A stretch of DNA of 64,000 nucleotides, taken from contig CANQQA010000009.1 of the NCBI GenBank assembly GCA_947625885.1, positions 1-64,000 on the forward strand, given 5' to 3'. The notes beneath the pieces are model-generated. The model was not told the DNA's origin, did no database searches, and saw nothing but the letters and a program-made list of their open reading frames with translations. A program made the translations under genes and the position numbers. This document shows, in pieces, positions 1 through 64,000 of this stretch (position 1 is its first letter; every line of letters starts with the position of its first letter). The stretch is from an uncultured Bacteroidales bacterium. GTDB lineage: Bacteria > Bacteroidota > Bacteroidia > Bacteroidales > UBA11471.

Positions 1-145
1 AAACTCAACTTTAACTCCCCAAAAGAGTGTTTCTTCAATCTTTTTTTGTAATGTTGCACTTGCCGGTTGACTCTACCTTTCCGTAAAAATGCTTCCGTAT
101 CCGTTAAAAATTTCTTTTTTGCTTTTATTATTGGCAACGATTATC

Positions 146-153
146 TACCTTTG
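146..153 (+). promoter_or_regulatory. -7 promoter box of bamD
   Basis: TACCTTTG fits the Bacteroidota -7 consensus TAnnTTTG and lies 18 nt before the chosen bamD ATG. No clean -33 TTTG at 19-20 nt spacing is seen. Bases 1-145 hold no gene that I can support. Confidence 0.5.
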
Positions 154-171
154 CAAAATTATTTCGGCTAT

Positions 172-984
172 ATGGTAAAGAAGGCGATTTGTTACGGATT
201 GATTGTTTTGTTCTGCTGCTCGTGCAGCGAATATTACAAGGTACAGAAGAGCAACGATCCCGACGTAAAATTCCAATATGCGAAGATGTGCTTCGAGAAA
301 GGAAAATACAGCCGCGCCTATTCGCTGCTCGAAGACATCGTAACCTACTACAAGGGCACCGACAAAGCCGAAGAAACGCTTTACCTGTTAGCCCGCAGCC
401 ACTTCATGGCAAAAAACTACGACACGGCGGGCGAATACTTCGCCACCTATTACCGCAGCTATCCCAAAGGGCAATATACCGAAATGGCGCACTACTATTC
501 GGGATTGAGTTTCTACCGCGAAGCTCCCGACCCGCGCCTCGACCAAACCGATACGTATAAAGGTATCGACGAACTGCAAGCCTATCTCGACTACTATCCG
601 CAAGGTGAAAAGACGGACGAAGTGCGAGACATGATTTTCGAGATGCAGGAAAAACTCGCCCAAAAAGAACTTGAAAATGCGACACTCTACTACAACATCG
701 GCAACTATTTGGGTCGCAACTATTTCGAGTCGGCAGTCATCACCGCGCAAAATGCGCTGAAAACGTTTCCCTACACCGAAAAGAAAGAGGACTTTCTCAT
801 GCTGATTTTGCGGGCGCGATACAAGGAAGCCAAAGAGAGTATTCACGAAAGAAAAGGCGAACGCTATCGCAATGCCGTCGATGAATACTACGCATACATC
901 AACGAATATCCCGACGGCAAATACCGCAAAGAAGCCGACGGAATATTCAAAGACGCCAGCAAACAAATCAAAGACGAAGAATAA
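172..984 (+). CDS. bamD: Outer membrane protein assembly factor BamD (lipoprotein)
   Basis: BamD is the essential lipoprotein partner of BamA that helps insert beta-barrel proteins into the outer membrane, acting on its periplasmic face. The ORF track opens at base 67, but the ATG at 172 gives a proper lipoprotein signal (MVKKAICYGLIVLFCCSC, lipid-attachment Cys18) and follows a -7 box, so I use it. The protein is about 270 residues. After the lipobox come TPR-like helices with the typical pattern of KGKYSRAYSLLEDIV, YDTAGEYFATYYRSYP and ARYKEAKES, as in the YfiO/BamD family. The gene is followed after 22 bases by the omega-like RNA polymerase gene, a neighbourhood common in Bacteroidales. 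The assignment is confident from length, lipobox and repeat pattern. Confidence 0.88.
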   Translation: MVKKAICYGLIVLFCCSCSEYYKVQKSNDPDVKFQYAKMCFEKGKYSRAYSLLEDIVTYYKGTDKAEETLYLLARSHFMAKNYDTAGEYFATYYRSYPKGQYTEMAHYYSGLSFYREAPDPRLDQTDTYKGIDELQAYLDYYPQGEKTDEVRDMIFEMQEKLAQKELENATLYYNIGNYLGRNYFESAVITAQNALKTFPYTEKKEDFLMLILRARYKEAKESIHERKGERYRNAVDEYYAYINEYPDGKYRKEADGIFKDASKQIKDEE

Positions 985-1006
985 TAAAAAACTAAATAGA
1001 GACAAA

Positions 1007-1339
1007 ATGGACTACAAAAAAACCAATGCGCCGACAAATACGGTAACCCGTGACGTCATAGCTTTATCGAGCGATACCGGAAATGTGTACGAAACGATAC
1101 GCATCATCGGCAAACGCGCCAACCAGATAAGCGTGGAAATGAAAAACGACCTCGAAAAGAAACTGCAAGAATTTGCCTCTTACAACGACAATCTCGAAGA
1201 GGTGTTCGAGAATCGCGAACAGATAGAAATTTCCCGCTACTACGAGAAGCTGCCGAAACCGACGCTTATCGCTACGCAGGAATATGCCGAACACAAGGTT
1301 TATTATAAAAATCCGACAAAAGAAAAAGAGGAATTGTAA
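1007..1339 (+). CDS. rpoZ: RNA polymerase omega (Rpb6-like) subunit, Bacteroidales type
   Basis: A 110-residue protein of the family annotated in Bacteroidales as DNA-directed RNA polymerase omega/Rpb6. Omega binds the beta-prime subunit and aids assembly of RNA polymerase. The sequence seen is VYETIRIIGKRANQISVEMK, the helix pattern that carries the omega-type contact, followed by a charged helical tail with EQIEISRYYEKLPKPT. The ORF track starts at 872 inside bamD. The ATG at 1007 is preferred because it follows the bamD stop by 22 bases and begins the conserved part. It probably shares the bamD transcript, which ends at the strong terminator just downstream. The family call rests on recalled sequence similarity and gene context. 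Confidence 0.75.
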   Translation: MDYKKTNAPTNTVTRDVIALSSDTGNVYETIRIIGKRANQISVEMKNDLEKKLQEFASYNDNLEEVFENREQIEISRYYEKLPKPTLIATQEYAEHKVYYKNPTKEKEEL

Positions 1340-1364
1340 TATCCCGATTTTCCATTCATACAGA

Positions 1365-1405
1365 GAAGCCGGCTGAAAAATTTTCAGCCGGCTTCTGTTT
1401 TTTCT
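1365..1405. terminator. Bidirectional intrinsic terminator
   Basis: A perfect inverted repeat (GAAGCCGGCTGAA and its complement around a short A/T loop) is followed by a T-rich run on the plus strand. It lies between the end of the omega gene and the convergent end of the GHL10 gene, so it can serve both strands. Confidence 0.85.
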
Positions 1406-1428
1406 TTACTTACTACCTGCCCGACAAA

Positions 1429-2922
1429 TCAAAGTCGGATTTTGAGGGAACGGGGTTCGCTTTCGTTGTGCATACGGTCTACGGCAGTTACGACATAGAC
1501 GCGGCGTTCCGCACCTTTTTTATAGTCGAGCCGGTAGCGCGGTTCGCGCACGATACCCACCAATGCGGCGGGATTTTCAATATCGACAGGCTCTTTTTCA
1601 TCGAAACAATAGACGCAATAATAGGCGGCTTTCTGCATGGCATCGCGGGTATCGTCGGCTTTCCATTCCAAATAGAATCCGTCGGGCATCCACCGTGTAT
1701 GCAGTTTGGATACTTTCTCGGGAGCCGCATCGTCGATAGCCGTGTAGGCAGGTATCAATACGGGTGTAGAAAAGAAATCCTCTCTTATCAGCGACTGTAT
1801 TCGGTCGTAATATTCCAAAAATTTATATCCCGACCAAAAACAGTTTCCCGATACGGAATCGAGATGCCGCGCCAAGAGCAGTTTGTAATTGAGCTGCGGC
1901 GAGGACACCCCTCCAATGGTGCAATCGACCGAACGCACGACATCTTGTCCGATATAGAGGTGGCAGGAGCTGCCGGCAAGGGCGTCGTTCCACCAATAAA
2001 TCAATTTTTCATAGCAGGCGGCACGGTGCCCGACCTCCCAATAGAGCTGCGGCACGAGGTAATCTATCCAACCGTTGCGCGCCCACAGGAGTACGTCGGC
2101 ATAGAGGTCGTCGTAATTTTGCAATCCGCGCGTATCGCTGCCTCCATCCCACGAAGATTTGTTACGATAGATACCGAAAGGACTGATGCCGAAACGCACC
2201 CATGGCTTCCGTTTCTTTATGAGGGCGCTTACTTTTTCTATCAACATATCGACGTTGTGGCGCCGCCAGTCGCCGCGCGGCATTCCGTTGCCGTAACGTT
2301 CGTAACTCGCATCGTCGGGAAAAGGTTTTCTGGCTATCGGATAGGGATAGAAATAGTCGTCCATGTGTATGGCATCGAGGTCGTAGCGGGTTACGAGGTC
2401 GTCGATGACCCGTGCTATAAATTCGCGCGACTCGGGCAGAGCCGGGTCGAAAAAGAGTTGATCGCCATAGGCAATGAACCATTCGGGGTGTCTGTTGTAA
2501 ATGTGCGACGGAGCCAGCTCGTCTTTGATGTCCATCTTCACCCGATAGGGATTCACCCACGCATGAAATTCGATGTTGCGTTCGTGGCAGCGGTCGATAA
2601 GATATGCCAAAGGGTCCCACAAGGGTTCCGGCGCACGCCCCTGCTCGCCGGTAAGATAGCGGCTCCACGGCTCTATTTCAGACGGGTAGAAGGCATCGGC
2701 TTCGGGGCGCACCTGAAAAATGAGGGCATTGATGCCCGCCTGCTGCAAACTGCCGACCAACGAATCGAAATAACAGCGCATCGCTGCCGGCTCCATGTCG
2801 GCATACTGCGACTGTTTGACGGTATGTATCCACGCTCCGCGAAATTCCCGTTTGGGCGGTTCCTGCGACGATAGCAACAGAAACGGCAGCAAAAAAAACA
2901 AAAGCAACGAAAAACGTTTCAT
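1429..2922 (-). CDS. Family 10 glycosyl-hydrolase-like protein (GHL10/DUF187)
   Basis: A 497-residue secreted protein with an N-terminal signal peptide (MKRFSLLLFFLLPFLLLSS) followed by the GHL10 (PF02638, YngK-like) TIM-barrel domain. Recognisable stretches are REFRGAWIHTV, the strand with NALIFQVRPEADAFY, FHAWVNPYRVK and DAIHMDDYFYPYP, where the acidic residues are the likely active-site group. The C-terminal 100 residues look like a fibronectin-type or similar beta domain. Family members act on glycans, but the substrate is not established for this one. Length fits the Bacteroidales members. It is monocistronic by context: it ends at a shared terminator and is preceded by a hairpin after the PurF-like gene. 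Confidence 0.8.
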   Translation of the reverse strand: MKRFSLLLFFLLPFLLLSSQEPPKREFRGAWIHTVKQSQYADMEPAAMRCYFDSLVGSLQQAGINALIFQVRPEADAFYPSEIEPWSRYLTGEQGRAPEPLWDPLAYLIDRCHERNIEFHAWVNPYRVKMDIKDELAPSHIYNRHPEWFIAYGDQLFFDPALPESREFIARVIDDLVTRYDLDAIHMDDYFYPYPIARKPFPDDASYERYGNGMPRGDWRRHNVDMLIEKVSALIKKRKPWVRFGISPFGIYRNKSSWDGGSDTRGLQNYDDLYADVLLWARNGWIDYLVPQLYWEVGHRAACYEKLIYWWNDALAGSSCHLYIGQDVVRSVDCTIGGVSSPQLNYKLLLARHLDSVSGNCFWSGYKFLEYYDRIQSLIREDFFSTPVLIPAYTAIDDAAPEKVSKLHTRWMPDGFYLEWKADDTRDAMQKAAYYCVYCFDEKEPVDIENPAALVGIVREPRYRLDYKKGAERRVYVVTAVDRMHNESEPRSLKIRL

Positions 2923-2960
2923 ATCTCGGATTTACTAAAAGAGCATTTTTACAGGACAGC

Positions 2961-2981
2961 TATCGGGCGTTTCGCCCGATA
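2961..2981. terminator. Hairpin between the PurF-like and GHL10 genes
   Basis: A perfect 9-bp stem with a TTT loop (TATCGGGCG / CGCCCGATA) lies 8 bases past the stop of the PurF-like gene. It lacks a good U-tract on the minus strand, so it may be a weak terminator or an RNA-stabilising hairpin. Confidence 0.45.
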
Positions 2982-2989
2982 ACCGCAAA

Positions 2990-4393
2990 TCATTCGTAAC
3001 TCGTGCCGTCGAAACAGTGGGTACAGATGCACTCTTTCGGCAGCCCGATAGCTTTTACAAGCGTTTCGAGCGAGTTGAATTTCAGCGTGGTGATGTTCAA
3101 CTGCCGACGTATTTCTTCGACCATGCGCTTGTATTCGGGTGAATCGGTCTTGGTGTAGGTTTCGAGATTTTTGTCGTGTTCGCCCTCAAACTGCTGTATG
3201 ATGCGTCGGGTTATCAACTCCAATTCCGACTTGGAGGCAGTGAAATTGACGAAACGGCAGGGATAGACCAGCGGCGGACAGCTGATGCGCATATGCACCT
3301 CTTTGGCGCCGTAGCGGAAGAGGTCTTTCACGTTGTCGCGCAACTGCGTGCCGCGCACAATGGAGTCGTCGCAAAAGACGACTTTTTTATCCTTGATGAG
3401 TTCGGGGTTGGGAATCAGTTTCATTTTAGCTACCAGCTCGCGCAGCTCCTGCGTGGGCGGAGTGAAACTGCGGGGCCACGTGGGCGTGTATTTCACGATA
3501 CCGCGCTTGTAGGGTATGCGTTTGCCTACGGAATAGCCCAGCGCCATACCGATACCGGAATCGGGAATGGCGGAAACGAAATCGGCTTCGATGTCGTCTT
3601 TTTTACCCATGGCGCAACCGCACTCGAAACGCACGTGATCGACATTCGTTCCTTCGTACTCGCATACGGGGTAACCGTAATATACCCAAAGAAACGAACA
3701 TATCTGCATCTTCTTGTTCGGCTTGCGGAGTTGGGTAAAACCGTCGGCGGTAACCAGCACCACTTCGCCCGGACCGATGTTGTATTCGGTTTCGTATCCC
3801 AGATTGTGGAAACTGCACGACTCCGACGAAACGGCGTAGCACTCCTCTCCTTTTCCGATGAGTATCGGCGTGCGCCCGTACTTGTCGCGGGCGGCGATGA
3901 TGCCCTGCTCGGTAAGCAGAAGCATGGAACAGGAACCTTTGAGCTTCCGCTGCACATTTTCTATGCCATCGACATAATCTTTTCCTTCCGAAATAAGCGT
4001 GGCTATCAATTCGGTCTGGTTGGTGATGCCGTTGCTGTGTTCGCAAAAGTGGTGTCCGGCGTCGAGCAGCTCTTTTTCCAACTCGGGAAGGTTATTGACT
4101 TTCGCCACCGTTACGATGGCGAATTTTCCCAAATGGCAGCTGAATATGATAGGCTGCGCATCGGTGTCGCTGATGATGCCGATGCCGGAGTTTCCCCTGA
4201 ACGTGTGCAGGTCGTCCTCGAACTTCGTACGGAAATAGGAGCTTTCGATGTTATGTATCGAACGGGTGAAATAGCCGTTGTCGAACGTTACCATACCGCC
4301 GCGCTTCGTGCCGAGATGCGAATTGTAATCGACGCCGTAGAAAAGGTCGGCGACACAAGATGTTTTTTTAATGCTTCCGAAAAAACCGCCCAT
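2990..4393 (-). CDS. PurF-like amidophosphoribosyltransferase paralogue lacking the glutaminase cysteine
   Basis: A 467-residue protein with the two-part architecture of glutamine PRPP amidotransferase: an N-terminal class II glutaminase-like fold (residues 1 to about 230) and a C-terminal phosphoribosyltransferase domain with the PRPP loop VVFCDDSIVRGTQ at 338-350. Genuine PurF proteins expose a catalytic Cys at the mature N terminus (CGVFGI-type). Here the same place reads MGGFFGSIKK, with Gly at position 2, confirmed in the DNA (ATG GGC GGT). The next cysteine, Cys13, does not align with the family position. It could therefore be ammonia-dependent, depend on another glutaminase, or have a non-catalytic role. 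It starts 19 bases after purL on the same strand, so an operon with purL and a link to purine synthesis are likely. Confidence 0.8.
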   Translation of the reverse strand: MGGFFGSIKKTSCVADLFYGVDYNSHLGTKRGGMVTFDNGYFTRSIHNIESSYFRTKFEDDLHTFRGNSGIGIISDTDAQPIIFSCHLGKFAIVTVAKVNNLPELEKELLDAGHHFCEHSNGITNQTELIATLISEGKDYVDGIENVQRKLKGSCSMLLLTEQGIIAARDKYGRTPILIGKGEECYAVSSESCSFHNLGYETEYNIGPGEVVLVTADGFTQLRKPNKKMQICSFLWVYYGYPVCEYEGTNVDHVRFECGCAMGKKDDIEADFVSAIPDSGIGMALGYSVGKRIPYKRGIVKYTPTWPRSFTPPTQELRELVAKMKLIPNPELIKDKKVVFCDDSIVRGTQLRDNVKDLFRYGAKEVHMRISCPPLVYPCRFVNFTASKSELELITRRIIQQFEGEHDKNLETYTKTDSPEYKRMVEEIRRQLNITTLKFNSLETLVKAIGLPKECICTHCFDGTSYE

Positions 4394-4412
4394 AGTACTA
4401 TTAGGTGATGAA

Positions 4413-7400
4413 TTAACGTTTCAGATTTTCCACCCACTTGCGCGCATTGACAAAGGCTTCAATCCACGGAGCCACTTCGTCGGCAGCCTTGCGGTCGGCG
4501 GGATAATAAGCCCACTGCCACGGGAAAATAGCCCGTTCGAGGTGGGGCATCATCGCCAAATGGCGACCGTCGGCAGAGGCGATGCCCGCTACGGCGTAAG
4601 GCGAACCGTTGGGGTTGGCGGGATAAGCGTCGTAGCTGTACTGCGCCACCACATTGTAACGGCTTATCTCGTAGGGGAAACTGAATTTTCCCTCGCCGTG
4701 CGCCACCCATATTCCCAATTTCGAGCCGGAGAGCGAACCGAACATCACCGAATTGTTTTTCGGTATGGTAAGCCCTACGAATTCGGACTCGAACTTGTGC
4801 GAATCGTTGTGGAGCATACGCGGCTTCTCGGCATGCTCGGGTGTGAGCAAGCCCAATTCCACCATCAACTGGCAGCCGTTGCAGATGCCGAGACTGAGGG
4901 TGTCGGGGCGGGCGTAGAAGCGGGCGAGGGTTTTCTTCGCCTGTTCGTTCCAGAGGAATCCGCCCGCCCAGCCTTTGGCAGAGCCGAGCACGTCGGAGTT
5001 GGAGAATCCGCCGCAATAGACAATCATGTTCACCTCATCGAGGGTTTCGCGACCGCTGATAAGGTCGGTCATGTGGACGTCTTTCACATCGAATCCCGCC
5101 AAGTAGAGGGAGTATGCCATTTCACGGTCGCCGTTCACGCCTTTTTCGCGAATGATAGCGGCTTTCACGCCCGACGGTTTGCGTCGCTCCGGCGATATGC
5201 CGTACTGCGCCGCCGTTCCCGTAAATCCTTTCGGGAAAGCGAAATGCAGAGGCTGCTGCTTGTAGTTGAGGAAACGGGCTTTTGCCTGCGCTTCGCCGCT
5301 CTGTTTGCGGTCGAGCAGGTAGGACGAGGAATACCAGACATCGCGCAGATGGTCGATGCCGAACTGGTATTGCGCACCACCTTTGCTTACCAGCAAATGA
5401 CGTTCGCTGCACGGACGGGCAATGGCGGCATATCCTACACCGGCTTCGTCGAGAATCCGCTCGACGGCTTTGCGGTCTTTGACCTGAATCAATACGCACG
5501 GATTTTCGCTGAACAGTATTTTGATGAGGTCGGGTTCCGCTATCTTGTCGAAATCGACTTCGAGACCGCCTTCGACGTTGCCGAAATTCATTTCGAGCAA
5601 TGCCGTAATCATACCGCCTGCCGAAATATCGTGTCCCGCCAAAATGAGGTCGCGGGCTATCATTTCCTGTACGGCGCCGAAAGCGGCGGCAAAATATTCG
5701 CTGTCGCGCACGGTGGGCGCCACGCGACCTATCTTGTTGAGCGACTGGGCAAATGCCGAGCCGCCGAGTGCCAGCGCATCGAACGAGAAGTCGATGTAGT
5801 AAAGCGTCGTGCGGCTATCACGCACCAGCACGGGCGATACGACTTTCTTGACATCGCTTACCTCCGCTCCTGCCGAGATGATGACGGTGCCGGGCGAATA
5901 GACTTTTTCTTCGCCGTATTTCTGCGTCATCGAAAGGCTGTCTTTTCCGGTGGGAATGTTGATGCCCAACTCGCGGGCGAAACGGCTGCACGCCTCGACG
6001 GCTTTATAGAGGCGGGCATCCTCGCCCGGATTTTTGCAGGGCCACATCCAGTTGGCGCTCAGCGAAACGCTGTCGAGCCCTTCGGCAAGGGGCGCCCATA
6101 CAATGTTGGTCAAGGCTTCCGCCACAGCGAGCACGGAGCCGGCAGCGGGGTCGATCATCGCAGCTTGCGGGGCGTGCCCGATAGAGGTGGCGATGCCGGC
6201 TTTTCCGCGATAGTCGAGCGCCACGACGCCGCAGTCGCTCAACGGCAGCTGTATTTCACCCTGACACTGCTGGCGGGCAACCTTACCGGTTACCGAACGG
6301 TCGACCTTGTTGGTAAGCCAGTCTTTGCAGGCAACGGCTTCGAGCTGCAACACCCGTTCCACGTATTCGTGTATTTCGGCGGGATTATAAGTTACTTCCT
6401 GATAGGTTTCTTCTATCGTCTTGTCGTGCATGACGGTGCGGGGAGCTTTTCCGAACATATCGTCCATCGCCAAGTCGATGGGCTTCACGCCGTCTTTCTG
6501 CTCGAAGACGAAACGGTGGTCGTCGGTCGTTTCGCCGACGACGTACATGGGAGCGCGCTCGCGGTCGGCGATGCGGCGCACATAGTCGATGTCTTTTTCG
6601 GCGATGAGCATACCCATGCGCTCCTGACTTTCGTTCCCGACGATTTCTTTCGCCGAAAGTGTAGGGTCGCCTACGGGCAACTGCGCCATATCTATTTTAC
6701 CGCCGGTGGCTTCGACGAGTTCCGAAAGGGCGTTGAGGTGTCCGCCGGCACCGTGGTCGTGTATGGAGACAATGGGGTTGGCATCGCTCTCCGCCAACGC
6801 GCGGATAACGTTCGACACCCGTTTTTGCATTTCGGGGTTCGCGCGCTGCACGGCATTGAGTTCTATGGCATTGGCATATTCACCGGTCTCCACCGACGAA
6901 ACGGCGCCGCCGCCCATACCGATACGGTAATTGTCGCCGCCCATGACGACGACTTTTTCACCCGGAGCCGGCTCGCCTTTGAGGGCATCGCGCACGGTGC
7001 CGAAGCCCACGCCGCCTGCCAGCATGATGACTTTGTCGTAAGCGAATTTCTTGTAATTCTCGGCGTGTTCGAACGTGAGCAGCGAACCGCAAATCATCGG
7101 CTGCCCGAATTTGTTTCCGAAGTCGGAAGCGCCGTTAGAGGCTTTTATCAAAATCTGTTCGGGCGTCTGATAGAGCCATTTGCGGGGAGGCATGGCGTTT
7201 TCTTCCCACTCGCGCCCCTCTTCGCCGCGGGGGTACGAGGTCATATATACAGCCGTGCCGGCAATGGGCAGACTGGCTTTGCCGCCGCCCAGACGGTCGC
7301 GTATCTCGCCGCCCGTACCGGTCGCCGCGCCGTTGAACGGCTCGACGGTCGTGGGGAAATTGTGCGTCTCGGCTTTGAGCGAAATCACCGTGTCGATGTC

Positions 7401-8108
7401 TTTCACTTCAAAGAAGTCGGGGCGGTCTTGCGAGGCGGGAGCGAACTGCTCTACCACCGGACCTTTGTTGAAAGCTACATTATCTTTATATGCCGATACC
7501 AGACGGTTCGGATTTTCTTCGGAAGTTTTTTTGATGAGTTTGAACAGGGAGCTTTCTTTTTCTTCGCCGTCGATGACGAACACGCCGTTGAAAATCTTGT
7601 GGCGGCAATGTTCGGAATTTACCTGCGAGAAACCGAATACTTCGCTGTCGGTGAGTTTGCGACCGAGTTTGCGGCTCAGGTCGTTGAGGTAGTTCACTTC
7701 TTCGTCGCTCAACGCCAGTCCCTCCTGACGGTTGTATGCCACGATGTCGTCGATATAGACAATGGGATCGGGCTGTTTGTCGATTTCAAAAATTTTCTGG
7801 TCGAGACCGTTGTAGAGGCGTTGGAGCATGGGGTCATGTTCCGCCTTGTCGCCGGCGACGGGAAAATACTCTTCGATGCGGCGTATATCGGTAAAACCCA
7901 TGTTTTGCGTGATTTCCACCGCATTGGTGCTCCACGGAGTAATCATTTCGCGGCGCGGACCGACAAACCGACCGTCGAGGGCGGTGTCGGCAAGCAGCTC
8001 GGCTCCGCCGAAAAGCCAATTCAACTTTTCGGTTTCTGCGACAGAAAACCTACGGGAAGCATCAACGGCAATAATGTGTTGTTCAGGAGTTTTGAAAAAG
8101 AGAACCAT
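4413..8108 (-). CDS. purL: Phosphoribosylformylglycinamidine synthase (long single-chain PurL)
   Basis: Catalyses the fourth step of purine synthesis, ATP- and glutamine-dependent conversion of FGAR to FGAM. At 1231 residues it is the long form that fuses the synthase and the PurQ-type glutaminase. Seen in order are the N-terminal domain, the linker, the synthase motif KAETHNFPTTVEPF followed by GAATGTGGEIRDRLGGG, the second AIRS-like half (HDISAGGMITALLEM), and a C-terminal class I glutaminase with LGICNGCQLM (nucleophile Cys1076) and PHLER (His1189, Glu1191). The start is ATG at 8108, about 45 bases below a minus-strand -7 box. The PurF-like gene follows after 19 bases. The large ORF on the opposite strand (4371-8189) is a shadow. 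Confidence 0.96.
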   Translation of the reverse strand: MVLFFKTPEQHIIAVDASRRFSVAETEKLNWLFGGAELLADTALDGRFVGPRREMITPWSTNAVEITQNMGFTDIRRIEEYFPVAGDKAEHDPMLQRLYNGLDQKIFEIDKQPDPIVYIDDIVAYNRQEGLALSDEEVNYLNDLSRKLGRKLTDSEVFGFSQVNSEHCRHKIFNGVFVIDGEEKESSLFKLIKKTSEENPNRLVSAYKDNVAFNKGPVVEQFAPASQDRPDFFEVKDIDTVISLKAETHNFPTTVEPFNGAATGTGGEIRDRLGGGKASLPIAGTAVYMTSYPRGEEGREWEENAMPPRKWLYQTPEQILIKASNGASDFGNKFGQPMICGSLLTFEHAENYKKFAYDKVIMLAGGVGFGTVRDALKGEPAPGEKVVVMGGDNYRIGMGGGAVSSVETGEYANAIELNAVQRANPEMQKRVSNVIRALAESDANPIVSIHDHGAGGHLNALSELVEATGGKIDMAQLPVGDPTLSAKEIVGNESQERMGMLIAEKDIDYVRRIADRERAPMYVVGETTDDHRFVFEQKDGVKPIDLAMDDMFGKAPRTVMHDKTIEETYQEVTYNPAEIHEYVERVLQLEAVACKDWLTNKVDRSVTGKVARQQCQGEIQLPLSDCGVVALDYRGKAGIATSIGHAPQAAMIDPAAGSVLAVAEALTNIVWAPLAEGLDSVSLSANWMWPCKNPGEDARLYKAVEACSRFARELGINIPTGKDSLSMTQKYGEEKVYSPGTVIISAGAEVSDVKKVVSPVLVRDSRTTLYYIDFSFDALALGGSAFAQSLNKIGRVAPTVRDSEYFAAAFGAVQEMIARDLILAGHDISAGGMITALLEMNFGNVEGGLEVDFDKIAEPDLIKILFSENPCVLIQVKDRKAVERILDEAGVGYAAIARPCSERHLLVSKGGAQYQFGIDHLRDVWYSSSYLLDRKQSGEAQAKARFLNYKQQPLHFAFPKGFTGTAAQYGISPERRKPSGVKAAIIREKGVNGDREMAYSLYLAGFDVKDVHMTDLISGRETLDEVNMIVYCGGFSNSDVLGSAKGWAGGFLWNEQAKKTLARFYARPDTLSLGICNGCQLMVELGLLTPEHAEKPRMLHNDSHKFESEFVGLTIPKNNSVMFGSLSGSKLGIWVAHGEGKFSFPYEISRYNVVAQYSYDAYPANPNGSPYAVAGIASADGRHLAMMPHLERAIFPWQWAYYPADRKAADEVAPWIEAFVNARKWVENLKR

Positions 8109-8151
8109 TTGTTGTTATTATTTTGCAACGTTACAAAAAAGTTTCATTCCG

Positions 8152-8159
8152 CAAAGATA
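8152..8159 (-). promoter_or_regulatory. -7 promoter box of purL
   Basis: Reading on the minus strand gives TATCTTTG, an exact TAnnTTTG match 43 bases upstream of the purL ATG. No clear -33 element is seen. Confidence 0.6.
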
Positions 8160-8201
8160 GTGAAAAGCGTCGGCATTCCGATAAAATAAAAAGAAAACTA
8201 T

Positions 8202-8232
8202 TTTGGAAAATTGAACAATTCCCTTACATTTG
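8202..8232 (+). promoter_or_regulatory. Promoter of the LysE-family gene
   Basis: TTTG at 8202-8205 and TACATTTG at 8225-8232 are separated by 19 nt, an exact match to the Bacteroidota housekeeping consensus. It lies 49 bases before the ATG and is divergent from the purL promoter. Confidence 0.75.
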
Positions 8233-8281
8233 CTCCCGAAAAAAAGAAAATTCGTTTCAATAAAAACTTCCATATATTGAT

Positions 8282-8935
8282 ATGAGCGTTTTGAGCTTGT
8301 TCATATATGTTATTATCAAAGGTTTTGTAATAGGACTCCTTGTATCAGCCCCTATGGGACCTATCGGGGTGTTGTGTATTCAGCGCACGCTCAACAAAGG
8401 TCGGCGGTCGGGAATTGCGACGGGGTTGGGAGCAGCGCTTTCGGATTTGTTCTATGCCATACTGACAGGTTTCGGAATGTCGATGATCATCGACTTCATC
8501 GAAACGAATGAGGCTATCATTCAGATTATCGGCAGCATCGTATTGGGAATATTCGGCATCTATCTTTTTCGCCAAAATCCGGCACGTAACATTCGCCGCC
8601 GCCTCAACCAGAAAAATACCTTTGCACAGGATTTCATCACCGCATTTCTCCTGACGCTCTCCAATCCGCTGATTCTCTTTTTTTTCATCGGACTGTTCGC
8701 CCGTCTCAACTTCTTCCTGCCTGAAATGAAATGGTTGCACTACTGTACGGGCTACCTCGCCATCATTGCGGGAGCACTCGGTTGGTGGCTCACCCTCACC
8801 TACATACTCTGCAAAGTTCGTGAACGGTTCACCTTGCGCACCCTATGGGTTATCAATCGCATTATCGGCGCCGTCATCATCATCATGTCGCTGGTAGGAT
8901 TGTGCACAGGAATCATCGAATACTTCACCCCATAA
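8282..8935 (+). CDS. LysE/RhtB-family translocator
   Basis: A 217-residue integral inner-membrane protein of the LysE type, a family that exports amino acids and related small molecules. The N-terminal family signature is visible: a first membrane helix ending in GLLVSAPMGPIGVLCIQRTLNKG, then GLGAALSDLFYAI. About six hydrophobic segments can be counted, including FLLTLSNPLILFFFIGLFA and the C-terminal IIGAVIIIMSLVGLCTG. Length is normal. It has its own promoter and is divergent from purL. The substrate cannot be told from sequence. Confidence 0.87.
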   Translation: MSVLSLFIYVIIKGFVIGLLVSAPMGPIGVLCIQRTLNKGRRSGIATGLGAALSDLFYAILTGFGMSMIIDFIETNEAIIQIIGSIVLGIFGIYLFRQNPARNIRRRLNQKNTFAQDFITAFLLTLSNPLILFFFIGLFARLNFFLPEMKWLHYCTGYLAIIAGALGWWLTLTYILCKVRERFTLRTLWVINRIIGAVIIIMSLVGLCTGIIEYFTP

Positions 8936-9035
8936 AAATCATCGGCATAAACTTTTTTCCCACGTAATTTGTTTTTGCGATTGAATCTCGATATTAAACA
9001 TTAAACATATACAATAACTTAAAAAACGGAAAAAG

Positions 9036-9701
9036 ATGAAAAAGCTAACCCCACTTCTGTTCATTCTGCTTGCATCGGTTTCGTGTCAGAAAGACCCCGA
9101 TACATCGGAACTCAGCGCCAATTTCCTCGTATTCACCGACTACGATACGAGTGAAAACTTCAATGCTTTCAACACTTATTATCTTCCCGACAGTATTCTG
9201 ACCATCACGGGCGAGAAAAAACAATCGTTCATGAACGACACGCAAGCGTCGGAAATACTTAACACCGTCATCGCCAATATGAACGCTCGCGGCTATACGC
9301 TGAGCACCGATAAAGAGAGCGCCGATATAGGTTTGCAGCTAAGCTACATCGAAAGCACCTACTTCCTCACCGCATTTAGCGGCAGTCCCTATTGGGGCGG
9401 CGGATACTATCCGGGGTACTGGTACCCGTATTACTGGACACCGGGCTATTGGGGCTGGAACGGTTGGTACGACTGGTACTATCCCTACTCCGTATCGTAT
9501 AATTACACGACCGGTTCCTTAATAATGGAAATGATAAAGCTCAAAAAGAACGATACAAGCACTACAAGCACGAAGAAAATTCCCATCATCTGGGACGCTT
9601 ATATGTCGGGACTTCTTTATAGTTCGACCACCGTGAATGTCAATCTGGCTTGCGATGCTGTGGAGCAGGCTTTTGAACAATCGCCTTACCTGAAAAAATA
9701 A
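9036..9701 (+). CDS. DUF4136 lipoprotein
   Basis: A 221-residue lipoprotein: signal MKKLTPLLFILLASVSC with lipid-attachment Cys17, followed by a DUF4136 domain (TYYLPDSI, ILNTVIANMNARGY, DIGLQLSY). The central stretch is unusually rich in Tyr, Trp, Gly and Pro (for instance GGGYYPGYWYPYYWTPGYWG), which is common in this family. Function is unknown; such proteins are probably anchored in the outer membrane facing the periplasm. The beta-barrel gene follows after 27 bases and ends at the shared terminator, so the two are likely co-transcribed and may act together. Confidence 0.82.
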   Translation: MKKLTPLLFILLASVSCQKDPDTSELSANFLVFTDYDTSENFNAFNTYYLPDSILTITGEKKQSFMNDTQASEILNTVIANMNARGYTLSTDKESADIGLQLSYIESTYFLTAFSGSPYWGGGYYPGYWYPYYWTPGYWGWNGWYDWYYPYSVSYNYTTGSLIMEMIKLKKNDTSTTSTKKIPIIWDAYMSGLLYSSTTVNVNLACDAVEQAFEQSPYLKK

Positions 9702-9728
9702 AGATGTATAAACGATTAAAACAATAAT

Positions 9729-10355
9729 ATGATGAAAGCTATGAATATCAATCGGATTATTGCTCTATGCGCCCTCGTGCTGCTGCCCGCAGCCGGCATG
9801 GCACAAAACGAAAAAAGAGGATTCGCCAACGTCGATTGGCAATTCAACATTCCTCTCAGCAACGGTTTTTCCGACAAAGCCAGCGGCTGGGGTATGAATA
9901 TCGAAGGCGGATACTATTTCGAGAACAATATCGGTATAGGTCTGTTCTTCGCCTACCATACCAACAACGAATACATCAGCATGCGGACATTGCAGTTGTC
10001 GGAATCGTCGAGTCTCACGACCGACCAGCAGCACTCGCTTTACCAACTGCCTTTCGGTGCAAGCATACGCTACCGCTTTATGCCCGATAAATTATTTGTC
10101 CCGTACGTGGCAATGAAAGTGGGTCCCGAATACAGCCGCGCCATTTCTTATTATAATGTGTATGACTCCTCGAAAGACAAATGGGGCTTTTTCCTCTCGC
10201 CCGAAATAGGCGCTACCATCTACCCCATGCGCAGCCGTGTGTTCGGTTTCCACATCGCTCTTTACTACGCTTATGCCACGAATCAAAACAAAGTGTTGAT
10301 TTACGACATGGACGGATTGAGCAATCTCGGTTTCAGAGTGGGTCTTGCTTTCTAA
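9729..10355 (+). CDS. Small outer-membrane beta-barrel protein
   Basis: A 208-residue protein with a signal peptide ending around AAGMAQ and alternating aromatic/glycine strands typical of an eight-stranded outer-membrane barrel (SGWGMNIEGGYYFENNIGIG, LPFGASIRYRF, FGFHIALYYAYA), closing in GLAF with a terminal Phe. Two ATGs are adjacent (9729 and 9732), so the start is uncertain by one codon. It lies 27 bases after the DUF4136 lipoprotein and is probably its operon partner. No specific ligand or function is indicated. Confidence 0.75.
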   Translation: MMKAMNINRIIALCALVLLPAAGMAQNEKRGFANVDWQFNIPLSNGFSDKASGWGMNIEGGYYFENNIGIGLFFAYHTNNEYISMRTLQLSESSSLTTDQQHSLYQLPFGASIRYRFMPDKLFVPYVAMKVGPEYSRAISYYNVYDSSKDKWGFFLSPEIGATIYPMRSRVFGFHIALYYAYATNQNKVLIYDMDGLSNLGFRVGLAF

Positions 10356-10373
10356 AACCGAATTATATAAACG

Positions 10374-10407
10374 AAAAAGCCGGAAAAAATTTTTCCGGCT
10401 TTTTTCT
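10374..10407. terminator. Bidirectional intrinsic terminator
   Basis: AAAAAGCCGG and CCGGCTTTTTT form a perfect stem with an A/T loop and a T-run on either strand. It sits between the converging ends of the barrel gene and recJ. Confidence 0.87.
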
Positions 10408-10429
10408 TATACTGCTGCTTACTCTGCTC

Positions 10430-12148
10430 CTACGGACGAATATCTTTTACTTGCAGTTGCAGCGCAACATTGCCTTTGTAATTGTTTTCTTCTATCGTAT
10501 AGCAAATATCGAAAGGCTTTCCTTTTTTTATAACGGCATAATGACCGGACATACCGAATGCGATGCCGCTACGCACCGCCCCCGTGCGCTTGTCGAAAAC
10601 GTCGAGTTTGAGGTGTTCCTGATTGTGCCCTACCGGTCGGGAGCCTTTGTCGCAGACGCCGCAGGTGGAAAATACGGGTTTGAGATTGCCCGGACCTACG
10701 GGGGCGAACTTCTTCAAATCGGCAAAAAATTCCGGTGTGATTTCGTCGAGGGGCAACTCCATGTCGATATCTATTTGCGGCACGGTCTGTTCTTGCAAAA
10801 TATTTTCCGCCACGTAGGCTTCGAATCGGGAAATGAACGTCTCTATATTCTCCTCTTTGAGCGACAAACCGGCGGCATAGGTGTGCCCGCCGAAGTTTTC
10901 GAGCAGGTCGCGGCACGACTCCACCGCTTTATATACGTCGAATCCCTGTACCGAACGGGCAGAGCCGGTCACCAATCCGTTGGAAAAGGTGAGCACGACG
11001 GAGGGGCGATAGTATAGCTCCGTGAGCCGCGAAGCAACGATGCCGATGATGCCCTTGTGCCACTCGGCGTTGTAAATGACAATGGATTTGCGCGCAGTAA
11101 AATCGGGCTGCTGTTCGAGTTCGTGACTCGCCTCTTCGGTAACTTTTTTATCGAGTTCTTTGCGGTCTTCGTTGTAGCGGTTGATGTCGCGGCTTTTCTC
11201 ACGGGCGACGGCAGCGTCTTTTGCGACCAGCAAATCCACCGCCTCTTTGCCCGACTGCATACGCCCCGACGCATTGATGCGGGGACCTATCTTGAAAACG
11301 ATGTCGCTGATGGTGATGTCTTTTCCGTGCAGCCCGCACACATTGATGATGCCTTGCAACCCGAGGCTCGGATTGGTATTGAGGCGTTTCAAGCCGTGAT
11401 AAGCGAGTATGCGGTTTTCGCCGGTAATGGGCACGATGTCGGAAGCGATGCTCACGGCAAGCAAATCGAGCAGGGGAAAGAGATGTTGCTCGATGTCGAT
11501 GCGGTTGTCGAGGGCAAATGCCTGCATGAATTTGAATCCCACTCCGCACCCCGACAGATGCTCGTAGGGATAGGTATCGTCGTCGCGCTTGGCATCGAGC
11601 ACTGCCACCGCCTGCGGCAGGCGCTCGTCGGGTACATGGTGGTCGCACACGATGAAGTCGATGCCTTTCTCTCGGGCATAGTCAATTTTTTCTACGGCTT
11701 TGATGCCGCAATCCAATGTTATGACCAACGTGAATCCGTTTTCGGCGGCATAGTCTATGCCTTTTACCGAAATGCCGTATCCCTCGTCGTAACGGTCGGG
11801 AATGTAGTAGTCGATGTTGGAGTAAAAATTGTTCAGAAACCGATATACCAATGCTACGGCAGTAGTGCCATCGACATCGTAATCACCGTAGATAAGGATT
11901 TTTTCTTTTGCGCCCATCGCTCGGTTGAGGCGGGCGACGGCTTTATCCATATCTTTCAACAAAAACGGGTCGTGGAGGTCTTCTAATCGGGGTCGGAAAA
12001 ATTTCTTAACTTGCTCTTCTGTTTTGATCCCCCGCTGCACAAGAAGCGTACATATGGCAGGGCTTATCGACAGGGCTTCTGCCAATCTCCTTGCTGTATG
12101 CTTTTCTTCTTCGGTAAGAGGGGACACATAGTTCCATTTGCTTACCAT
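10430..12148 (-). CDS. recJ: Single-stranded-DNA-specific exonuclease RecJ
   Basis: A 5'-3' single-strand exonuclease of the DHH phosphoesterase superfamily, acting in recombination and repair. The 572-residue length fits the family. Motif I is ILIYGDYDVDGTTA (Asp89, Asp91, Asp93), motif II includes TLDCGIK, and the DHH signature is VCDHH at 168-171. Further on, GPRINASGRM and the DHHA1-type FGGHTYAAGLSL are clear. The C terminus carries the OB-like domain. It converges on the barrel gene across the shared terminator. The 299 bases upstream separate it from the men genes, so it probably has its own promoter. Confidence 0.95.
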   Translation of the reverse strand: MVSKWNYVSPLTEEEKHTARRLAEALSISPAICTLLVQRGIKTEEQVKKFFRPRLEDLHDPFLLKDMDKAVARLNRAMGAKEKILIYGDYDVDGTTAVALVYRFLNNFYSNIDYYIPDRYDEGYGISVKGIDYAAENGFTLVITLDCGIKAVEKIDYAREKGIDFIVCDHHVPDERLPQAVAVLDAKRDDDTYPYEHLSGCGVGFKFMQAFALDNRIDIEQHLFPLLDLLAVSIASDIVPITGENRILAYHGLKRLNTNPSLGLQGIINVCGLHGKDITISDIVFKIGPRINASGRMQSGKEAVDLLVAKDAAVAREKSRDINRYNEDRKELDKKVTEEASHELEQQPDFTARKSIVIYNAEWHKGIIGIVASRLTELYYRPSVVLTFSNGLVTGSARSVQGFDVYKAVESCRDLLENFGGHTYAAGLSLKEENIETFISRFEAYVAENILQEQTVPQIDIDMELPLDEITPEFFADLKKFAPVGPGNLKPVFSTCGVCDKGSRPVGHNQEHLKLDVFDKRTGAVRSGIAFGMSGHYAVIKKGKPFDICYTIEENNYKGNVALQLQVKDIRP

Positions 12149-12447
12149 TTATATCTTTTTTTATTTTCATCGGAAACCGAAAGCGTGCAAAATGAAAGGA
12201 ACAAACCATCGTGTTACTCCTTCTTGTCGAAATGCACGCGACGCAAAAAAAGTTTTGCAGGTGTAAAGATAGGCATTCTTTCCCGAATAATATCCATGCC
12301 CGTTCATAAAAATGTAAAAAAGAAAATTCTTTCGCCTAAAAGTTTTTCTTATAAATAAAATTTAACGTATTAATTTATTTGATATACAAATAATAATCAA
12401 TTTTTATTTGTCCCATTTTTAAGAAAGAAAAAAAATTCGCAAGCGAT
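12149..12447. other. AT-rich intergenic region between recJ and menE
   Basis: No gene is seen. It must hold the recJ promoter on the minus strand. The best candidate is TATCTTTA (complement of 12264-12271), one mismatch from TAnnTTTG. A U-rich stretch follows the menE stop on the minus strand without a convincing stem. Confidence 0.4.
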
Positions 12448-13473
12448 TCAACGGTCGAGACGCCGCAAGAGTTTTCCCGTCGGAGTTTCGGAGAGATGAA
12501 GGAGAAAAATGATTTCGCGCGGAAGGTAATAGGGATTTTCCAAAAGCTGCCGCAGACGGGTGCGAAGCGCGGCGATACGGCTCTCCACCCACTCCACGCC
12601 CTCGATTACAAGCACCAGCTTTTCGCCCAGACGGTCGTCGGGCAGCGAGGTAAAGAAAAATCGGGCGGGTATGCAGGAAGCCGCCTTTTCTTCCAAGACT
12701 TCGGGCTGAATCTTAATGCCGCCCGAGTTGATGATGCGGTCGTAACGCCCCGTCCAGCGAAAACGGGTGGCATCGGTAAGCTCCGCCATATCATTGGTTA
12801 CAAACCGTTTGCAGCGAAACTGCGGCGTGTTTATCACCAGACAGCCGCGTTCGTCGAGCGAAAATGTAACGTCGCCCAAAGCGTGAAAGTCGGGCGAAGC
12901 GCCGCCCAGCCGGCGCAACGCCACATGCGAAACAGTTTCGGTCATTCCGTAGGTGGCATAACAGGCGGTCGGCAGCGGCGACAATGCCGCTTCCAACTCC
13001 GGCGAAACAGGAGCCCCGCCGATGATAAGCCGGCGTATGGAAGCAAGGCGGGCGCGTCCGGCTTCGCTCTGCAAAAGGGTCTGCACCTGCATGGGCACCA
13101 TGGCGGCGAAGTCTATCGGCACGCCGGCGTGCTGCAACGGAGCCGATGCAGACGGTTCTACATAAAGACGTGCTCCCGATTCGAGGGTGCGCACCAGCAT
13201 CATTTTTCCGGCAATGTATTCGGGCGAAAGGCAAAGCAGCATCGTACTCTCCGCACCAAGTCCGAAGAATCGGCAGGTAAGCCGTGCCGACGCCCGCATA
13301 TCGTCTTTATAAAGATGTATCGCTTTCGGTGCACCGGTAGAGCCGGACGTGCGGGCTTCCACATAGTCGGCAGGCGAATGCCATTCCCGCAGAAAAGCAG
13401 CAACCGCAGCTCCTGCCGCGCGTTCGGCATCTTCAATAAATCGGCACTTTATATCATTGATAATTACTTCCAT
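12448..13473 (-). CDS. menE: o-Succinylbenzoate-CoA ligase (MenE)
   Basis: Activates o-succinylbenzoate to its CoA thioester in menaquinone synthesis. It is an ANL-superfamily adenylating enzyme of 341 residues, the short form usual in Bacteroidales. Seen are the phosphate-binding loop ARTSGSTGAPKAI, the TATYGMTETVSHVAL-like motif (CYATYGMTETVSH), FRWTGRYDRIINSGGIKI and a C-terminal TPTGKLLRR with the catalytic Lys. The ORF extends to 13617, but the ATG at 13473 overlaps the menC stop by 10 bases and begins the conserved part, so translation is probably coupled to menC. It is the last gene of the menB-menC-menE block. Confidence 0.93.
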   Translation of the reverse strand: MEVIINDIKCRFIEDAERAAGAAVAAFLREWHSPADYVEARTSGSTGAPKAIHLYKDDMRASARLTCRFFGLGAESTMLLCLSPEYIAGKMMLVRTLESGARLYVEPSASAPLQHAGVPIDFAAMVPMQVQTLLQSEAGRARLASIRRLIIGGAPVSPELEAALSPLPTACYATYGMTETVSHVALRRLGGASPDFHALGDVTFSLDERGCLVINTPQFRCKRFVTNDMAELTDATRFRWTGRYDRIINSGGIKIQPEVLEEKAASCIPARFFFTSLPDDRLGEKLVLVIEGVEWVESRIAALRTRLRQLLENPYYLPREIIFLLHLSETPTGKLLRRLDR

Positions 13474-14510
13474 ATTATTTTTGAAGTGTCCCAACTTTCG
13501 ACAGGGTCGTAAGATAATGTTTCCCCCTGCTGCCGCAAGGGTGAAGGTATGTTGTCGGTATAGAGGCGCCCCGTACCCAATCCTTGCGGCATTTCCGGAG
13601 AGAGGCTGCTCACCCACTGTGCAATGGCGTTAAGACCGATATTCGATTCCAACGCCGAAGTTACCCACCAGCCGATGCGGCGGGCAGCGGCGGCTTCTAT
13701 CCACGCAGCCGCGCCGCTGAATCCGCCCGTCAAAGCTGGTTTTAGTACGATGTACTGCGGACGTACGGCATCGAGCAGCGCCTCTTTTTCGGCGGGCGAC
13801 TCCACGCCTATCAACTCTTCATCGAGCGCAATGGGAACGGGCGTATCGCGGCAAAGCTCGGCGAGGGCTTGCCACTGCCCCGCGCGAATCGGCTGCTCGA
13901 CGGAGTGTATATCGTATCGGGCAAGGCGGTCGAGGTGTTTCCGCACATTGTCGGGCGTAAACGCACCGTTGGCATCGACCCGCAGTTCGACTTCACGCGA
14001 AGTGTATCGGGTGCGTATCTCCGCCAAGAGCTCCAACTCCGACCGAAAATCAATGGCGCCGATTTTCAGTTTGATGCAGTGGAATCCCGCCTGCAATTTT
14101 TCTTCGATACGGCGGTGCATGGTTTCTTTATCGCCCATCCATATCAAACCGTTGATGACGATACGTTCCTTTCCCTCGAAAAAAGGCGTAGGGAAAATGC
14201 GGCGCACACCGCCATGCCGCAAGTCGAGCAGCGCCGTCTCCACGCCGAAGCGAATCGAACTCCACCCCGATAGGTCGAGCGTATCTATCCGGTCGATGTC
14301 CGCGCACACCTCACGCAGCTTCTTTTCGTAGTCGGGGCGGTCGTCGGCGCTCAGCCCCCGAAACAGGGCGCATTCGCCTATGCCGCAGACGTCGGGTCGG
14401 TCGTCGTGCCACACCTTGATGAAATAGGTTTCCTTATGCGTAAGCACTCCGCGCGACGTTCCGGCAGGAAAGGCGAAGTGCAAATCGTAACGGGTGTATG
14501 CCGCTTTCAT
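13464..14510 (-). CDS. menC: o-Succinylbenzoate synthase (MenC)
   Basis: A dehydratase of the enolase superfamily that converts SHCHC to o-succinylbenzoate. The 348-residue protein shows the N-terminal capping domain, then the barrel with HCIKLKIGA (catalytic Lys pair), ELRVDANGAF (metal Asp), VEQPI (metal Glu), ALDEE (metal Asp) and VLKPALTGG (second catalytic Lys), followed by TSALESNIGL. All expected active-site residues are present. It begins 12 bases after menB and overlaps menE by 10 bases, forming a tight cluster. Confidence 0.94.
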   Translation of the reverse strand: MKAAYTRYDLHFAFPAGTSRGVLTHKETYFIKVWHDDRPDVCGIGECALFRGLSADDRPDYEKKLREVCADIDRIDTLDLSGWSSIRFGVETALLDLRHGGVRRIFPTPFFEGKERIVINGLIWMGDKETMHRRIEEKLQAGFHCIKLKIGAIDFRSELELLAEIRTRYTSREVELRVDANGAFTPDNVRKHLDRLARYDIHSVEQPIRAGQWQALAELCRDTPVPIALDEELIGVESPAEKEALLDAVRPQYIVLKPALTGGFSGAAAWIEAAAARRIGWWVTSALESNIGLNAIAQWVSSLSPEMPQGLGTGRLYTDNIPSPLRQQGETLSYDPVESWDTSKIIWK

Positions 14511-14522
14511 GGCGTCGGCGGG

Positions 14523-15350
14523 CTAACCCGGAAACTTGGGAAATTTACTGAAATCGGGTTCGCGCTTTTCAAGGAAAGCATTCTTGCCCTCCTGCGCCTC
14601 GTCCATGAGATAGAACATGAGGGTGGCATCGCCTGCCAGCTCCATAAGTCCGTGCTGTCCGTCGAGTTCGGCGTTCAACGCCCGCTTTATCATGCGTATC
14701 GCCATAGGACTTCGACGCTGTATGGTCTTGCACCACTCCACTGTTTCGTCTTCGAGACGTTCGAGCGGAACGACTTTATTGACAAGCCCCATCGCCTCAG
14801 CTTCGTGCGCCGAGTACTGCCGGCAGAGAAACCATATCTCCCGCGCCTTTTTCTGTCCGACGCAGCGCGCCAGATACGAGGAACCGAAGCCGCCGTCGAA
14901 GCTCCCGACTTTGGGACCCGCCTGTCCGAAGCGGGCGTTTTCGGAAGCGATAGTCAGGTCGCACACCACGTGCAGCACATGTCCGCCGCCTATGGCGTAG
15001 CCATTGACCATAGCGATGACGGGCTTGGGCAGCGAACGTATCGCCTTGTGAAGGTCGAGCACGTTGAGACGCGGCACGCCGGCTTCGTCAAGGTAACCTC
15101 CCGCACCTTTCACCCGCTGGTCTCCGCCCGAACAAAACGCCTTGTCGCCGGCGCCCGTGAGCACGACCACGCTTATGTCCGCCCGTTCGCGGCAGACGGA
15201 CATGGCGTCGAGCATCTCGACGTTGGTCTGCGGTCGGAACGCATTATACACTTCCGGTCGGTTTATCGTAATTTTGGCGATGCCCTCGAACCACTCGAAC
15301 CGGATATCTTCATACTCCTTTATCGGAGTCCACTTCCGTGTTGCTGCCAT
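14523..15350 (-). CDS. menB: 1,4-Dihydroxy-2-naphthoyl-CoA synthase (MenB)
   Basis: A crotonase-fold enzyme that closes the second ring of the naphthoquinone. At 275 residues the length is normal. Family features are [21 protein letters not shown] (oxyanion loop), [43 protein letters not shown] and [10 protein letters not shown], all typical of MenB rather than general enoyl-CoA hydratases. It is the first gene of the second men block. Its upstream region holds a minus-strand promoter and a possible leader hairpin. In other Bacteroidales menB is usually next to menD; here the trp operon separates them. Confidence 0.95.
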
Positions 15351-15455
15351 ATTCGTAAATTTATTTAGCGTTTGTCGGGAAAAATTCCAGTGGTTAAAGA
15401 TACGGTTTCTCCGCCGAATAATCGGTTTTCACACCGAAAAATATCTTCATCGCCG

Positions 15456-15485
15456 AAAAAAACGAATGCCGGATTCGCACCCGGC
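15456..15485 (-). promoter_or_regulatory. Possible hairpin/U-tract in the menB leader
   Basis: On the minus strand the leader has GCCGG..CCGGC, and an overlapping CGAAT..ATTCG stem that runs straight into seven U residues. The two stems cannot form together, which resembles a terminator with an alternative fold. It lies between the candidate promoter and menB. It is weak, because the stems are only 5-6 bp. Confidence 0.3.
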
Positions 15486-15551
15486 ACCGTTTCACACACA
15501 TATTATTAAAACCCAAATCCTATTATGCTGTATGATTTTTTCCGTACAGTG

Positions 15552-15559
15552 CAAAGATA
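15552..15559 (-). promoter_or_regulatory. -7 promoter box for the menBCE block
   Basis: Reading on the minus strand gives TATCTTTG, an exact consensus box about 200 bases upstream of the menB ATG. This implies a leader of roughly 195 nt. No -33 match is obvious. Confidence 0.5.
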
Positions 15560-15744
15560 GGGCGGCTTCTGCGCACAGGCAATACCGAAATGTTGTGATT
15601 TATGCCCCGCCGACTCCCCATTATTGTGTAGAAAACCAAAAAAACTTCGAGCAAACGATAACAAAAACAAAATCTTTTCCGACGGGTGAAATTCGGAATT
15701 TCAGAATAAAAACAAGAATTTTGTAAAAAAAATCGGGATTATTT

Positions 15745-15775
15745 GTTGCATTTATCTGTTTTATGCGTATATTTG
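15745..15775 (+). promoter_or_regulatory. trp operon promoter
   Basis: TATATTTG at 15768-15775 matches the Bacteroidota -7 box. TTG triplets at 15743-15748 sit at the right distance for the -33 element. Transcription from here would start about 12-15 nt before the leader-peptide ATG. Confidence 0.65.
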
Positions 15776-15795
15776 CAGCAGCAAAACAAAAGAAG

Positions 15796-15858
15796 ATGAC
15801 AACGAATACACAACATAACTTTTGGTGGTGGCGCTGCTTACAACGTAAAATGTCGTAA
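15796..15858 (+). CDS. trpL: trp leader peptide (attenuation)
   Basis: A 20-residue ORF, MTTNTQHNFWWWRCLQRKMS, too short for the ORF track. It has three consecutive TGG codons at 15823-15831, is preceded by a purine-rich AAGAAG and lies just below the trp promoter. A tryptophan-rich peptide immediately before a terminator hairpin and trpB is the hallmark of ribosome-mediated attenuation: ribosomes stall on the Trp codons when charged tRNA-Trp is scarce. The peptide itself probably has no other job. A conserved structure ahead of trp genes in this phylum has been described as the Bacteroid-trp RNA motif; whether this leader fits that model needs a covariance search. Confidence 0.88.
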   Translation: MTTNTQHNFWWWRCLQRKMS

Positions 15859-15923
15859 GGAGAGACGCCGCGTATATACATATCGAAAAGGCTTGTCGTT
15901 ACTTACGGCAAGCCTTTTTCGAT
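15837..15923 (+). promoter_or_regulatory. trp attenuator: alternative hairpins and terminator
   Basis: The terminator is a long hairpin, 15882-15899 pairing with 15905-15923 around the loop TACTT, with a run of five T in its 3' arm. A competing antiterminator can form between TGTCGTAAG (15851-15859) and CTTACGGCA (15902-15910), nine pairs with one G-U; it takes bases from the terminator's 3' arm. A third small stem (CTTAC 15837-15841 with GTAAG 15855-15859) would block the antiterminator when the ribosome does not stall. This is the logic expected for Trp-codon attenuation; the pairings were read by eye. Confidence 0.75.
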
Positions 15924-15960
15924 GAAATAACCTTGATATAAACATTAAAAACAAAATAAG

Positions 15961-17145
15961 ATGAAAACTTTTCACGTCGATGCCGACGGTTATTACGGAC
16001 ATTTCGGGGGCGCATACATTCCCGAAATTCTACACCGCTGCGTCGAAGAACTGCAAAAAGCCTACATAGAGGTACTCGAAAGCGAATCGTTCAAACGGGA
16101 ATACGACGAATTGCTGCGTAATTACGTGGGACGCCCCTCGCCTCTCTATTTGGCAAAACGACTGTCGGAGAAATACGGCTGCAAAATCTACTTGAAACGG
16201 GAAGACCTCAACCATACGGGCGCCCACAAAATCAACAACACGATAGGGCAAATACTGCTCGCCCGCCGCATGGGCAAAACCCGCATCATCGCCGAAACGG
16301 GAGCCGGTCAGCACGGCGTGGCTACGGCTACGGTGTGCGCCCTGATGAACATGGAATGCGTGGTGTATATGGGAAAAACCGACGTGGAACGGCAGCACAT
16401 CAACGTAGAGAAAATGCGTATGCTGGGAGCGGAAGTACGCCCCGTAACGTCGGGCAACATGACCCTCAAAGATGCGACCAACGAGGCGATACGCGACTGG
16501 TGCTGCCACCCTGCCGACACCTACTACATCATCGGCTCGACGGTGGGACCGCACCCCTATCCCGACATGGTAGCCCGTCTGCAATCGGTCATCAGCGAAG
16601 AGATACGCCGGCAGCTGCAAGAGCAGGAAGGCCGCGACTACCCCGACTATCTGATGGCTTGTGTGGGCGGCGGCAGTAACGCAGCGGGTACGATATACCA
16701 TTACGTCGATGACGAACGGGTGAAAATCGTGCTCGCCGAAGCCGGCGGTCTCGGCGTAGAGAGCGGCAAGTCGGCAGCGACGATACAACTGGGTCGCGAA
16801 GGCATCATACACGGTTCACGCACGTTGGTGATACAGGACGAAGACGGACAGATACAGGAGCCGTACTCCATTTCCGCCGGATTGGACTATCCGGGCATCG
16901 GTCCGATACACGCCAACCTCGCCCGCGAAAAACGGGCGGCGGTACTCGCCATCAACGACGACGAAGCACTGGAAGCTGCTTACGAGCTGACGCGCTTGGA
17001 GGGCATCATTCCCGCCCTCGAATCGGCTCACGCTTTGGGCGCCCTGCGCAAAATAGACTTCAAGCCCTCCGACGTGGTGGTACTCACCGTATCGGGACGC
17101 GGCGACAAAGACATCGAAACTTACCTGAAAAATATGCCACGATGA
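15961..17145 (+). CDS. trpB: Tryptophan synthase beta subunit
   Basis: Condenses indole with serine using pyridoxal phosphate, the last step of tryptophan synthesis. The 394-residue length is normal. Visible are [13 protein letters not shown], the PLP-lysine site [11 protein letters not shown] (Lys90), [27 protein letters not shown] (phosphate-binding glycine loop, with Asn in place of the more common GGGSNA-I context) and [10 protein letters not shown] at the C terminus. It is the first structural gene of the operon, 37 bases after the attenuator hairpin. Its last four bases overlap trpE (ATGA), suggesting coupled translation. Confidence 0.97.
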
Positions 17146-18542
17146 AAACATTCCGCTACAAAGCCCTGCACAAACTCCTGCTCGGCGACCTGCATACGCC
17201 GGTAGGCACTTATCTGAAAGTACGGGATTACTTTTCACAAAGCGCGCTGATGGAGAGTTCGGACTACCACGGCGGCGAAAACAACCGCTCGTTCATCGGG
17301 CTGCACCCGCTCGCTTCGGTAAGCATCGGACACGGCACGGCGACGCTGCGCTACCCCGACAACTCGACGACGGAACACGCCATCGCCGCCGACTACCGCT
17401 GCGAAGATGCCATTACCGAATTTCTGCAATCGTTCGAGGTCGAGGGCGAATACAAAAACTATTGCGGTCTCTACGGCTACACCTCGTTTAACGCGGTGCG
17501 CTACTTCGAGAACATTCCGGTAAAAGACAGCCGCGACCCGTTCAACGATGCCCCCGACATGCTCTACATTTTGTATAAATACATCATCGTATTCAACGAC
17601 TTCAAGCACGAAATGGTGTTAATAGAAATGGTGCCGGAAGAGGAAGAAAGCGGCATCGACTTCCTCGAAAAGGCGATAGCGAACCGGAATTTCACCTGCT
17701 ACGACTTCCACGCCGTAGGCAAGGCATACAGCACGCTCACCGACGAAGAACACAAAGCCAATATCCGGCGCGGCATCGCGCACTGCCTGCGGGGCGACGT
17801 GTTCCAAATCGTGCTGTCGCGGCGATTCGTGCAAGCCTATACGGGCGACGATTTCAAACTCTACCGCGCCCTGCGCAGTATCAATCCGTCGCCCTACCTT
17901 TTCTATTTCGACTTCGGCGGATTCCGCATCTTCGGCTCCTCGCCCGAGACGCACTGCCGCATCGAAAACGGTCGCGCCTACATCGACCCGATAGCCGGCA
18001 CGACCCGACGGACAGGCGACAACGAAAAAGACGCCGCACTGGCTGCCGCCCTGCTTGCCGACCCCAAAGAAAACGCCGAACACGTGATGCTCGTCGACCT
18101 TGCCCGTAACGACCTGAGCCGCAACTGCCACGACGTGAAAGTGGAATTTTACAAAGAGACGCAGTATTACAGCCACGTAATCCACCTCGTCAGCCGCGTC
18201 AGCGGACGGTTGAACGACGATGCCAACCCCATAAAGGCTTTCATCGACACTTTCCCCGCCGGCACCCTGTCGGGAGCGCCCAAAGTGCGGGCGATGCAGC
18301 TCATCAGCGAATACGAGCCGCACAATCGTGGCGCATACGGCGGGTGCATCGGATTCATCGGTCTGAACGGCAACCTCAACCAAGCCATCACCATACGCAC
18401 TTTCGTAAGCCGCAACAACGAATTGTGGTTCCAAGCCGGCGGCGGCATCGTAGCCCAAAGCAGCGAGGAATACGAATTGCAAGAGGTAAACAACAAACTC
18501 GGCGCCCTGCGCAAAGCCATCGACATAGCCGAACAACTCTAA
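17142..18542 (+). CDS. trpE: Anthranilate synthase component I
   Basis: Makes anthranilate from chorismate together with TrpG, which supplies ammonia. It is 466 residues long. The N-terminal regulatory part contains [21 protein letters not shown], matching the LLES-type tryptophan-binding region, so feedback inhibition is likely. The chorismate-binding domain shows [60 protein letters not shown] and [10 protein letters not shown]. The start is ATG at 17142, overlapping the trpB stop by four bases. It competes with the neighbouring menF product for chorismate. Confidence 0.96.
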
Positions 18543-18554
18543 TTGCACCCTATT

Positions 18555-19124
18555 ATGAAAATCACTATCATAGACAATTACGACTCGTTTACGTACAACC
18601 TCTTCCACATGGTAAGAGAAGCCGGTGCGGAAGTAACGGTAGTGCGCAACGACGCTTTCGACCTCGACGACCTCGAAGCCTGCGACAAAATCATACTCTC
18701 GCCCGGACCGGGCATTCCGTCGGAAGCCGGTCTGCTGCTCGACACGATACGCCGGTATGCCGGACGCAAACCCATACTCGGCGTGTGTCTCGGACATCAG
18801 GCGATAGGCGAAGTATTCGGCGGCAAACTCGTGAATCTGAGCCGCGTGTATCACGGCGTGCAAACGCCGATAAAACTGCTTGGCAACGACTATCTTTTCG
18901 AGGGTCTCGACAGCAGCATCGCCGTAGGTCGCTACCACTCGTGGGTGGTCGATGCCGACAGCCTGCCCGACTGTCTCGAAATCACCGCCCGCAGTGAAGA
19001 AGAGCTTGTCATGGCGCTGCGCCACAAGACGTTCGATATTCACGGCATACAGTTCCACCCCGAATCGGTATTGACACCGCAGGGAAAAATCATCATGGAA
19101 AACTTCTTAAAAGCAAACGTATGA
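18555..19124 (+). CDS. trpG: Anthranilate synthase component II (glutamine amidotransferase)
   Basis: A class I glutamine amidotransferase that feeds ammonia to TrpE. The ORF track opens at a TTG (18543), but the ATG at 18555 gives the family N terminus MKITIIDNYDSFTYNL. The protein has 189 residues. The catalytic Cys78 lies in LGVCLGHQAIGE, and the His/Glu pair in GIQFHPES. The oxyanion-strand region ILSPGPGIP is present. It begins 12 bases after trpE and its stop overlaps trpD in ATGA. Confidence 0.95.
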   Translation: MKITIIDNYDSFTYNLFHMVREAGAEVTVVRNDAFDLDDLEACDKIILSPGPGIPSEAGLLLDTIRRYAGRKPILGVCLGHQAIGEVFGGKLVNLSRVYHGVQTPIKLLGNDYLFEGLDSSIAVGRYHSWVVDADSLPDCLEITARSEEELVMALRHKTFDIHGIQFHPESVLTPQGKIIMENFLKANV

Positions 19125-20116
19125 AAAAGATTCTGACACGGCTTTTCAATCACGAAATACTCTCCCGACAAGAGGCGGAAAAAATCATGTCGGATATGAC
19201 GCGCGGCGTCTATAACGAAGTGCAAACAGCCTCGCTGCTCACCGTTTACAAAATGCGTTCCCCGTCGGTAGAGGAGCTTATCGGATTCCGCAACTCCCTG
19301 CTGGAAAGCCGTATACGCATAGATTTAAACGACTACAACGCTATCGACATCGTGGGGACGGGCGGCGACGGGAAAAACACGTTCAACATTTCGACCTGTG
19401 CCTGTTTCGTGGTGGCAGGTGCCGGCTACCGCGTGGCAAAACACGGCAACTACGGCGCCACCTCCGTGAGCGGTGCGAGCAACGTCATGGAACAGCACGG
19501 CGTGAAATTCACCAACGACGAAAGCCGGTTGCGCCGCTCGATTGAAGGGTGCGGTATGGCATACCTGCACGCCCCGCTTTTCAATCCGGCAATGAAGGCG
19601 GTCGCCCCCGTGCGCAAGGCGTTGCAGGTAAGCACGTTGTTCAATCTGCTGGGTCCATTGGTCAATCCGTCGCTGCCGGCAAACCAGCTGTTGGGCGTCG
19701 CCAATCTCGAACTGTTGCGCCTCTACGCCCAGACGTTCCAGACGTTAGGTTTGGAATTTGCCGTCGTAACCAGTTTAGACGGCTACGACGAAATATCGCT
19801 GACCGACTCGTTCAAAGTAATCATGAAGCATTACGAACGGATATACCGACCCGACGAACTGGGTTTGCCGCAGATACGGCAGGAAGAACTTTTCGGCGGC
19901 GACACGCCCGAAGAAGCCGCCCGCATTTTCGACAACGTACTGACGGGAAAAGCCACCGTCTCGCAGACGAACTGCGTACTCATAAACGCCGCTTTCGCCA
20001 TACAGATTTTGGAGCCGTCCAAGTCTATCGGCGAATGTTTGGAGACAGCCCGCGCATCGCTCGCCGGCGGAAAGGCTGCCGAGACACTGAAAAAATTCAT
20101 CGCTCTGAACAGTTGA
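19121..20116 (+). CDS. trpD: Anthranilate phosphoribosyltransferase
   Basis: Transfers a phosphoribosyl group from PRPP to anthranilate. It has 331 residues, a normal length. Family motifs are AIDIVGTGGDGKNTFNIST (PRPP loop), KHGNYGATSVSGASNVMEQHG, FNLLGPLVNPS and GYDEISLTDSF with the metal-binding acidic pair. It starts within the trpG stop codon (ATGA at 19121-19124) and is followed by trpC after five bases. Confidence 0.96.
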   Translation: MKKILTRLFNHEILSRQEAEKIMSDMTRGVYNEVQTASLLTVYKMRSPSVEELIGFRNSLLESRIRIDLNDYNAIDIVGTGGDGKNTFNISTCACFVVAGAGYRVAKHGNYGATSVSGASNVMEQHGVKFTNDESRLRRSIEGCGMAYLHAPLFNPAMKAVAPVRKALQVSTLFNLLGPLVNPSLPANQLLGVANLELLRLYAQTFQTLGLEFAVVTSLDGYDEISLTDSFKVIMKHYERIYRPDELGLPQIRQEELFGGDTPEEAARIFDNVLTGKATVSQTNCVLINAAFAIQILEPSKSIGECLETARASLAGGKAAETLKKFIALNS

Positions 20117-20121
20117 ACACC

Positions 20122-20913
20122 ATGAAAGATATTTTAGACGAAATCATCGCCCGCAAACGGGAGGAAATCATGCAACAGAAACAGGCTGTAAGCATAGAGC
20201 TGTTACGCGAAAACGCCACGCAGAAAATGCAGGAACAGCGGAGTATGCGGGCGGCACTGACAGCATCGCCCTACGGCATCATTGCCGAATTCAAGCGCAA
20301 ATCGCCGTCGAAAGGGTGGATAAAAGAACTCGGTCGTGCCGACGAAATACCGCCTTCGTATGAAGCCAACGGTGCCGCCGCCCTCTCCATTCTCACCGAT
20401 ACGCCGTTTTTCGGCGGCTCGCTGCAAGACATCGCTGTCGCCCGTCCGCTTACGGGTCTGCCCGTACTGCGGAAAGATTTCATCATCGACGAATACCAGC
20501 TCTTTCAAGCCCGCATCGTGGGCGCCGACGCCGTGCTGCTTATCGCCGCCGCCCTGTCGCCGGAGGAGTGCCGGAAGTTGGCGGAAGAGGCGCACCGGCT
20601 CTGCCTCGAAGTGCTGCTGGAAATACATCGGGAAAGCGAACTCGACTACGTGAATGAGCATATCGACATGATAGGCGTGAACAACCGGAATTTAGGGAGC
20701 TTTCACACCGACGTGAAAAATTCGTTCCGGCTGGCAGAGAAGCTGCCTGCCGATTTTTTGAAAGTTTCGGAAAGCGGCATCTCCGACCCTGCGACGATAA
20801 AAGAGCTGCGGCAGGCGGGATTTCGCGGATTCCTCATCGGCGAGACTTTCATGAAAACCGAAAATCCGGGCGCGACGCTCCGTCAATTCATAAACGACCT
20901 GTCATGCTCGTAA
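20122..20913 (+). CDS. trpC: Indole-3-glycerol-phosphate synthase
   Basis: Closes the indole ring from CdRP. The ORF listed from 19549 is read-through in the shadow of trpD; the real ATG is at 20122 (MKDILDEIIARKREEI), giving 263 residues. Visible are IIAEFKRKSPSKGWI (catalytic Lys), SILTDTPFFGGSL, PVLRKDFIID (catalytic Lys and Asp), LEVLLEIHRESEL, GVNNRNL and VSESGIS. The enzyme is monofunctional, with trpF as a separate gene whose start overlaps the trpC end by 10 bases. Confidence 0.95.
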   Translation: MKDILDEIIARKREEIMQQKQAVSIELLRENATQKMQEQRSMRAALTASPYGIIAEFKRKSPSKGWIKELGRADEIPPSYEANGAAALSILTDTPFFGGSLQDIAVARPLTGLPVLRKDFIIDEYQLFQARIVGADAVLLIAAALSPEECRKLAEEAHRLCLEVLLEIHRESELDYVNEHIDMIGVNNRNLGSFHTDVKNSFRLAEKLPADFLKVSESGISDPATIKELRQAGFRGFLIGETFMKTENPGATLRQFINDLSCS

Positions 20914-21527
20914 AAGTGTGCGGTATGCGCGAGCCGGAAAACATTCGCGCCGCAGAGAAGTGCGACATCGACCTGATGGGTTTCATCTTCGCCCCGCGTT
21001 CGCCCCGCTGCGTAACGCAAATGCCGGCTTATCTGCCGGAAAAGGTGCGGCGCATCGGCGTGTTCGTCGATGCCGACAAAGCGACGATAGAACATCGCAT
21101 TGCCGACTACGGGCTGTACGGCGTGCAGCTGCACGGACACGAATCGCCCGAACTTTGCCACGCGCTGCACGCAAGCGGCGTGAAAGTCATCAAGGCATTC
21201 CAGATGCAAGACCGGACGTCGGCAGCGCAATGCCATGCCTACGAAAGCGTGTGCGACTGGTTTCTGTTCGACACGCCCTGCGCGACGGACGGCGGTTCGG
21301 GAAAAAAATTCGACTGGACGCTGTTGGAAAGCTATCGGGGCAGCACGCCGTTTCTGCTGAGCGGCGGTCTGTCGCCCGACTGTCTGACGGAGCTGCGCGG
21401 ATTTTCACACCCGCAATGGGCAGGCATCGACCTCAACAGCGGATTCGAAACCGCCCCCGCCCTAAAAGACATCGACAAACTGCGAAACTTCATAACCCTA
21501 TTCAGAAACGAAATAAAAAACAAATAA
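20904..21527 (+). CDS. trpF: Phosphoribosylanthranilate isomerase
   Basis: Catalyses the Amadori rearrangement of PRA to CdRP. It has 207 residues. The active-site Cys lies in KVCGMREPENI and the general-acid Asp in LFDTPCATDGGSGKKFDW; the phosphate-binding part is FLLSGGLSPD with GIDLNSGFE near the end. It overlaps trpC by 10 bases and is separated from trpA by one base, so the trp cluster is continuous. The parallel ORF at 20918-21532 is a frame shadow. Confidence 0.93.
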   Translation: MLVKVCGMREPENIRAAEKCDIDLMGFIFAPRSPRCVTQMPAYLPEKVRRIGVFVDADKATIEHRIADYGLYGVQLHGHESPELCHALHASGVKVIKAFQMQDRTSAAQCHAYESVCDWFLFDTPCATDGGSGKKFDWTLLESYRGSTPFLLSGGLSPDCLTELRGFSHPQWAGIDLNSGFETAPALKDIDKLRNFITLFRNEIKNK

Positions 21528-21528
21528 G

Positions 21529-22302
21529 ATGAATCGTATCAACCGACTTTTTCAAGAGAAGAAAAGAGACATTCTCTCCATTTATTTTTGTGCCGGACAC
21601 CCGACTTTCGAGGGCACGTGCGAAGTCATCAAAACGCTCGAATCCAAAGGCGTGGACATGATAGAGATAGGCATACCGTTCAGCGACCCGATGGCAGACG
21701 GTCCCGTGATACAGGAGGCTGCCACCCGCGCCCTGCGCAACGGCATGACCCTGCGCAAACTGTTCGGACAGCTTGCCGACATACGCAGCGACGTGCACAT
21801 TCCGTTGATACTCATGGGGTATCTGAATCCGATTCTGCAATACGGATTCGAGGCGTTCTGCCGCTCCTGCCAAGCATGCGGCATCGACGGCATCATCATT
21901 CCCGACCTGCCGTTCCGGGAATACATGGAAAATTACAAGGCAACCGCCGACCGCTACGACCTGCGGCTCATCATGCTCATCACGCCCGAAACGAGCGAGG
22001 AGCGCATACGCCTTATCGACGCGCATACCGATGGATTCATCTACATGGTATCGTCGGCTGCCATCACCGGCGCACAAAAAGATTTCAACGCCCAAAAGCT
22101 GGCATATTTCAAACGCATCGAGGCGATGCAGCTGCACAATCCCCGCATGATAGGATTCGGCATCTCCAACCGGCAGACGCACGAGGCGGCTTGCGACCAC
22201 GCCGCCGGCGCCATTATCGGCAGCAAATTCGTATCGCTGTTGCAGGAGGAGGGCGACGCCGGACGCGCTATCGACCGGCTTTTGCAGGCACTCCGAGAAT
22301 AA
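21529..22302 (+). CDS. trpA: Tryptophan synthase alpha subunit
   Basis: Cleaves indole-3-glycerol phosphate and channels indole to TrpB. It has 257 residues. Catalytic Glu46 lies in DMIEIGIPFSDP and Asp57 in the following PMADGP; LMGYLNPILQYG, GIIIPDLPF, LITPETSEERI and GFGISN are also typical. It is the last gene of the trp operon. Its stop is two bases from the stop of the convergent DUF5106 gene, and no terminator fits between, so transcripts probably run into the opposing gene before stopping. Confidence 0.96.
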   Translation: MNRINRLFQEKKRDILSIYFCAGHPTFEGTCEVIKTLESKGVDMIEIGIPFSDPMADGPVIQEAATRALRNGMTLRKLFGQLADIRSDVHIPLILMGYLNPILQYGFEAFCRSCQACGIDGIIIPDLPFREYMENYKATADRYDLRLIMLITPETSEERIRLIDAHTDGFIYMVSSAAITGAQKDFNAQKLAYFKRIEAMQLHNPRMIGFGISNRQTHEAACDHAAGAIIGSKFVSLLQEEGDAGRAIDRLLQALRE

Positions 22303-22304
22303 AT

Positions 22305-23264
22305 CTACATGCGGGCGCAGAAGCGGCTTACGGCAGCGGGAGGCACATCTTTGAGCAACACTTTTTTGTCGCTGTCGAGCAGGTAGAGCGAAGGCATGGC
22401 GCGCAACACATAGCGTTCACCGCCGTCGATAACGTCGTCGGCATCGAAGCCTGCCGTCCAATCAGCAGGTAAGAGAGCTCGCTGCCGCAACCACGTTTCG
22501 CGCGGGACATCGACGCACACCGCCAACACCCGCAAGCGTCCGCCGGCGGTGCGCAAGGAAATATAGACATCGTGCCGCAACTCGTCGATAATCTCCTTGC
22601 AATGGTCGCAGGTCGGGTCGTAAAAGAGCAGCAAGGTGTATTCGTCCGTCGTATCGTACAGCGTGTGCCGTTGTCCGTCCGGCGTTTCATAGATAAAATC
22701 GGCTGCCGGCGTTCCCACCCGATTTTTTCGAACGACCGCCAACTGTTGTTGCGGTCGTATCCGTTCGGATTTTTTCAACTGCTTCGAGCGTATTATTTCT
22801 TCGAGAAACCACGTATAATACGTTTCATTCATCAGGGGCGAACCGGCATCATACAAATAATGTTCCGCCAGCTCGACCAACAGGCGGTAAGCGGCGGCAT
22901 CGGTTTCCGCCCGACGCAAAAGACTCACGACAGAGGTGCGGCATACAGCCGTGTCGGCAAGAGGAAACAGCGAAATGTAATTGACAAAATTCTGTTCCAT
23001 GAAATCACGGTTGCGGCTGCGCGAAATATCCTCGAAATTCATCGCGTCCCAAAAATGTTCCACCACATAGGCGGCGCGCGATTCGGGCGACAACAAGAGC
23101 ACGGGCACTTCGGGCAAAGGCAGTTCGGGTGGCTGCGTCGTCTGCTCCGTCGAACAGGCAAACGGGTGGAGACAAACAAAAACGCCTCTCCCCGCTCCCG
23201 CAGCAACAGCCGCTGCCGCCCACCATACGACGGCAAAGAGTATTCTATTTTTGAGCAACGACAC
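22305..23264 (-). CDS. DUF5106 protein with thioredoxin-like domain
   Basis: A 319-residue exported protein. A hydrophobic N terminus (ILFAVVWWAAAAVAAGAG) suggests a signal peptide or anchor. Residues about 50-170 form the helical DUF5106-like part (AAYVVEHFWDAMNFED, NFVNYISLFP). Residues about 183-319 form a thioredoxin-like fold with FYDPTCDHCKEII, a CxxC pair at Cys219 and Cys222, and a MPSLYLLD segment with the cis-Pro. It could act as a periplasmic thiol oxidoreductase or hold a partner; the substrate is unknown. It follows menD by 46 bases on the same strand, but no link to menaquinone chemistry is visible. Confidence 0.72.
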   Translation of the reverse strand: MSLLKNRILFAVVWWAAAAVAAGAGRGVFVCLHPFACSTEQTTQPPELPLPEVPVLLLSPESRAAYVVEHFWDAMNFEDISRSRNRDFMEQNFVNYISLFPLADTAVCRTSVVSLLRRAETDAAAYRLLVELAEHYLYDAGSPLMNETYYTWFLEEIIRSKQLKKSERIRPQQQLAVVRKNRVGTPAADFIYETPDGQRHTLYDTTDEYTLLLFYDPTCDHCKEIIDELRHDVYISLRTAGGRLRVLAVCVDVPRETWLRQRALLPADWTAGFDADDVIDGGERYVLRAMPSLYLLDSDKKVLLKDVPPAAVSRFCARM

Positions 23265-23310
23265 GATTTCGGCATTCGGTTATTTTCTTATAACAACCGA
23301 AACCGTTTTT

Positions 23311-24993
23311 TTATCGGGAAAAATAGGCTTTCAGCACGTCGGCATTGAGCAGGCGCGGCGTCTCAACCGCAAGAATTGCGACTCCTCCGGATTCTTGAAA
23401 GAAACGCGGCAGGATATCGCGCAGCGACACGGCATCGGCAACCCGATAGAAATCAATTCCACACAGACGTGCATACCCTTCGACATCGACGCGGCGGACG
23501 GTTTCGAAACAGGTTTCCGACTCGGGAAGTTCCGATGCCCCCACCAGCGTGCGGAATATGCCTCCGCCTCCGTTGCATATCACGACGATGCGGAGATTCG
23601 ACGGCAGGTCGCCCGTCGCCAACGCGGCGGCATCGTAAAGAAAACTCATATCGCCGATGATGCACACCGTAAACCTGTTCGAGGCGAACGCTGCACCGAC
23701 CGCTGTCGATAGCGAACCGTCGATGCCGCTCGTGCCGCGATTGCCGTCGGAACGGGAAACCTGCGGATACTCGAACAGTTGGGCATAACGCACCGTCATT
23801 CCGTTGGAAAGCTGCACGGCGGCACCTGCCGGCAAAGCGGGCATCAGCAAGGAAAAAGCGGCGAGGTCGCTCCACGCTGCCGACGACAAAAAGGCGTCGT
23901 GGCGACGGGTCGCCTCCTCGCGCAAAGCCCGCCAAAGGTCGCGGTAACCGCATGCCGCCGACTGCCAATAAGACGATATGGCAGCGAAAAAATCACTCGG
24001 GGCAAGACGAATATGACGGGTAAGCGACTGCATCGTATCGACGATATGTCCGCCCGTATCGAGGTGCCAATGTTCCTCCGGTCGGTTTTCGCGCAAAAAA
24101 TGTTTGAGTCGGCGCGACACCGGTGCACCGCCGAATGTAATAAGAATATCGGGGTGATACTCCTCCAACCGGTCGGCGGGCATGACAGAGAGTACACGGT
24201 CTACCGTAGGAATGGCGCCGGCGACAGGCAGATTGGCAAGGCTTTCTGTCAGCAGCACAACTTGCGAAAAATCCGCCGCACGTGTCAAAAGCGAAGCGAG
24301 CGCGGCATCGGGCGCAGCAAAAGAAGCGACTATCAAAACACGTTTTCCCGACGAAAGCATCGCCGCCAAACGGCGGGCTTCGGCATCGGGCAGTGTCGAT
24401 GCCACAGGTACTGCCTCAATCGAGCGCTCCGGCATCGGATAAGCCTTTACTCCGTAAAGCGGTTCGCGAAAAGGCACGTCGAGATGCACCGGTCCTTGCG
24501 GCGAAATCAGCGCGGTGTTGAGCGCGTCATTGACAAGGCGGTTGGCATACCAGCGCTCGTCGGCACACGAAAGTTCGGCAGGCAGGCGGTATGAGGCTTT
24601 GACAAACGGTGCAAGGGCGGCATACTGTCGTATGGTCTGGCTGTCGTCTTGGTCAATCCACTCCTCCGGACGGTCGGCAGAGATGACAATCAACGGCAGG
24701 CGTTGGTAAAAAGCCTCCGCCACCGCCGGCGCATAATTGAGCAGCGCCGTGCCCGACGTGCAAACAAGGGCAACCGCCTCGCCCGACTGCTGCGCCATAC
24801 CCACCGCCATATAGGCGGCGACACGCTCATCGAGAACAACACGACAGGAAAGTTCGCGGCGGCGTGTCAAGGAGATTATCAACGGGGCATTGCGGGAGCC
24901 GGGTGAAAGCAGAACGCGTCGCACCCCTTTCCGCACCAACAATTCCGTCAAAATCTTGGCAGTTTCTTTTTCGGAATAGAGATTATCATTCAT
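23311..24993 (-). CDS. menD: SEPHCHC synthase (MenD)
   Basis: A thiamine-diphosphate enzyme that joins isochorismate and 2-oxoglutarate, the first committed step of menaquinone synthesis. It has 560 residues. Motifs are VLLSPGSRNAPL, the catalytic Glu region VVLDERVAAYMAVGMAQQSG, VCTSGTALLNYAPAVAEA, ISADRPEEW and NRGTSGIDGSLSTAVGAA, with the ThDP-binding GDMSFLYD..N. It overlaps menF by 8 bases, so the two are translationally linked. The rest of the pathway (menB, C, E) lies beyond the trp operon on the same strand. Confidence 0.95.
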   Translation of the reverse strand: MNDNLYSEKETAKILTELLVRKGVRRVLLSPGSRNAPLIISLTRRRELSCRVVLDERVAAYMAVGMAQQSGEAVALVCTSGTALLNYAPAVAEAFYQRLPLIVISADRPEEWIDQDDSQTIRQYAALAPFVKASYRLPAELSCADERWYANRLVNDALNTALISPQGPVHLDVPFREPLYGVKAYPMPERSIEAVPVASTLPDAEARRLAAMLSSGKRVLIVASFAAPDAALASLLTRAADFSQVVLLTESLANLPVAGAIPTVDRVLSVMPADRLEEYHPDILITFGGAPVSRRLKHFLRENRPEEHWHLDTGGHIVDTMQSLTRHIRLAPSDFFAAISSYWQSAACGYRDLWRALREEATRRHDAFLSSAAWSDLAAFSLLMPALPAGAAVQLSNGMTVRYAQLFEYPQVSRSDGNRGTSGIDGSLSTAVGAAFASNRFTVCIIGDMSFLYDAAALATGDLPSNLRIVVICNGGGGIFRTLVGASELPESETCFETVRRVDVEGYARLCGIDFYRVADAVSLRDILPRFFQESGGVAILAVETPRLLNADVLKAYFSR

Positions 24994-26083
24994 CGTCGGT
25001 CAGTACACATTGTTTCACCACACGGAGCAGCGGCTCCGCTTTGAGAGAAGTTTCGTTCCACTCCGAGCGGGCATCGCTGCGGGCAGTAAGTCCTCCGCCT
25101 ACATGTATGTCGACACGGTCGGCATAAAGTTCCATTGAACGCAAATTTACAAATAAATCGTATTCGCCCGTACCGTCGAACATGCCTAAATATCCGGCAT
25201 AGCAGCGGCGGCTGTTTTTTTCGGTAGCAGCAATAGCGCGCAGCGCAGCTTCACGCGGACAGCCGCCCACCGCCGGCGTCGGGTGCAACCGTCGCACCAG
25301 CGCATCTGCCGCCTCATCGGGACAAGTGGTCGAAAGGGTCAACCGTGTGAAAAGGTGGCGCACATTGCCTGCCGCACAATCTTCCACGTCTCCGACATGC
25401 ACATCGCCGGCGACCGTCTGCCGGAAAACCTCGCGTATATAATCGGTAACGAGCTGCTGCTCCTCGCGCTCTTTTTCGCCCCACGCCGACGGGTCGCCGC
25501 ACCGCTTGGTAGCTGCCACCGAACAGGCGGAAAAGGTATTGCCCCGCCGTTGCAGAAAGAGTTCGGGCGACGCACCCAACCACAACGTCGTACCGGGCAG
25601 GTAAAAGAGAAAAACAAAAGCATCGGGAAATGCCTCGCACATCGCATCGAACAACGCCGCTACCCGCCGCTGCGGCGCACAGGGCACCGAAACGACCCGC
25701 GACAAAACGACCTTCTGCAAATTGTCCCGCAGCAAAGAAGCTATCAAGCGAGCGGCTTGCCGCTCGTAAACCGCCTGCGAGACAGCCGACAAAGCCGGTG
25801 CCGACGGCAATTTCACCGACGGACGAGCTGAGAGCGCGTCCCAGCCGCAGGCATCGTCGAGCGTCATTTCGGCAGCGATGAAACAGACGGGCAATTCCGT
25901 CTCATCGAAAGGGTGTACAAAAAAACCGCGCCGGCGGGACAACGCGGACAAAGAAACGTCTGCCGGCTTCACGGCGGAGAGCTGCGCGCCAAACTCGGGC
26001 TGCCCACCGCCCTGCCGGCGGCAAGCATAGAAAGGCACTCCTTTGTCGAGGCACAAGCGTATGGCGTCTTGCAATGATTTCAT
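24986..26083 (-). CDS. menF: Isochorismate synthase (MenF)
   Basis: Converts chorismate to isochorismate. The ORF opens at a TTG (26119); the ATG at 26083 (MKSLQDAIRLCLDKG) is preferred and gives 365 residues. The chorismate-binding domain is clear: LQKVVLSRVV, AFVFLFYLPGTTLWLGASPELFL, VAATKRCGDP (in place of the usual LAGT), HLFTRLTL, LHPTPAVGGCPREAAL and YAGYLGMFD. The last ten residues overlap the menD start region. Its stop and the menD start share 8 bases. It is downstream of rimO by 38 bases and may belong to the same long transcript. Confidence 0.92.
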   Translation of the reverse strand: MKSLQDAIRLCLDKGVPFYACRRQGGGQPEFGAQLSAVKPADVSLSALSRRRGFFVHPFDETELPVCFIAAEMTLDDACGWDALSARPSVKLPSAPALSAVSQAVYERQAARLIASLLRDNLQKVVLSRVVSVPCAPQRRVAALFDAMCEAFPDAFVFLFYLPGTTLWLGASPELFLQRRGNTFSACSVAATKRCGDPSAWGEKEREEQQLVTDYIREVFRQTVAGDVHVGDVEDCAAGNVRHLFTRLTLSTTCPDEAADALVRRLHPTPAVGGCPREAALRAIAATEKNSRRCYAGYLGMFDGTGEYDLFVNLRSMELYADRVDIHVGGGLTARSDARSEWNETSLKAEPLLRVVKQCVLTDDE

Positions 26084-26121
26084 TTTTGAAGATTTGAGGC
26101 TCGCCGACCTATTTTCCAAAA

Positions 26122-27417
26122 TTACTCGACAACGGCGAAAAGTTCAAAGGGTTGCGCCGATGTGATGCGCACCGTATAAAACTCACCGACCGTCAGGACG
26201 CGCGTCTTTTCGACCAACACTTCGGGATCGACTTCGGGCGAATCGTACTGCGTGCGCCCCACGTAATAGTCCGGCTCCTCGCGGTCGATAACGACCTGCA
26301 TACGATTGCCCGCCTTCGAGGCGGCAACATCGGCGGCAATCGCCTCCTGCGCCTCCATAAGGAGGTCGAGACGCCGCTGCTTCTCGGCGGCGGGGACATC
26401 GTCGGCATAGTGTTGCGCCGAATAAGTGCCCTCCTCTTCGGAATAGGCAAACGCCCCCATACGCTCGAAACGGGCTTCGCGCACGAAACGGAGCAGTTCG
26501 TCGAAAGCCTCCTCCGTCTCCCCGCAAAAGCCCACCATAAACGTGGTGCGCAGGTGTATGCCGGGCACTTCGCGGCGAATGCGCTCCAACAGCGCTTCCG
26601 TTTCTTTGCGGGTGATGTGGCGGCGCATACGGTGCAGCACGCCGTCGTCGATGTGCTGCAAGGCGATGTCGAGGTATTTGCAGATGTTGTCGTGGCGCGC
26701 CATGACGGGCAGCAAATCGAGCGGGAAATGGTCGGGATAAGCATAGTGCAGCCGCAGCCACTTCACACCGCGAACGGAAGCGATGCGCTCCACCAGTTCG
26801 GCGATGCGGTATTCGCCGTAAAGGTCTTTTCCGTAATAGGTAAGGTCTTGGGCGATAAGCTGAAATTCCTTGACGCCCTGCACCGCCAACGTTTCGACTT
26901 CGGCGACGATTTCGTCCATCGGGCGGGAAACGTAACGCCCCGTAATGAGGGGTATGGCACAATAGGCACACATACGGTCGCACCCTTCGGCTATTTTTAC
27001 ATAGGCATAGTGCGGCGGGGTGGTCAGTTCGCGCTGCAAGCGAAACTCGTCGCGGTAGGCTTTACCCAATTCTTCAAGCAGACGGGGATAATCGAATTTG
27101 CCGTAAAACTTATCGACTTCGGGAATTTCGCCCGCCAGCTCCTCCATGTAACGCTGCGAGAGGCAGCCCATGACATAGAGGCGGCGTATCCGGCGCTGTT
27201 TTTTCGCCTGCGCAAAAGTGAGTATCATCTCGATGGATTCTTCTTTGGCATCGCCGATGAATCCGCAGGTGTTGATGACGACGATTTCACCCCTGACTTC
27301 GGCGGCATCGTGGTACACCTCGTAGCCGGCGGCCCGAAACTGCTTCATCAGCCGTTCCGAATCGACCAAATTTTTGGAGCACCCGAGCGTGATGACGTCG
27401 ATACGATTTTTGACCAT
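26122..27417 (-). CDS. rimO: Ribosomal protein S12 methylthiotransferase RimO
   Basis: A radical-SAM enzyme that adds a methylthio group to an aspartate of ribosomal protein S12. With the ATG at 27417 (MVKNRIDVITLGCSKN) it has 431 residues; the longer ORF is upstream read-through inside ftsY. The N-terminal iron-sulfur site uses Cys13, Cys51 and Cys85. The radical-SAM triad is CDRMCAYC (Cys146, Cys150, Cys153). A TRAM-like C terminus follows. VSRPMDEIVAE and FMVGFCGETEEAF distinguish it from MiaB. It begins 4 bases after ftsY. Confidence 0.94.
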   Translation of the reverse strand: MVKNRIDVITLGCSKNLVDSERLMKQFRAAGYEVYHDAAEVRGEIVVINTCGFIGDAKEESIEMILTFAQAKKQRRIRRLYVMGCLSQRYMEELAGEIPEVDKFYGKFDYPRLLEELGKAYRDEFRLQRELTTPPHYAYVKIAEGCDRMCAYCAIPLITGRYVSRPMDEIVAEVETLAVQGVKEFQLIAQDLTYYGKDLYGEYRIAELVERIASVRGVKWLRLHYAYPDHFPLDLLPVMARHDNICKYLDIALQHIDDGVLHRMRRHITRKETEALLERIRREVPGIHLRTTFMVGFCGETEEAFDELLRFVREARFERMGAFAYSEEEGTYSAQHYADDVPAAEKQRRLDLLMEAQEAIAADVAASKAGNRMQVVIDREEPDYYVGRTQYDSPEVDPEVLVEKTRVLTVGEFYTVRITSAQPFELFAVVE

Positions 27418-27421
27418 CGGG

Positions 27422-28381
27422 TTAATTTTCGCTGAACAACGATTCGACAAACTCGCGGCGGCGGAAAGGCTGCAAATCTTCCATGCCTTCGCCAAGCCCG
27501 ATGTATTTGACCGGCGTTTTGAACTGGTCGGATATGCCGATGACGACGCCGCCCTTGGCGGTGCCGTCGAGTTTGGTGATGGCGAGGGCATTGACTTCGG
27601 TGGCGGCGGTAAACTGCCGAGCCTGCTCGAAAGCGTTTTGCCCCGTAGAGCCGTCGAGCACGAGCAGCACCTCCTGCGGCGCGCCGGGCACGACTTTATC
27701 CATGACTTTTTTGATTTTCGTAAGTTCGTTCATCAGCCCGATTTTGTTGTGCAGACGTCCGGCGGTGTCGATAATCGCCACATCGGCGCCGGCAGCTTTT
27801 GCCGCGCTAAGGGTGTCGAAAGCGACCGACGCAGGGTCGGCGCCCATTTTCTGCTTGACGACGGGTACTCCCACCCGCTCGCCCCAAATGACAATCTGCT
27901 CTACGGCGGCGGCGCGGAAAGTGTCGGCAGCGCCGAGATACACTTTCAATCCGTTTTTCTTGTACTGGTAAGCGAGTTTTCCGATAGTGGTGGTTTTGCC
28001 CACCCCGTTCACGCCGACGACCATAATGACGTATGGGGTCGTAACATTCTGCGGCACAACGAAATCTGTCTCGTCGCCCGTATGGTTTTCGGCAAGCAGC
28101 GCCACGATTTCTTCGCGGAGGATATTTTTCAATTCGCCGGTCGACAGATATTTGTCGCGTGCCACGCGGCGTTCGATGCGCTCGATGATGCGCAACGTGG
28201 TTTCGACGCCCACGTCGGAGGTTATCAATATCTCTTCGAGGTCGTCGAGCACGGCATCATCGACGGTGGATTTGCCGGCGACCGCGCGGGTGATTTTCGT
28301 GAACATTCCCTCTTTGGTCTTTGCCAGCCCTTTGTCGAGCGTCTCTTTTTTTTCTTTCTGGAAGAAATCGAAAAATCCCAT
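27422..28381 (-). CDS. ftsY: Signal recognition particle receptor FtsY
   Basis: The SRP-receptor GTPase that docks ribosome-nascent chain complexes at the inner membrane. It has 319 residues with a short A region, as in other Bacteroidota. Residues 1-100 form the N domain (VLDDLEEILITSDVGVETT). The G domain holds VVGVNGVGKTTTIGKLA (123-138), ADTFRAAAVEQ, IIDTAGRLH, LDGSTGQNA and ITKLDGTAKGG, ending in IGLGEGMEDLQPF. It sits 39 bases downstream of the PBP1A gene and 4 bases upstream of rimO. Confidence 0.96.
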   Translation of the reverse strand: MGFFDFFQKEKKETLDKGLAKTKEGMFTKITRAVAGKSTVDDAVLDDLEEILITSDVGVETTLRIIERIERRVARDKYLSTGELKNILREEIVALLAENHTGDETDFVVPQNVTTPYVIMVVGVNGVGKTTTIGKLAYQYKKNGLKVYLGAADTFRAAAVEQIVIWGERVGVPVVKQKMGADPASVAFDTLSAAKAAGADVAIIDTAGRLHNKIGLMNELTKIKKVMDKVVPGAPQEVLLVLDGSTGQNAFEQARQFTAATEVNALAITKLDGTAKGGVVIGISDQFKTPVKYIGLGEGMEDLQPFRRREFVESLFSEN

Positions 28382-28420
28382 ATATCTCTGTTGTTTTAGC
28401 GAATTATAAAATCCTGTTAT

Positions 28421-30853
28421 TTAATCGAATATGCCTTCGATAGCCTCCTCCTCGATGTTTATCGGAGGCACCGTCTTCCCTGCATTGTCGGGCAGTTTGC
28501 CGACAACGCCGTCGCACGGAAGGAAAATGACGGAATCGACGGCAAAAGTATCTGCCGGCGTGTACAGCAAGGTGCTGTCGGCATATACTTTCTGTATGTA
28601 GTGCGCATAAATGGGGAGCGCAGTATTGGCGCCCTGCCCGTCGGCAATCTGGTCGAAGTGTATCGAACGCTCCTCACCGCCTACCCACACGCCGGTTACC
28701 AAGGCGGGGGTGAATCCCATGAACCAGCCGTCGGAATTGTTGTTGGTCGTTCCGGTTTTTCCGCCCATCTGCGCGTCGATTTTATAACGGAGGCGCAGGC
28801 GTATGCCGGTGCCTTTGTCGATGACATCGCACAACATGGGAAGCATTTTCAGATAGGTCGACTCGCTGAACACTTCGGAAATCTGCGGCACAAAATCGGC
28901 AATGGCGTTCCCGTAACAGTCTTCGATGCGGGAGACGTAAATGGGATCGACCCGCAGACCGTAATTGGAAAACGCCGTATAGGCGGTAACCATTTCTTCG
29001 ACGGAAACATCGGCGACACCGAGGCAAAGGGAGATGACGGGGTCTATCTGTCCGTGTATGCCGAACGAGTTCATCAGCTGTACCAACGACTGCGGCGAAA
29101 GGCGGTTCATCAGGTAAGCCGAAATCCAGTTGTTCGACTTGGAAAGCGCCCAGCGCAGCGTTACGTTCTCGCCCACCCGCTCGGACGAGGCATTTCGGGG
29201 CGACCACACTTCGCCGCTCGCGCGGTCGAAGATATTGGGTTGTACATTGGGTGCGAGGTCGCAGGGCGAATAACCCTCCTCCATTGCCAGCGTGTAAAGG
29301 AAGGGTTTTATCGTAGAGCCGACCTGACGCCGCCCGCCCGACACCATATCGTATTTGAAGTTACGGAAGTCGATGCCGCCTACATAGGCTTTGACATGAC
29401 CGTTGCGGCTGTCGACAGACATGAATCCGGTGCGCAGCAGCGTCTTGCAGTAGCGTATGGAATCGAAAGGCGTCATGACCGTATCGAGAGGTCCGTTCCA
29501 CGAAAAGAGGCGCATCGGCACAGGAGTAGCGAATGCCTCATCAATTTCGTCGCTGCTCGCACCGTTTTGTTTCATGGTGCGATAGCGGTCGCTCTGTTCT
29601 TTTGCCCGCGTCATGATTTCTTTCACCTCTTCGGGCAAGAGGTCTTTGGAGAAAGGAGCATATTCTTTGCCGCGCTTTTCGTCTTCGAAACGGGGTTGTA
29701 TGTATCCGCCCAGATATTCGGCAACTGCCTCCTCGGCATAGCGTTGCATACGGGTGTCGAGGGTCGTATAGATTTTCAGCCCGTCGGTATAAATGTTGTA
29801 CGGCGAACCGTCGGCTTTGCGATTTTTCCGACACCAGCCGTAAAGGGGATTCGTCGCCCACGCAATGGAGTCGTCGATATACTGCTGCCGCTGCCAGCCG
29901 CGGTAGTTGCGCCTATCGGGCTTATCTGCCATCATGACCAGCCGGATATGCTCCCGAAAATAGGGGGCTATACCCGTTTCGTGATTGACGCGGCGGAAGC
30001 AGGTCTTTATGGGCAGTCTTTTGAGGGAGTCGCACTCGAACGCCGTCAGGTAGCCGGCTTTGCACATCTGGTCGAGTACGGTATTGCGCCGTTCCAACGA
30101 GCGGTCGGGATAGAGTATGGGATTGTACAGACGGGGGTTCTTGCACATTCCCACCAAGACGGCAGCCTCCTCCACTTTCAAATTCTTCGGTTCGGTATCG
30201 AAATAAATGTTTGCCGCCGACTGCAAGCCTACGGCATCGAACAGGAAATCGAATTTGTTGAGATACATATTCACGATTTCCTCTTTCGTGTAAAAATGTT
30301 CCAACTGCACGGCAATGACCCACTCGATGGGCTTTTGGAAAAGGCGTTCTTTCACATTGCCCGCCGTCGGCGAGTAGAGCAGTTTCGCCAACTGCTGGGT
30401 GATGGTACTGCCGCCGCCCGCGCTTTTCTGTCCCAAAAATCCGCGCTTCACAATGGCGCGCATGAGCGCCTTGAAGTCGATGCCCGAATGTTCGTAGAAA
30501 CGGACGTCTTCGGTGGCAAGCAAGGCTTCGAGCATCGTTTGGGATATTTGGTCGTAGTCGATGGATATGCGGTTGCCCTGCGCCAAATAGAAACGTCCTA
30601 TCGGCTGCATATCGGCGGAATAGATTTCCGATGCCAGTTTGTCTTTCGGATTCTGCAACTCCTCTATGGGGGGCATATATCCGATACGCCCTTCGGCTAT
30701 GGAATAAAAGAGCCACCACACGCCGCCGGCGACCAACACCAGCAGCGTCCACAACGAAAGGACAATCCAGAGGGTAATGTCCCGCTTCGGCTTCGCAGGG
30801 TGTTTGGATTCAGTCGGAGCATTCTTTTTTTTCGACGAAAACAACGCGCACAT
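28421..30853 (-). CDS. Class A penicillin-binding protein (PBP1A type)
   Basis: A bifunctional peptidoglycan glycosyltransferase/transpeptidase anchored in the inner membrane. It has 810 residues: a short cytoplasmic basic tail, one membrane segment (residues 28-50), then the GT51 domain with ATEDVRFYEHSG (catalytic Glu115), GGSTITQQLAK and QKPIEWVIAVQLE. The transpeptidase domain has STIKP (Ser513, Lys516), SNN (573-575) and KTGTT (699-703). All three catalytic motifs are intact. The long helical insert around 400-440 is typical of this group. A consensus promoter lies about 70 bases upstream. It may be the first gene of a run with ftsY, rimO, menF and menD. Confidence 0.94.
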   Translation of the reverse strand: MCALFSSKKKNAPTESKHPAKPKRDITLWIVLSLWTLLVLVAGGVWWLFYSIAEGRIGYMPPIEELQNPKDKLASEIYSADMQPIGRFYLAQGNRISIDYDQISQTMLEALLATEDVRFYEHSGIDFKALMRAIVKRGFLGQKSAGGGSTITQQLAKLLYSPTAGNVKERLFQKPIEWVIAVQLEHFYTKEEIVNMYLNKFDFLFDAVGLQSAANIYFDTEPKNLKVEEAAVLVGMCKNPRLYNPILYPDRSLERRNTVLDQMCKAGYLTAFECDSLKRLPIKTCFRRVNHETGIAPYFREHIRLVMMADKPDRRNYRGWQRQQYIDDSIAWATNPLYGWCRKNRKADGSPYNIYTDGLKIYTTLDTRMQRYAEEAVAEYLGGYIQPRFEDEKRGKEYAPFSKDLLPEEVKEIMTRAKEQSDRYRTMKQNGASSDEIDEAFATPVPMRLFSWNGPLDTVMTPFDSIRYCKTLLRTGFMSVDSRNGHVKAYVGGIDFRNFKYDMVSGGRRQVGSTIKPFLYTLAMEEGYSPCDLAPNVQPNIFDRASGEVWSPRNASSERVGENVTLRWALSKSNNWISAYLMNRLSPQSLVQLMNSFGIHGQIDPVISLCLGVADVSVEEMVTAYTAFSNYGLRVDPIYVSRIEDCYGNAIADFVPQISEVFSESTYLKMLPMLCDVIDKGTGIRLRLRYKIDAQMGGKTGTTNNNSDGWFMGFTPALVTGVWVGGEERSIHFDQIADGQGANTALPIYAHYIQKVYADSTLLYTPADTFAVDSVIFLPCDGVVGKLPDNAGKTVPPINIEEEAIEGIFD

Positions 30854-30921
30854 ATATCGTCATGAAAATATTCGACAATTTTTTACGGAACGGAACGGCT
30901 CGCCGCCGCACATATCCGCTT

Positions 30922-30929
30922 CAAAGGTA
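30922..30929 (-). promoter_or_regulatory. -7 promoter box of the PBP1A gene
   Basis: Reading on the minus strand gives TACCTTTG, an exact TAnnTTTG match 69 bases above the PBP1A ATG. The rest of 30854-31041 holds no gene that I can see. Confidence 0.55.
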
Positions 30930-31040
30930 ATGCAAATTTTTCATATCCGCTACTTTTCGGAGCCAAGAATTTCCCTGCACAGAAAAGAGAATCGGGAGGC
31001 GGTATCTTTTCCGAAATATTCCGTCCGTACTTTTCGGTGG

Positions 31041-31080
31041 AAAAATACCGCCCCGCCATTCACATGGCAGGGCGGCGGGT
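31041..31080 (-). terminator. Terminator of the BspA-like gene
   Basis: On the minus strand a GC-rich stem (GCCGCCCTGCCAT / ATGGCGGGGCGG, slightly imperfect) is followed by TATTTTT. It lies 60 bases beyond the BspA-like stop codon. Confidence 0.75.
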
Positions 31081-31141
31081 CAAAAACTATCTATTCAGGA
31101 AATTCTTCATTCTATTGTCTTTCGCAATCATATTTATTTGT

Positions 31142-34100
31142 TTATCGGGTGATAATCATTTTCTTGCCGTTCACGATGTAAGCGCCGGCAGGCAGCGTGC
31201 GGAGGGCGGCGGCATCGTTCGTCTCGAGCACCGGTACGCCTTGCAGGGTATACACGGTCAAGTGTTCGGCATCTGCCTGCGCCTCCGTTACCGACGACGG
31301 GGTGTCGGGTACATCGGGTTTGTCGGGCTCGATTGGTTCATCGGGCTCGTCCGGATTTTCGGGAACGTCCGGTACGTCAGGTACGTCAGGTGTGTCGGGA
31401 GTATCCGGATTTTCCGATTCGTTAGGATCATCGGGTACGTCGGGCACATCGGGCTCAGCACCACCCATCGACAATACAAAAAACTTTTTCCACCCGTCGG
31501 CAGCTTTATAGGCATCTACCGAACCCGCAGGTACATACAGTTTACAGGTTTCATAATCCACCCCATCGAAAACGGAAGTCCCGTAATAAACTATTTTTAC
31601 CGGCGTCGGGTTGTAAACGGTTACCGACTGCAAATTACTGCAACCGAAAAAAGCATAACTACCGATAGAGGCAACACTATTAGGTATTGTTATTTCTTCT
31701 AAACCAACGCAATCTTCAAAAGCCCCGCCCGGAATAGATTTTACATTTTCTCCGATATGTACCGTTGTCAAGGAGGTACATTCCTCAAAAACAGAATTCA
31801 TCTCAGTACAGGAATCGGCATTGAAATAAACATCCGTCAATCCCGTGCAATCGTAAAAAGCAGACCCGCCGATTGATGTAACATTCTTGGGTATCGTTAC
31901 CGATATCAAGCTCGTGCAACCGGAAAAAGCATAATGGGGAATGTGTTTGACATTCTCCCCGATATGCACCGTCGCCAATGCCGAACAATTGGAGAAGCCT
32001 CCGCTTATACAAGAATCGGCATTAAACCAAACCTCTTTTAAGCTCTCGCAACCGGAAAAAGCATAACTACCGATAGTAGCAACACTTCTGCCGAGTGTTA
32101 CCGACGTCAAGTCGTGGCATTCCTGAAAAGCAAAGTTGCCGATAGTGGCAACACTATTAGGTATTGTAACCTCTTCTAAACCACCGCAATTTTCAAAAGC
32201 CCCGCCCGGAATAGATTTTACATTTTCTCCGATATGTACCGTTGTCAAAGAGGTACAACCCGAAAAAACAGAAATCATAGAGGTACAAGAATCGGCATTG
32301 AAATAAACATCCGTTAAGCCCGTACAATCGTTAAATGCTCCATTGTTAATAGTGGTAACACTCCTCCCTATCATTACAGACGTCAAGCCACTGCAACCTG
32401 AAAAAGCATTGTAGCCGATAGAAGTAATACTATTAGGTATCGTTATTGATGTCAAATTCTCGCAATTGTAAAAAGCACTATTGGCAATAGAGGTGATATT
32501 CGGAGAAAATTCAATGGAACTCAAATCTTGTCGTCCCCTGAAAATCGAGGGAAAATGGCGTACATTTTTCCCAATATGAATACCGGAAATAGGTATTGTT
32601 GTATCGAAACTATAATCGCTAAGATTACAAGAATCGGCATTGAAATAAATCTCTTTCAAACCCACGCACTTGGAAAAAGCGCTACTTCCGATAAATGTAA
32701 CACTCTCGGGTATCGTAATCTCTTCTAAACCAACACAATCTTCAAAAGCCCAGCCCGGAATAGATTTTACATTTTCTCCGATATGTACTGTTGTCAAAGA
32801 GGTACATCCCTTAAAAACAGAACTCATATTGGTGCAGGAATCGGCATTAAACCATACCTCTTTCAAGCTCGTGCAACCGATAAAAGCTACCACAGGAAGA
32901 CATTTGACATTTTTCCCGATATGTATCGTCGTCAAAGAGGTACATCCCTTAAAAACAAAATGATTCATATATCCGCAGGAATCGGCATTGAAATAAACCT
33001 CTGTCAATCCCGTGCAATTCTCAAAAGCACAGTCATCAATAGAGGTAACACTCTCGGGTATCGTTACCGATGTCAAACTGCTGCAACCGGAAAAAGCTCT
33101 GTTGGGAATAAGTTTTACATTCTCTCCGATATGTACCGTTGTTAAAAAGATACAACCCGAAAAAACAAAACTTATAGGGGAGGTGGTACAGGAATCGGCA
33201 TTGAACCACACTTCTTCCAAGCCTCTACAATCGGAAAAAGCACGGTCGCCGATAGAGGTAACATTCTTGGGTATGGTCATCGAAGTCAAGCCATTACAAT
33301 CGGAAAAAGCATAACTGCCGATAGTTGCAACATTTCTGCCGAGCGTTACCGACGTCAAACCTCTACAATCGGAAAAAGCACGGTCGCCGATAGTGGTAAC
33401 ACCCTCCGGTATGGTTATCGAAGTCAAGCCCGTACAACCGGAAAAAGCACGGTCGCCGATAGAGGTAACATTCTTGGGTATGGTCATCGAAGTCAAGCCC
33501 GTACAACCGTAAAAAACATACTTGCCGATAGTAGTAACACCCTCGTGTATGGTTATCGACTTCAAGCCCGTACAAGCGGAAAAAGCATAGTCACCGATAG
33601 AGGTAACATTCTCGGGTATCGTTACCGATGTTATACCTTTGCAACCGGAAAAAGCATAGTCACCGATAGAGGTAACATTCTCGGGTATCGTTACCGATGT
33701 TATACCTTTGCAACCGGAAAAAGCACGGTCCGGAATCCGCTTTACATTCTCTCCGATATGCACCGTGGTCAATGCCTCACAATCGGAGAAGCCTCCGCTT
33801 ATACAGGAATCGGCATTGAAATAAACCTCTGTCAATCCCGTGCAATCGTAAAAAGCAGACCCGCCGATCGATGTAACATTCTTGGGTATCGTTACCGATG
33901 TCAAACCCGTGCAATCGTAAAAAGCCTTTTTGCCAATAGTGGTAACGCTCTCAGATATCGTTACCGACGTCAAGCTCGTACGGGAAAAAGCATAGTCGGG
34001 AATATATTTGACATTTTCCCCGATATGCACCGTGGTCAAGGAGGTACGATCCGAAAAAACAGAACTCATAGAGGTGCAGGAATCGGCATTGAAATAAACA

Positions 34101-37100
34101 TCCGTTAAGCCCGTACAATACCGAAATGCTCCATAGCCAATAGTGGTAACATTTTCAGGTATCGTTACCGACGTCAAACCCGTACAATTCTCAAAAGCCT
34201 CGTCGCCGATAGAAGTAACACTTTCGGGTATCGTTATTGACGTCAAGCCTCTGCAACCGGAAAAGGCACATTCAGCAATAGAGGTGATATTCGGAGAAAA
34301 TTCAATGGAACTCAAATCTTGTCGTCCCCTGAAAATCGAGGGAAAATGGCGTACATTTTTCCCAATATGAATACCGGAAATAGGTATTGTTGTATCGAAA
34401 ACATAACTATAATTGCTAAGATTACAAGAATCGGCATTGAAATAAACATCCGTTAAGCCTGTGCAACCTTTAAAAGCACTGTGGTCGATATAGGTAACAC
34501 TCTCGGGTATCGTTACCGACGTCAAGCCTCTGCAACCGGAAAAAGCATGGTAGCCGATAGAAGTAACACTTCCGGGTATCGTTACCGATGTCAAACTGCT
34601 GCAATCGTAAAAAGCCATTTCGCCAATAGTGGTAACGCTCTCAGATATCGTTATTGACGTCAAGCCCGTACAATTATCAAAAGCACCGTCACCGATAGAA
34701 GTAACACTGTTAGGAATCGTTACCGACGTCAAACCGCTGCAATTGTAAAAAGCATAGTCACCGATAGTGATAAGCCCGTTCTGTATTATTACTTCCTTCA
34801 AGCCGCTGCAATTGTAAAAAGCCCTGTAGATAGAAGTAACGCCCTTGGGTATCGTTACCGACGTTAACCCCGTGCACTTAGCGAAAGCCTCTCCGCCAAT
34901 GGTCGTAACGGTCTCAGGTATCAATATAGACGTCAAGCCGCTACATTCGTAAAAAGCGCCGACTCCGATAGAGGTAACACTCTCGGGTATGGTTATCGAC
35001 GTCAAACCCGTACAACCGTAAAAAGCCTCGTTGCCGATAGTGGTAACGCTCTCGGGTATCGTTACTGTCGTCAAATTCCTGCAACTGGAAAAAGCATAGT
35101 CGGGAATATGTTTTACATTTTCCCCGATGTGGAGGTTTTTTACGGCAGTATTGTAAAAAACATAGCCTCTAATAACGTCCGGCTCTCCCATCTGTCCCAT
35201 CGGATATCTAACTTCAATTCCTCCCATATAGCCGCAGGAATCGGCATTGAAATAGACGTCCTGTAAAGCCGTGCAGTGGTCAAATGCATTGACGCCAATA
35301 GAAGTAATATTTTTGGGTATTGTAATCGACGTCAAGCCCGTACAACCGTAAAAAGCCGAATCGCCAATAGCGGTAACGCTTTCAGGTATCGTTACCGACG
35401 TCAAACTTGTCCATCCGGAAAATACAGAATTACCGATGGTCGTAAAGTTTTCAGGTATGACAAACTCTGTAAGCGGCTTATTATCCAAATAGAGTGTGGC
35501 TCCGTACAAAAGCGGATTCCCTTTGCTTCCAAATGAAATCCGAAGCCACGCTTCCATATTCGAAATATAGACGGATTTCACATGGCTTCCCTCAAAAGCA
35601 TTATCACCTATGGTCGCAATACTCTCGGGTATCGTTATCGATGTTAAACTGCTGCAATACTGAAAAGTACCGACACCGATAGCGGTAACCCCATTGCCTA
35701 TCGTTACCGACTTCAAAGCGTTGCAACAATAAAAAGTTGAGTCGCCTATCGAAGTAACACTCCCGGGTATCGTTACCGATGTTATACCTTTGCAACCGTA
35801 AAAAGCATAATCGCTGATTGTTGTAACGCCTTCCGGTATTTTCAGGTCGGTTTCCGGTTTGCCGTTCACATAAACGTTTTTGGCATTAGCTAACGGATTG
35901 GCGTCTTGCCATTCAAAAGAAATCCGGCACCATGTTGCCAAATCCGGGATATACACATTTTCCAGATAACAAGACCAAAATGCTCCTCCACCGATAGTTT
36001 GAATTCCATTACCTATCGTTACCGACTTCAAACCGCGGCAGAAACCAAAAGCACTGCGCCCGATAAAGGAAACGCTATTGGGTATCGTTATTGACGTCAA
36101 ACCGCTGCAATAATAAAAAGCACCGTCACCGATAGAAGTAACACTGTTAGGAATCGTTACCGACGTTAAATCGACGCAACTGTGAAAAGCTTCTTCGCCA
36201 ATGACCTTAACGCCATTGGGTATTATTACCGATGTTATACCTTTGCAGTCGAAAAAAGTATAATTTCCGATTGTGTCGATTCCTTCGGGAATCGACAATT
36301 CGCCGGAAAGCGGTTCTCCTTTTACATAAAGAGTACTGCCACCATATAGGGGGTTAGAGCCTTGCTCCACAAACAGAATTTGAAGCCATTTCGCTATATC
36401 ATGAATATGTACAGATTTCGAATTAGTTTGACTAAAAGCATACTCACCGATAGTCTGAACACTCTCGGGTATCGTTACCGACGTCAAACCGCTGCAATCA
36501 TAAAAAGCATACTCACCGATAGAAGTAACACCGTCCGGTATTGTTAGCGATGTTAAGCTGCTGCAAGAGCGAAAAGCACCGGCTCCGATAGATGTAACAC
36601 CCTGGGGTATGGTTATCGACTTCAAACTGTTGCAATATTCAAACAAACCGATGCTGATGGTCGTAATACTCTCGGGTATCGTTACCAACGTCAAGTTACG
36701 GCAATGGTTAAAAGCATAGCGTCCGATAGAGGTAACGCTCTCGGGTATCGTTACCTCTTTCAACCACGTGCAACCGGAAAAAGCAAACTCACCGATAGTC
36801 GTAACACTCTCGGGTATCGTTACCGACTTCAAACCCGTGCAACCGGAAAAAGCAGACCCGCAGATAGAGGTAACTTGTTTGCCAATAGTCAATGAAACAA
36901 GACTTGTTTTATACCCGAACGGGGAGAGTGCGGCTGAATAAGAGATATTCCGTCCCAAATACACCGTATCCAACGGACAAAAGTCAAACATATATTCTGT
37001 CTCGGGAAAGTTCAATGTTTCCGTGCCGTCCTCTATTCGGAAATTCTTTAAGTGCGAGCAATATTCAAAAGCATGCTCTCCGATAGAGGTAACGCTTTTG

Positions 37101-37567
37101 GGTATTGTTATTGATGTCAAGGCACTGCAACCGTTAAAAGCCCAGTCGCCGATAGAGGTAACACTCTCGGGTATCGTTACCGACGTTAAACTGCTGCAAG
37201 ATTGAAAAACCCCGTAGTCGATAATGGTAACACTATTGGGTATCGTTACCGACGTCAAGTCGCGGCAAGACCGAAAAGCTCCGTCGCTGATAGAGGTAAC
37301 GCTCTCGGGTATTGTTATTGACGTCAAACCACTGCAACCGTAAAAAGCATGGTAGCCGATAGAAATAACACTATATTGAGTATCTTTATACATTACCTTT
37401 ACAGGAATGGTTACATCGCCTGAATAGCTACCTCCCGTAACCTCAACCGTCTTGTCGTCCAACGAAATAATGTTGTAATAGATACCGTCTGCTTCAAAGT
37501 CATATGCCCACGCGGCGGGGGCGAACAGCCATGCAGACAGCAACATAAAAAACAGTGTACGTTTCAT
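31142..37567 (-). CDS. Giant BspA-like leucine-rich-repeat surface protein with T9SS-type C terminus
   Basis: A 2141-residue secreted protein. A signal peptide (cleavage near PAAWA) is followed by a short beta region (25-60) and then about 1970 residues of BspA-type LRR_5 repeats of 23 residues, consensus [24 protein letters not shown] longer module, [23 protein letters not shown], is interspersed; FNADSC occurs 11 times. Residues 2037-2090 are a Pro-Asp-rich linker (PDVPDVP type). The last 50 residues ([22 protein letters not shown]) resemble a type IX secretion sorting domain. Such proteins are surface adhesins in related bacteria; the ligand here is unknown. Repeats include exact DNA duplications, so the assembled length may be unreliable. 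It has its own consensus promoter. Confidence 0.88.
32484..32609. repeat. 126-bp direct repeat inside the BspA-like gene, copy A
   Basis: It is identical over 126 bases to 34275-34400. It encodes the segment with [17 protein letters not shown] and [12 protein letters not shown]. Identity at synonymous positions points to recent duplication or gene conversion within the gene. Confidence 0.9.
33577..33714. repeat. Two identical 69-bp tandem LRR units
   Basis: Two perfect copies (33577-33645 and 33646-33714) encode the same 23-residue unit containing [20 protein letters not shown]. They are in frame, so slippage would change protein length without breaking it. Confidence 0.9.
34275..34400. repeat. 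126-bp direct repeat inside the BspA-like gene, copy B
   Basis: Second copy of the repeat at 32484-32609. Similarity continues beyond it after a 9-bp indel. Confidence 0.9.
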
Positions 37568-37600
37568 TTTGTCGGAATTTAATGGTTAATAAACATTTTG

Positions 37601-37631
37601 CAAAAATAGCTTCAAAATACAAATTTTCAAA
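37601..37631 (-). promoter_or_regulatory. Promoter of the BspA-like gene
   Basis: On the minus strand TTTG (complement of 37628-37631) and TATTTTTG (complement of 37601-37608) are 19 nt apart, an exact consensus promoter 34 bases above the ATG. Confidence 0.75.
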
Positions 37632-37663
37632 ACTTTCCGTTAAAAATTTTTGGTTTTATTCTC

Positions 37664-37700
37664 GAAGCGAAACGGCATCAGAAGGGATAGCCGATAGCCA
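37664..37700 (+). repeat. 37-bp direct repeat, left copy (cassette boundary)
   Basis: It is identical to 38636-38672. The right copy is the natural 3' end of tamL (last codons, stop and 14 bases beyond), so this left copy is a duplicate of that end carried 972 bases away. It sits just above the BspA-like promoter. The arrangement resembles attachment sites at a gene end. Confidence 0.9.
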
Positions 37701-37841
37701 TACCCGGCTACGTTCTAATAATGATTTGCATTTCAGTTGATTATAAGTAAACAACAGTTAATTATATCCTCAAAAACCTATAAATATTTGTGCATATCAA
37801 AAACTATTTGTTATTTTGGTGTCTAATAAAACACACGCACG

Positions 37842-38036
37842 ATGCCTAAACAGACAATACGTCGAGTCCTGACATGGGACGGAAACAGTACGAAAACAAC
37901 GATTTCATTGGAGGATTATATCTCAAAAATGAAAGCGTATGGCGCTTTGAAAGCAAAAAACGTAAGGACATCTCGCAACTATCTGCGAAATATGGGTCTG
38001 AACATTAATACGAAAGGAGAAATCTTAGCAAAATAA
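37842..38036 (+). CDS. Small protein (64 aa), cassette gene 1
   Basis: A 64-residue basic protein (MPKQTIRRVLTWDG, then ISLEDYISKMKAYGALKAKNVRTSRNYLRNMG), with no signal peptide or membrane segment. I do not recognise the family. Two helical segments rich in Lys and Arg are likely. Its stop codon is one base before the ATG of the next gene, so the two are almost certainly translated from one message. The location within a repeat-bounded, AT-richer cassette, upstream of a toxin-like gene, makes an antitoxin or accessory role possible, but this is inference only. About 140 bases upstream hold no other gene; a poor promoter match lies near 37815. Confidence 0.6.
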   Translation: MPKQTIRRVLTWDGNSTKTTISLEDYISKMKAYGALKAKNVRTSRNYLRNMGLNINTKGEILAK

Positions 38037-38037
38037 T

Positions 38038-38603
38038 ATGCGGGATTTTCAACCCAACATCATTCTCGGTTTTCACGGTTGCACAAAAGAAATCGGCGAA
38101 AAAGTCATAGAGGGAAAAGAAGAGCTTAACCCGAACCATAACCCATACGACTGGTTAGGAGAAGGTGTATATTTCTGGGAAAACGACTACGACAGAGCAC
38201 GAGAATTTGCCGAAGAAAAGGGGAAAAACGAGCCATTTGTCATAGGTGCGGTCATATATCTCGGGCATTGTCTGGATTTAACGCAACAAAAAACATTCGT
38301 ATAGTAAAAGCGGCTTATACTAACTTAATTGCAGAGAGTGTAAAGAAAGGCGTGAAAAACACACCCGGAAAATACGGCGGCATAACGGGCGACCTGCTTA
38401 ACAGACAATTGGACTGCGCGGTTATCAATGCCATACATGAATTTAATGCCGGACACGGGATTCAAGAATATGACTCCGTAAGAGCGGCTTTTTGGGAAGG
38501 GGAAGAACTTTACGAAACAGCGGGATTCAGAGAAAAGAATCATATTCAAATCTGTGTGAGAAATCCGCAGTGCATCATCGGATATTTTTTACCGAGAATC
38601 TAA
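38038..38603 (+). pseudogene. ADP-ribosyltransferase-like protein, frameshifted, cassette gene 2
   Basis: Two ORFs (38038-38304 and the overlapping frame ending at 38603) read as one protein of about 188 residues if one base is restored at a run of six A (38288-38293). The N-terminal part has FHGCTKEIGEKVIEGKEE and YDWLGEGVYFWENDYDRA; the C-terminal part has RQLDCAVIN, YDSVRAAFWEGEELY and IQICVRNPQCIIGYF. I recall this pattern from a widespread uncharacterised family. The HG..G.G.Y order resembles H-Y-E ADP-ribosyltransferases (as in DUF3990 or PARP-like folds), which is inference. The break could be a true mutation, a sequencing error or slippage. If intact it would form a two-gene module with the 64-residue protein. 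Confidence 0.6.
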
Positions 38604-38635
38604 ATTCTTATTTTATCGTCAAGTTTTTTGTCTGT

Positions 38636-38672
38636 GAAGCGAAACGGCATCAGAAGGGATAGCCGATAGCCA
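38636..38672 (+). repeat. 37-bp direct repeat, right copy (tamL 3' end)
   Basis: It is a perfect copy of 37664-37700 and spans the last codons and stop of tamL plus 14 bases downstream. Between the two copies lie 935 unique bases with the two-gene cassette. Confidence 0.9.
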
Positions 38673-40956
38673 AGTGGAAAGAGAGGCTGCGCCCGAAGCT
38701 CTCCATGTTGTAGTAGTGCGGACGGTCGTTGCGGGAGGGGTCGTGCAGCCCGATGCCCATGTCGAGGCGGATAACGAGGAATGAGAGGTCGTAGCGCAAT
38801 CCGACGCCCGTGCCGAGTGCCATGTCTTTTCCGAAAGTTTTCATGTCGAGGGTGCCGCCCGGGCGATTCTCGTCGGCGCGCAGCAGCCAGATGTTTCCGG
38901 CATCGAGGAACATGGCGCCGTGCAGGTCGCCGATGATGGGGAAGCGCCATTCGGCATTCATTTCCATTTTGAAATCGCCGGTCTGGTCGAGGTACGAATC
39001 GACCTTGTCGGCAGGCGGGGCGTAGCTGCCGGGACCTACCGAGCGTATGGTGAAGGCTCTGATGCTGTTGGCGCCGCCGATGTAGAACTGCTCGCTGTAC
39101 GGGAGTACCGACGAATTGCCGTAAGCCCACCCCGCTCCCACCATGAAGCGGGTCGCCAGCCACGAATCGCCCCACAAGCGGCGATAGTAGCGGAAATCGA
39201 GCGTCGGTTTGACAAATTGCGAAAAGGGTATTCCGAGAAATTTTTTGCTGCCCTCGCTGCCGGATACGACGGCATTCATCAGGTTGCCGGCAGTGGAGAG
39301 GGTTGCCTGCCAGAAAATGCGGTTAGCCGCTTTGTAGCCGAAAGAGCGATCGTAGCGGTAGGTGTAACCCAAAACGGGTATGAGCTGGTTGCGGAAACTG
39401 AGGGCTATGGCGGGATTGGCGGCAAGCGTGCTGTCGAACTCCGCCGTAGAGTTGAAAAGATAATCGTAGCTGAGCTTGGGCAAATGGAAGGTATGGAAGC
39501 TGTACCGCGACGACTGGAAGTCGAGCGCGATGGCGAGGTTGAGCGAGAGCATGCGGAAATAGCGCGGACGATTCATCAGGTCGGCACCCAGCGAGAATGT
39601 GGTTTTCCCGCCGTAGCGGTGTTCGATGCGGGTATCCCAAAACAGCGACGAGGGGAGCAGGCGCGGAAATGTCAAAGAGGCATTCACGCCAAATTCGTAG
39701 GAGTTGAGCAGGGAGCGTTTTTCGCCCGCACGTCTTTTTCCGGTCTGCCATTCGTAGGAGCCGGACAATTCGAGGGAGAGTCGCTCCCCGCCCCCGAAAA
39801 TATTTTTGTGCGCCAGCCCGAAGATGACGCCCGGACCGATGAAACTGCTGGTCGAGGAGGTAACATTCGCCTCGAACCACGCCTCCATCGGGGTATCCAT
39901 CGACGCCTCGAAAGTGATGTCGAGAAGGTCGGAAACGCCGCTCGTGTCGTGCGGGGCGACCGAAAGATTGACGTAACGGAACACACCCATGCGCATCAGG
40001 CTGTTGAGCGACTCCTCCTGCCGGTCGAGGGTGTAGAGGTCGCCCGGATAAAGGGTGATATTGCGTTCGAGAAAACGAAGGCGCACCTTGTGCGGTCGCT
40101 GGTAAAAGAGGGTCAGGTGCGACAGGCGCATCGTATCGACAACGCCCTGCCCCGTAAGGCTTTTCAATTCAAAGGCGACGTTTCCCACCCGATAGGTGCG
40201 GCGGGCATCTGCCGGTATGTTGGGGCGCACCTGCATACGCAAGGCGACCGAATAGGGAAGCAGGGTCGTATCGGCAAAATATGCCAGATAGTCGGGGCGG
40301 AAATAGTAATATCCCTTGTTGCGGAGGTCGCGGGTGATGCGGTTGCGCTCGGCGGAAAGGGTGGCGGCGTTGTAGATGTTGCCCACGTGCAGAAGCGTGG
40401 CTGTGCACGACGAATCGACAAGGGCGGTTATCGGGTCGGTCGGTCGCGGAAACTCTATCGACGAATAGCGATAGGGCGTGCCGTACACGACGCGGTAGTC
40501 GATGCGGGCTTTCTTGGGGTTGCGCCGGTTGTAGAGCAGTTCGTAAGTCGCCGACGAACCGAAATAGCCGTAATTGTCCAAAATCTGCGGCACGACGGCG
40601 ACCCGCAAATCGGGTTGCGCGGTGGAAATGAGTACGGGCGTCTTGGCGAAGCGTTCGTAGAACCAATGTTTGAAACCTTTGTCGCGGGTGGGGGTAACGT
40701 GGTTATAGACCCACAGACCGAAGGGGAAGGGCCACCGTACGTAGGGCGAAAACAAGGCGTTGTTGGGCTTCACCGAAAGGGCTTCTTTCACGGCGCTCTC
40801 GGCATCGCTTTCTATCTTCTCGCCTTTCTGCTCGGGCTCCATGCGTATCTTTTTCACGCCGGTGTACAAGACTTCGCCCTCTCCTATCCGGCTCGTGGTG
40901 TCGCAGGCGGAGAAACATACCGATATGAGTAATATGCAAAGGTATATCTTTTTCAC
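38650..40956 (-). CDS. tamL: TamA-like Omp85 lipoprotein (TamL)
   Basis: An Omp85-family outer-membrane protein of 768 residues that, with TamB, is thought to move lipids or proteins to the outer membrane. The start is a GTG at 40956 whose GTGA overlaps the tamB stop, so translation is coupled. The N terminus is a lipoprotein signal (MKKIYLCILLISVCFSAC, Cys18), as expected for the Bacteroidota form TamL, unlike proteobacterial TamA. POTRA-like repeats occupy the first 330 residues. The barrel includes the conserved EQFYIGGANSIRAF and a C-terminal FHLAIGYPF ending in Phe. Its last codons lie in the 37-bp repeat that bounds the neighbouring cassette. Confidence 0.9.
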   Translation of the reverse strand: MKKIYLCILLISVCFSACDTTSRIGEGEVLYTGVKKIRMEPEQKGEKIESDAESAVKEALSVKPNNALFSPYVRWPFPFGLWVYNHVTPTRDKGFKHWFYERFAKTPVLISTAQPDLRVAVVPQILDNYGYFGSSATYELLYNRRNPKKARIDYRVVYGTPYRYSSIEFPRPTDPITALVDSSCTATLLHVGNIYNAATLSAERNRITRDLRNKGYYYFRPDYLAYFADTTLLPYSVALRMQVRPNIPADARRTYRVGNVAFELKSLTGQGVVDTMRLSHLTLFYQRPHKVRLRFLERNITLYPGDLYTLDRQEESLNSLMRMGVFRYVNLSVAPHDTSGVSDLLDITFEASMDTPMEAWFEANVTSSTSSFIGPGVIFGLAHKNIFGGGERLSLELSGSYEWQTGKRRAGEKRSLLNSYEFGVNASLTFPRLLPSSLFWDTRIEHRYGGKTTFSLGADLMNRPRYFRMLSLNLAIALDFQSSRYSFHTFHLPKLSYDYLFNSTAEFDSTLAANPAIALSFRNQLIPVLGYTYRYDRSFGYKAANRIFWQATLSTAGNLMNAVVSGSEGSKKFLGIPFSQFVKPTLDFRYYRRLWGDSWLATRFMVGAGWAYGNSSVLPYSEQFYIGGANSIRAFTIRSVGPGSYAPPADKVDSYLDQTGDFKMEMNAEWRFPIIGDLHGAMFLDAGNIWLLRADENRPGGTLDMKTFGKDMALGTGVGLRYDLSFLVIRLDMGIGLHDPSRNDRPHYYNMESFGRSLSFHLAIGYPF

Positions 40957-43900
40957 GGCTTCTGTTTTTCTTTTTCTGCGGCTTGTTTTTTACGCGCCGA
41001 ACGACGGAACAACGCTTTCAAATGCGCCAGTTTTTTCTTTACGGCAAAACCGACGCCCGTTTTCGTTACTTCGCCTTCGAGTATGCTCTCCTGTCCCGTA
41101 TGGCGGAACAGTTTCACCAACATATTATCGCGCTTGTCGAGGTAATATTCCAGCGCAATGTCCTCGATAAGGTTTTGCTTCAAATTGTCGGACGAATTGT
41201 CGTCGGGACTGTAACTGCCGCCGATGACGATGCGCACGCGGTCGTTGAACAATTTTTTGGAGAGCTGGTAGGAATAGTCGGTGCGGGTGGTGCCGTCGGC
41301 TTCTTCCTGACTGTCGATGCCGAAACTGAGTTCGACGTTTTTCAGATTGTTGCGCGACCATTTATTCAGTTCGTTCTGCAAAAACTGGTTCAGCGGATTT
41401 CCGGAAAAGAGACTTCCCTGCGAAGACGACGGACCGGTGTACATATTGTAAACCAGCAGCCCCATTGCCTGCGTGGCACGCTGCTCGGCGGTCATGGACG
41501 AAAGTTCGTTCTGTATGGTAAGGTCGTTCGGAGCAGCCACATCGAAAACGATAGAGAGGTCTTCGAGACTGTTCGCCAACGTAATGGAGACATCAAACTG
41601 CACCGTGCGCGAGGTGTTCCCCGATGATACCGACACCTGTATTTTGTCGGTTGCCGTAATGTCGAGTACGGGTGCGGCGATGTCGCCCGCCCATGCCACC
41701 GAGCTGCCGTCTTTTATTGTAAAGAGCTTGTCGCCTATCAGCGGAATGGAGTAGCACACCGTACCGCCCGACAATTCGTATCGTCCGGTGAAGCGGCTGT
41801 CGCCCAACGCGTTCATGGTATAGGTAAGGCTGCCGCCTCCCTGCAAATCGACGTAGCTGTTTCCGTCGGGAGTAAGCTCCACCGAGAGGGCTACGGCATT
41901 GCCTATGTCGATATTCACCTGCATATCCATGCCCGAAACTTTCCGGAGAGGCAGCAACGAATCGACTTCGAGAGTGTCGGCAAAAACGGTGAAAGTTACC
42001 ATATCGCCGTAATCGCTCACGCCGGGCAGGGAATTGTTGTCGCGCAAGACGTAGGTGGCTTCGGTGCCGTTGAGCAGTTCGACGTTGCCGCGCAACACCA
42101 GCGCATCGGTGTAGCCGCGCGCCGAAATATCTATATCGGCATCGGCTACACCGTAGAGCATGGAGGTTTTGTTTTTCGGCGTTTCAAAGAGACGGAAATT
42201 TTTTCCGATAACTTCCGCATCGAGATACGGACGGGACAAGTCGGAAATATCTGCCGAGCCTTTTATCGAAAGGGGTCTGTTGTTGGTACCGTATATCAAA
42301 AGCGAATCGACGAAAGCCTTGTCGTCGCGGAAAGAGAGTTCGACCGGCTCTAACCGGAAACGGCTGCCCGTCATCGGGACCTCGACCCTGCCGCCAGTCA
42401 AAGAGAGCGCACCCGTCAGATGCGGCGCGTCGAAAGCGCCTTTCATGGATATGTCTCCATGCAGCAGCCCTTCGACTTTGAGCATATCGTCGGAAACAAA
42501 AGCATTTGCCAAACGCACGGGAAAATCGGAGATGTGCACCTCGGCGGCAACGGGTGCCGGCGAAAGCGTATCGGTGTCGTAACGGAGAGCTGCCGTCAAT
42601 GTCTCGACACTATCGACCGACAGCTCAGCCGACGCCTCCATCACCGATGCCGACGGCTGCCGGTATGCCGCTACAAGCCCCAGATTACCAAGATAATTGC
42701 CGTCGTATTGCGTGGAATCGAAACGAAGAGCGGCATCGAGAAGAGGATATCCGTCCGCGAATCCGGCAGAAATATCCGCCGAAAGATGCGTATCGACAGG
42801 GGGCGCAGAGGGGACGAGCGCCAAAACGGGTGCCACATCGAAATTGCGAATATCGAGCGATACGCCCTTTCCGCCGAGAGCTTCGTCGGAATGCAAGGCA
42901 AACCGCTGCAACTCACGTTCCAACAAGAGGTCGGCAGCCAGATGTCCGTCGAAAAACCATTCGATGTAATTGCCGGTGTTCAGCGTCCAACCCGCTACGC
43001 CCAAAACGGGGTGTTCGGGCGCCAGCGAAACGCGCACCGTCGTATCGGACAGGAAAGCGTCCATATCGAGCATCAGACTTTGCACACCTTCCTGATTCCG
43101 CTGCCGCAGCGCCGCAAAAAATTCCTGCGGGGCAATATAGCCCCCGATGCCCGCCGACGCCAGCATTTCCGACGTTTCCGGCGTATTGCCCATGTGCAGA
43201 GCGTAATGCAGCGTATCGGCATTTTGTTGCAGCGCGATTTTCAGGGTATCGGCTTTCAGCGATGAAAGAGAGGAGCCGACGACTTCGGCATCGAAAAAGA
43301 GCGGTGTCGCATCGCCGTGTCCGGCAGCAAGGTCGAATGTCGAGAGCTGTACATCATTCATACGGAGCAGCTTCTCCACTGCCTGTTCTGGCACGATGCG
43401 CCCCTGTAAGGCAAACGAAGGCAGGGCATCGCACAAAACCGCCGGTGCGATTTTTTTCGCATCGACGGCATACGACAACGTATCGACGAACGTCATTACG
43501 GAAGCAAGGAACGTATCAATGCCTGCGGGTGCGGCAAACGCAAAATTCACGCCCGGCAGACCGAGACGGGCATCGAGCGAGTCGCGCCACATGCCGGCGG
43601 CGACCGCCAGCGAATCAAGCGCAAAATCGGTATCGAGCAGACGAAACGCCGTACTGTCCAGCCGGAGTTTCATCGTATATTCGTCGGAAGCATTCATCGT
43701 TGCCGCCACATCGAGCGACGAGGCAAAAGTAATGGAATCGGTAGTGAATCGCAAGGTTTTCAAGTCGATACGGTCGATTGTACCCGAAAGGCGAGCACGG
43801 CTCTCGCCGGCAGTAAGACGTCCCTGCAAAGCCATATCGAAACGCATCGCCTCCGCCTCGCTCTGCAAATGTCCGGAAAGTGCTTGGGTGTCGAGAGCCA

Positions 43901-45677
43901 GCGCGACAGATAAATTTTCATAACGGTAACCGCCGTAATCGAGCGTATCGACTTGCACGTCAAGTACGGCTTCCATATCGGGAGAAAAGGGGTCGAAGCG
44001 GCAACCTTCGGCAGCGAGCGACATCGAGAGCAGCCCCAAACTGTCGTGCGGCAGAAATTCGGACAGCGGAAAAGCAGAAAATTCCACCGCCGCCCGATAT
44101 GCCGTATCGGGGAACAGATAGCCGGCATCGAGCGACAGCTCCCCGTCGGAGACCGTCCACCCCAAATGAGCGGACGCCGACCTGCCGTTACTGAAATCGG
44201 CTTGCGCCGACAGACGCATCGAGTCGGGAATCACCACGCGCGCACGCAACGAGCTGTCGAACAGTGCAGGGACGAAAGAGAGTTTGTCCAAACGGGCGGA
44301 GATATCGACATGTGCCGCCAAACTGTCGGTAAAGGTAAGCGACTTTACTTCGCCGCTCAGCAACATATCGGCGCAGTGCGGCAGCTCGGCGGAAAGGCGG
44401 TGCAGGCGCAAATCGTCGAGTGCACCGTCGAGCGAGAGTTCGAGCAAGAGCGATTCAAAAGGCAGCTCCGCCGCAGTCGCTGCCAACGAGGGGTCGAACA
44501 GCACGGCATCGGCAATGCCCACCGCCGCTGCCAACTCCGCCGAAAGATTCGCCGAATCGTCCATCGACAGCACGGAACCGTCGGCATCGACCTCTGCCGA
44601 CACCATCGAATGCTCCGTTGCCAGTTGCAGCGCCGCCACTTTCACGGCTGCGGAGTCCATCGAAAAAGCCGCCTCGCCGCGACAAACACGCAGTCCCGAA
44701 CGCTCCTGCAACGAAAGCGCCCGCAGCTGCGCCGCCACTGCGCTGCCGCAATTGTAAACGGATTCGAGCGAAAGGGTTACATCGGAAAGCTGTATGCAGT
44801 CGGCATCGAAACCGTCGTGCGGGGAGTAATCTTTTCGGGCATATTTCACCTGCGTATCGTCGAGCCGCAGGGCAAGCGCGCGTATCGTCCACGGCAGAGA
44901 CGCCGTATCGGATTCGGCAGAGGGTTCCGGTTCGACCACCGCAGGCACCGCCGCATCGGGGTCGGTCAGGTATTCCACCTCTCCGGCGTGGAGCTGCAAC
45001 AGCGCCACATCGACCGACTGCCGTCCCAAATCGACAGCCACACCGTCAATTCCGATTTTTCCGGCAGCCGCCGACAAAAACGACTCGTCGTATGCCCCCT
45101 CCATACCATAAACGATACGGTCGATTGCAGCTTGCCGCACGGCAAGACGCCACGCCAACGGCTCCGAAGCAGCCGTATCGGCAGGTGCCGGCTCCGATGC
45201 GGGACGCCCCAGACGCATCGACACCGACCCATCGGCAAGCCGCAAAAAGGCGGCATCAACCGTTTCGGCGCGGAGGCGCGCCTCCGTATGCAGCAAAGCG
45301 GCTTCGCCGAGCTTTACCCGCAACGAAAATCCGGTCGTGTCGGCATAGTTGAAACAAACATCGCGCAGCGACAATTCCGGTATGACGGCAGCCAAGCGCA
45401 ACAGCGGCAGAGCTTCGATTTCGACGTGTCCCCGACCAAGCGCGCACAACGTATCGCCCTCCGACAAAACGACGACACCACCGAGATCGAGAGTAAGCGG
45501 GAAACGCAAACGGAAATCATCGACCGACACTTGCAGCGTATCGTCGGAAACGGCGTTGCAAACCTGTCGCACGGCAAACCGCTGCACGGGCGGAATATAA
45601 AGCAATGCCGCGACCAGCAGGAGAATGCCCATCGGCACGGCAAGTATTATCGCGCCATATTTCAGAACAAGTTTCAT
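40953..45677 (-). CDS. tamB: Translocation and assembly module protein TamB
   Basis: A 1574-residue envelope-spanning protein. An N-terminal membrane segment (MKLVLKYGAIILAVPMGILLLVAALLYI) anchors it in the inner membrane, and the long remainder is the repetitive beta-strand structure of the AsmA/TamB type, thought to form a hydrophobic groove for lipid transfer. The C-terminal TamB domain (DUF490) is recognisable: YVDLQGGGSLTYTMNALGDSRFTG, YSIPLIGDKLFTIKDGSSVAWAGDI, QFDVSITLANSLEDL and a final stretch RVRIVIGGSY. A basic tail (RRSARKKQAAEKEKQKP) ends the protein. It overlaps tamL by four bases. No consensus promoter was found in the 220 bases upstream. Confidence 0.93.
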   Translation of the reverse strand: MKLVLKYGAIILAVPMGILLLVAALLYIPPVQRFAVRQVCNAVSDDTLQVSVDDFRLRFPLTLDLGGVVVLSEGDTLCALGRGHVEIEALPLLRLAAVIPELSLRDVCFNYADTTGFSLRVKLGEAALLHTEARLRAETVDAAFLRLADGSVSMRLGRPASEPAPADTAASEPLAWRLAVRQAAIDRIVYGMEGAYDESFLSAAAGKIGIDGVAVDLGRQSVDVALLQLHAGEVEYLTDPDAAVPAVVEPEPSAESDTASLPWTIRALALRLDDTQVKYARKDYSPHDGFDADCIQLSDVTLSLESVYNCGSAVAAQLRALSLQERSGLRVCRGEAAFSMDSAAVKVAALQLATEHSMVSAEVDADGSVLSMDDSANLSAELAAAVGIADAVLFDPSLAATAAELPFESLLLELSLDGALDDLRLHRLSAELPHCADMLLSGEVKSLTFTDSLAAHVDISARLDKLSFVPALFDSSLRARVVIPDSMRLSAQADFSNGRSASAHLGWTVSDGELSLDAGYLFPDTAYRAAVEFSAFPLSEFLPHDSLGLLSMSLAAEGCRFDPFSPDMEAVLDVQVDTLDYGGYRYENLSVALALDTQALSGHLQSEAEAMRFDMALQGRLTAGESRARLSGTIDRIDLKTLRFTTDSITFASSLDVAATMNASDEYTMKLRLDSTAFRLLDTDFALDSLAVAAGMWRDSLDARLGLPGVNFAFAAPAGIDTFLASVMTFVDTLSYAVDAKKIAPAVLCDALPSFALQGRIVPEQAVEKLLRMNDVQLSTFDLAAGHGDATPLFFDAEVVGSSLSSLKADTLKIALQQNADTLHYALHMGNTPETSEMLASAGIGGYIAPQEFFAALRQRNQEGVQSLMLDMDAFLSDTTVRVSLAPEHPVLGVAGWTLNTGNYIEWFFDGHLAADLLLERELQRFALHSDEALGGKGVSLDIRNFDVAPVLALVPSAPPVDTHLSADISAGFADGYPLLDAALRFDSTQYDGNYLGNLGLVAAYRQPSASVMEASAELSVDSVETLTAALRYDTDTLSPAPVAAEVHISDFPVRLANAFVSDDMLKVEGLLHGDISMKGAFDAPHLTGALSLTGGRVEVPMTGSRFRLEPVELSFRDDKAFVDSLLIYGTNNRPLSIKGSADISDLSRPYLDAEVIGKNFRLFETPKNKTSMLYGVADADIDISARGYTDALVLRGNVELLNGTEATYVLRDNNSLPGVSDYGDMVTFTVFADTLEVDSLLPLRKVSGMDMQVNIDIGNAVALSVELTPDGNSYVDLQGGGSLTYTMNALGDSRFTGRYELSGGTVCYSIPLIGDKLFTIKDGSSVAWAGDIAAPVLDITATDKIQVSVSSGNTSRTVQFDVSITLANSLEDLSIVFDVAAPNDLTIQNELSSMTAEQRATQAMGLLVYNMYTGPSSSQGSLFSGNPLNQFLQNELNKWSRNNLKNVELSFGIDSQEEADGTTRTDYSYQLSKKLFNDRVRIVIGGSYSPDDNSSDNLKQNLIEDIALEYYLDKRDNMLVKLFRHTGQESILEGEVTKTGVGFAVKKKLAHLKALFRRSARKKQAAEKEKQKP

Positions 45678-45850
45678 TCGTCGTTCGATGCTCCGACACG
45701 GAGATGCCGGAAAATCCGTTTGTTTCGATAACGTGTTTTTTCAACAGATGCCGCCGCCGTTTGTTTCTGCAAACCGATAAAAAACGGACGACAGCTCTGC
45801 CGTATCCTTTTGCCGGAATGGGAACAGCGTCCGTGCCGGCTTATCATAAT

Positions 45851-45882
45851 AAGGGCAGGTCGGGAAATGCCGACCTGCCCTT
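45851..45882. terminator. Terminator after the phosphosugar mutase gene
   Basis: A perfect 13-bp stem (AAGGGCAGGTCGG / CCGACCTGCCCTT) with a six-base loop lies 16 bases past the mutase stop. The U-tract on the minus strand is short (TTATTAT). Confidence 0.7.
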
Positions 45883-45898
45883 GTTTACCCTAAGCAGA

Positions 45899-47647
45899 TT
45901 ATACGCCGAGAGAAGCGGCAACCGCTTTGATTTTTTCTTCGGCGGCAGCCACCGTCTTGTCGTAGTCGGCGCGCGATTTGAGTTCGCCGCTCACTTCGAC
46001 ATAGAATTTGATTTTCGGCTCGGTGCCCGAAGGACGTATCGACACTTTCGTGCCGTCTTCGGTGAAGTATTGCAGCACGTTCGAGGTCGTCGGCATGTTG
46101 AGAGTATATTTCTCGCCAGCCGTGAAATCCTGAGCCACGAGGGTGGCATAGTCTTTTGCCAATACGACTTTGGAACCGGCAATTTCGGTAATGGGGTTCG
46201 CACGGTAATTCTTCATCATGGCTTCGATTTCTTCGGCACCCGATTTTCCCTTGCGCACCACCGAAATACCTTTTTCTTTGGAGAATCCGTATTCCACGTA
46301 GATGTCCTGCAACATTTCGTACATGGTCTTGCCGTTGTCCTTCGCCCAAGCGGCTATTTCCGCCATGAGGGCGCACGACGACACGGCATCTTTGTCGCGC
46401 ACGAAATCTTCGGGCAGAAAACCGTAGCTCTCCTCGCCGCCGCCTATATACTGACGTTTGCCTTCGAGTTCGCGTATCACGGCGGCAATCCATTTGAAGC
46501 CGGTATATACGTCGAAGCATTCGATGCCGTTGCGGTCGGCTATCTTCTTGATAAGCTCGGTGGTAACGATGGTTTTCACCATGTACTCGCCGCCTTTGAG
46601 ACGGCCGGTGGCTTTGTATTGCGAAATGAGGTAGTTGGTAAAGAGCATGGCGTTCTGGTTACCGTTTACGAGAATCCACTCGCCTTTGTCGTTTTTCAGA
46701 GCGATGCCCATGCGGTCGGCATCGGGGTCGGACGCCATGACGATGTCGGCATCGACTTCTTTGGCTTTGCGTATGGCGAGGTCGAGGGCGGCAGGCTCTT
46801 CGGGGTTGGGCGACTTCACGGTGGGGAAATCGCCGCTGATAACGTCTTGTTCGGGCACGTGGATAATGTTGGTGAATCCGTATGCCGCCAATGCCATCGG
46901 CACGAGTTTCACGCCGGTACCGTGTATGGGAGTGTATACGATTTTGAGGTCTTTGTGGCGGGCGATGATTTCGGGGTTGAGCGAAAGTCCTTTGATGCGG
47001 GAAATGAATTTGCGGTCGATTTCGTCGCCGATGATTTCAATCAACGCCTTGTTGCCTTTGAAATTGATATCGGAAACGGAACGGATTTTATTCACTTCGG
47101 AAATGGTGTTTTTGTCGTGCGGCGACACCATCTGCGCACCGTCGTCCCAATAGGCTTTATAGCCGTTGTATTCTTTGGGGTTGTGCGATGCGGTGAGAAT
47201 GATACCGCTCTGGCAGCCCAATTCGCGAATGGCGAACGACATTTCGGGTGTGGGGCGCAGTGCGTCGAACAGATATACTTTGATGCCGTTTGCCGAGAAA
47301 ATATCTGCCGATATTTCTGCGAACCTGCGGCTGTTGTTGCGGCAGTCGTGCCCGATGACGACTTTTATCTGCGGCAGCGATGCAAACTCTTTTTTCAGAT
47401 AGTTTGCCAATCCCTGCGTAGCGGCGCCCACCGTGTAGATATTCATGCGGTTGGTGCCTACGCCCATGATACCGCGCAAGCCGCCGGTACCGAATTCGAG
47501 GTCTTTGTAGAAGGCTTCGATAAGGTCTGTTTTGTCTTCGTTGTCGAGCAGACGGCGCACTTCGGCGCGCGTTTCGGCGTCGTAACCTTCGCCGAGCCAT
47601 ACCTGCGCACGGGCGGTTACTTCTTTTAATAATGCTTCGTTTTCCAT
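45899..47647 (-). CDS. Phosphoglucomutase/phosphomannomutase family enzyme
   Basis: An alpha-D-phosphohexomutase of 582 residues, the long form common in Bacteroidota and Firmicutes (PgcA-like). It moves phosphate between C1 and C6 of glucose or mannose. The N terminus has FGTGGLRGIMGVGTNRMN; the catalytic phosphoserine is Ser154 in LTASHNP; the metal loop is SDPDADRMGI; the sugar-binding loop is GGEESYGF; the phosphate-binding loop is RPSGTEPKIKFY near the end. All four active-site loops are intact. Sugar specificity cannot be settled from sequence. A consensus -7 box lies just upstream. Confidence 0.92.
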   Translation of the reverse strand: MENEALLKEVTARAQVWLGEGYDAETRAEVRRLLDNEDKTDLIEAFYKDLEFGTGGLRGIMGVGTNRMNIYTVGAATQGLANYLKKEFASLPQIKVVIGHDCRNNSRRFAEISADIFSANGIKVYLFDALRPTPEMSFAIRELGCQSGIILTASHNPKEYNGYKAYWDDGAQMVSPHDKNTISEVNKIRSVSDINFKGNKALIEIIGDEIDRKFISRIKGLSLNPEIIARHKDLKIVYTPIHGTGVKLVPMALAAYGFTNIIHVPEQDVISGDFPTVKSPNPEEPAALDLAIRKAKEVDADIVMASDPDADRMGIALKNDKGEWILVNGNQNAMLFTNYLISQYKATGRLKGGEYMVKTIVTTELIKKIADRNGIECFDVYTGFKWIAAVIRELEGKRQYIGGGEESYGFLPEDFVRDKDAVSSCALMAEIAAWAKDNGKTMYEMLQDIYVEYGFSKEKGISVVRKGKSGAEEIEAMMKNYRANPITEIAGSKVVLAKDYATLVAQDFTAGEKYTLNMPTTSNVLQYFTEDGTKVSIRPSGTEPKIKFYVEVSGELKSRADYDKTVAAAEEKIKAVAASLGV

Positions 47648-47683
47648 GTTATTGAGGTTTAATGTTTTTGCAAACTTATGTTA

Positions 47684-47691
47684 CAAATATA
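47684..47691 (-). promoter_or_regulatory. -7 promoter box of the phosphosugar mutase gene
   Basis: The minus strand reads TATATTTG, an exact TAnnTTTG match 37 bases above the ATG at 47647. Confidence 0.6.
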
Positions 47692-47742
47692 TAACATTTT
47701 TTCGATATTATCAAACGTGCGGTCGAAAAAAAGCAGCAGGCA

Positions 47743-49377
47743 TCAAAATGTTACTTTCAAGCGTTCGCCGGCATCTTTTGCAACAGCACGGTAATACTCT
47801 TCGGAATATCCGGGAAACTCCGGCTCGGCAGGTGCCCCGTAGGGATTGTAAAGAAATTGCCCGTCTTTCTCACGCTTGCGGTTGCCGTCGAGGTATTTCA
47901 CCAAGAGGTATTCGCCCAATTCGCGCCAGCGTGCGGTCGTGGAATCGGCTTGCGTACGGCTGTAACGGTCGAGTGCGGCAAGGGCATCGGCTTGCCGGTC
48001 GTAGAATATGGCAAGCACCTCTTTTTCGAGTTGCGGCTGGCGTTCGTTGAATGCGGTTTCCAATTGCTGCTGCAAGGGGCGTATGTCTTCAATCATCAGG
48101 CTGTAACGCCCGTATGCCATATTGGCGACCCAGTTGTAGACCCAAAACGCCGACGTCCACGACACCTTGTACAGCGAGCCGTTTCCTTCGCGGAAACAGA
48201 GAGGCGATTCGGTGAGCGCACCGACGTAGAGGGGTACATAGACCGACGTATTGGCATCATCGACCCCGAACCACAGCACACCGCCGATAGCATCGGGCAG
48301 CCACGAACGCAGCTGGGCGACCAACGAAAATCCGGTCTGCTGGGTGGCGATAGCCCGTTCGTTGATATACTCCTCGCCATCGACCTCGAAGGTCATGGGA
48401 CGAAAACGATACGGCACCTTGAATGCGCCTGCACCGGCATCTTTGGTCATGTCGAAAGGCGTGTTCTCGAAGTGGTCGCGCATGGCATCTTTCATATCCT
48501 GCACCGAAAGGCGGCGGGAGGGCTTGATGTAAAGCGGCAGCGGCTTGTCGGACTTACCATATATATAAGGAAGATACTCGTTCATCGTGTCGCTGTATTT
48601 GTTGTAGAAGCTCCACACACGCGCCTCGCATGCCCGCAGCTCCTCAAATCCTGCCGGCGCATAGGCTTTGGAAAAACTGAATTCGCTGTTCAGACCGTCG
48701 AAATATTTCCGCTCCCGCGCAAAGGATATGACATCGGGCGAATAGAGGCAGTTTTCGGGGTCGTCGAGCGGGAAGGTGTGTATGCGGGAATGGTTGGCAT
48801 GAGCGGCAATGCAGTCGTCGGGAATGCGCACGGCGACCCACACAGCGCCTTTGGAATAGCGTCCCTTCCCTATCATTTCCAATATCCAGACTTCATCGGG
48901 GTCGGCTATCGAAAAACTCTCGCCTTCACTGTAATAGCCGTATTTTTTCACCAGCGAAGTCATTACATTTATCGCTTCGCGCGCCGTCTGCGAGCGTTGC
49001 AATGCCAACGTCATCAACGAACCGTAGTCGATAAGCCCCGTCGTATCCACCAATTCGTGGCGTCCGCCGAAAGTCGTTTCGGTAATCGCTACCTGAAATT
49101 CGTTCATATGCCCGACCACTTTATAGGTATGGGCTGCCTGCGCAATTTTGCCCAACGGCTTGTTCGTGTCGCAATCGCGTATTTCCACCATCGTGCCTTT
49201 CGGATAGTCGGCGGCGGGAAAGAATGCCAGCGTGCCGTAATGGGTGTGCGAATCGGCGGCATAGGTGATAAGCGTAGAGCCGTCGGTCGTGGCTTTGCGA
49301 CCCGCCAATAGGCTGGTGCAGGCAAATGCCGATGCGGCGGCAAAGAAAAACAGCGTGGCAAACAGTGTTTTTTTCAT
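47743..49377 (-). CDS. C69-family dipeptidase (peptidase U34)
   Basis: An exported N-terminal-nucleophile peptidase of 544 residues. The signal peptide (MKKTLFATLFFFAAASAFA) is followed directly by Cys20 in CTSLLAGRKATTDGS, and cleavage would expose this cysteine as the nucleophile, as in the C69 dipeptidases. Other family landmarks are VGHMNEFQVAITETTFGGR, SQTAREAINVMTSLVKKYGYYSEGESFSI and VWILEMIGKG. It probably acts on dipeptides in the periplasm. It lies 95 bases below the mutase gene start region on the same strand but with that gene's promoter between, so it is a separate unit. A weak TACCTTTA box is near 49406-49413. Confidence 0.88.
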   Translation of the reverse strand: MKKTLFATLFFFAAASAFACTSLLAGRKATTDGSTLITYAADSHTHYGTLAFFPAADYPKGTMVEIRDCDTNKPLGKIAQAAHTYKVVGHMNEFQVAITETTFGGRHELVDTTGLIDYGSLMTLALQRSQTAREAINVMTSLVKKYGYYSEGESFSIADPDEVWILEMIGKGRYSKGAVWVAVRIPDDCIAAHANHSRIHTFPLDDPENCLYSPDVISFARERKYFDGLNSEFSFSKAYAPAGFEELRACEARVWSFYNKYSDTMNEYLPYIYGKSDKPLPLYIKPSRRLSVQDMKDAMRDHFENTPFDMTKDAGAGAFKVPYRFRPMTFEVDGEEYINERAIATQQTGFSLVAQLRSWLPDAIGGVLWFGVDDANTSVYVPLYVGALTESPLCFREGNGSLYKVSWTSAFWVYNWVANMAYGRYSLMIEDIRPLQQQLETAFNERQPQLEKEVLAIFYDRQADALAALDRYSRTQADSTTARWRELGEYLLVKYLDGNRKREKDGQFLYNPYGAPAEPEFPGYSEEYYRAVAKDAGERLKVTF

Positions 49378-49588
49378 ATTGTCATTGTTAGTAATATTTG
49401 TACGGTAAAGGTAACTCTTTTCTTTGAATCTGCGGCTCTCCGTCGGAAAATTTTTCCATATCTCTTTTTGCCGAAAATTTTTCCGTCGGAAACAATGTCG
49501 ATTCTCAAATTTCTTTTTTCAACAAAAAACAAAAACGCATAAAACTAAAATTTTCATATTATTTTATTGGTATATCCGAATATATTCA

Positions 49589-49596
49589 TATATTTG
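49589..49596 (+). promoter_or_regulatory. -7 promoter box of the structured RNA
   Basis: TATATTTG is an exact consensus -7 box. It ends 7 nt before the first paired base of the structured element that follows, with no ORF behind it, so an RNA gene start is likely. Confidence 0.6.
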
Positions 49597-49602
49597 TGCA
49601 TT

Positions 49603-49800
49603 GAAACGCTTCTCCGTGATTTTTTCACGCGACGTAACATTTCCCGAAAAAGGCGCGTGCCCCGACATTCTCATGCAGGGACACGCTAATCAAAAAGGAA
49701 ATGTTTGCGATTAGCTTCCGTATCGGGACTTCTCATATTCCGGCATTCGGAATAAGGGTCGCTCCACGGAAGTTATATAGAGACGTTACAAAGCGTTTTT
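49603..49800 (+). ncRNA. Structured noncoding RNA candidate (about 200 nt)
   Basis: No protein is encoded here, but the region folds as a closed unit by eye. Outer stem: AAACGCTT (49604-49611) with AAGCGTTT (49791-49798). Second stem: GTAAC (49634) with GTTAC (49785). Hairpins inside: CGTGA/TCACG (49615-49629); GCGTG.CCC/GGG.CACGC (49655-49686); TAATC/GATTA (49687-49713); CTTCCGT/ACGGAAG (49715-49772) capped by TATTCCG/CGGAATA (49736-49754). It starts right after a promoter box and ends in a T-run. It lacks RNase P and tmRNA signatures. 6S RNA or a Bacteroidales-specific RNA class are the main options; I cannot decide between them. Confidence 0.6.
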
Positions 49801-50064
49801 CTAACACTGTCGTACAAGTGAATTAATGCAGATTTTAATTCGCGGGTAAAGTTATATATTTTACATCACATTCCAAACTTTTTATTCATATTTTTCATTT
49901 TTTCTTTACAGGCTTTCCGATTGAAAATTTCCACTACACGATTCATAATCAGCAGATACACAATAGCGAATAAAGGAGCATGGGATTGTTTAGAGTTTTT
50001 TTTCTGCAAATTTTCGGCAGTCCGCCGAACAAACACATTCGACTTATTTATCTTCCAATAAGGT
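49801..50064. other. Gene-free AT-rich region
   Basis: Between the two RNA candidates I see no ORF with coding character, no tRNA and no clear promoter. Confidence 0.5.
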
Positions 50065-50131
50065 CAAAAAAAAATTGATTGCCTCCCGGCAACCAATCTT
50101 TATAAACCTTAAATCTAATACCATGAAAAAC
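50065..50131 (-). ncRNA. Short terminated transcript (sRNA candidate, about 65 nt)
   Basis: On the minus strand an exact TATCTTTG promoter box is followed by about 35 unpaired bases and then a 10-bp hairpin (ATTGGTTGCC, GGGA loop, GGCAATCAAT) and nine U residues, a strong intrinsic terminator. There is no room for a protein: an ATG inside is followed by only a few codons. This is a complete promoter-to-terminator unit in about 80 bases and fits a small regulatory RNA. I recall similar stretches in Bacteroides leaders, but cannot name a family. Confidence 0.55.
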
Positions 50132-50137
50132 ACGGTG

Positions 50138-50145
50138 CAAAGATA
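50138..50145 (-). promoter_or_regulatory. -7 promoter box of the sRNA candidate
   Basis: Reading on the minus strand gives TATCTTTG, an exact consensus -7 box. The terminator hairpin begins about 40 bases downstream. Confidence 0.6.
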
Positions 50146-50262
50146 AAGGGTTTATGTTATAAAACATAATTTTTAAACAGAAAAATTATACGTGTTTAGA
50201 TTATTTAACCTTTTGGCAAAAAACAGCCCAAATAGATTTTTCCATAATACGCATACTATCTG

Positions 50263-50520
50263 TTATTTATATCCGTCGTACTCTTCTTGATTGGGGAAAA
50301 TACTGTCCCAAATATTGTCTTCGCGCGAAACATAATCCTGATAAAAGAGGGTAAAAGCTCTTTTCTCATTGTATCCCTTAGCAATGCACCACTCGCTGTA
50401 ATTGCTTTTCAATTCCTCATCGGCATTCAAAAGCGCATTCCACTGTTCTTCGGCAACCTCCACGTCGGGATATTTCTGTATCAAATCTTCCAGCAGTTCC
50501 TCTATATCCATGTAATCCAT
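50263..50520 (-). CDS. Small acidic hypothetical protein (85 aa)
   Basis: An 85-residue, strongly acidic, helical protein (MDYMDIEELLEDLIQKYPDVEVAEEQW, WCIAKGYNEKRAFTLFYQDY) without signal peptide or membrane segment. I do not recognise a domain. The codon use looks like a real gene, and the sequence has the composition of small Bacteroidales hypotheticals. The start could be either of two nearby ATGs (residue 1 or 4). It stands alone between the sRNA candidate and the GT2 gene. The 235 bases upstream hold no other gene. Confidence 0.6.
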   Translation of the reverse strand: MDYMDIEELLEDLIQKYPDVEVAEEQWNALLNADEELKSNYSEWCIAKGYNEKRAFTLFYQDYVSREDNIWDSIFPNQEEYDGYK

Positions 50521-50755
50521 ACATAAAAAATTTTAAGGTTTCCTGTTTTTCAAAGCTCAATTTCCAATTTTTCCGAATAAACGTTTTGTCTGTGTTTTTG
50601 TTCGGAAAAACATCGTTTCGATGTTCAAATATATAAAATTTCATTTATCAAGCGCAAATTATTGGCAAAAAGTTATCAACAGATGTAAACGCAAAGCAGC
50701 CGGCAGAGTCGCCGCCGCTTTATTCATCGGCGTTTCAAGGGCGAACAAATTTTGT

Positions 50756-51715
50756 TTACTTCGCAGATTCGTCGTCGTGATGCAGGAACGTTTCGACATT
50801 GTATCGGGGTCGGCGTTTTACCTCGACATAAATTTTTCCGATGTATTCGCCTATCGTGCCGATAGCTATCAGTATCACGCTGCCCAAAAACCAAAGCGAG
50901 AGCATGAGCGACGCCCACCCCTCGACCGTCTCGCCGCAGAAAAACGACACCAACGTATAGCCCGCCATGATGAGCGTAATGAAAAGTATGATAAATCCCA
51001 TCGAGGAGATAAGCCGAATGGGCTTTACCGAAAACGAGGTGATGCCATCAATGGCGAAATTGAGCATTTTGAAAAGGGGATATTTCGACTCGCCGGCGAA
51101 ACGCTCGTGCCGATCGTAAAAGACCGTTGCGGTTTTGTAGCCTATCGTGGGAATGATGCCGCGCAGGAACAGGTTACGCTCGGGATATTCGGCGAGTTGC
51201 CGCAGCGCCCGACGGCTCATCAGCCGGAAATCGGCATGATTATAGACCGTGCGCACGCCGAACAACGACATCAGCCGGTAAAATGCCTGCGCTGTCGTCC
51301 GCTTGAAGAAAGTATCGCTCTTGCGGGTGCGGCGCACGCCATAGACAATATCGGCACCGGCGGCGAAAGCATCGACCATATTTTCGATGACGGCGATATC
51401 GTCCTGCAAATCGGCGTCGATAGAGACGGCAGCATCGCACCGTTCCGTAACCGTTGCCAGTCCCGCCATAAGGGCGTTTTGATGTCCGCTGTTCTGCGCC
51501 AGACTCAGTCCGCAAATATGCGGGTCGGCAACATAAAGGCGTTCGATGATAGACCACGTGGCATCGCAACTTCCGTCGTTCACGAACAGAATGAAGCTGT
51601 CGGAAGCGATTTTCCGCTTCTCCACCAACGTGTCCAAGACGGCACGCAAGCGGCGGGCAGTTTCCTCCACTACTTTTTCTTCATTGTAACAGGGAACGAC
51701 AATCGACAGTTTCAT
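50756..51715 (-). CDS. Glycosyltransferase family 2, polyprenyl-phosphate hexose transferase type
   Basis: A 319-residue membrane-bound GT2 enzyme of the GtrB/DPM1-like group that transfers a sugar from a nucleotide donor to undecaprenyl phosphate. The ATG at 51715 (MKLSIVVPCYNEEKVV) follows a consensus promoter; the longer ORF is read-through. Visible are FILFVNDGSCDATW, LAQNSGHQNALMAGL, the DxD-type SIDADLQDD and VYGVRRTRKSDTFFKR. Two C-terminal membrane helices (about 230-255 and 265-290) follow. It could serve lipid A, O-antigen or surface-glycan modification; the sugar is unknown. It is monocistronic by context. Confidence 0.87.
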   Translation of the reverse strand: MKLSIVVPCYNEEKVVEETARRLRAVLDTLVEKRKIASDSFILFVNDGSCDATWSIIERLYVADPHICGLSLAQNSGHQNALMAGLATVTERCDAAVSIDADLQDDIAVIENMVDAFAAGADIVYGVRRTRKSDTFFKRTTAQAFYRLMSLFGVRTVYNHADFRLMSRRALRQLAEYPERNLFLRGIIPTIGYKTATVFYDRHERFAGESKYPLFKMLNFAIDGITSFSVKPIRLISSMGFIILFITLIMAGYTLVSFFCGETVEGWASLMLSLWFLGSVILIAIGTIGEYIGKIYVEVKRRPRYNVETFLHHDDESAK

Positions 51716-51740
51716 CGGCAAAACATATTTTACGGACGTA

Positions 51741-51748
51741 CAAAAGTA
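51741..51748 (-). promoter_or_regulatory. -7 promoter box of the GT2 gene
   Basis: Reading on the minus strand gives TACTTTTG, an exact TAnnTTTG match 26 bases above the ATG. Confidence 0.6.
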
Positions 51749-51914
51749 TAAAAAATTCATTCTCCTCGCGAAAGTTCTCTTTATAAATTTTATAACCGTT
51801 TCAAGAAGCACTACTGCCTAACCGTCATCGCGGCAAAAAGGCTGTTACAATTCCGTTACAATCGGGCGGGAAAGGTTTGATGAAAAATTTTCCGTCAATC
51901 GGCACAAAATAAAT

Positions 51915-51946
51915 TTTGTACGGGCGGCGATTTTACATTATCTTTG
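51915..51946 (+). promoter_or_regulatory. Promoter of the DUF2148-agmatine gene run
   Basis: TTTG (51915-51918) and TATCTTTG (51939-51946) are 20 nt apart, an exact consensus promoter 22 bases before the DUF2148 ATG. Confidence 0.75.
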
Positions 51947-51967
51947 TAACATAAAATAAATAAAACC

Positions 51968-52507
51968 ATGATTATCGACGAACGAAAAGCTCGCAAAGAG
52001 TTTATGACGGAAGTTGCCAAACAGATGATGACAGCCGCCCGCACCGCCCCCAAAGGCAAGGGCATCGACATCATCGAAATCGTAACGCTCACCGACGACG
52101 ACATCGCCGCCGTGTCGCAACAGATGTTGCAAATGGCGGAGGAAACTGGTATGAAGTTCCTCATCAGGGACAGCGAAAACATACGGCAAGCCGACGCCAT
52201 GATAGTCATCGGCACGCGCCAAGCCGTGCAGGGGCTCAACTGCGCCTACTGCGGATATGCCACCTGCGAGGCGAAACCGCAAGCCGTACCGTGCGCCATC
52301 AACGCCATAGACGTGGGTATAGCCGTAGGCTCGGCTTGCGCCAAGGCTGCCGACCTGCGGGTCGACAGCCGCGTGATGTTCTCGGCAGGCTGGGCGGCAG
52401 AAAAGGCGGGCATTCTCAAAGGGTGCCGCCAGTGTATCGCCATACCTATCAGCGCTTCGTCGAAAAATCCGTTCTTCGACCGCAAGCCCAAAGAGGAGAA
52501 AAAATGA
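51968..52507 (+). CDS. DUF2148 ferredoxin-like domain protein
   Basis: A 179-residue cytoplasmic protein with the DUF2148 pattern: NCAYCGYATCEAKPQAVPC (four clustered cysteines able to bind an iron-sulfur cluster), followed by DVGIAVGSACAKAADLRVD and CRQCIAIPISAS. Function is unknown in the literature I know. It is the first gene of a same-strand run and overlaps the agmatine deiminase gene by four bases (ATGA), so it is co-translated with putrescine synthesis genes, which may or may not reflect a shared job. Confidence 0.82.
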   Translation: MIIDERKARKEFMTEVAKQMMTAARTAPKGKGIDIIEIVTLTDDDIAAVSQQMLQMAEETGMKFLIRDSENIRQADAMIVIGTRQAVQGLNCAYCGYATCEAKPQAVPCAINAIDVGIAVGSACAKAADLRVDSRVMFSAGWAAEKAGILKGCRQCIAIPISASSKNPFFDRKPKEEKK

Positions 52508-53535
52508 ACGACTATCTGCTGCCGGCGGAATGGGCACCGCAGTCGGGCGTGCAGCTTACATGGTCGCACGAAGATACCGATTGGCGCGATATGCTCGATG
52601 AAGTGGAGGCGTGCTTCACTGCCATTGCGCGTGAAATCGCGGCACGGGAACGGTTGCTGATTGTCGCGCCGGAACCCGAACAGGTGCGCCGGTGCATCGC
52701 GGGTGAAGTGAATCTCGAAAACGTGCGCTTCGCCGCCTGCCCCACCAACGACACGTGGGCGCGCGACCATGCGGGCATCACGCTCGTGAACAAGGGCAGT
52801 GGGAAATGCCGGCTGCTCGATTTCTGCTTCAACGGCTGGGGGCTGAAATTCGCCGCCGACCGCGACAACCGCATCACCCGCCGCTGCTGCGACAACGGCA
52901 TTTTCCATGCGGAATATGAAAATCGCCTGAACTTCGTACTGGAAGGCGGCTCTATCGACTCCGACGGGAAAGGCTCGCTGCTCACCACGTCGGAATGCCT
53001 GCTCTCGCCCAACCGCAACGGCGAATGGGACAAGCCCCGCATAGAGGCGTATCTCAAAGAGACGTTCGGCATGCGGCAGGTGCTGTGGGTGGATTACGGC
53101 TCTTTGGAGGGCGACGACACCGACAGCCACATCGACACGCTGGCGCGTTTCTGCCCCGACGACACCATTGCCTATGTGCAATGTTCCGACCCCGCCGACC
53201 GACACTTCGCGGCACTGCAACAAATGGAAAAGCAGCTGCGCACGTTCCGTACAACCGACGGACGACCGTTCCGCCTCCTCCCCTTGCCTATGGCGGACGC
53301 CATATACCACAAAGGGGAGCGGCTGCCGGCGACGTATGCCAACTTTCTCGTCGTGAACGGGGCTGTACTCTATCCCACCTACGGACAGAGCCGGAACGAC
53401 CGAGAGGCGGCGGAAGTGCTGCAACAAGCCTTTCCTCACCGCGAAATCGTAGGCATCGACTGCCGGGCATTAATCAGGCAGCACGGTTCGCTGCACTGCG
53501 TTACGATGCAATATCCCGAAGGGGTACTTATATAA
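52504..53535 (+). CDS. aguA: Agmatine deiminase
   Basis: Hydrolyses agmatine to N-carbamoylputrescine and ammonia in the arginine-to-putrescine route. The ORF extends upstream in another frame of the DUF2148 gene; the ATG at 52504 gives 343 residues, typical for the family. Visible are PAEWAPQSGVQLTWSHEDTDW, NDTWARDHAGI, the Glu-rich FVLEGGSIDSDG, DDTDSHIDTLARF (catalytic His) and the nucleophile Cys332 in GSLHCVTMQYP. The next gene performs the following step, supporting the call. Confidence 0.93.
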   Translation: MNDYLLPAEWAPQSGVQLTWSHEDTDWRDMLDEVEACFTAIAREIAARERLLIVAPEPEQVRRCIAGEVNLENVRFAACPTNDTWARDHAGITLVNKGSGKCRLLDFCFNGWGLKFAADRDNRITRRCCDNGIFHAEYENRLNFVLEGGSIDSDGKGSLLTTSECLLSPNRNGEWDKPRIEAYLKETFGMRQVLWVDYGSLEGDDTDSHIDTLARFCPDDTIAYVQCSDPADRHFAALQQMEKQLRTFRTTDGRPFRLLPLPMADAIYHKGERLPATYANFLVVNGAVLYPTYGQSRNDREAAEVLQQAFPHREIVGIDCRALIRQHGSLHCVTMQYPEGVLI

Positions 53536-53541
53536 TAGAAT

Positions 53542-54429
53542 ATGGAAAAGAAAATCCGCGTCGGCATCGTGCAGCAAGCCAATACCGACAACATAAAAGA
53601 GAATATGCAGCGGCTCAAAGCCGGCATCGAAGCCTGCGCCCGACAGGGCGCACAACTCGTCGTGCTGCAAGAGCTGCACAACACGCTCTACTTCTGCCAG
53701 ACGGAAAACACGACGTGCTTCGACTTGGCGGAGAGCATTCCGGGCGCATCGACCGACTTCTACGGCGATATAGCCCGTACGGCAGGCGTCGTGCTGGTAA
53801 CGTCGCTTTTCGAGCGGCGGACGGCAGGGGTGTATCACAATACCGCCGTAGTATTCGAGCGCGACGGCTCCATTGCCGGAAAATACCGTAAGATGCACAT
53901 TCCAGACGACCCCGCCTATTACGAGAAATTCTATTTCACGCCGGGCGATACGGGATTTCGACCGATAACGACTTCCGTCGGCAAACTCGGCGTACTGGTG
54001 TGCTGGGACCAATGGTACCCCGAAGCTGCCCGCATGATGGCGCTGCAAGGCGCCGACCTGCTCATCTACCCGACCGCCATAGGCTGGGAAAGCAGCGACA
54101 CGCCCGAAGAACAGACGCGGCAGCGCGAGGCGTGGATTACCGTGCAGCGGGGACACGCCATTGCCAACGGGCTGCCCGTAGTTGCCGTCAATCGGGTGGG
54201 ACACGAAAGCGACCCGTCGGGACAGACAAACGGCATACAGTTCTGGGGCAGCTCTTTCATAGCCGGAGCACAGGGCGAAATGGTGTGGCAGGCTTCCGAC
54301 CGCGAGGAGTGCGTGCACGTGGCGGACATAGACCTCGCCCGCTCGGAGCAGGTGCGCCGCTGGTGGCCCTTCCTGCGCGACCGCCGCGTCGACGCTTACA
54401 AAAAAATAACCGAACGTTTTATCGACTAA
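53542..54429 (+). CDS. aguB: N-Carbamoylputrescine amidase
   Basis: A nitrilase-superfamily amidase of 295 residues that releases putrescine, CO2 and ammonia from N-carbamoylputrescine. The Glu-Lys-Cys triad is Glu44 (VLQELHN), Lys117 (YRKMHIPDD) and Cys154 (LVCWDQWYPE). NGIQFWGSSF and the aromatic WWPFLRDRR C terminus are typical of this subfamily. It starts six bases after aguA. Confidence 0.94.
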   Translation: MEKKIRVGIVQQANTDNIKENMQRLKAGIEACARQGAQLVVLQELHNTLYFCQTENTTCFDLAESIPGASTDFYGDIARTAGVVLVTSLFERRTAGVYHNTAVVFERDGSIAGKYRKMHIPDDPAYYEKFYFTPGDTGFRPITTSVGKLGVLVCWDQWYPEAARMMALQGADLLIYPTAIGWESSDTPEEQTRQREAWITVQRGHAIANGLPVVAVNRVGHESDPSGQTNGIQFWGSSFIAGAQGEMVWQASDREECVHVADIDLARSEQVRRWWPFLRDRRVDAYKKITERFID

Positions 54430-54442
54430 ATTTTTACATATC

Positions 54443-55627
54443 ATGTATCAAGAAATTAAAAAACATATTTTTTACGTCGGCGTAAACGACCGTGTAACCC
54501 GAAAATTCGAGGCTTTGTGGCCGCTTCCTTACGGCGTTTCGTACAACAGTTATCTGATTGCCGATAAAAAAACGGCTCTCGTCGATACCGTCGAAGCCGG
54601 ATTCACCGAAACTTTTTTGGCGAATATCCGTGAAATTTTAGGAGACAAGCCTCTCGATTATTTGGTAATCAACCACATGGAGCCGGATCATTCGGCGTCG
54701 ATAGCCGCCGTCAGACGAGCATATCCCGATGTGCAAATCGTGGGCAACGCCAAGACGGTGGAAATGATAAAAGGTTTCTACGGCATCGACGAAAAGACGT
54801 TGAGCATTAAAGACGGCGACGTTCTGCCGCTCGGAGCGCATGAACTCGTGTTCTACATCACGCCCATGGTGCACTGGCCGGAAACGATGATGAGCTACTG
54901 CCCGCAGGAAAAACTGCTGTTCTCGGGCGACGCTTTCGGCTGCTTCGGCGCACTCGACGGCGGCGTGGTCGATACGCAGCTCGACTGCGAAATCTATTGG
55001 GACGAAATGTATCGCTACTATGCCAACATCGTGGGGAAATACGGCGTTCCCGTGCAGCGGGCATTGGAAAAACTGAAAAACGTGCCTATCGACATGATTT
55101 GTTCGACACACGGTCCCGTATGGAAGGAACAGGTGGGAAAAGTCGGCGGCATCTACAACAGCCTGAGCCGCTACGAAGCCGAAGAGGGCGTTACGGTGGT
55201 GTATGGCAGTATGTACGGCAACACAGCCCGCATGGCGGAAGAAATCGCCGCCGAGCTGTCGGCACAGGGCATACGCCGCATTGCGGTACACAATGTTTCG
55301 GTGTCGGAAAAGTCGTATATCCTGCGCGATATTTTCCGCTACAAAGGAGTCGTCATCGGCAGTCCGACCTACAACCTGCAACTGTTTCCCGATGTGGAGG
55401 CGGTGGTGTCGGCGCTGCGCAACCGCGAAATCAAGTCGAGAATATACGGCTGCTTCGGCTCCTATACGTGGACAAGCCGCGCGGTAAAAGAACTGACCGC
55501 CTTCGGCGAACAGATGCAATGGGAAATGCCCGCCGAAGCCGTAGAAATGAAACAGGGTTTCACCGAAACGACGGCAGAGCAGTGCCGCACACTGGCACGC
55601 GCCATGGCTGCGGCTTTGAAAAAATAA
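54443..55627 (+). CDS. FprA-family flavodiiron protein
   Basis: A soluble protein of 394 residues with an N-terminal metallo-beta-lactamase-type diiron domain and a C-terminal flavodoxin domain. The diiron ligands include INHMEPDHS (His78, Glu80, Asp82, His83), MVHWPETM and CSTHGP. The flavodoxin part begins about residue 250 with VVYGSMYGNTARMAEEIA, followed by GSPTYNLQLFPDVE. Such proteins reduce O2 or NO to protect anaerobes. It lies 13 bases after aguB, but there is no obvious chemical link, so it may simply share the transcript. Confidence 0.93.
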   Translation: MYQEIKKHIFYVGVNDRVTRKFEALWPLPYGVSYNSYLIADKKTALVDTVEAGFTETFLANIREILGDKPLDYLVINHMEPDHSASIAAVRRAYPDVQIVGNAKTVEMIKGFYGIDEKTLSIKDGDVLPLGAHELVFYITPMVHWPETMMSYCPQEKLLFSGDAFGCFGALDGGVVDTQLDCEIYWDEMYRYYANIVGKYGVPVQRALEKLKNVPIDMICSTHGPVWKEQVGKVGGIYNSLSRYEAEEGVTVVYGSMYGNTARMAEEIAAELSAQGIRRIAVHNVSVSEKSYILRDIFRYKGVVIGSPTYNLQLFPDVEAVVSALRNREIKSRIYGCFGSYTWTSRAVKELTAFGEQMQWEMPAEAVEMKQGFTETTAEQCRTLARAMAAALKK

Positions 55628-55646
55628 CACATAAACTGAAAACGAG

Positions 55647-58124
55647 ATGAGGATAACACGATTCCTATGGACAGTATTGCTGGGAGTGGCTGTCGTCGCA
55701 CCGCTTCATGCCGACAACACGATGAAACTGCAATACGACCGTCCCGCCGCGCGCTGGGTGGAAGCCCTCCCGTTAGGAAACGGCAGATTAGGCGCCATGG
55801 TGTACGGCGACCCCGTGCACGAACAGTTCCAACTCAATGAAGAAACGGTGTGGGGCGGGTCGCCCTACAACAACACCAACCCGAAAGCCAAGGAGGCTCT
55901 GGCGGAAATACGCCGCTTGATTTTCGAGGGGAAAAACCGCGAGGCGCAAGAGTTGTGCGGACCAACCATCTGCACGCCGAACGGCGCAAACGGAATGCCT
56001 TATCAGACTGTCGGCTCGCTCTTGCTCGACTTCGACGGCGTAACCGACTACACCGATTATCATCGGGAACTCGACATCGCCCGCGCGGTATCGACCACCC
56101 GATTCCGCAGTGGCGACGTAACCTATACCCGCGAAGCGTTCACCTCGTTTCCCGACCAACTCTTAATCATACGGCTGACGGCATCGGAACGGGGAAAAAT
56201 ATCGTTTACAGCCCGCTACGGCACACCCTACGCCACCGCTCACATCGGCACGCCGGCGCGAAACCTGCTGCGCCTCGACGGGAAAGCCGACGACCACGAA
56301 GGCATCGAAGGGAAAATACATTTCACCACCCTGACCCGCATCGACCGGAAAGGCGGAAAAACCGTATCGGTGGGCGACACGCTGCTGCGGGTGTCGAATG
56401 CCGATGAAGTAACGCTGTACGTGTCGATAGGGACGAACTTCGTCGATTACAAAGATGTATCGGGCGATGCCCTCCGCCGAGCCGAATCGTATCTGAAAAA
56501 TGCCGGTAAGGATTATCGGAAAGCCCGGCAGGCGCACGAAGCGGCATACGGCAGTTACTTTCGTCGGGTGTCGCTCGACTTGGGCGAAAACGAACAGACC
56601 GCCAAACCCACCGACGTGCGGTTGCAGGAGTTTGCCACGACATTCGACCCACAGCTGGCAGCGCTCTACTTCCAATACGGACGCTATCTGTTGATATGCA
56701 GCTCGCAGCCGGGCGGACAGGCGGCAAACCTGCAAGGCATCTGGAACTATCAGCTGCGGGCGCCGTGGGACGGCAAATACACGACCGACATCAACGTGGA
56801 AATGAATTACTGGCCGGCAGAGGTAACGAATCTCGCCGAGATGCACGAACCGTTCCTCACCTTAGTAAAAGAGTGCGCCGAACAGGGAAAAGAAGCGGCT
56901 GCCATGTACGGCTGCCGCGGGTGGACGCTGCACCACAACACCGACATCTGGCGCTCGACGGGTGCCGTCGATGGGGCAAGGTACGGCGTATGGCCTACCT
57001 GTAACGCTTGGTTTTGCCAGCACGTATGGGACCGCTACCTCTTTTCCGGCGACAAGGAATACCTGCGCGACACCTATCCGCTGCTGAAAGAGGCGTGCCG
57101 ATTCTATCTCGACTTTCTGGTGCGCGAACCGAAAAACGGGTGGTGGGTGGTCGCTCCCTCCTATTCGCCCGAAAATGCGCCGTCGGTCGGCGGCAAACGC
57201 TCGTTCGTCATCGTCGCCGGCACGACGATGGATAATCAAATGGTAGCAGACCTCTTCCATAATACGATAGAAGCCGCCCGCCTGCTCGACGAGGAAGCCA
57301 CGTTCATCGACAGCCTGCAACAGGTGGTCGATAACCTGCCGCCGATGCAAGTGGGCCGATGGGGACAACTGCAAGAGTGGCTCGAAGATTGGGACGACCC
57401 GAAAGACAACCACCGCCACACCTCGCACCTGTGGGGGCTCTATCCGGGACGCCAAATCACCGCCGGCACGCCGGTGCTGATGGCGGCTGCCAAGAAAACG
57501 TTGTTCGGACGCGGCGACCACTCCACCGGCTGGTCTATGGGGTGGAAAGTGTGCTTCTGGGCACGGCTGCTCGACGGCAATCACGCCTACAAACTCATCT
57601 GTGAACAACTAACCCCCATAAGCGCCGAAAAAGAACACAACGGCGGCACCTATCCCAACTTGTTCGACGCGCACCCGCCGTTCCAAATCGACGGCAACTT
57701 CGGCTGCACGGCAGGCATCGCCGAGATGCTGGTGCAGAGCCATGCCGGCGCGATACACCTGCTGCCCGCCCTGCCCGACGTATGGAAAGAGGGTACGGTG
57801 AAAGGGCTGCGCTGTCGGGGAGGTTTCCGACTCGAAGAATTGACGTGGAAAGAGGGAGAAGTAAAAGAGGTCATCGTTTTATCAACCGTCGGCGGCACCC
57901 TGCGCCTCCGCTCGGCTGTACCGTTAGCCATGAACGGGCAGAAACTTTCGCCGGCGACCGAAACGGAAGTGCCTAACCCGCTGCTGAAAACGCAGCCCGT
58001 GCGTCGCCCCCTGATAGCCGCCGAGGCTCCCATTAACAGCGAAACCGCCACGACCGACACTTATCTGTACGACATAGAAACCGTTGCGGGCGAGACTTAC
58101 CGGCTGACGGCAGCAAAAGAGTGA
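55647..58124 (+). CDS. Glycoside hydrolase family 95 (alpha-L-fucosidase/galactosidase type)
   Basis: A secreted glycosidase of 825 residues with a signal peptide ([18 protein letters not shown]). The N-terminal beta domain starts with the family signature [18 protein letters not shown] and [13 protein letters not shown]. The catalytic (alpha/alpha)6 barrel includes [26 protein letters not shown]-like [34 protein letters not shown] and a C-terminal [16 protein letters not shown]. Members remove terminal alpha-1,2-fucose or alpha-galactose from host or plant glycans; the exact specificity is not fixed here. It is the last gene of the DUF2148-agu-fprA run, 19 bases after fprA. Confidence 0.92.
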
Positions 58125-58186
58125 ACCATTTTTGCGAAACGGATTTTTCGGAAAACGTCCGTCCGTTTCGCCTTATCCGTAAAAGA

Positions 58187-58212
58187 AAAGCCGCTTTGCA
58201 AAGCGGCTTTTC
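58187..58212. terminator. Bidirectional intrinsic terminator
   Basis: AAAAGCCGCTTTG and its complement form a perfect palindrome ending in T-runs on both strands, between the converging ends of the GH95 gene and the nucleotidyltransferase-kinase gene. Confidence 0.87.
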
Positions 58213-58222
58213 CCGTATTCGG

Positions 58223-59359
58223 TCAATCCCGACGAATATGTATCTGTATGGCGTTTTTCACGGGCTTTTCGCTAACAAACATCAAATACCCTCCACCGCC
58301 GGCGCCGCTCAGTTTCCAACCGAAAACGGAATCGCGATACCGATCTATCTGCTCCCGAATATCGTCGTACACCATATTGGGAAATATGGCTATCTGCGCC
58401 TCGAACGACTTGCGCACCTGCTCGCCGAAAGCCTCCGTGTCGCGGGCAATGATGGCGTCCCAGCAAGCCCGTGCCGCATCGCTCAACGCTTTTACGTTTT
58501 CGGGCGTAACGTGCGTATTCGCCATGACATCGTAAGAAGCGCGGCGCGGATAAAGCGGATAGAGCCAGATGCGTTCTTCTATCCATTTCAACAGTTCGGG
58601 GTCGGTATTGCTCTCGATGCTTTCAGGCCAATAATCGCCATTGTATTCCAATTTGTTCAGTCCGGGCAAGACGATTCCCAACGAATCCTGCGAGCCGCTG
58701 ATGTATTTCGTTCCGGGAGGATTCTCGAAACAGAAAAGGGTCTTCGCCAATTTTTCCTTGTCGCCTTCGGGAATATCGGTTTGCCACAACTCCACCGCCT
58801 TTTTGCGGGAGGAGGTCGCCATGCCGCTGCGGTCGTTAAACTCGTATTCCGGCTCAATGGAAATCGTCAGCACGGGTCCCGCACAACAAGCGGAGACAAA
58901 CGACTGGTCGAGCCAGCCGCCCGCCAAGTCGATGCGGTACGGTATGCGGCACTCTTTGCGCAGCATCGTCGTGGAACGTACCGGCAGACCGTTGTGCGGG
59001 AGGCGCTTGCTCACCACGTATTCGATGCCTAACTCTTTGCAAAGCTGTTCTTTCAACGGCGTACTTCCGTCGCTGTTCACGAAGAAAATATCGGGTTTGA
59101 GCGCTTTCAGCTCCTCCACGAAATCGAGCACGCCGCTACCGCTGTTCACCCACGCATCTTTCACGACTTTGAGGGCTTTCACCATATAGAGGCGTTCGGC
59201 TTCGGTATTGATGGTCTTGCGCGCTTTCAGTTCATAAACGGTTTTATCGGAGCCGATACCCACGTAAAGGTCGCCATACGAGGCAGCCTCCTCGAAAAAC
59301 GCCACGTGCCCGCTATGAAGCATATCGTAACAGCCCGACACAAAAACTTTTTTCTTCAT
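58223..59359 (-). CDS. Fused cytidylyltransferase-like and GHMP-kinase-like protein
   Basis: A 378-residue protein of two parts. Residues 1 to about 130 are a nucleotidyltransferase with the HxGH motif (GCYDMLHSGHVAFFEEA, His15-His18), as in glycerol-3-phosphate cytidylyltransferase or the HldE second domain. Residues about 138-378 look like a GHMP sugar kinase: RIPYRIDLAGGWLDQS, SGMATSSRKKA (178-188, a possible shortened ATP loop) and the C-terminal KLSGAGGGGYLMF. The kinase part is shorter than usual, with motif 1 and motif 2 only about 30 residues apart. It may make an NDP-activated sugar, perhaps heptose- or fucose-like; the substrate is unknown. It follows the mannose-1-phosphate guanylyltransferase gene by 16 bases, likely one operon. 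Confidence 0.72.
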   Translation of the reverse strand: MKKKVFVSGCYDMLHSGHVAFFEEAASYGDLYVGIGSDKTVYELKARKTINTEAERLYMVKALKVVKDAWVNSGSGVLDFVEELKALKPDIFFVNSDGSTPLKEQLCKELGIEYVVSKRLPHNGLPVRSTTMLRKECRIPYRIDLAGGWLDQSFVSACCAGPVLTISIEPEYEFNDRSGMATSSRKKAVELWQTDIPEGDKEKLAKTLFCFENPPGTKYISGSQDSLGIVLPGLNKLEYNGDYWPESIESNTDPELLKWIEERIWLYPLYPRRASYDVMANTHVTPENVKALSDAARACWDAIIARDTEAFGEQVRKSFEAQIAIFPNMVYDDIREQIDRYRDSVFGWKLSGAGGGGYLMFVSEKPVKNAIQIHIRRD

Positions 59360-59375
59360 TCTATTATGCCATTAT

Positions 59376-60428
59376 TTATTTGGAAAATTCTTTGATGCGC
59401 TGCTCGTCGGCGAGGCGGCAAATGAGCAACGTGCCGTTTTTCTCCGCCACGATGCAGCCGTCGAGCCCCTGCACGACGACCCGTTTGCCTGCCGGCATAT
59501 TCACGATGCAGTGCGACGACTCTATCATCTTCACGCCGTCGCCCACACAGGCATTGTCGTTTTCGTCTTTGGGCAGCAGCGTGTGCAGCGAGCCCCACGT
59601 GCCCAAGTCCGACCAACCGAAGTCGGCGGGAAATACATAGATATCGTCGGCTTTCTCCATGACGGCGTAGTCGATGGAAATGTTTTCGCAGGTGGGGAAA
59701 AGGCGGTTCACCGCCTCCTGTTCGCCCTTCGTATAGAAGAGAGGCGACAGCTCGTCGAATATGGCGGCGATGCCCGGACAGTAGGTGCGAAACGAGCGTT
59801 CGAGCGTCACTACGTTCCAGATGAACAGCCCCGAATTCCAAAAATAATTTCCGGCAGCCAGATACTCTACGGCTTTGTCGAGCGAGGGTTTTTCGCGGAA
59901 CGACTCCACCGGATTTATTTCACCGGCAACCGTGCGGGAGCGGTCGGCGGCAATGTAGCCGTATCCCGTTTCGGGGCGGGTGGGTCGCATGCCCAACGTG
60001 AGTATCGACGGCGAATCCTGCACGAAATCGAGCGATTTGGCGATGACGCGCCGAAACTCGGCGACATCGGTTACCACATGGTCGGCAGGGGTAACGACTA
60101 CGGAGGCATCGGGGTCGGCGGCTTTGATTTTCCAGCCGGCATAGGCGATGCAGGGCGCCGTGTTGCGCATACAGGGTTCCTGCAAGATGTGCGATTCGGG
60201 CACGGCGGGCAGCTGTTCGCGCACCAAGTCGCGATAGCGTGCCGACGTTACCACCCACACGTTTTCGGGTGCGACGACGGAGGAAAAGCGGTCGGCGGTA
60301 AGCTGTATCAGCGTCCGCCCGCAACCGGTGATGTCGATAAACTGCTTCGGCGTATCGGGGGTGCTCATAGGCCAAAAACGGCTGCCCACGCCGCCTGCCA
60401 TGATGACAAGATGTGTCGGTCGTTTCAT
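59376..60428 (-). CDS. Mannose-1-phosphate guanylyltransferase
   Basis: Makes GDP-mannose from mannose 1-phosphate and GTP. The ATG at 60428 (MKRPTHLVIMAGGVGSRFWPMS) gives 350 residues; the longer ORF is upstream read-through. Motifs include the nucleotide-binding GGVGSRFWP, ILQEPCMRNTAP, VVTPADHVV, RPETGYGYI, ESFREKP, NSGLFIW, DYAVMEKAD and FGWSDLGTW. It is the monofunctional form without an isomerase domain. GDP-mannose feeds surface glycans and GDP-fucose. It is the first gene of a two-gene unit with the fused kinase. Confidence 0.92.
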   Translation of the reverse strand: MKRPTHLVIMAGGVGSRFWPMSTPDTPKQFIDITGCGRTLIQLTADRFSSVVAPENVWVVTSARYRDLVREQLPAVPESHILQEPCMRNTAPCIAYAGWKIKAADPDASVVVTPADHVVTDVAEFRRVIAKSLDFVQDSPSILTLGMRPTRPETGYGYIAADRSRTVAGEINPVESFREKPSLDKAVEYLAAGNYFWNSGLFIWNVVTLERSFRTYCPGIAAIFDELSPLFYTKGEQEAVNRLFPTCENISIDYAVMEKADDIYVFPADFGWSDLGTWGSLHTLLPKDENDNACVGDGVKMIESSHCIVNMPAGKRVVVQGLDGCIVAEKNGTLLICRLADEQRIKEFSK

Positions 60429-60626
60429 AAAATTTTGTTTTTCGACGGCTAAGATAACGATTTTTTTACACAAGACAAAAACAAGGTATCATCATTGGCG
60501 GCAGAGAATTTTTTTCGATTTTATAATCTGTTGATAATAAGAAATGAATACGGAAAAATGTCCGCATTAACGATTTTTTCTGTAAAAAGAGGTGGAAAAT
60601 TGTGCTGTTTTTTGCACAAAAGAGGC

Positions 60627-60634
60627 TATATTTG
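60627..60634 (+). promoter_or_regulatory. -7 promoter box of the acyl-CoA synthetase gene
   Basis: TATATTTG matches TAnnTTTG exactly and lies 33 bases before the ATG at 60668. No clean -33 TTTG at the usual spacing. Confidence 0.55.
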
Positions 60635-60667
60635 TGCAAAAATTTTATCCACGAAATTCACAAACAA

Positions 60668-62335
60668 ATGCAAACGACAGAAATTTCGGACAAAAGTTTC
60701 AACATATATATCGAGAACTCCATTCGGGAAAACTGGGAACTGACTGCCCTAAGCGACTTCAAGGGGGTGTCGTACAGCTACAAGGACATCGCCCGTAAAA
60801 TCGAAAAAATGCACATACTGATGGAAGCCGCCGGCATAGAGAAGGGCGACAAAATAGCCATCTGCGGGCGCAATTCGGCGCACTGGGCGGTGGCTTTTTT
60901 TGCAACGCTTACCTACGGCGCCGTGGCGGTGCCCATACTGCACGAATTCAAGCCGGACAATGTGCACCACATCGTCAACCACTCCGAAGCGAAGCTGCTT
61001 TTCGTGGGCGACGTCGTGTATGAAAATCTCGACAAGAGCAAAATGCCGAATCTCACGGGCATCATTCTCATCAACGACTTTTCGCTGCTGTACAGCGTAA
61101 GCGACAAGCTGTCGGACGCCCGCCACCACCTGAACCAGTATTTCGGCGACAAATTTCCCGAACGTTTCCGCAAAGAAGACGTATCGTACCACAAAGACAG
61201 CCCCGAAGAACTGGCGCTGATCAACTACACTTCCGGCTCGACCGGCTTCTCGAAAGGAGTCATGCTCCCCTACCGCAGCTTGTGGAACAATCTGAAATTC
61301 TGCTACGAAAATCTGGACTTCCTGCACGCCGGCGATCCGGTGGTCTCGATGCTGCCCATGGCGCACATGTACGGTCTGATGGTGGAGATATGCACCTGCT
61401 TCGCGCGCGGGTGTCATATACATTTCCTCACGCGGGTGCCGTCGCCGAAAGTCATCATGGACGCATTCGCCGAAGTAAAGCCGCGCGTGGTCATCGCCGT
61501 GCCGCTGATTATCGAAAAGGTAATCCGCAGCAAGGTGTTCCCGCTGCTCGAAAAACCGCTCATGCAGGTGCTGATGAAAATTCCCGTCATCAACACGCAA
61601 CTGCAACAGCAGATACGCGCCAAGCTCGAAGAGGCATTCGGCGGGAACATGTACGAAATCATTATCGGCGGCGCCGCGCTCAACGGCGAAGTCGAGGTGT
61701 TCCTCCACAAAATCGGATTCCCCTACACCGTAGGCTACGGCATGACCGAATGCGCCCCGCTTATCTCCTACGCATCGTGGCAGGAGGCGCGGCTCATGGG
61801 CTGCGGCAAACTGATAGACCGCACGGAGGCACGCATCGAATCGCCCGACCCCGCCAACATCGTGGGCGAACTCTATGTGAAAGGCGACAGCGTGATGCTG
61901 GGCTATTACAAAAATCAAGAAGCCACCGACGCCGTACTCAAAGACGGGTGGCTCAACACCGGCGACCTCGCCCTGCTCGACGCCGACAACTTTCTCTACA
62001 TCAAAGGGCGCAGCAAGAGCCTGATTCTCGGTCCGTCGGGGCAGAACATCTACCCCGAAGAAATAGAGGCGCGCATCAACAACCTGCCCTACGTTACCGA
62101 GTCGATTGTCGTCGAAAAAGAGGGCAAACTCATCGCGCTCATCTATCCCGACTTCGAGAATGCCGAGAAAGAGGGACTTTCGGGTCAAATCGAGGAGTTG
62201 ATGGAAGAAAACCGCATCGCCGTGAACAAGACGCTCCCCGCTTACAGCCAGATAGCCAAAGTGAAAATCTACTACGAGGAGTTTGAGAAAACACCGAAAC
62301 GAAGCATCAAACGCTACCTCTACCAAAGCCACTGA
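60668..62335 (+). CDS. AMP-forming acyl-CoA synthetase (long-chain fatty acid-CoA ligase type)
   Basis: An ANL-superfamily ligase of 555 residues that activates a carboxylic acid, probably a fatty acid, via an acyl-adenylate to its CoA thioester. The ORF opens at 60602, but the ATG at 60668 (MQTTEISDKSFNIYIENSI) follows the promoter. Motifs are INYTSGSTGFSKGVMLPYRS (phosphate loop), IIGGAALNGEVEVFLHKIG, VGYGMTECAPLIS, GWLNTGDLALLD, IKGRSKSLILGPSGQNIYPEEIE and the C-terminal Lys region TPKRSIKRYLY. Length fits the FadD-like group of Bacteroidota. The substrate chain length is not evident. It appears monocistronic. Confidence 0.9.
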   Translation: MQTTEISDKSFNIYIENSIRENWELTALSDFKGVSYSYKDIARKIEKMHILMEAAGIEKGDKIAICGRNSAHWAVAFFATLTYGAVAVPILHEFKPDNVHHIVNHSEAKLLFVGDVVYENLDKSKMPNLTGIILINDFSLLYSVSDKLSDARHHLNQYFGDKFPERFRKEDVSYHKDSPEELALINYTSGSTGFSKGVMLPYRSLWNNLKFCYENLDFLHAGDPVVSMLPMAHMYGLMVEICTCFARGCHIHFLTRVPSPKVIMDAFAEVKPRVVIAVPLIIEKVIRSKVFPLLEKPLMQVLMKIPVINTQLQQQIRAKLEEAFGGNMYEIIIGGAALNGEVEVFLHKIGFPYTVGYGMTECAPLISYASWQEARLMGCGKLIDRTEARIESPDPANIVGELYVKGDSVMLGYYKNQEATDAVLKDGWLNTGDLALLDADNFLYIKGRSKSLILGPSGQNIYPEEIEARINNLPYVTESIVVEKEGKLIALIYPDFENAEKEGLSGQIEELMEENRIAVNKTLPAYSQIAKVKIYYEEFEKTPKRSIKRYLYQSH

Positions 62336-62479
62336 TTCCGTCCTGACGCAAGATTTCCTGAATCAGATAGCGGGGGGGGGTAGCTTCGATTCCTTTCACC
62401 ACATTGTGATAGTTGGCGCGAACCGGAACGTTACGAAATCACCCATAACCGGTTGAAACTTATTTTTCTTTTGAAAATG

Positions 62480-62523
62480 ATTCGAAAAAGGTTGTGTAAG
62501 TACAACCTTTTCGAATGTTTTTT
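62480..62523 (+). terminator. Intrinsic terminator
   Basis: A near-perfect 15-bp stem (ATTCGAAAAAGGTTGT and its complement, GTAAG-containing loop) is followed by GTTTTTTG. It lies about 145 bases beyond the acyl-CoA synthetase stop and could end that transcript or belong to a lost gene. The stretch 62336-62479 holds no recognisable gene and includes a run of nine G (62372-62380). Confidence 0.75.
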
Positions 62524-62543
62524 GTATATTGACGCTTGCAGAC

Positions 62544-62666
62544 ATGAAAAAGGAAACCGGCATCAGTATGACAGCTATACAGAAACTGGTGGATCAACTG
62601 ATTTCCAAGAAGCATGTAGAGCGCGGAGAAAAAGATGGAAGTTGGAGAGTCTTCGTAACGCAGTAA
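62544..62666 (+). pseudogene. Remnant of a winged-helix C terminus (40 codons)
   Basis: A 40-codon ORF too short for the track: MKKETGISMTAIQKLVDQLI, then a basic ending with VERGEKDGSWRVFV. This is the look of a winged-helix segment such as ends AlbA_2/ATP-binding regulators or MarR-like proteins. No upstream domain is in frame, and it directly follows the terminator hairpin. I take it as the tail of a decayed gene; a very small real protein is less likely. The family call is inference. Confidence 0.4.
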
Positions 62667-62685
62667 AGACTCCGGAAGCACGCTT

Positions 62686-62742
62686 AACCACAAATCTGAA
62701 CTTATCTGCCATTTTATCGGAGATAAATTCAGTTTTGTGGTT
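62686..62742. repeat. Long inverted repeat 1 (22-bp arms)
   Basis: Arms 62686-62707 and 62721-62742 are complementary apart from two or three bases (AACCACAAA..TATCT / AGATA..TTTGTGGTT), loop of 13. It is related in sequence to the next hairpin. Confidence 0.8.
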
Positions 62743-62768
62743 TTGAGTTATGGCAGCACTGTTTTGCG

Positions 62769-62825
62769 AACCACAGAACTGTATTTATGTCATAAAAAAT
62801 CATAGATAAATACAGTTTTGTGGTT
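62769..62825. repeat. Long inverted repeat 2 (22-bp arms), same family
   Basis: Arms 62769-62790 and 62804-62825 pair with two mismatches. The right arm (AGATAAATACAGTTTTGTGG) differs from that of the first hairpin by one base in this span. It is followed by a T-rich stretch and ends 7 bases before the -33 box of the ATPase gene. Confidence 0.8.
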
Positions 62826-62831
62826 TTTATT

Positions 62832-62863
62832 TTTGACTGTTCAATTGCAAATGATTATTTTTG
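62832..62863 (+). promoter_or_regulatory. Promoter of the DUF234-type ATPase gene
   Basis: TTTG at 62832-62835 and TATTTTTG at 62856-62863 are 20 nt apart, an exact consensus promoter. The ATG follows 17 bases later. Confidence 0.7.
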
Positions 62864-62880
62864 CGTCAAAATCATGAGAT

Positions 62881-64000
62881 ATGAACAAACTTATCGGACG
62901 CGACAAAGAATATGCGGAATTAGAGCGATGTCTGAACTCGGACAGGTCGGAATTGGTTATCGTTCACGGCAGACGACGTATCGGAAAAACATTCCTGATT
63001 GAAGAATTCTTCCATCAACAGTTCGATTTCAAATATGTCGGCGCACACGGCATGACCACCCGACGGCAGTTGAACAACTTTTTGAGAGTACTTAACGGAT
63101 ATTCGACAAAGCAGTTCGGCAATCTGCACAATTGGGACGAAGCGTTCTATGCCCTTGAAGAGTATTTGTCTACTTTGCCTGCCGATCGCAAAAGAATTGT
63201 TTTTATAGACGAAATGCCTTGGATGGATTCCGGGAGGTCAATCTTTGTATCTGCCCTTGAAAACTTCTGGAACGGTTGGGCTATGTCGCAGCGGAACATT
63301 ATGCTTATCGCTACCGGTTCGGCTACATCGTGGATGAAAGACAAGATTGTCGCCAACAAAGGCGGTCTGCATGCCCGAATAACCTGTAATCTGCATCTGG
63401 CGCCGTTTACATTGAATGAAACAGAGCGATATCTTGCCACCAAAGGCATAGAATGGGACCGCTATCAATTAACCCAAACATATATGGTACTCGGCGGTGT
63501 TCCATTTTATTACAGCCTACTTGACTCTGAATTGAGTTTCACGCAAAATATCGACCGGCTTTTCTTTAATGACGGCGCACTTCTAAAATTGGAGTTCGAC
63601 GAATTGTATCATGCCCTTTTCGATAATGCCGATTTGTACACTGCCGTCGTTCAACTGCTCAGTGAGCATGAATCCGGACTGACGAGAGGTGATATAATCA
63701 AATCACTACCCCTGAAAAGCAGCAATATCACCAAAGTCATCAAGAATCTTGAACGGTCTGATATGATTGAGAAGTGGCTGCAATATGGCAATAAGCGTCG
63801 CGGAGCGGTTTACAGACTTACCGATTTCTTTTCGCTGTTCTACTTTCGGTTCCTTGCCGATAATCTTTCGCATGACGAGGAGTGGTGGAGCAACCATCGC
63901 GACTCAGGTCGTGTATTCGATTGGATGGGCAGCAGCTTTGAACTTGTCTGCATGAGGCATCACAAACAGATTAAATCCGCATTGGGAATAAGAGGTATTG
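62881..64000 (+). CDS. AAA+ ATPase of the archaeal-ATPase/DUF234 type (partial, cut by window end)
   Basis: The ORF is open from the ATG at 62881 to the last base (373 codons), so the C terminus is missing; the track omitted it for lack of a stop. The start MNKLIGRDKEYAELERCLNS is the family N terminus. The P-loop is VIVHGRRRIGKTFLIEEFF, Walker B is RIVFIDEMPWMD, followed by ATGSATSWMKDKI (sensor 1) and VLGGVPFYY. A winged-helix segment (GLTRGDIIKSLPLKSSNITKVIKNL) and the start of the DUF234 nuclease-like part (FFSLFYFRFL) follow. The role of these proteins is unclear; they are often scattered and mobile. Confidence 0.88.
   Translation, partial: MNKLIGRDKEYAELERCLNSDRSELVIVHGRRRIGKTFLIEEFFHQQFDFKYVGAHGMTTRRQLNNFLRVLNGYSTKQFGNLHNWDEAFYALEEYLSTLPADRKRIVFIDEMPWMDSGRSIFVSALENFWNGWAMSQRNIMLIATGSATSWMKDKIVANKGGLHARITCNLHLAPFTLNETERYLATKGIEWDRYQLTQTYMVLGGVPFYYSLLDSELSFTQNIDRLFFNDGALLKLEFDELYHALFDNADLYTAVVQLLSEHESGLTRGDIIKSLPLKSSNITKVIKNLERSDMIEKWLQYGNKRRGAVYRLTDFFSLFYFRFLADNLSHDEEWWSNHRDSGRVFDWMGSSFELVCMRHHKQIKSALGIRGI

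Follow-up and report, generated by a model that had tools for sequence, protein, structure and literature searches.

A candidate structured RNA between two convergent promoter motifs beside FopS in three related Bacteroidales species

Upstream of a C69 dipeptidase gene (49377-47743, minus strand) in the genome of an uncultured Bacteroidales bacterium (G000), the segment 49589-49800 had been proposed, in a sequence-only reading, to encode a structured RNA of about 200 nt transcribed rightwards from its own promoter. Does this segment represent an RNA gene, how far does it extend, from which strand would it be read, and does it belong to a known RNA family? We addressed these questions in the window, the whole stretch of 64,000 nucleotides that was analysed, and in the genomes of related bacteria.

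The segment of about 200 nt at about 49602-49801 is predicted to fold into an outer stem which encloses several arms. On the plus strand the minimum free energy was -70.7 kcal/mol compared with a mean of -50.9 for shuffled sequences (z -4.75), and none of 200 shuffles equalled this value; the reverse strand gave a z of -4.57. In the three species with the element (G000 and its sisters G004 and G005) z ranged from -4.6 to -5.6 on the plus strand and from -4.9 to -6.8 on the minus strand. The fold is beyond chance and confirmed the claim of at least four internal hairpins. The absence of an open reading frame was also borne out: short ORFs within the element shift frame and length from species to species, and on neither strand are both kept across the three species.

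Comparison of the three species showed that the individual stems are kept to different degrees. The outer stem P1 (AAACGCTT/AAGCGTTT, 49604-49611 with 49791-49798), which closes the domain 49604-49798, has the proposed 8 bp in the window. Read on the minus strand, to which we assign it provisionally, it retains G.U pairing in G004 and is partly broken in G005; on the plus strand only 5 bp remain in G005 and a C/A mismatch occurs in G004. The second stem of 5 bp that had been proposed (GTAAC/GTTAC) is broken in both sister species (GGAAC/GTTGC). A small hairpin CGTGA/TCACG at 49615-49629, with no strand assigned, reads TCGCGAGA/TCTCGCGA in G004. The core arm (49637-49704, probably minus strand) consists of the stem ACATTTCC/GGAAATGT, a 10x10 internal loop and an inner 9-bp helix (49655-49663 with 49678-49686), and its tip is a 4-bp helix capped by a GAGA loop of the GNRA type (49669-49672). 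This arm is nearly invariant, in contrast to the variable second arm CTTCCGT/ACGGAAG (49715-49772, likewise placed on the minus strand) with its inner hairpin ATTCCG/CGGAAT (49737-49753). To the right of the domain, the hairpin GTGAATTAA/TTAATTCGC (49818-49843, no strand assigned) lies at the predicted minus-strand start and is 100% identical in the three species. The window also shows a pseudoknot, GCTAATC/GATTAGC, but this was rejected because the sister species do not keep it.

The profile of the three species placed the domain within a longer block at about 49541-49908, of no assigned strand, in which identity is high (about 49552-49903 by the profile itself), whereas the flanks show about 40-80% identity with many indels. 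The conserved unit is larger than first described: conservation continues for about 100 bp to the right of the proposed end at 49800, and a conserved promoter on the minus strand had been missed. Between G005 and G004 each 30-base window from 49637 to 49903 is 93-100% identical; in all three species the core arm and the stretch 49814-49843 show almost no change. Fourfold sites of the adjoining dipeptidase gene differ by 15-18% (15% for G005 and G004). Conservation of the block beyond these sites and beyond the flanks reflects selection against change rather than recent ancestry alone. For covariation, the check suggested in the sequence-only reading, one compensatory change, that in the small hairpin, is visible by eye, whereas the formal count over the tested arms found 0 pairs changed on both sides, a count that has almost no power for or against structure with three close sequences. 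The small number of close sequences and the lack of formal covariation leave some room for a fold that arose by chance in intergenic DNA under no constraint, but the z values in all three species and the conservation profile make this explanation very improbable.

Promoters of Bacteroides have the consensus TAnnTTTG at -7 and TTTG at -33 (PMC7366714). The consensus promoter box of the sequence-only reading proved to be an exact TAnnTTTG (TATATTTG, 49589-49596) with a TTG 19 nt upstream (49567-49569); the plus promoter TTG-N19-TATATTTG at 49567-49596 fits the Bacteroides consensus. Its boxes are kept in the three species while the spacer sequence varies, and the predicted start is near 49600-49603. 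A second promoter, TTTG-N19-TAACTTTA at 49877-49847 on the minus strand, also fits this consensus, is kept in boxes and spacing in the three species and has a predicted start near 49840-49843. These two conserved promoters lie at opposite ends of the block and face each other, and each end of the block carries a promoter of the TAnnTTTG type, as expected of an intergenic sRNA of Bacteroidales. In the intergenic region, 3 promoter pairs of the Bacteroides type were found compared with 0.21 expected from shuffles (P 0.002); the third, at 50140 on the minus strand, overlies the neighbouring FopS sRNA and is probably incidental. A scan for sigma-70 promoters, which are the wrong type for this phylum, gave no more sites than shuffled sequences. 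A simple terminator scan, not tuned to the phylum, detected no intrinsic terminator at either end of the element; its sole terminator-like site lies away from the T-run that had been taken as the end of the RNA.

The strand was assessed from the fact that a G.U pair on one strand corresponds to A/C on the other, while stems of Watson-Crick pairs are alike on both. On the minus strand the core arm contains GCGUGUCCC/GGGGCACGC (9 bp including one U.G) and then GCAU-GAGA-AUGU with its GNRA tetraloop, whereas on the plus strand C/A mismatches occur at the same places and the loop is UCUC; a continuous core helix with a GNRA loop forms on the minus strand only (-32.8 kcal/mol for the arm, compared with -23.4 on the plus strand). 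In the second arm four pairs have changed on one side and are still joined, as G.U, on the minus strand. The arm pair count also includes three pairs that break, in one species each, and leans toward the minus strand since it was made on the structure derived from that strand. The consensus fold reached -65.4 on the minus and -60.2 on the plus strand and kept the outer stem on the minus strand only. In each of the three species, however, the energy gap between the strands for the whole domain is at most 1.4 standard deviations of the spread among shuffles.

An RNA read rightwards would be driven from TATATTTG, start at the outer stem and end at the T-run near 49801, and the minus promoter would be secondary. 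It would explain the exact TAnnTTTG box conserved in three species, the predicted start that abuts the outer stem and the T-run that follows this stem, and two regions can pair better on the plus strand, namely a possible local hairpin near 49778-49805 and the hairpin 49818-49843 (9 pairs compared with 7 on the minus strand). On this strand, however, the invariant core contains C/A mismatches, as does the outer stem in two species; the plus consensus loses the outer stem, and the scan found no terminator. We regard it as a doubtful, though serious, alternative. The minus strand is somewhat favoured over the plus strand; the strand first proposed may well be wrong and the element read from the opposite one, as its invariant core pairs better there and the second conserved promoter points leftwards.

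The element was found in G000, G004 and G005 only, at one locus each, by DNA searches and with a covariance model, that is in three of the seven genomes of the genus; it was not found in the other four. Among 393 genomes of the order the covariance model matched just these three species, and among 396 of the phylum just the genome from which the window comes. Beyond the three species, the DNA search of the order returned just short, mostly AT-rich matches to promoter flanks. An exact 18-mer scan of genome contigs retrieved the sister species (three contigs) and three chance matches; in viral contigs it gave one chance match, and another pattern tried on them gave no match. Next to FopS in G006 there is a match of 14 nt, CTCATGCAGGGACA, which we attribute to chance. 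The three carrier species are probably of rabbit-gut origin, as suggested by the Lapin label of G004 and G005, both uncultured Bacteroidales MAGs.

In three of the genomes without the element, G003 (99% complete), G006 and G001, a gene for an 85-aa protein, FopS and the C69 dipeptidase gene follow in unchanged order, and the gap between the two protein genes is 314-432 bp compared with about 885 bp where the element is present. In the fourth, G002, the sequence upstream of the dipeptidase gene is different and has no match to the element; a long, repeated and unrelated intergenic sequence replaces the FopS/85-aa neighbourhood there. The dipeptidase is 97-98% identical among the carriers and 77-83% in the others, which fits a single gain in the ancestor of the three species. 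A family-2 glycosyltransferase gene (50756-51811, minus strand) occurs in the window and on one of the two G005 contigs, whereas G004, the second G005 contig, G003 and G006 lack it at the corresponding position; this is a second recent indel nearby.

The difference in gap length would also be expected if the palindromes acted as DNA, as a recombination site or as the relic of a small mobile element, and a perfect 12-bp inverted repeat does flank the element (49469-49480 and 50008-50019). This repeat is, however, not intact in G005 or G004, a blastn search against phages and plasmids gave no match, and each genome has one locus. The two copies in G005 lie on two contigs, inside a shared stretch of 7.2 kb with 99.7% identity, which suggests a strain variant or a large duplication and not a mobile copy. 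Since two conserved promoters would in addition be left unexplained, we consider a DNA-level element hardly probable.

The minus promoter points at the dipeptidase gene, whose start codon lies about 465 nt from the predicted minus start, and the element could be a cis-regulatory leader or a second promoter of this gene on a long transcript. But this gene carries its own promoter-like box (about 49405-49413), which congeners lacking the element have as well, and the 160 bp nearest to the fold on the dipeptidase side diverge strongly. Because this box is kept and the intervening sequence is poorly conserved, such a leader is improbable. Between the box and the element, 49437-49492 contains two tandem copies each of TCCGTCGGAAA and GAAAATTTTTCC, 27-43 bp apart.

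A search with 4227 Rfam families, at gathering thresholds and at E<=10, gave no match at the locus. The sole Rfam match in the window is the neighbouring FopS sRNA outside the element (50065-50133, minus strand; RF04319, 77.3 bits, E 1.3e-9), and this model does not match the element itself; matches of the miRNA type and to STnc410 at E<=10 are at chance level and all outside the locus. The models for tmRNA and RNase P RNA did not match the element and ARAGORN detected neither a tmRNA nor a tRNA in the window, in agreement with the earlier remark that the segment lacks the conserved cores of tmRNA and RNase P RNA. Bacteroidales-1, which had been named as a candidate, is excluded at Rfam sensitivity together with all other families. 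A 6S RNA, which had also been suggested, is unlikely. Neither RF00013 nor RF01685 matched at the locus (E<=10) or in the genome, the result for RF01685 being a weak negative as this model matched none of the control genomes. In the consensus fold a closed domain holds three arms, unlike the single long hairpin with a central bubble of 6S RNA, and the element has no housekeeping distribution, being absent from the congener that is 99% complete. RF00013 finds nothing in the whole G000 genome, though five control genomes match; the 6S RNA of this lineage is either divergent or located in the missing part of the assembly. A role as a sponge for FopS was rejected, since the duplex energy with the FopS 5' part was no better than that of shuffles, and so was a type-I toxin-antitoxin pair, as no small toxin ORF is conserved in the three species on either strand. 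Folding, selection and the lack of an Rfam match support the core of the original proposal, an RNA of about 200 nt outside known families with its own promoter. Both the original observation and its interpretation hold in part, and the feature is best described as a real, conserved candidate for a structured RNA, outside every known family and restricted to one small lineage.

Taken together, from the observed fold, conservation, promoter motifs and distribution we infer a stand-alone gene for a structured RNA next to FopS, acquired recently and under selection, which is probably read leftwards and subject to convergent antisense transcription; this is our preferred reading, held with slightly less than even confidence. 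The gene would be lineage-specific, at a single locus and under purifying selection, and its product a non-coding RNA with three hairpin arms enclosed by the outer stem, of which the GNRA-capped one is nearly invariant. The likeliest transcript would start near 49842 on the minus strand. The promoter at the opposite end may drive a complementary transcript across the region which limits or modulates this RNA, and the RNA would probably act in trans, either through base pairing or by binding a protein, by analogy with other intergenic RNAs of Bacteroidales. A bolder version, which we think rather unlikely, is that both strands of the 200-bp element are transcribed from the opposed promoters into two complementary non-coding RNAs, each highly structured, which regulate one another and form a new RNA class, acquired once beside FopS. 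If expressed, the element would be a structured RNA gene near its origin, with its neighbours unchanged in congeners that lack it, and would permit a direct study of the emergence of new regulatory RNAs in gut Bacteroidales. The locus also illustrates that an RNA of this kind may be placed on the wrong strand if promoter motifs and stems are read on one strand alone.

Among known systems, the element resembles 6S RNA (RF00013; 6S-Flavo, RF01685) in its length of about 200 nt, its structure and its own promoter. With the FopS/GibS sRNAs of Bacteroides (RF04319; PMC11697453) it shares the intergenic position, the lack of coding potential and a promoter of the TAnnTTTG type. FopS differs in that it is about 70 nt long, combines a single-stranded 5' part with a terminator hairpin and occurs in several copies, with 3-5 matches per genome in the seven genomes of the genus and 12-15 copies, more than here, reported for Bacteroides (PMC11697453); the element is about 200 nt long, multibranched and confined to one locus. 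Opposed promoters and predicted overlapping complementary transcripts recall convergent cis-antisense RNA pairs, among them those resembling type-I toxin-antitoxin systems that are reported in B. thetaiotaomicron (PMC7366714). In contrast to these pairs, the element has no conserved small ORF on either strand, and both of its strands fold strongly.
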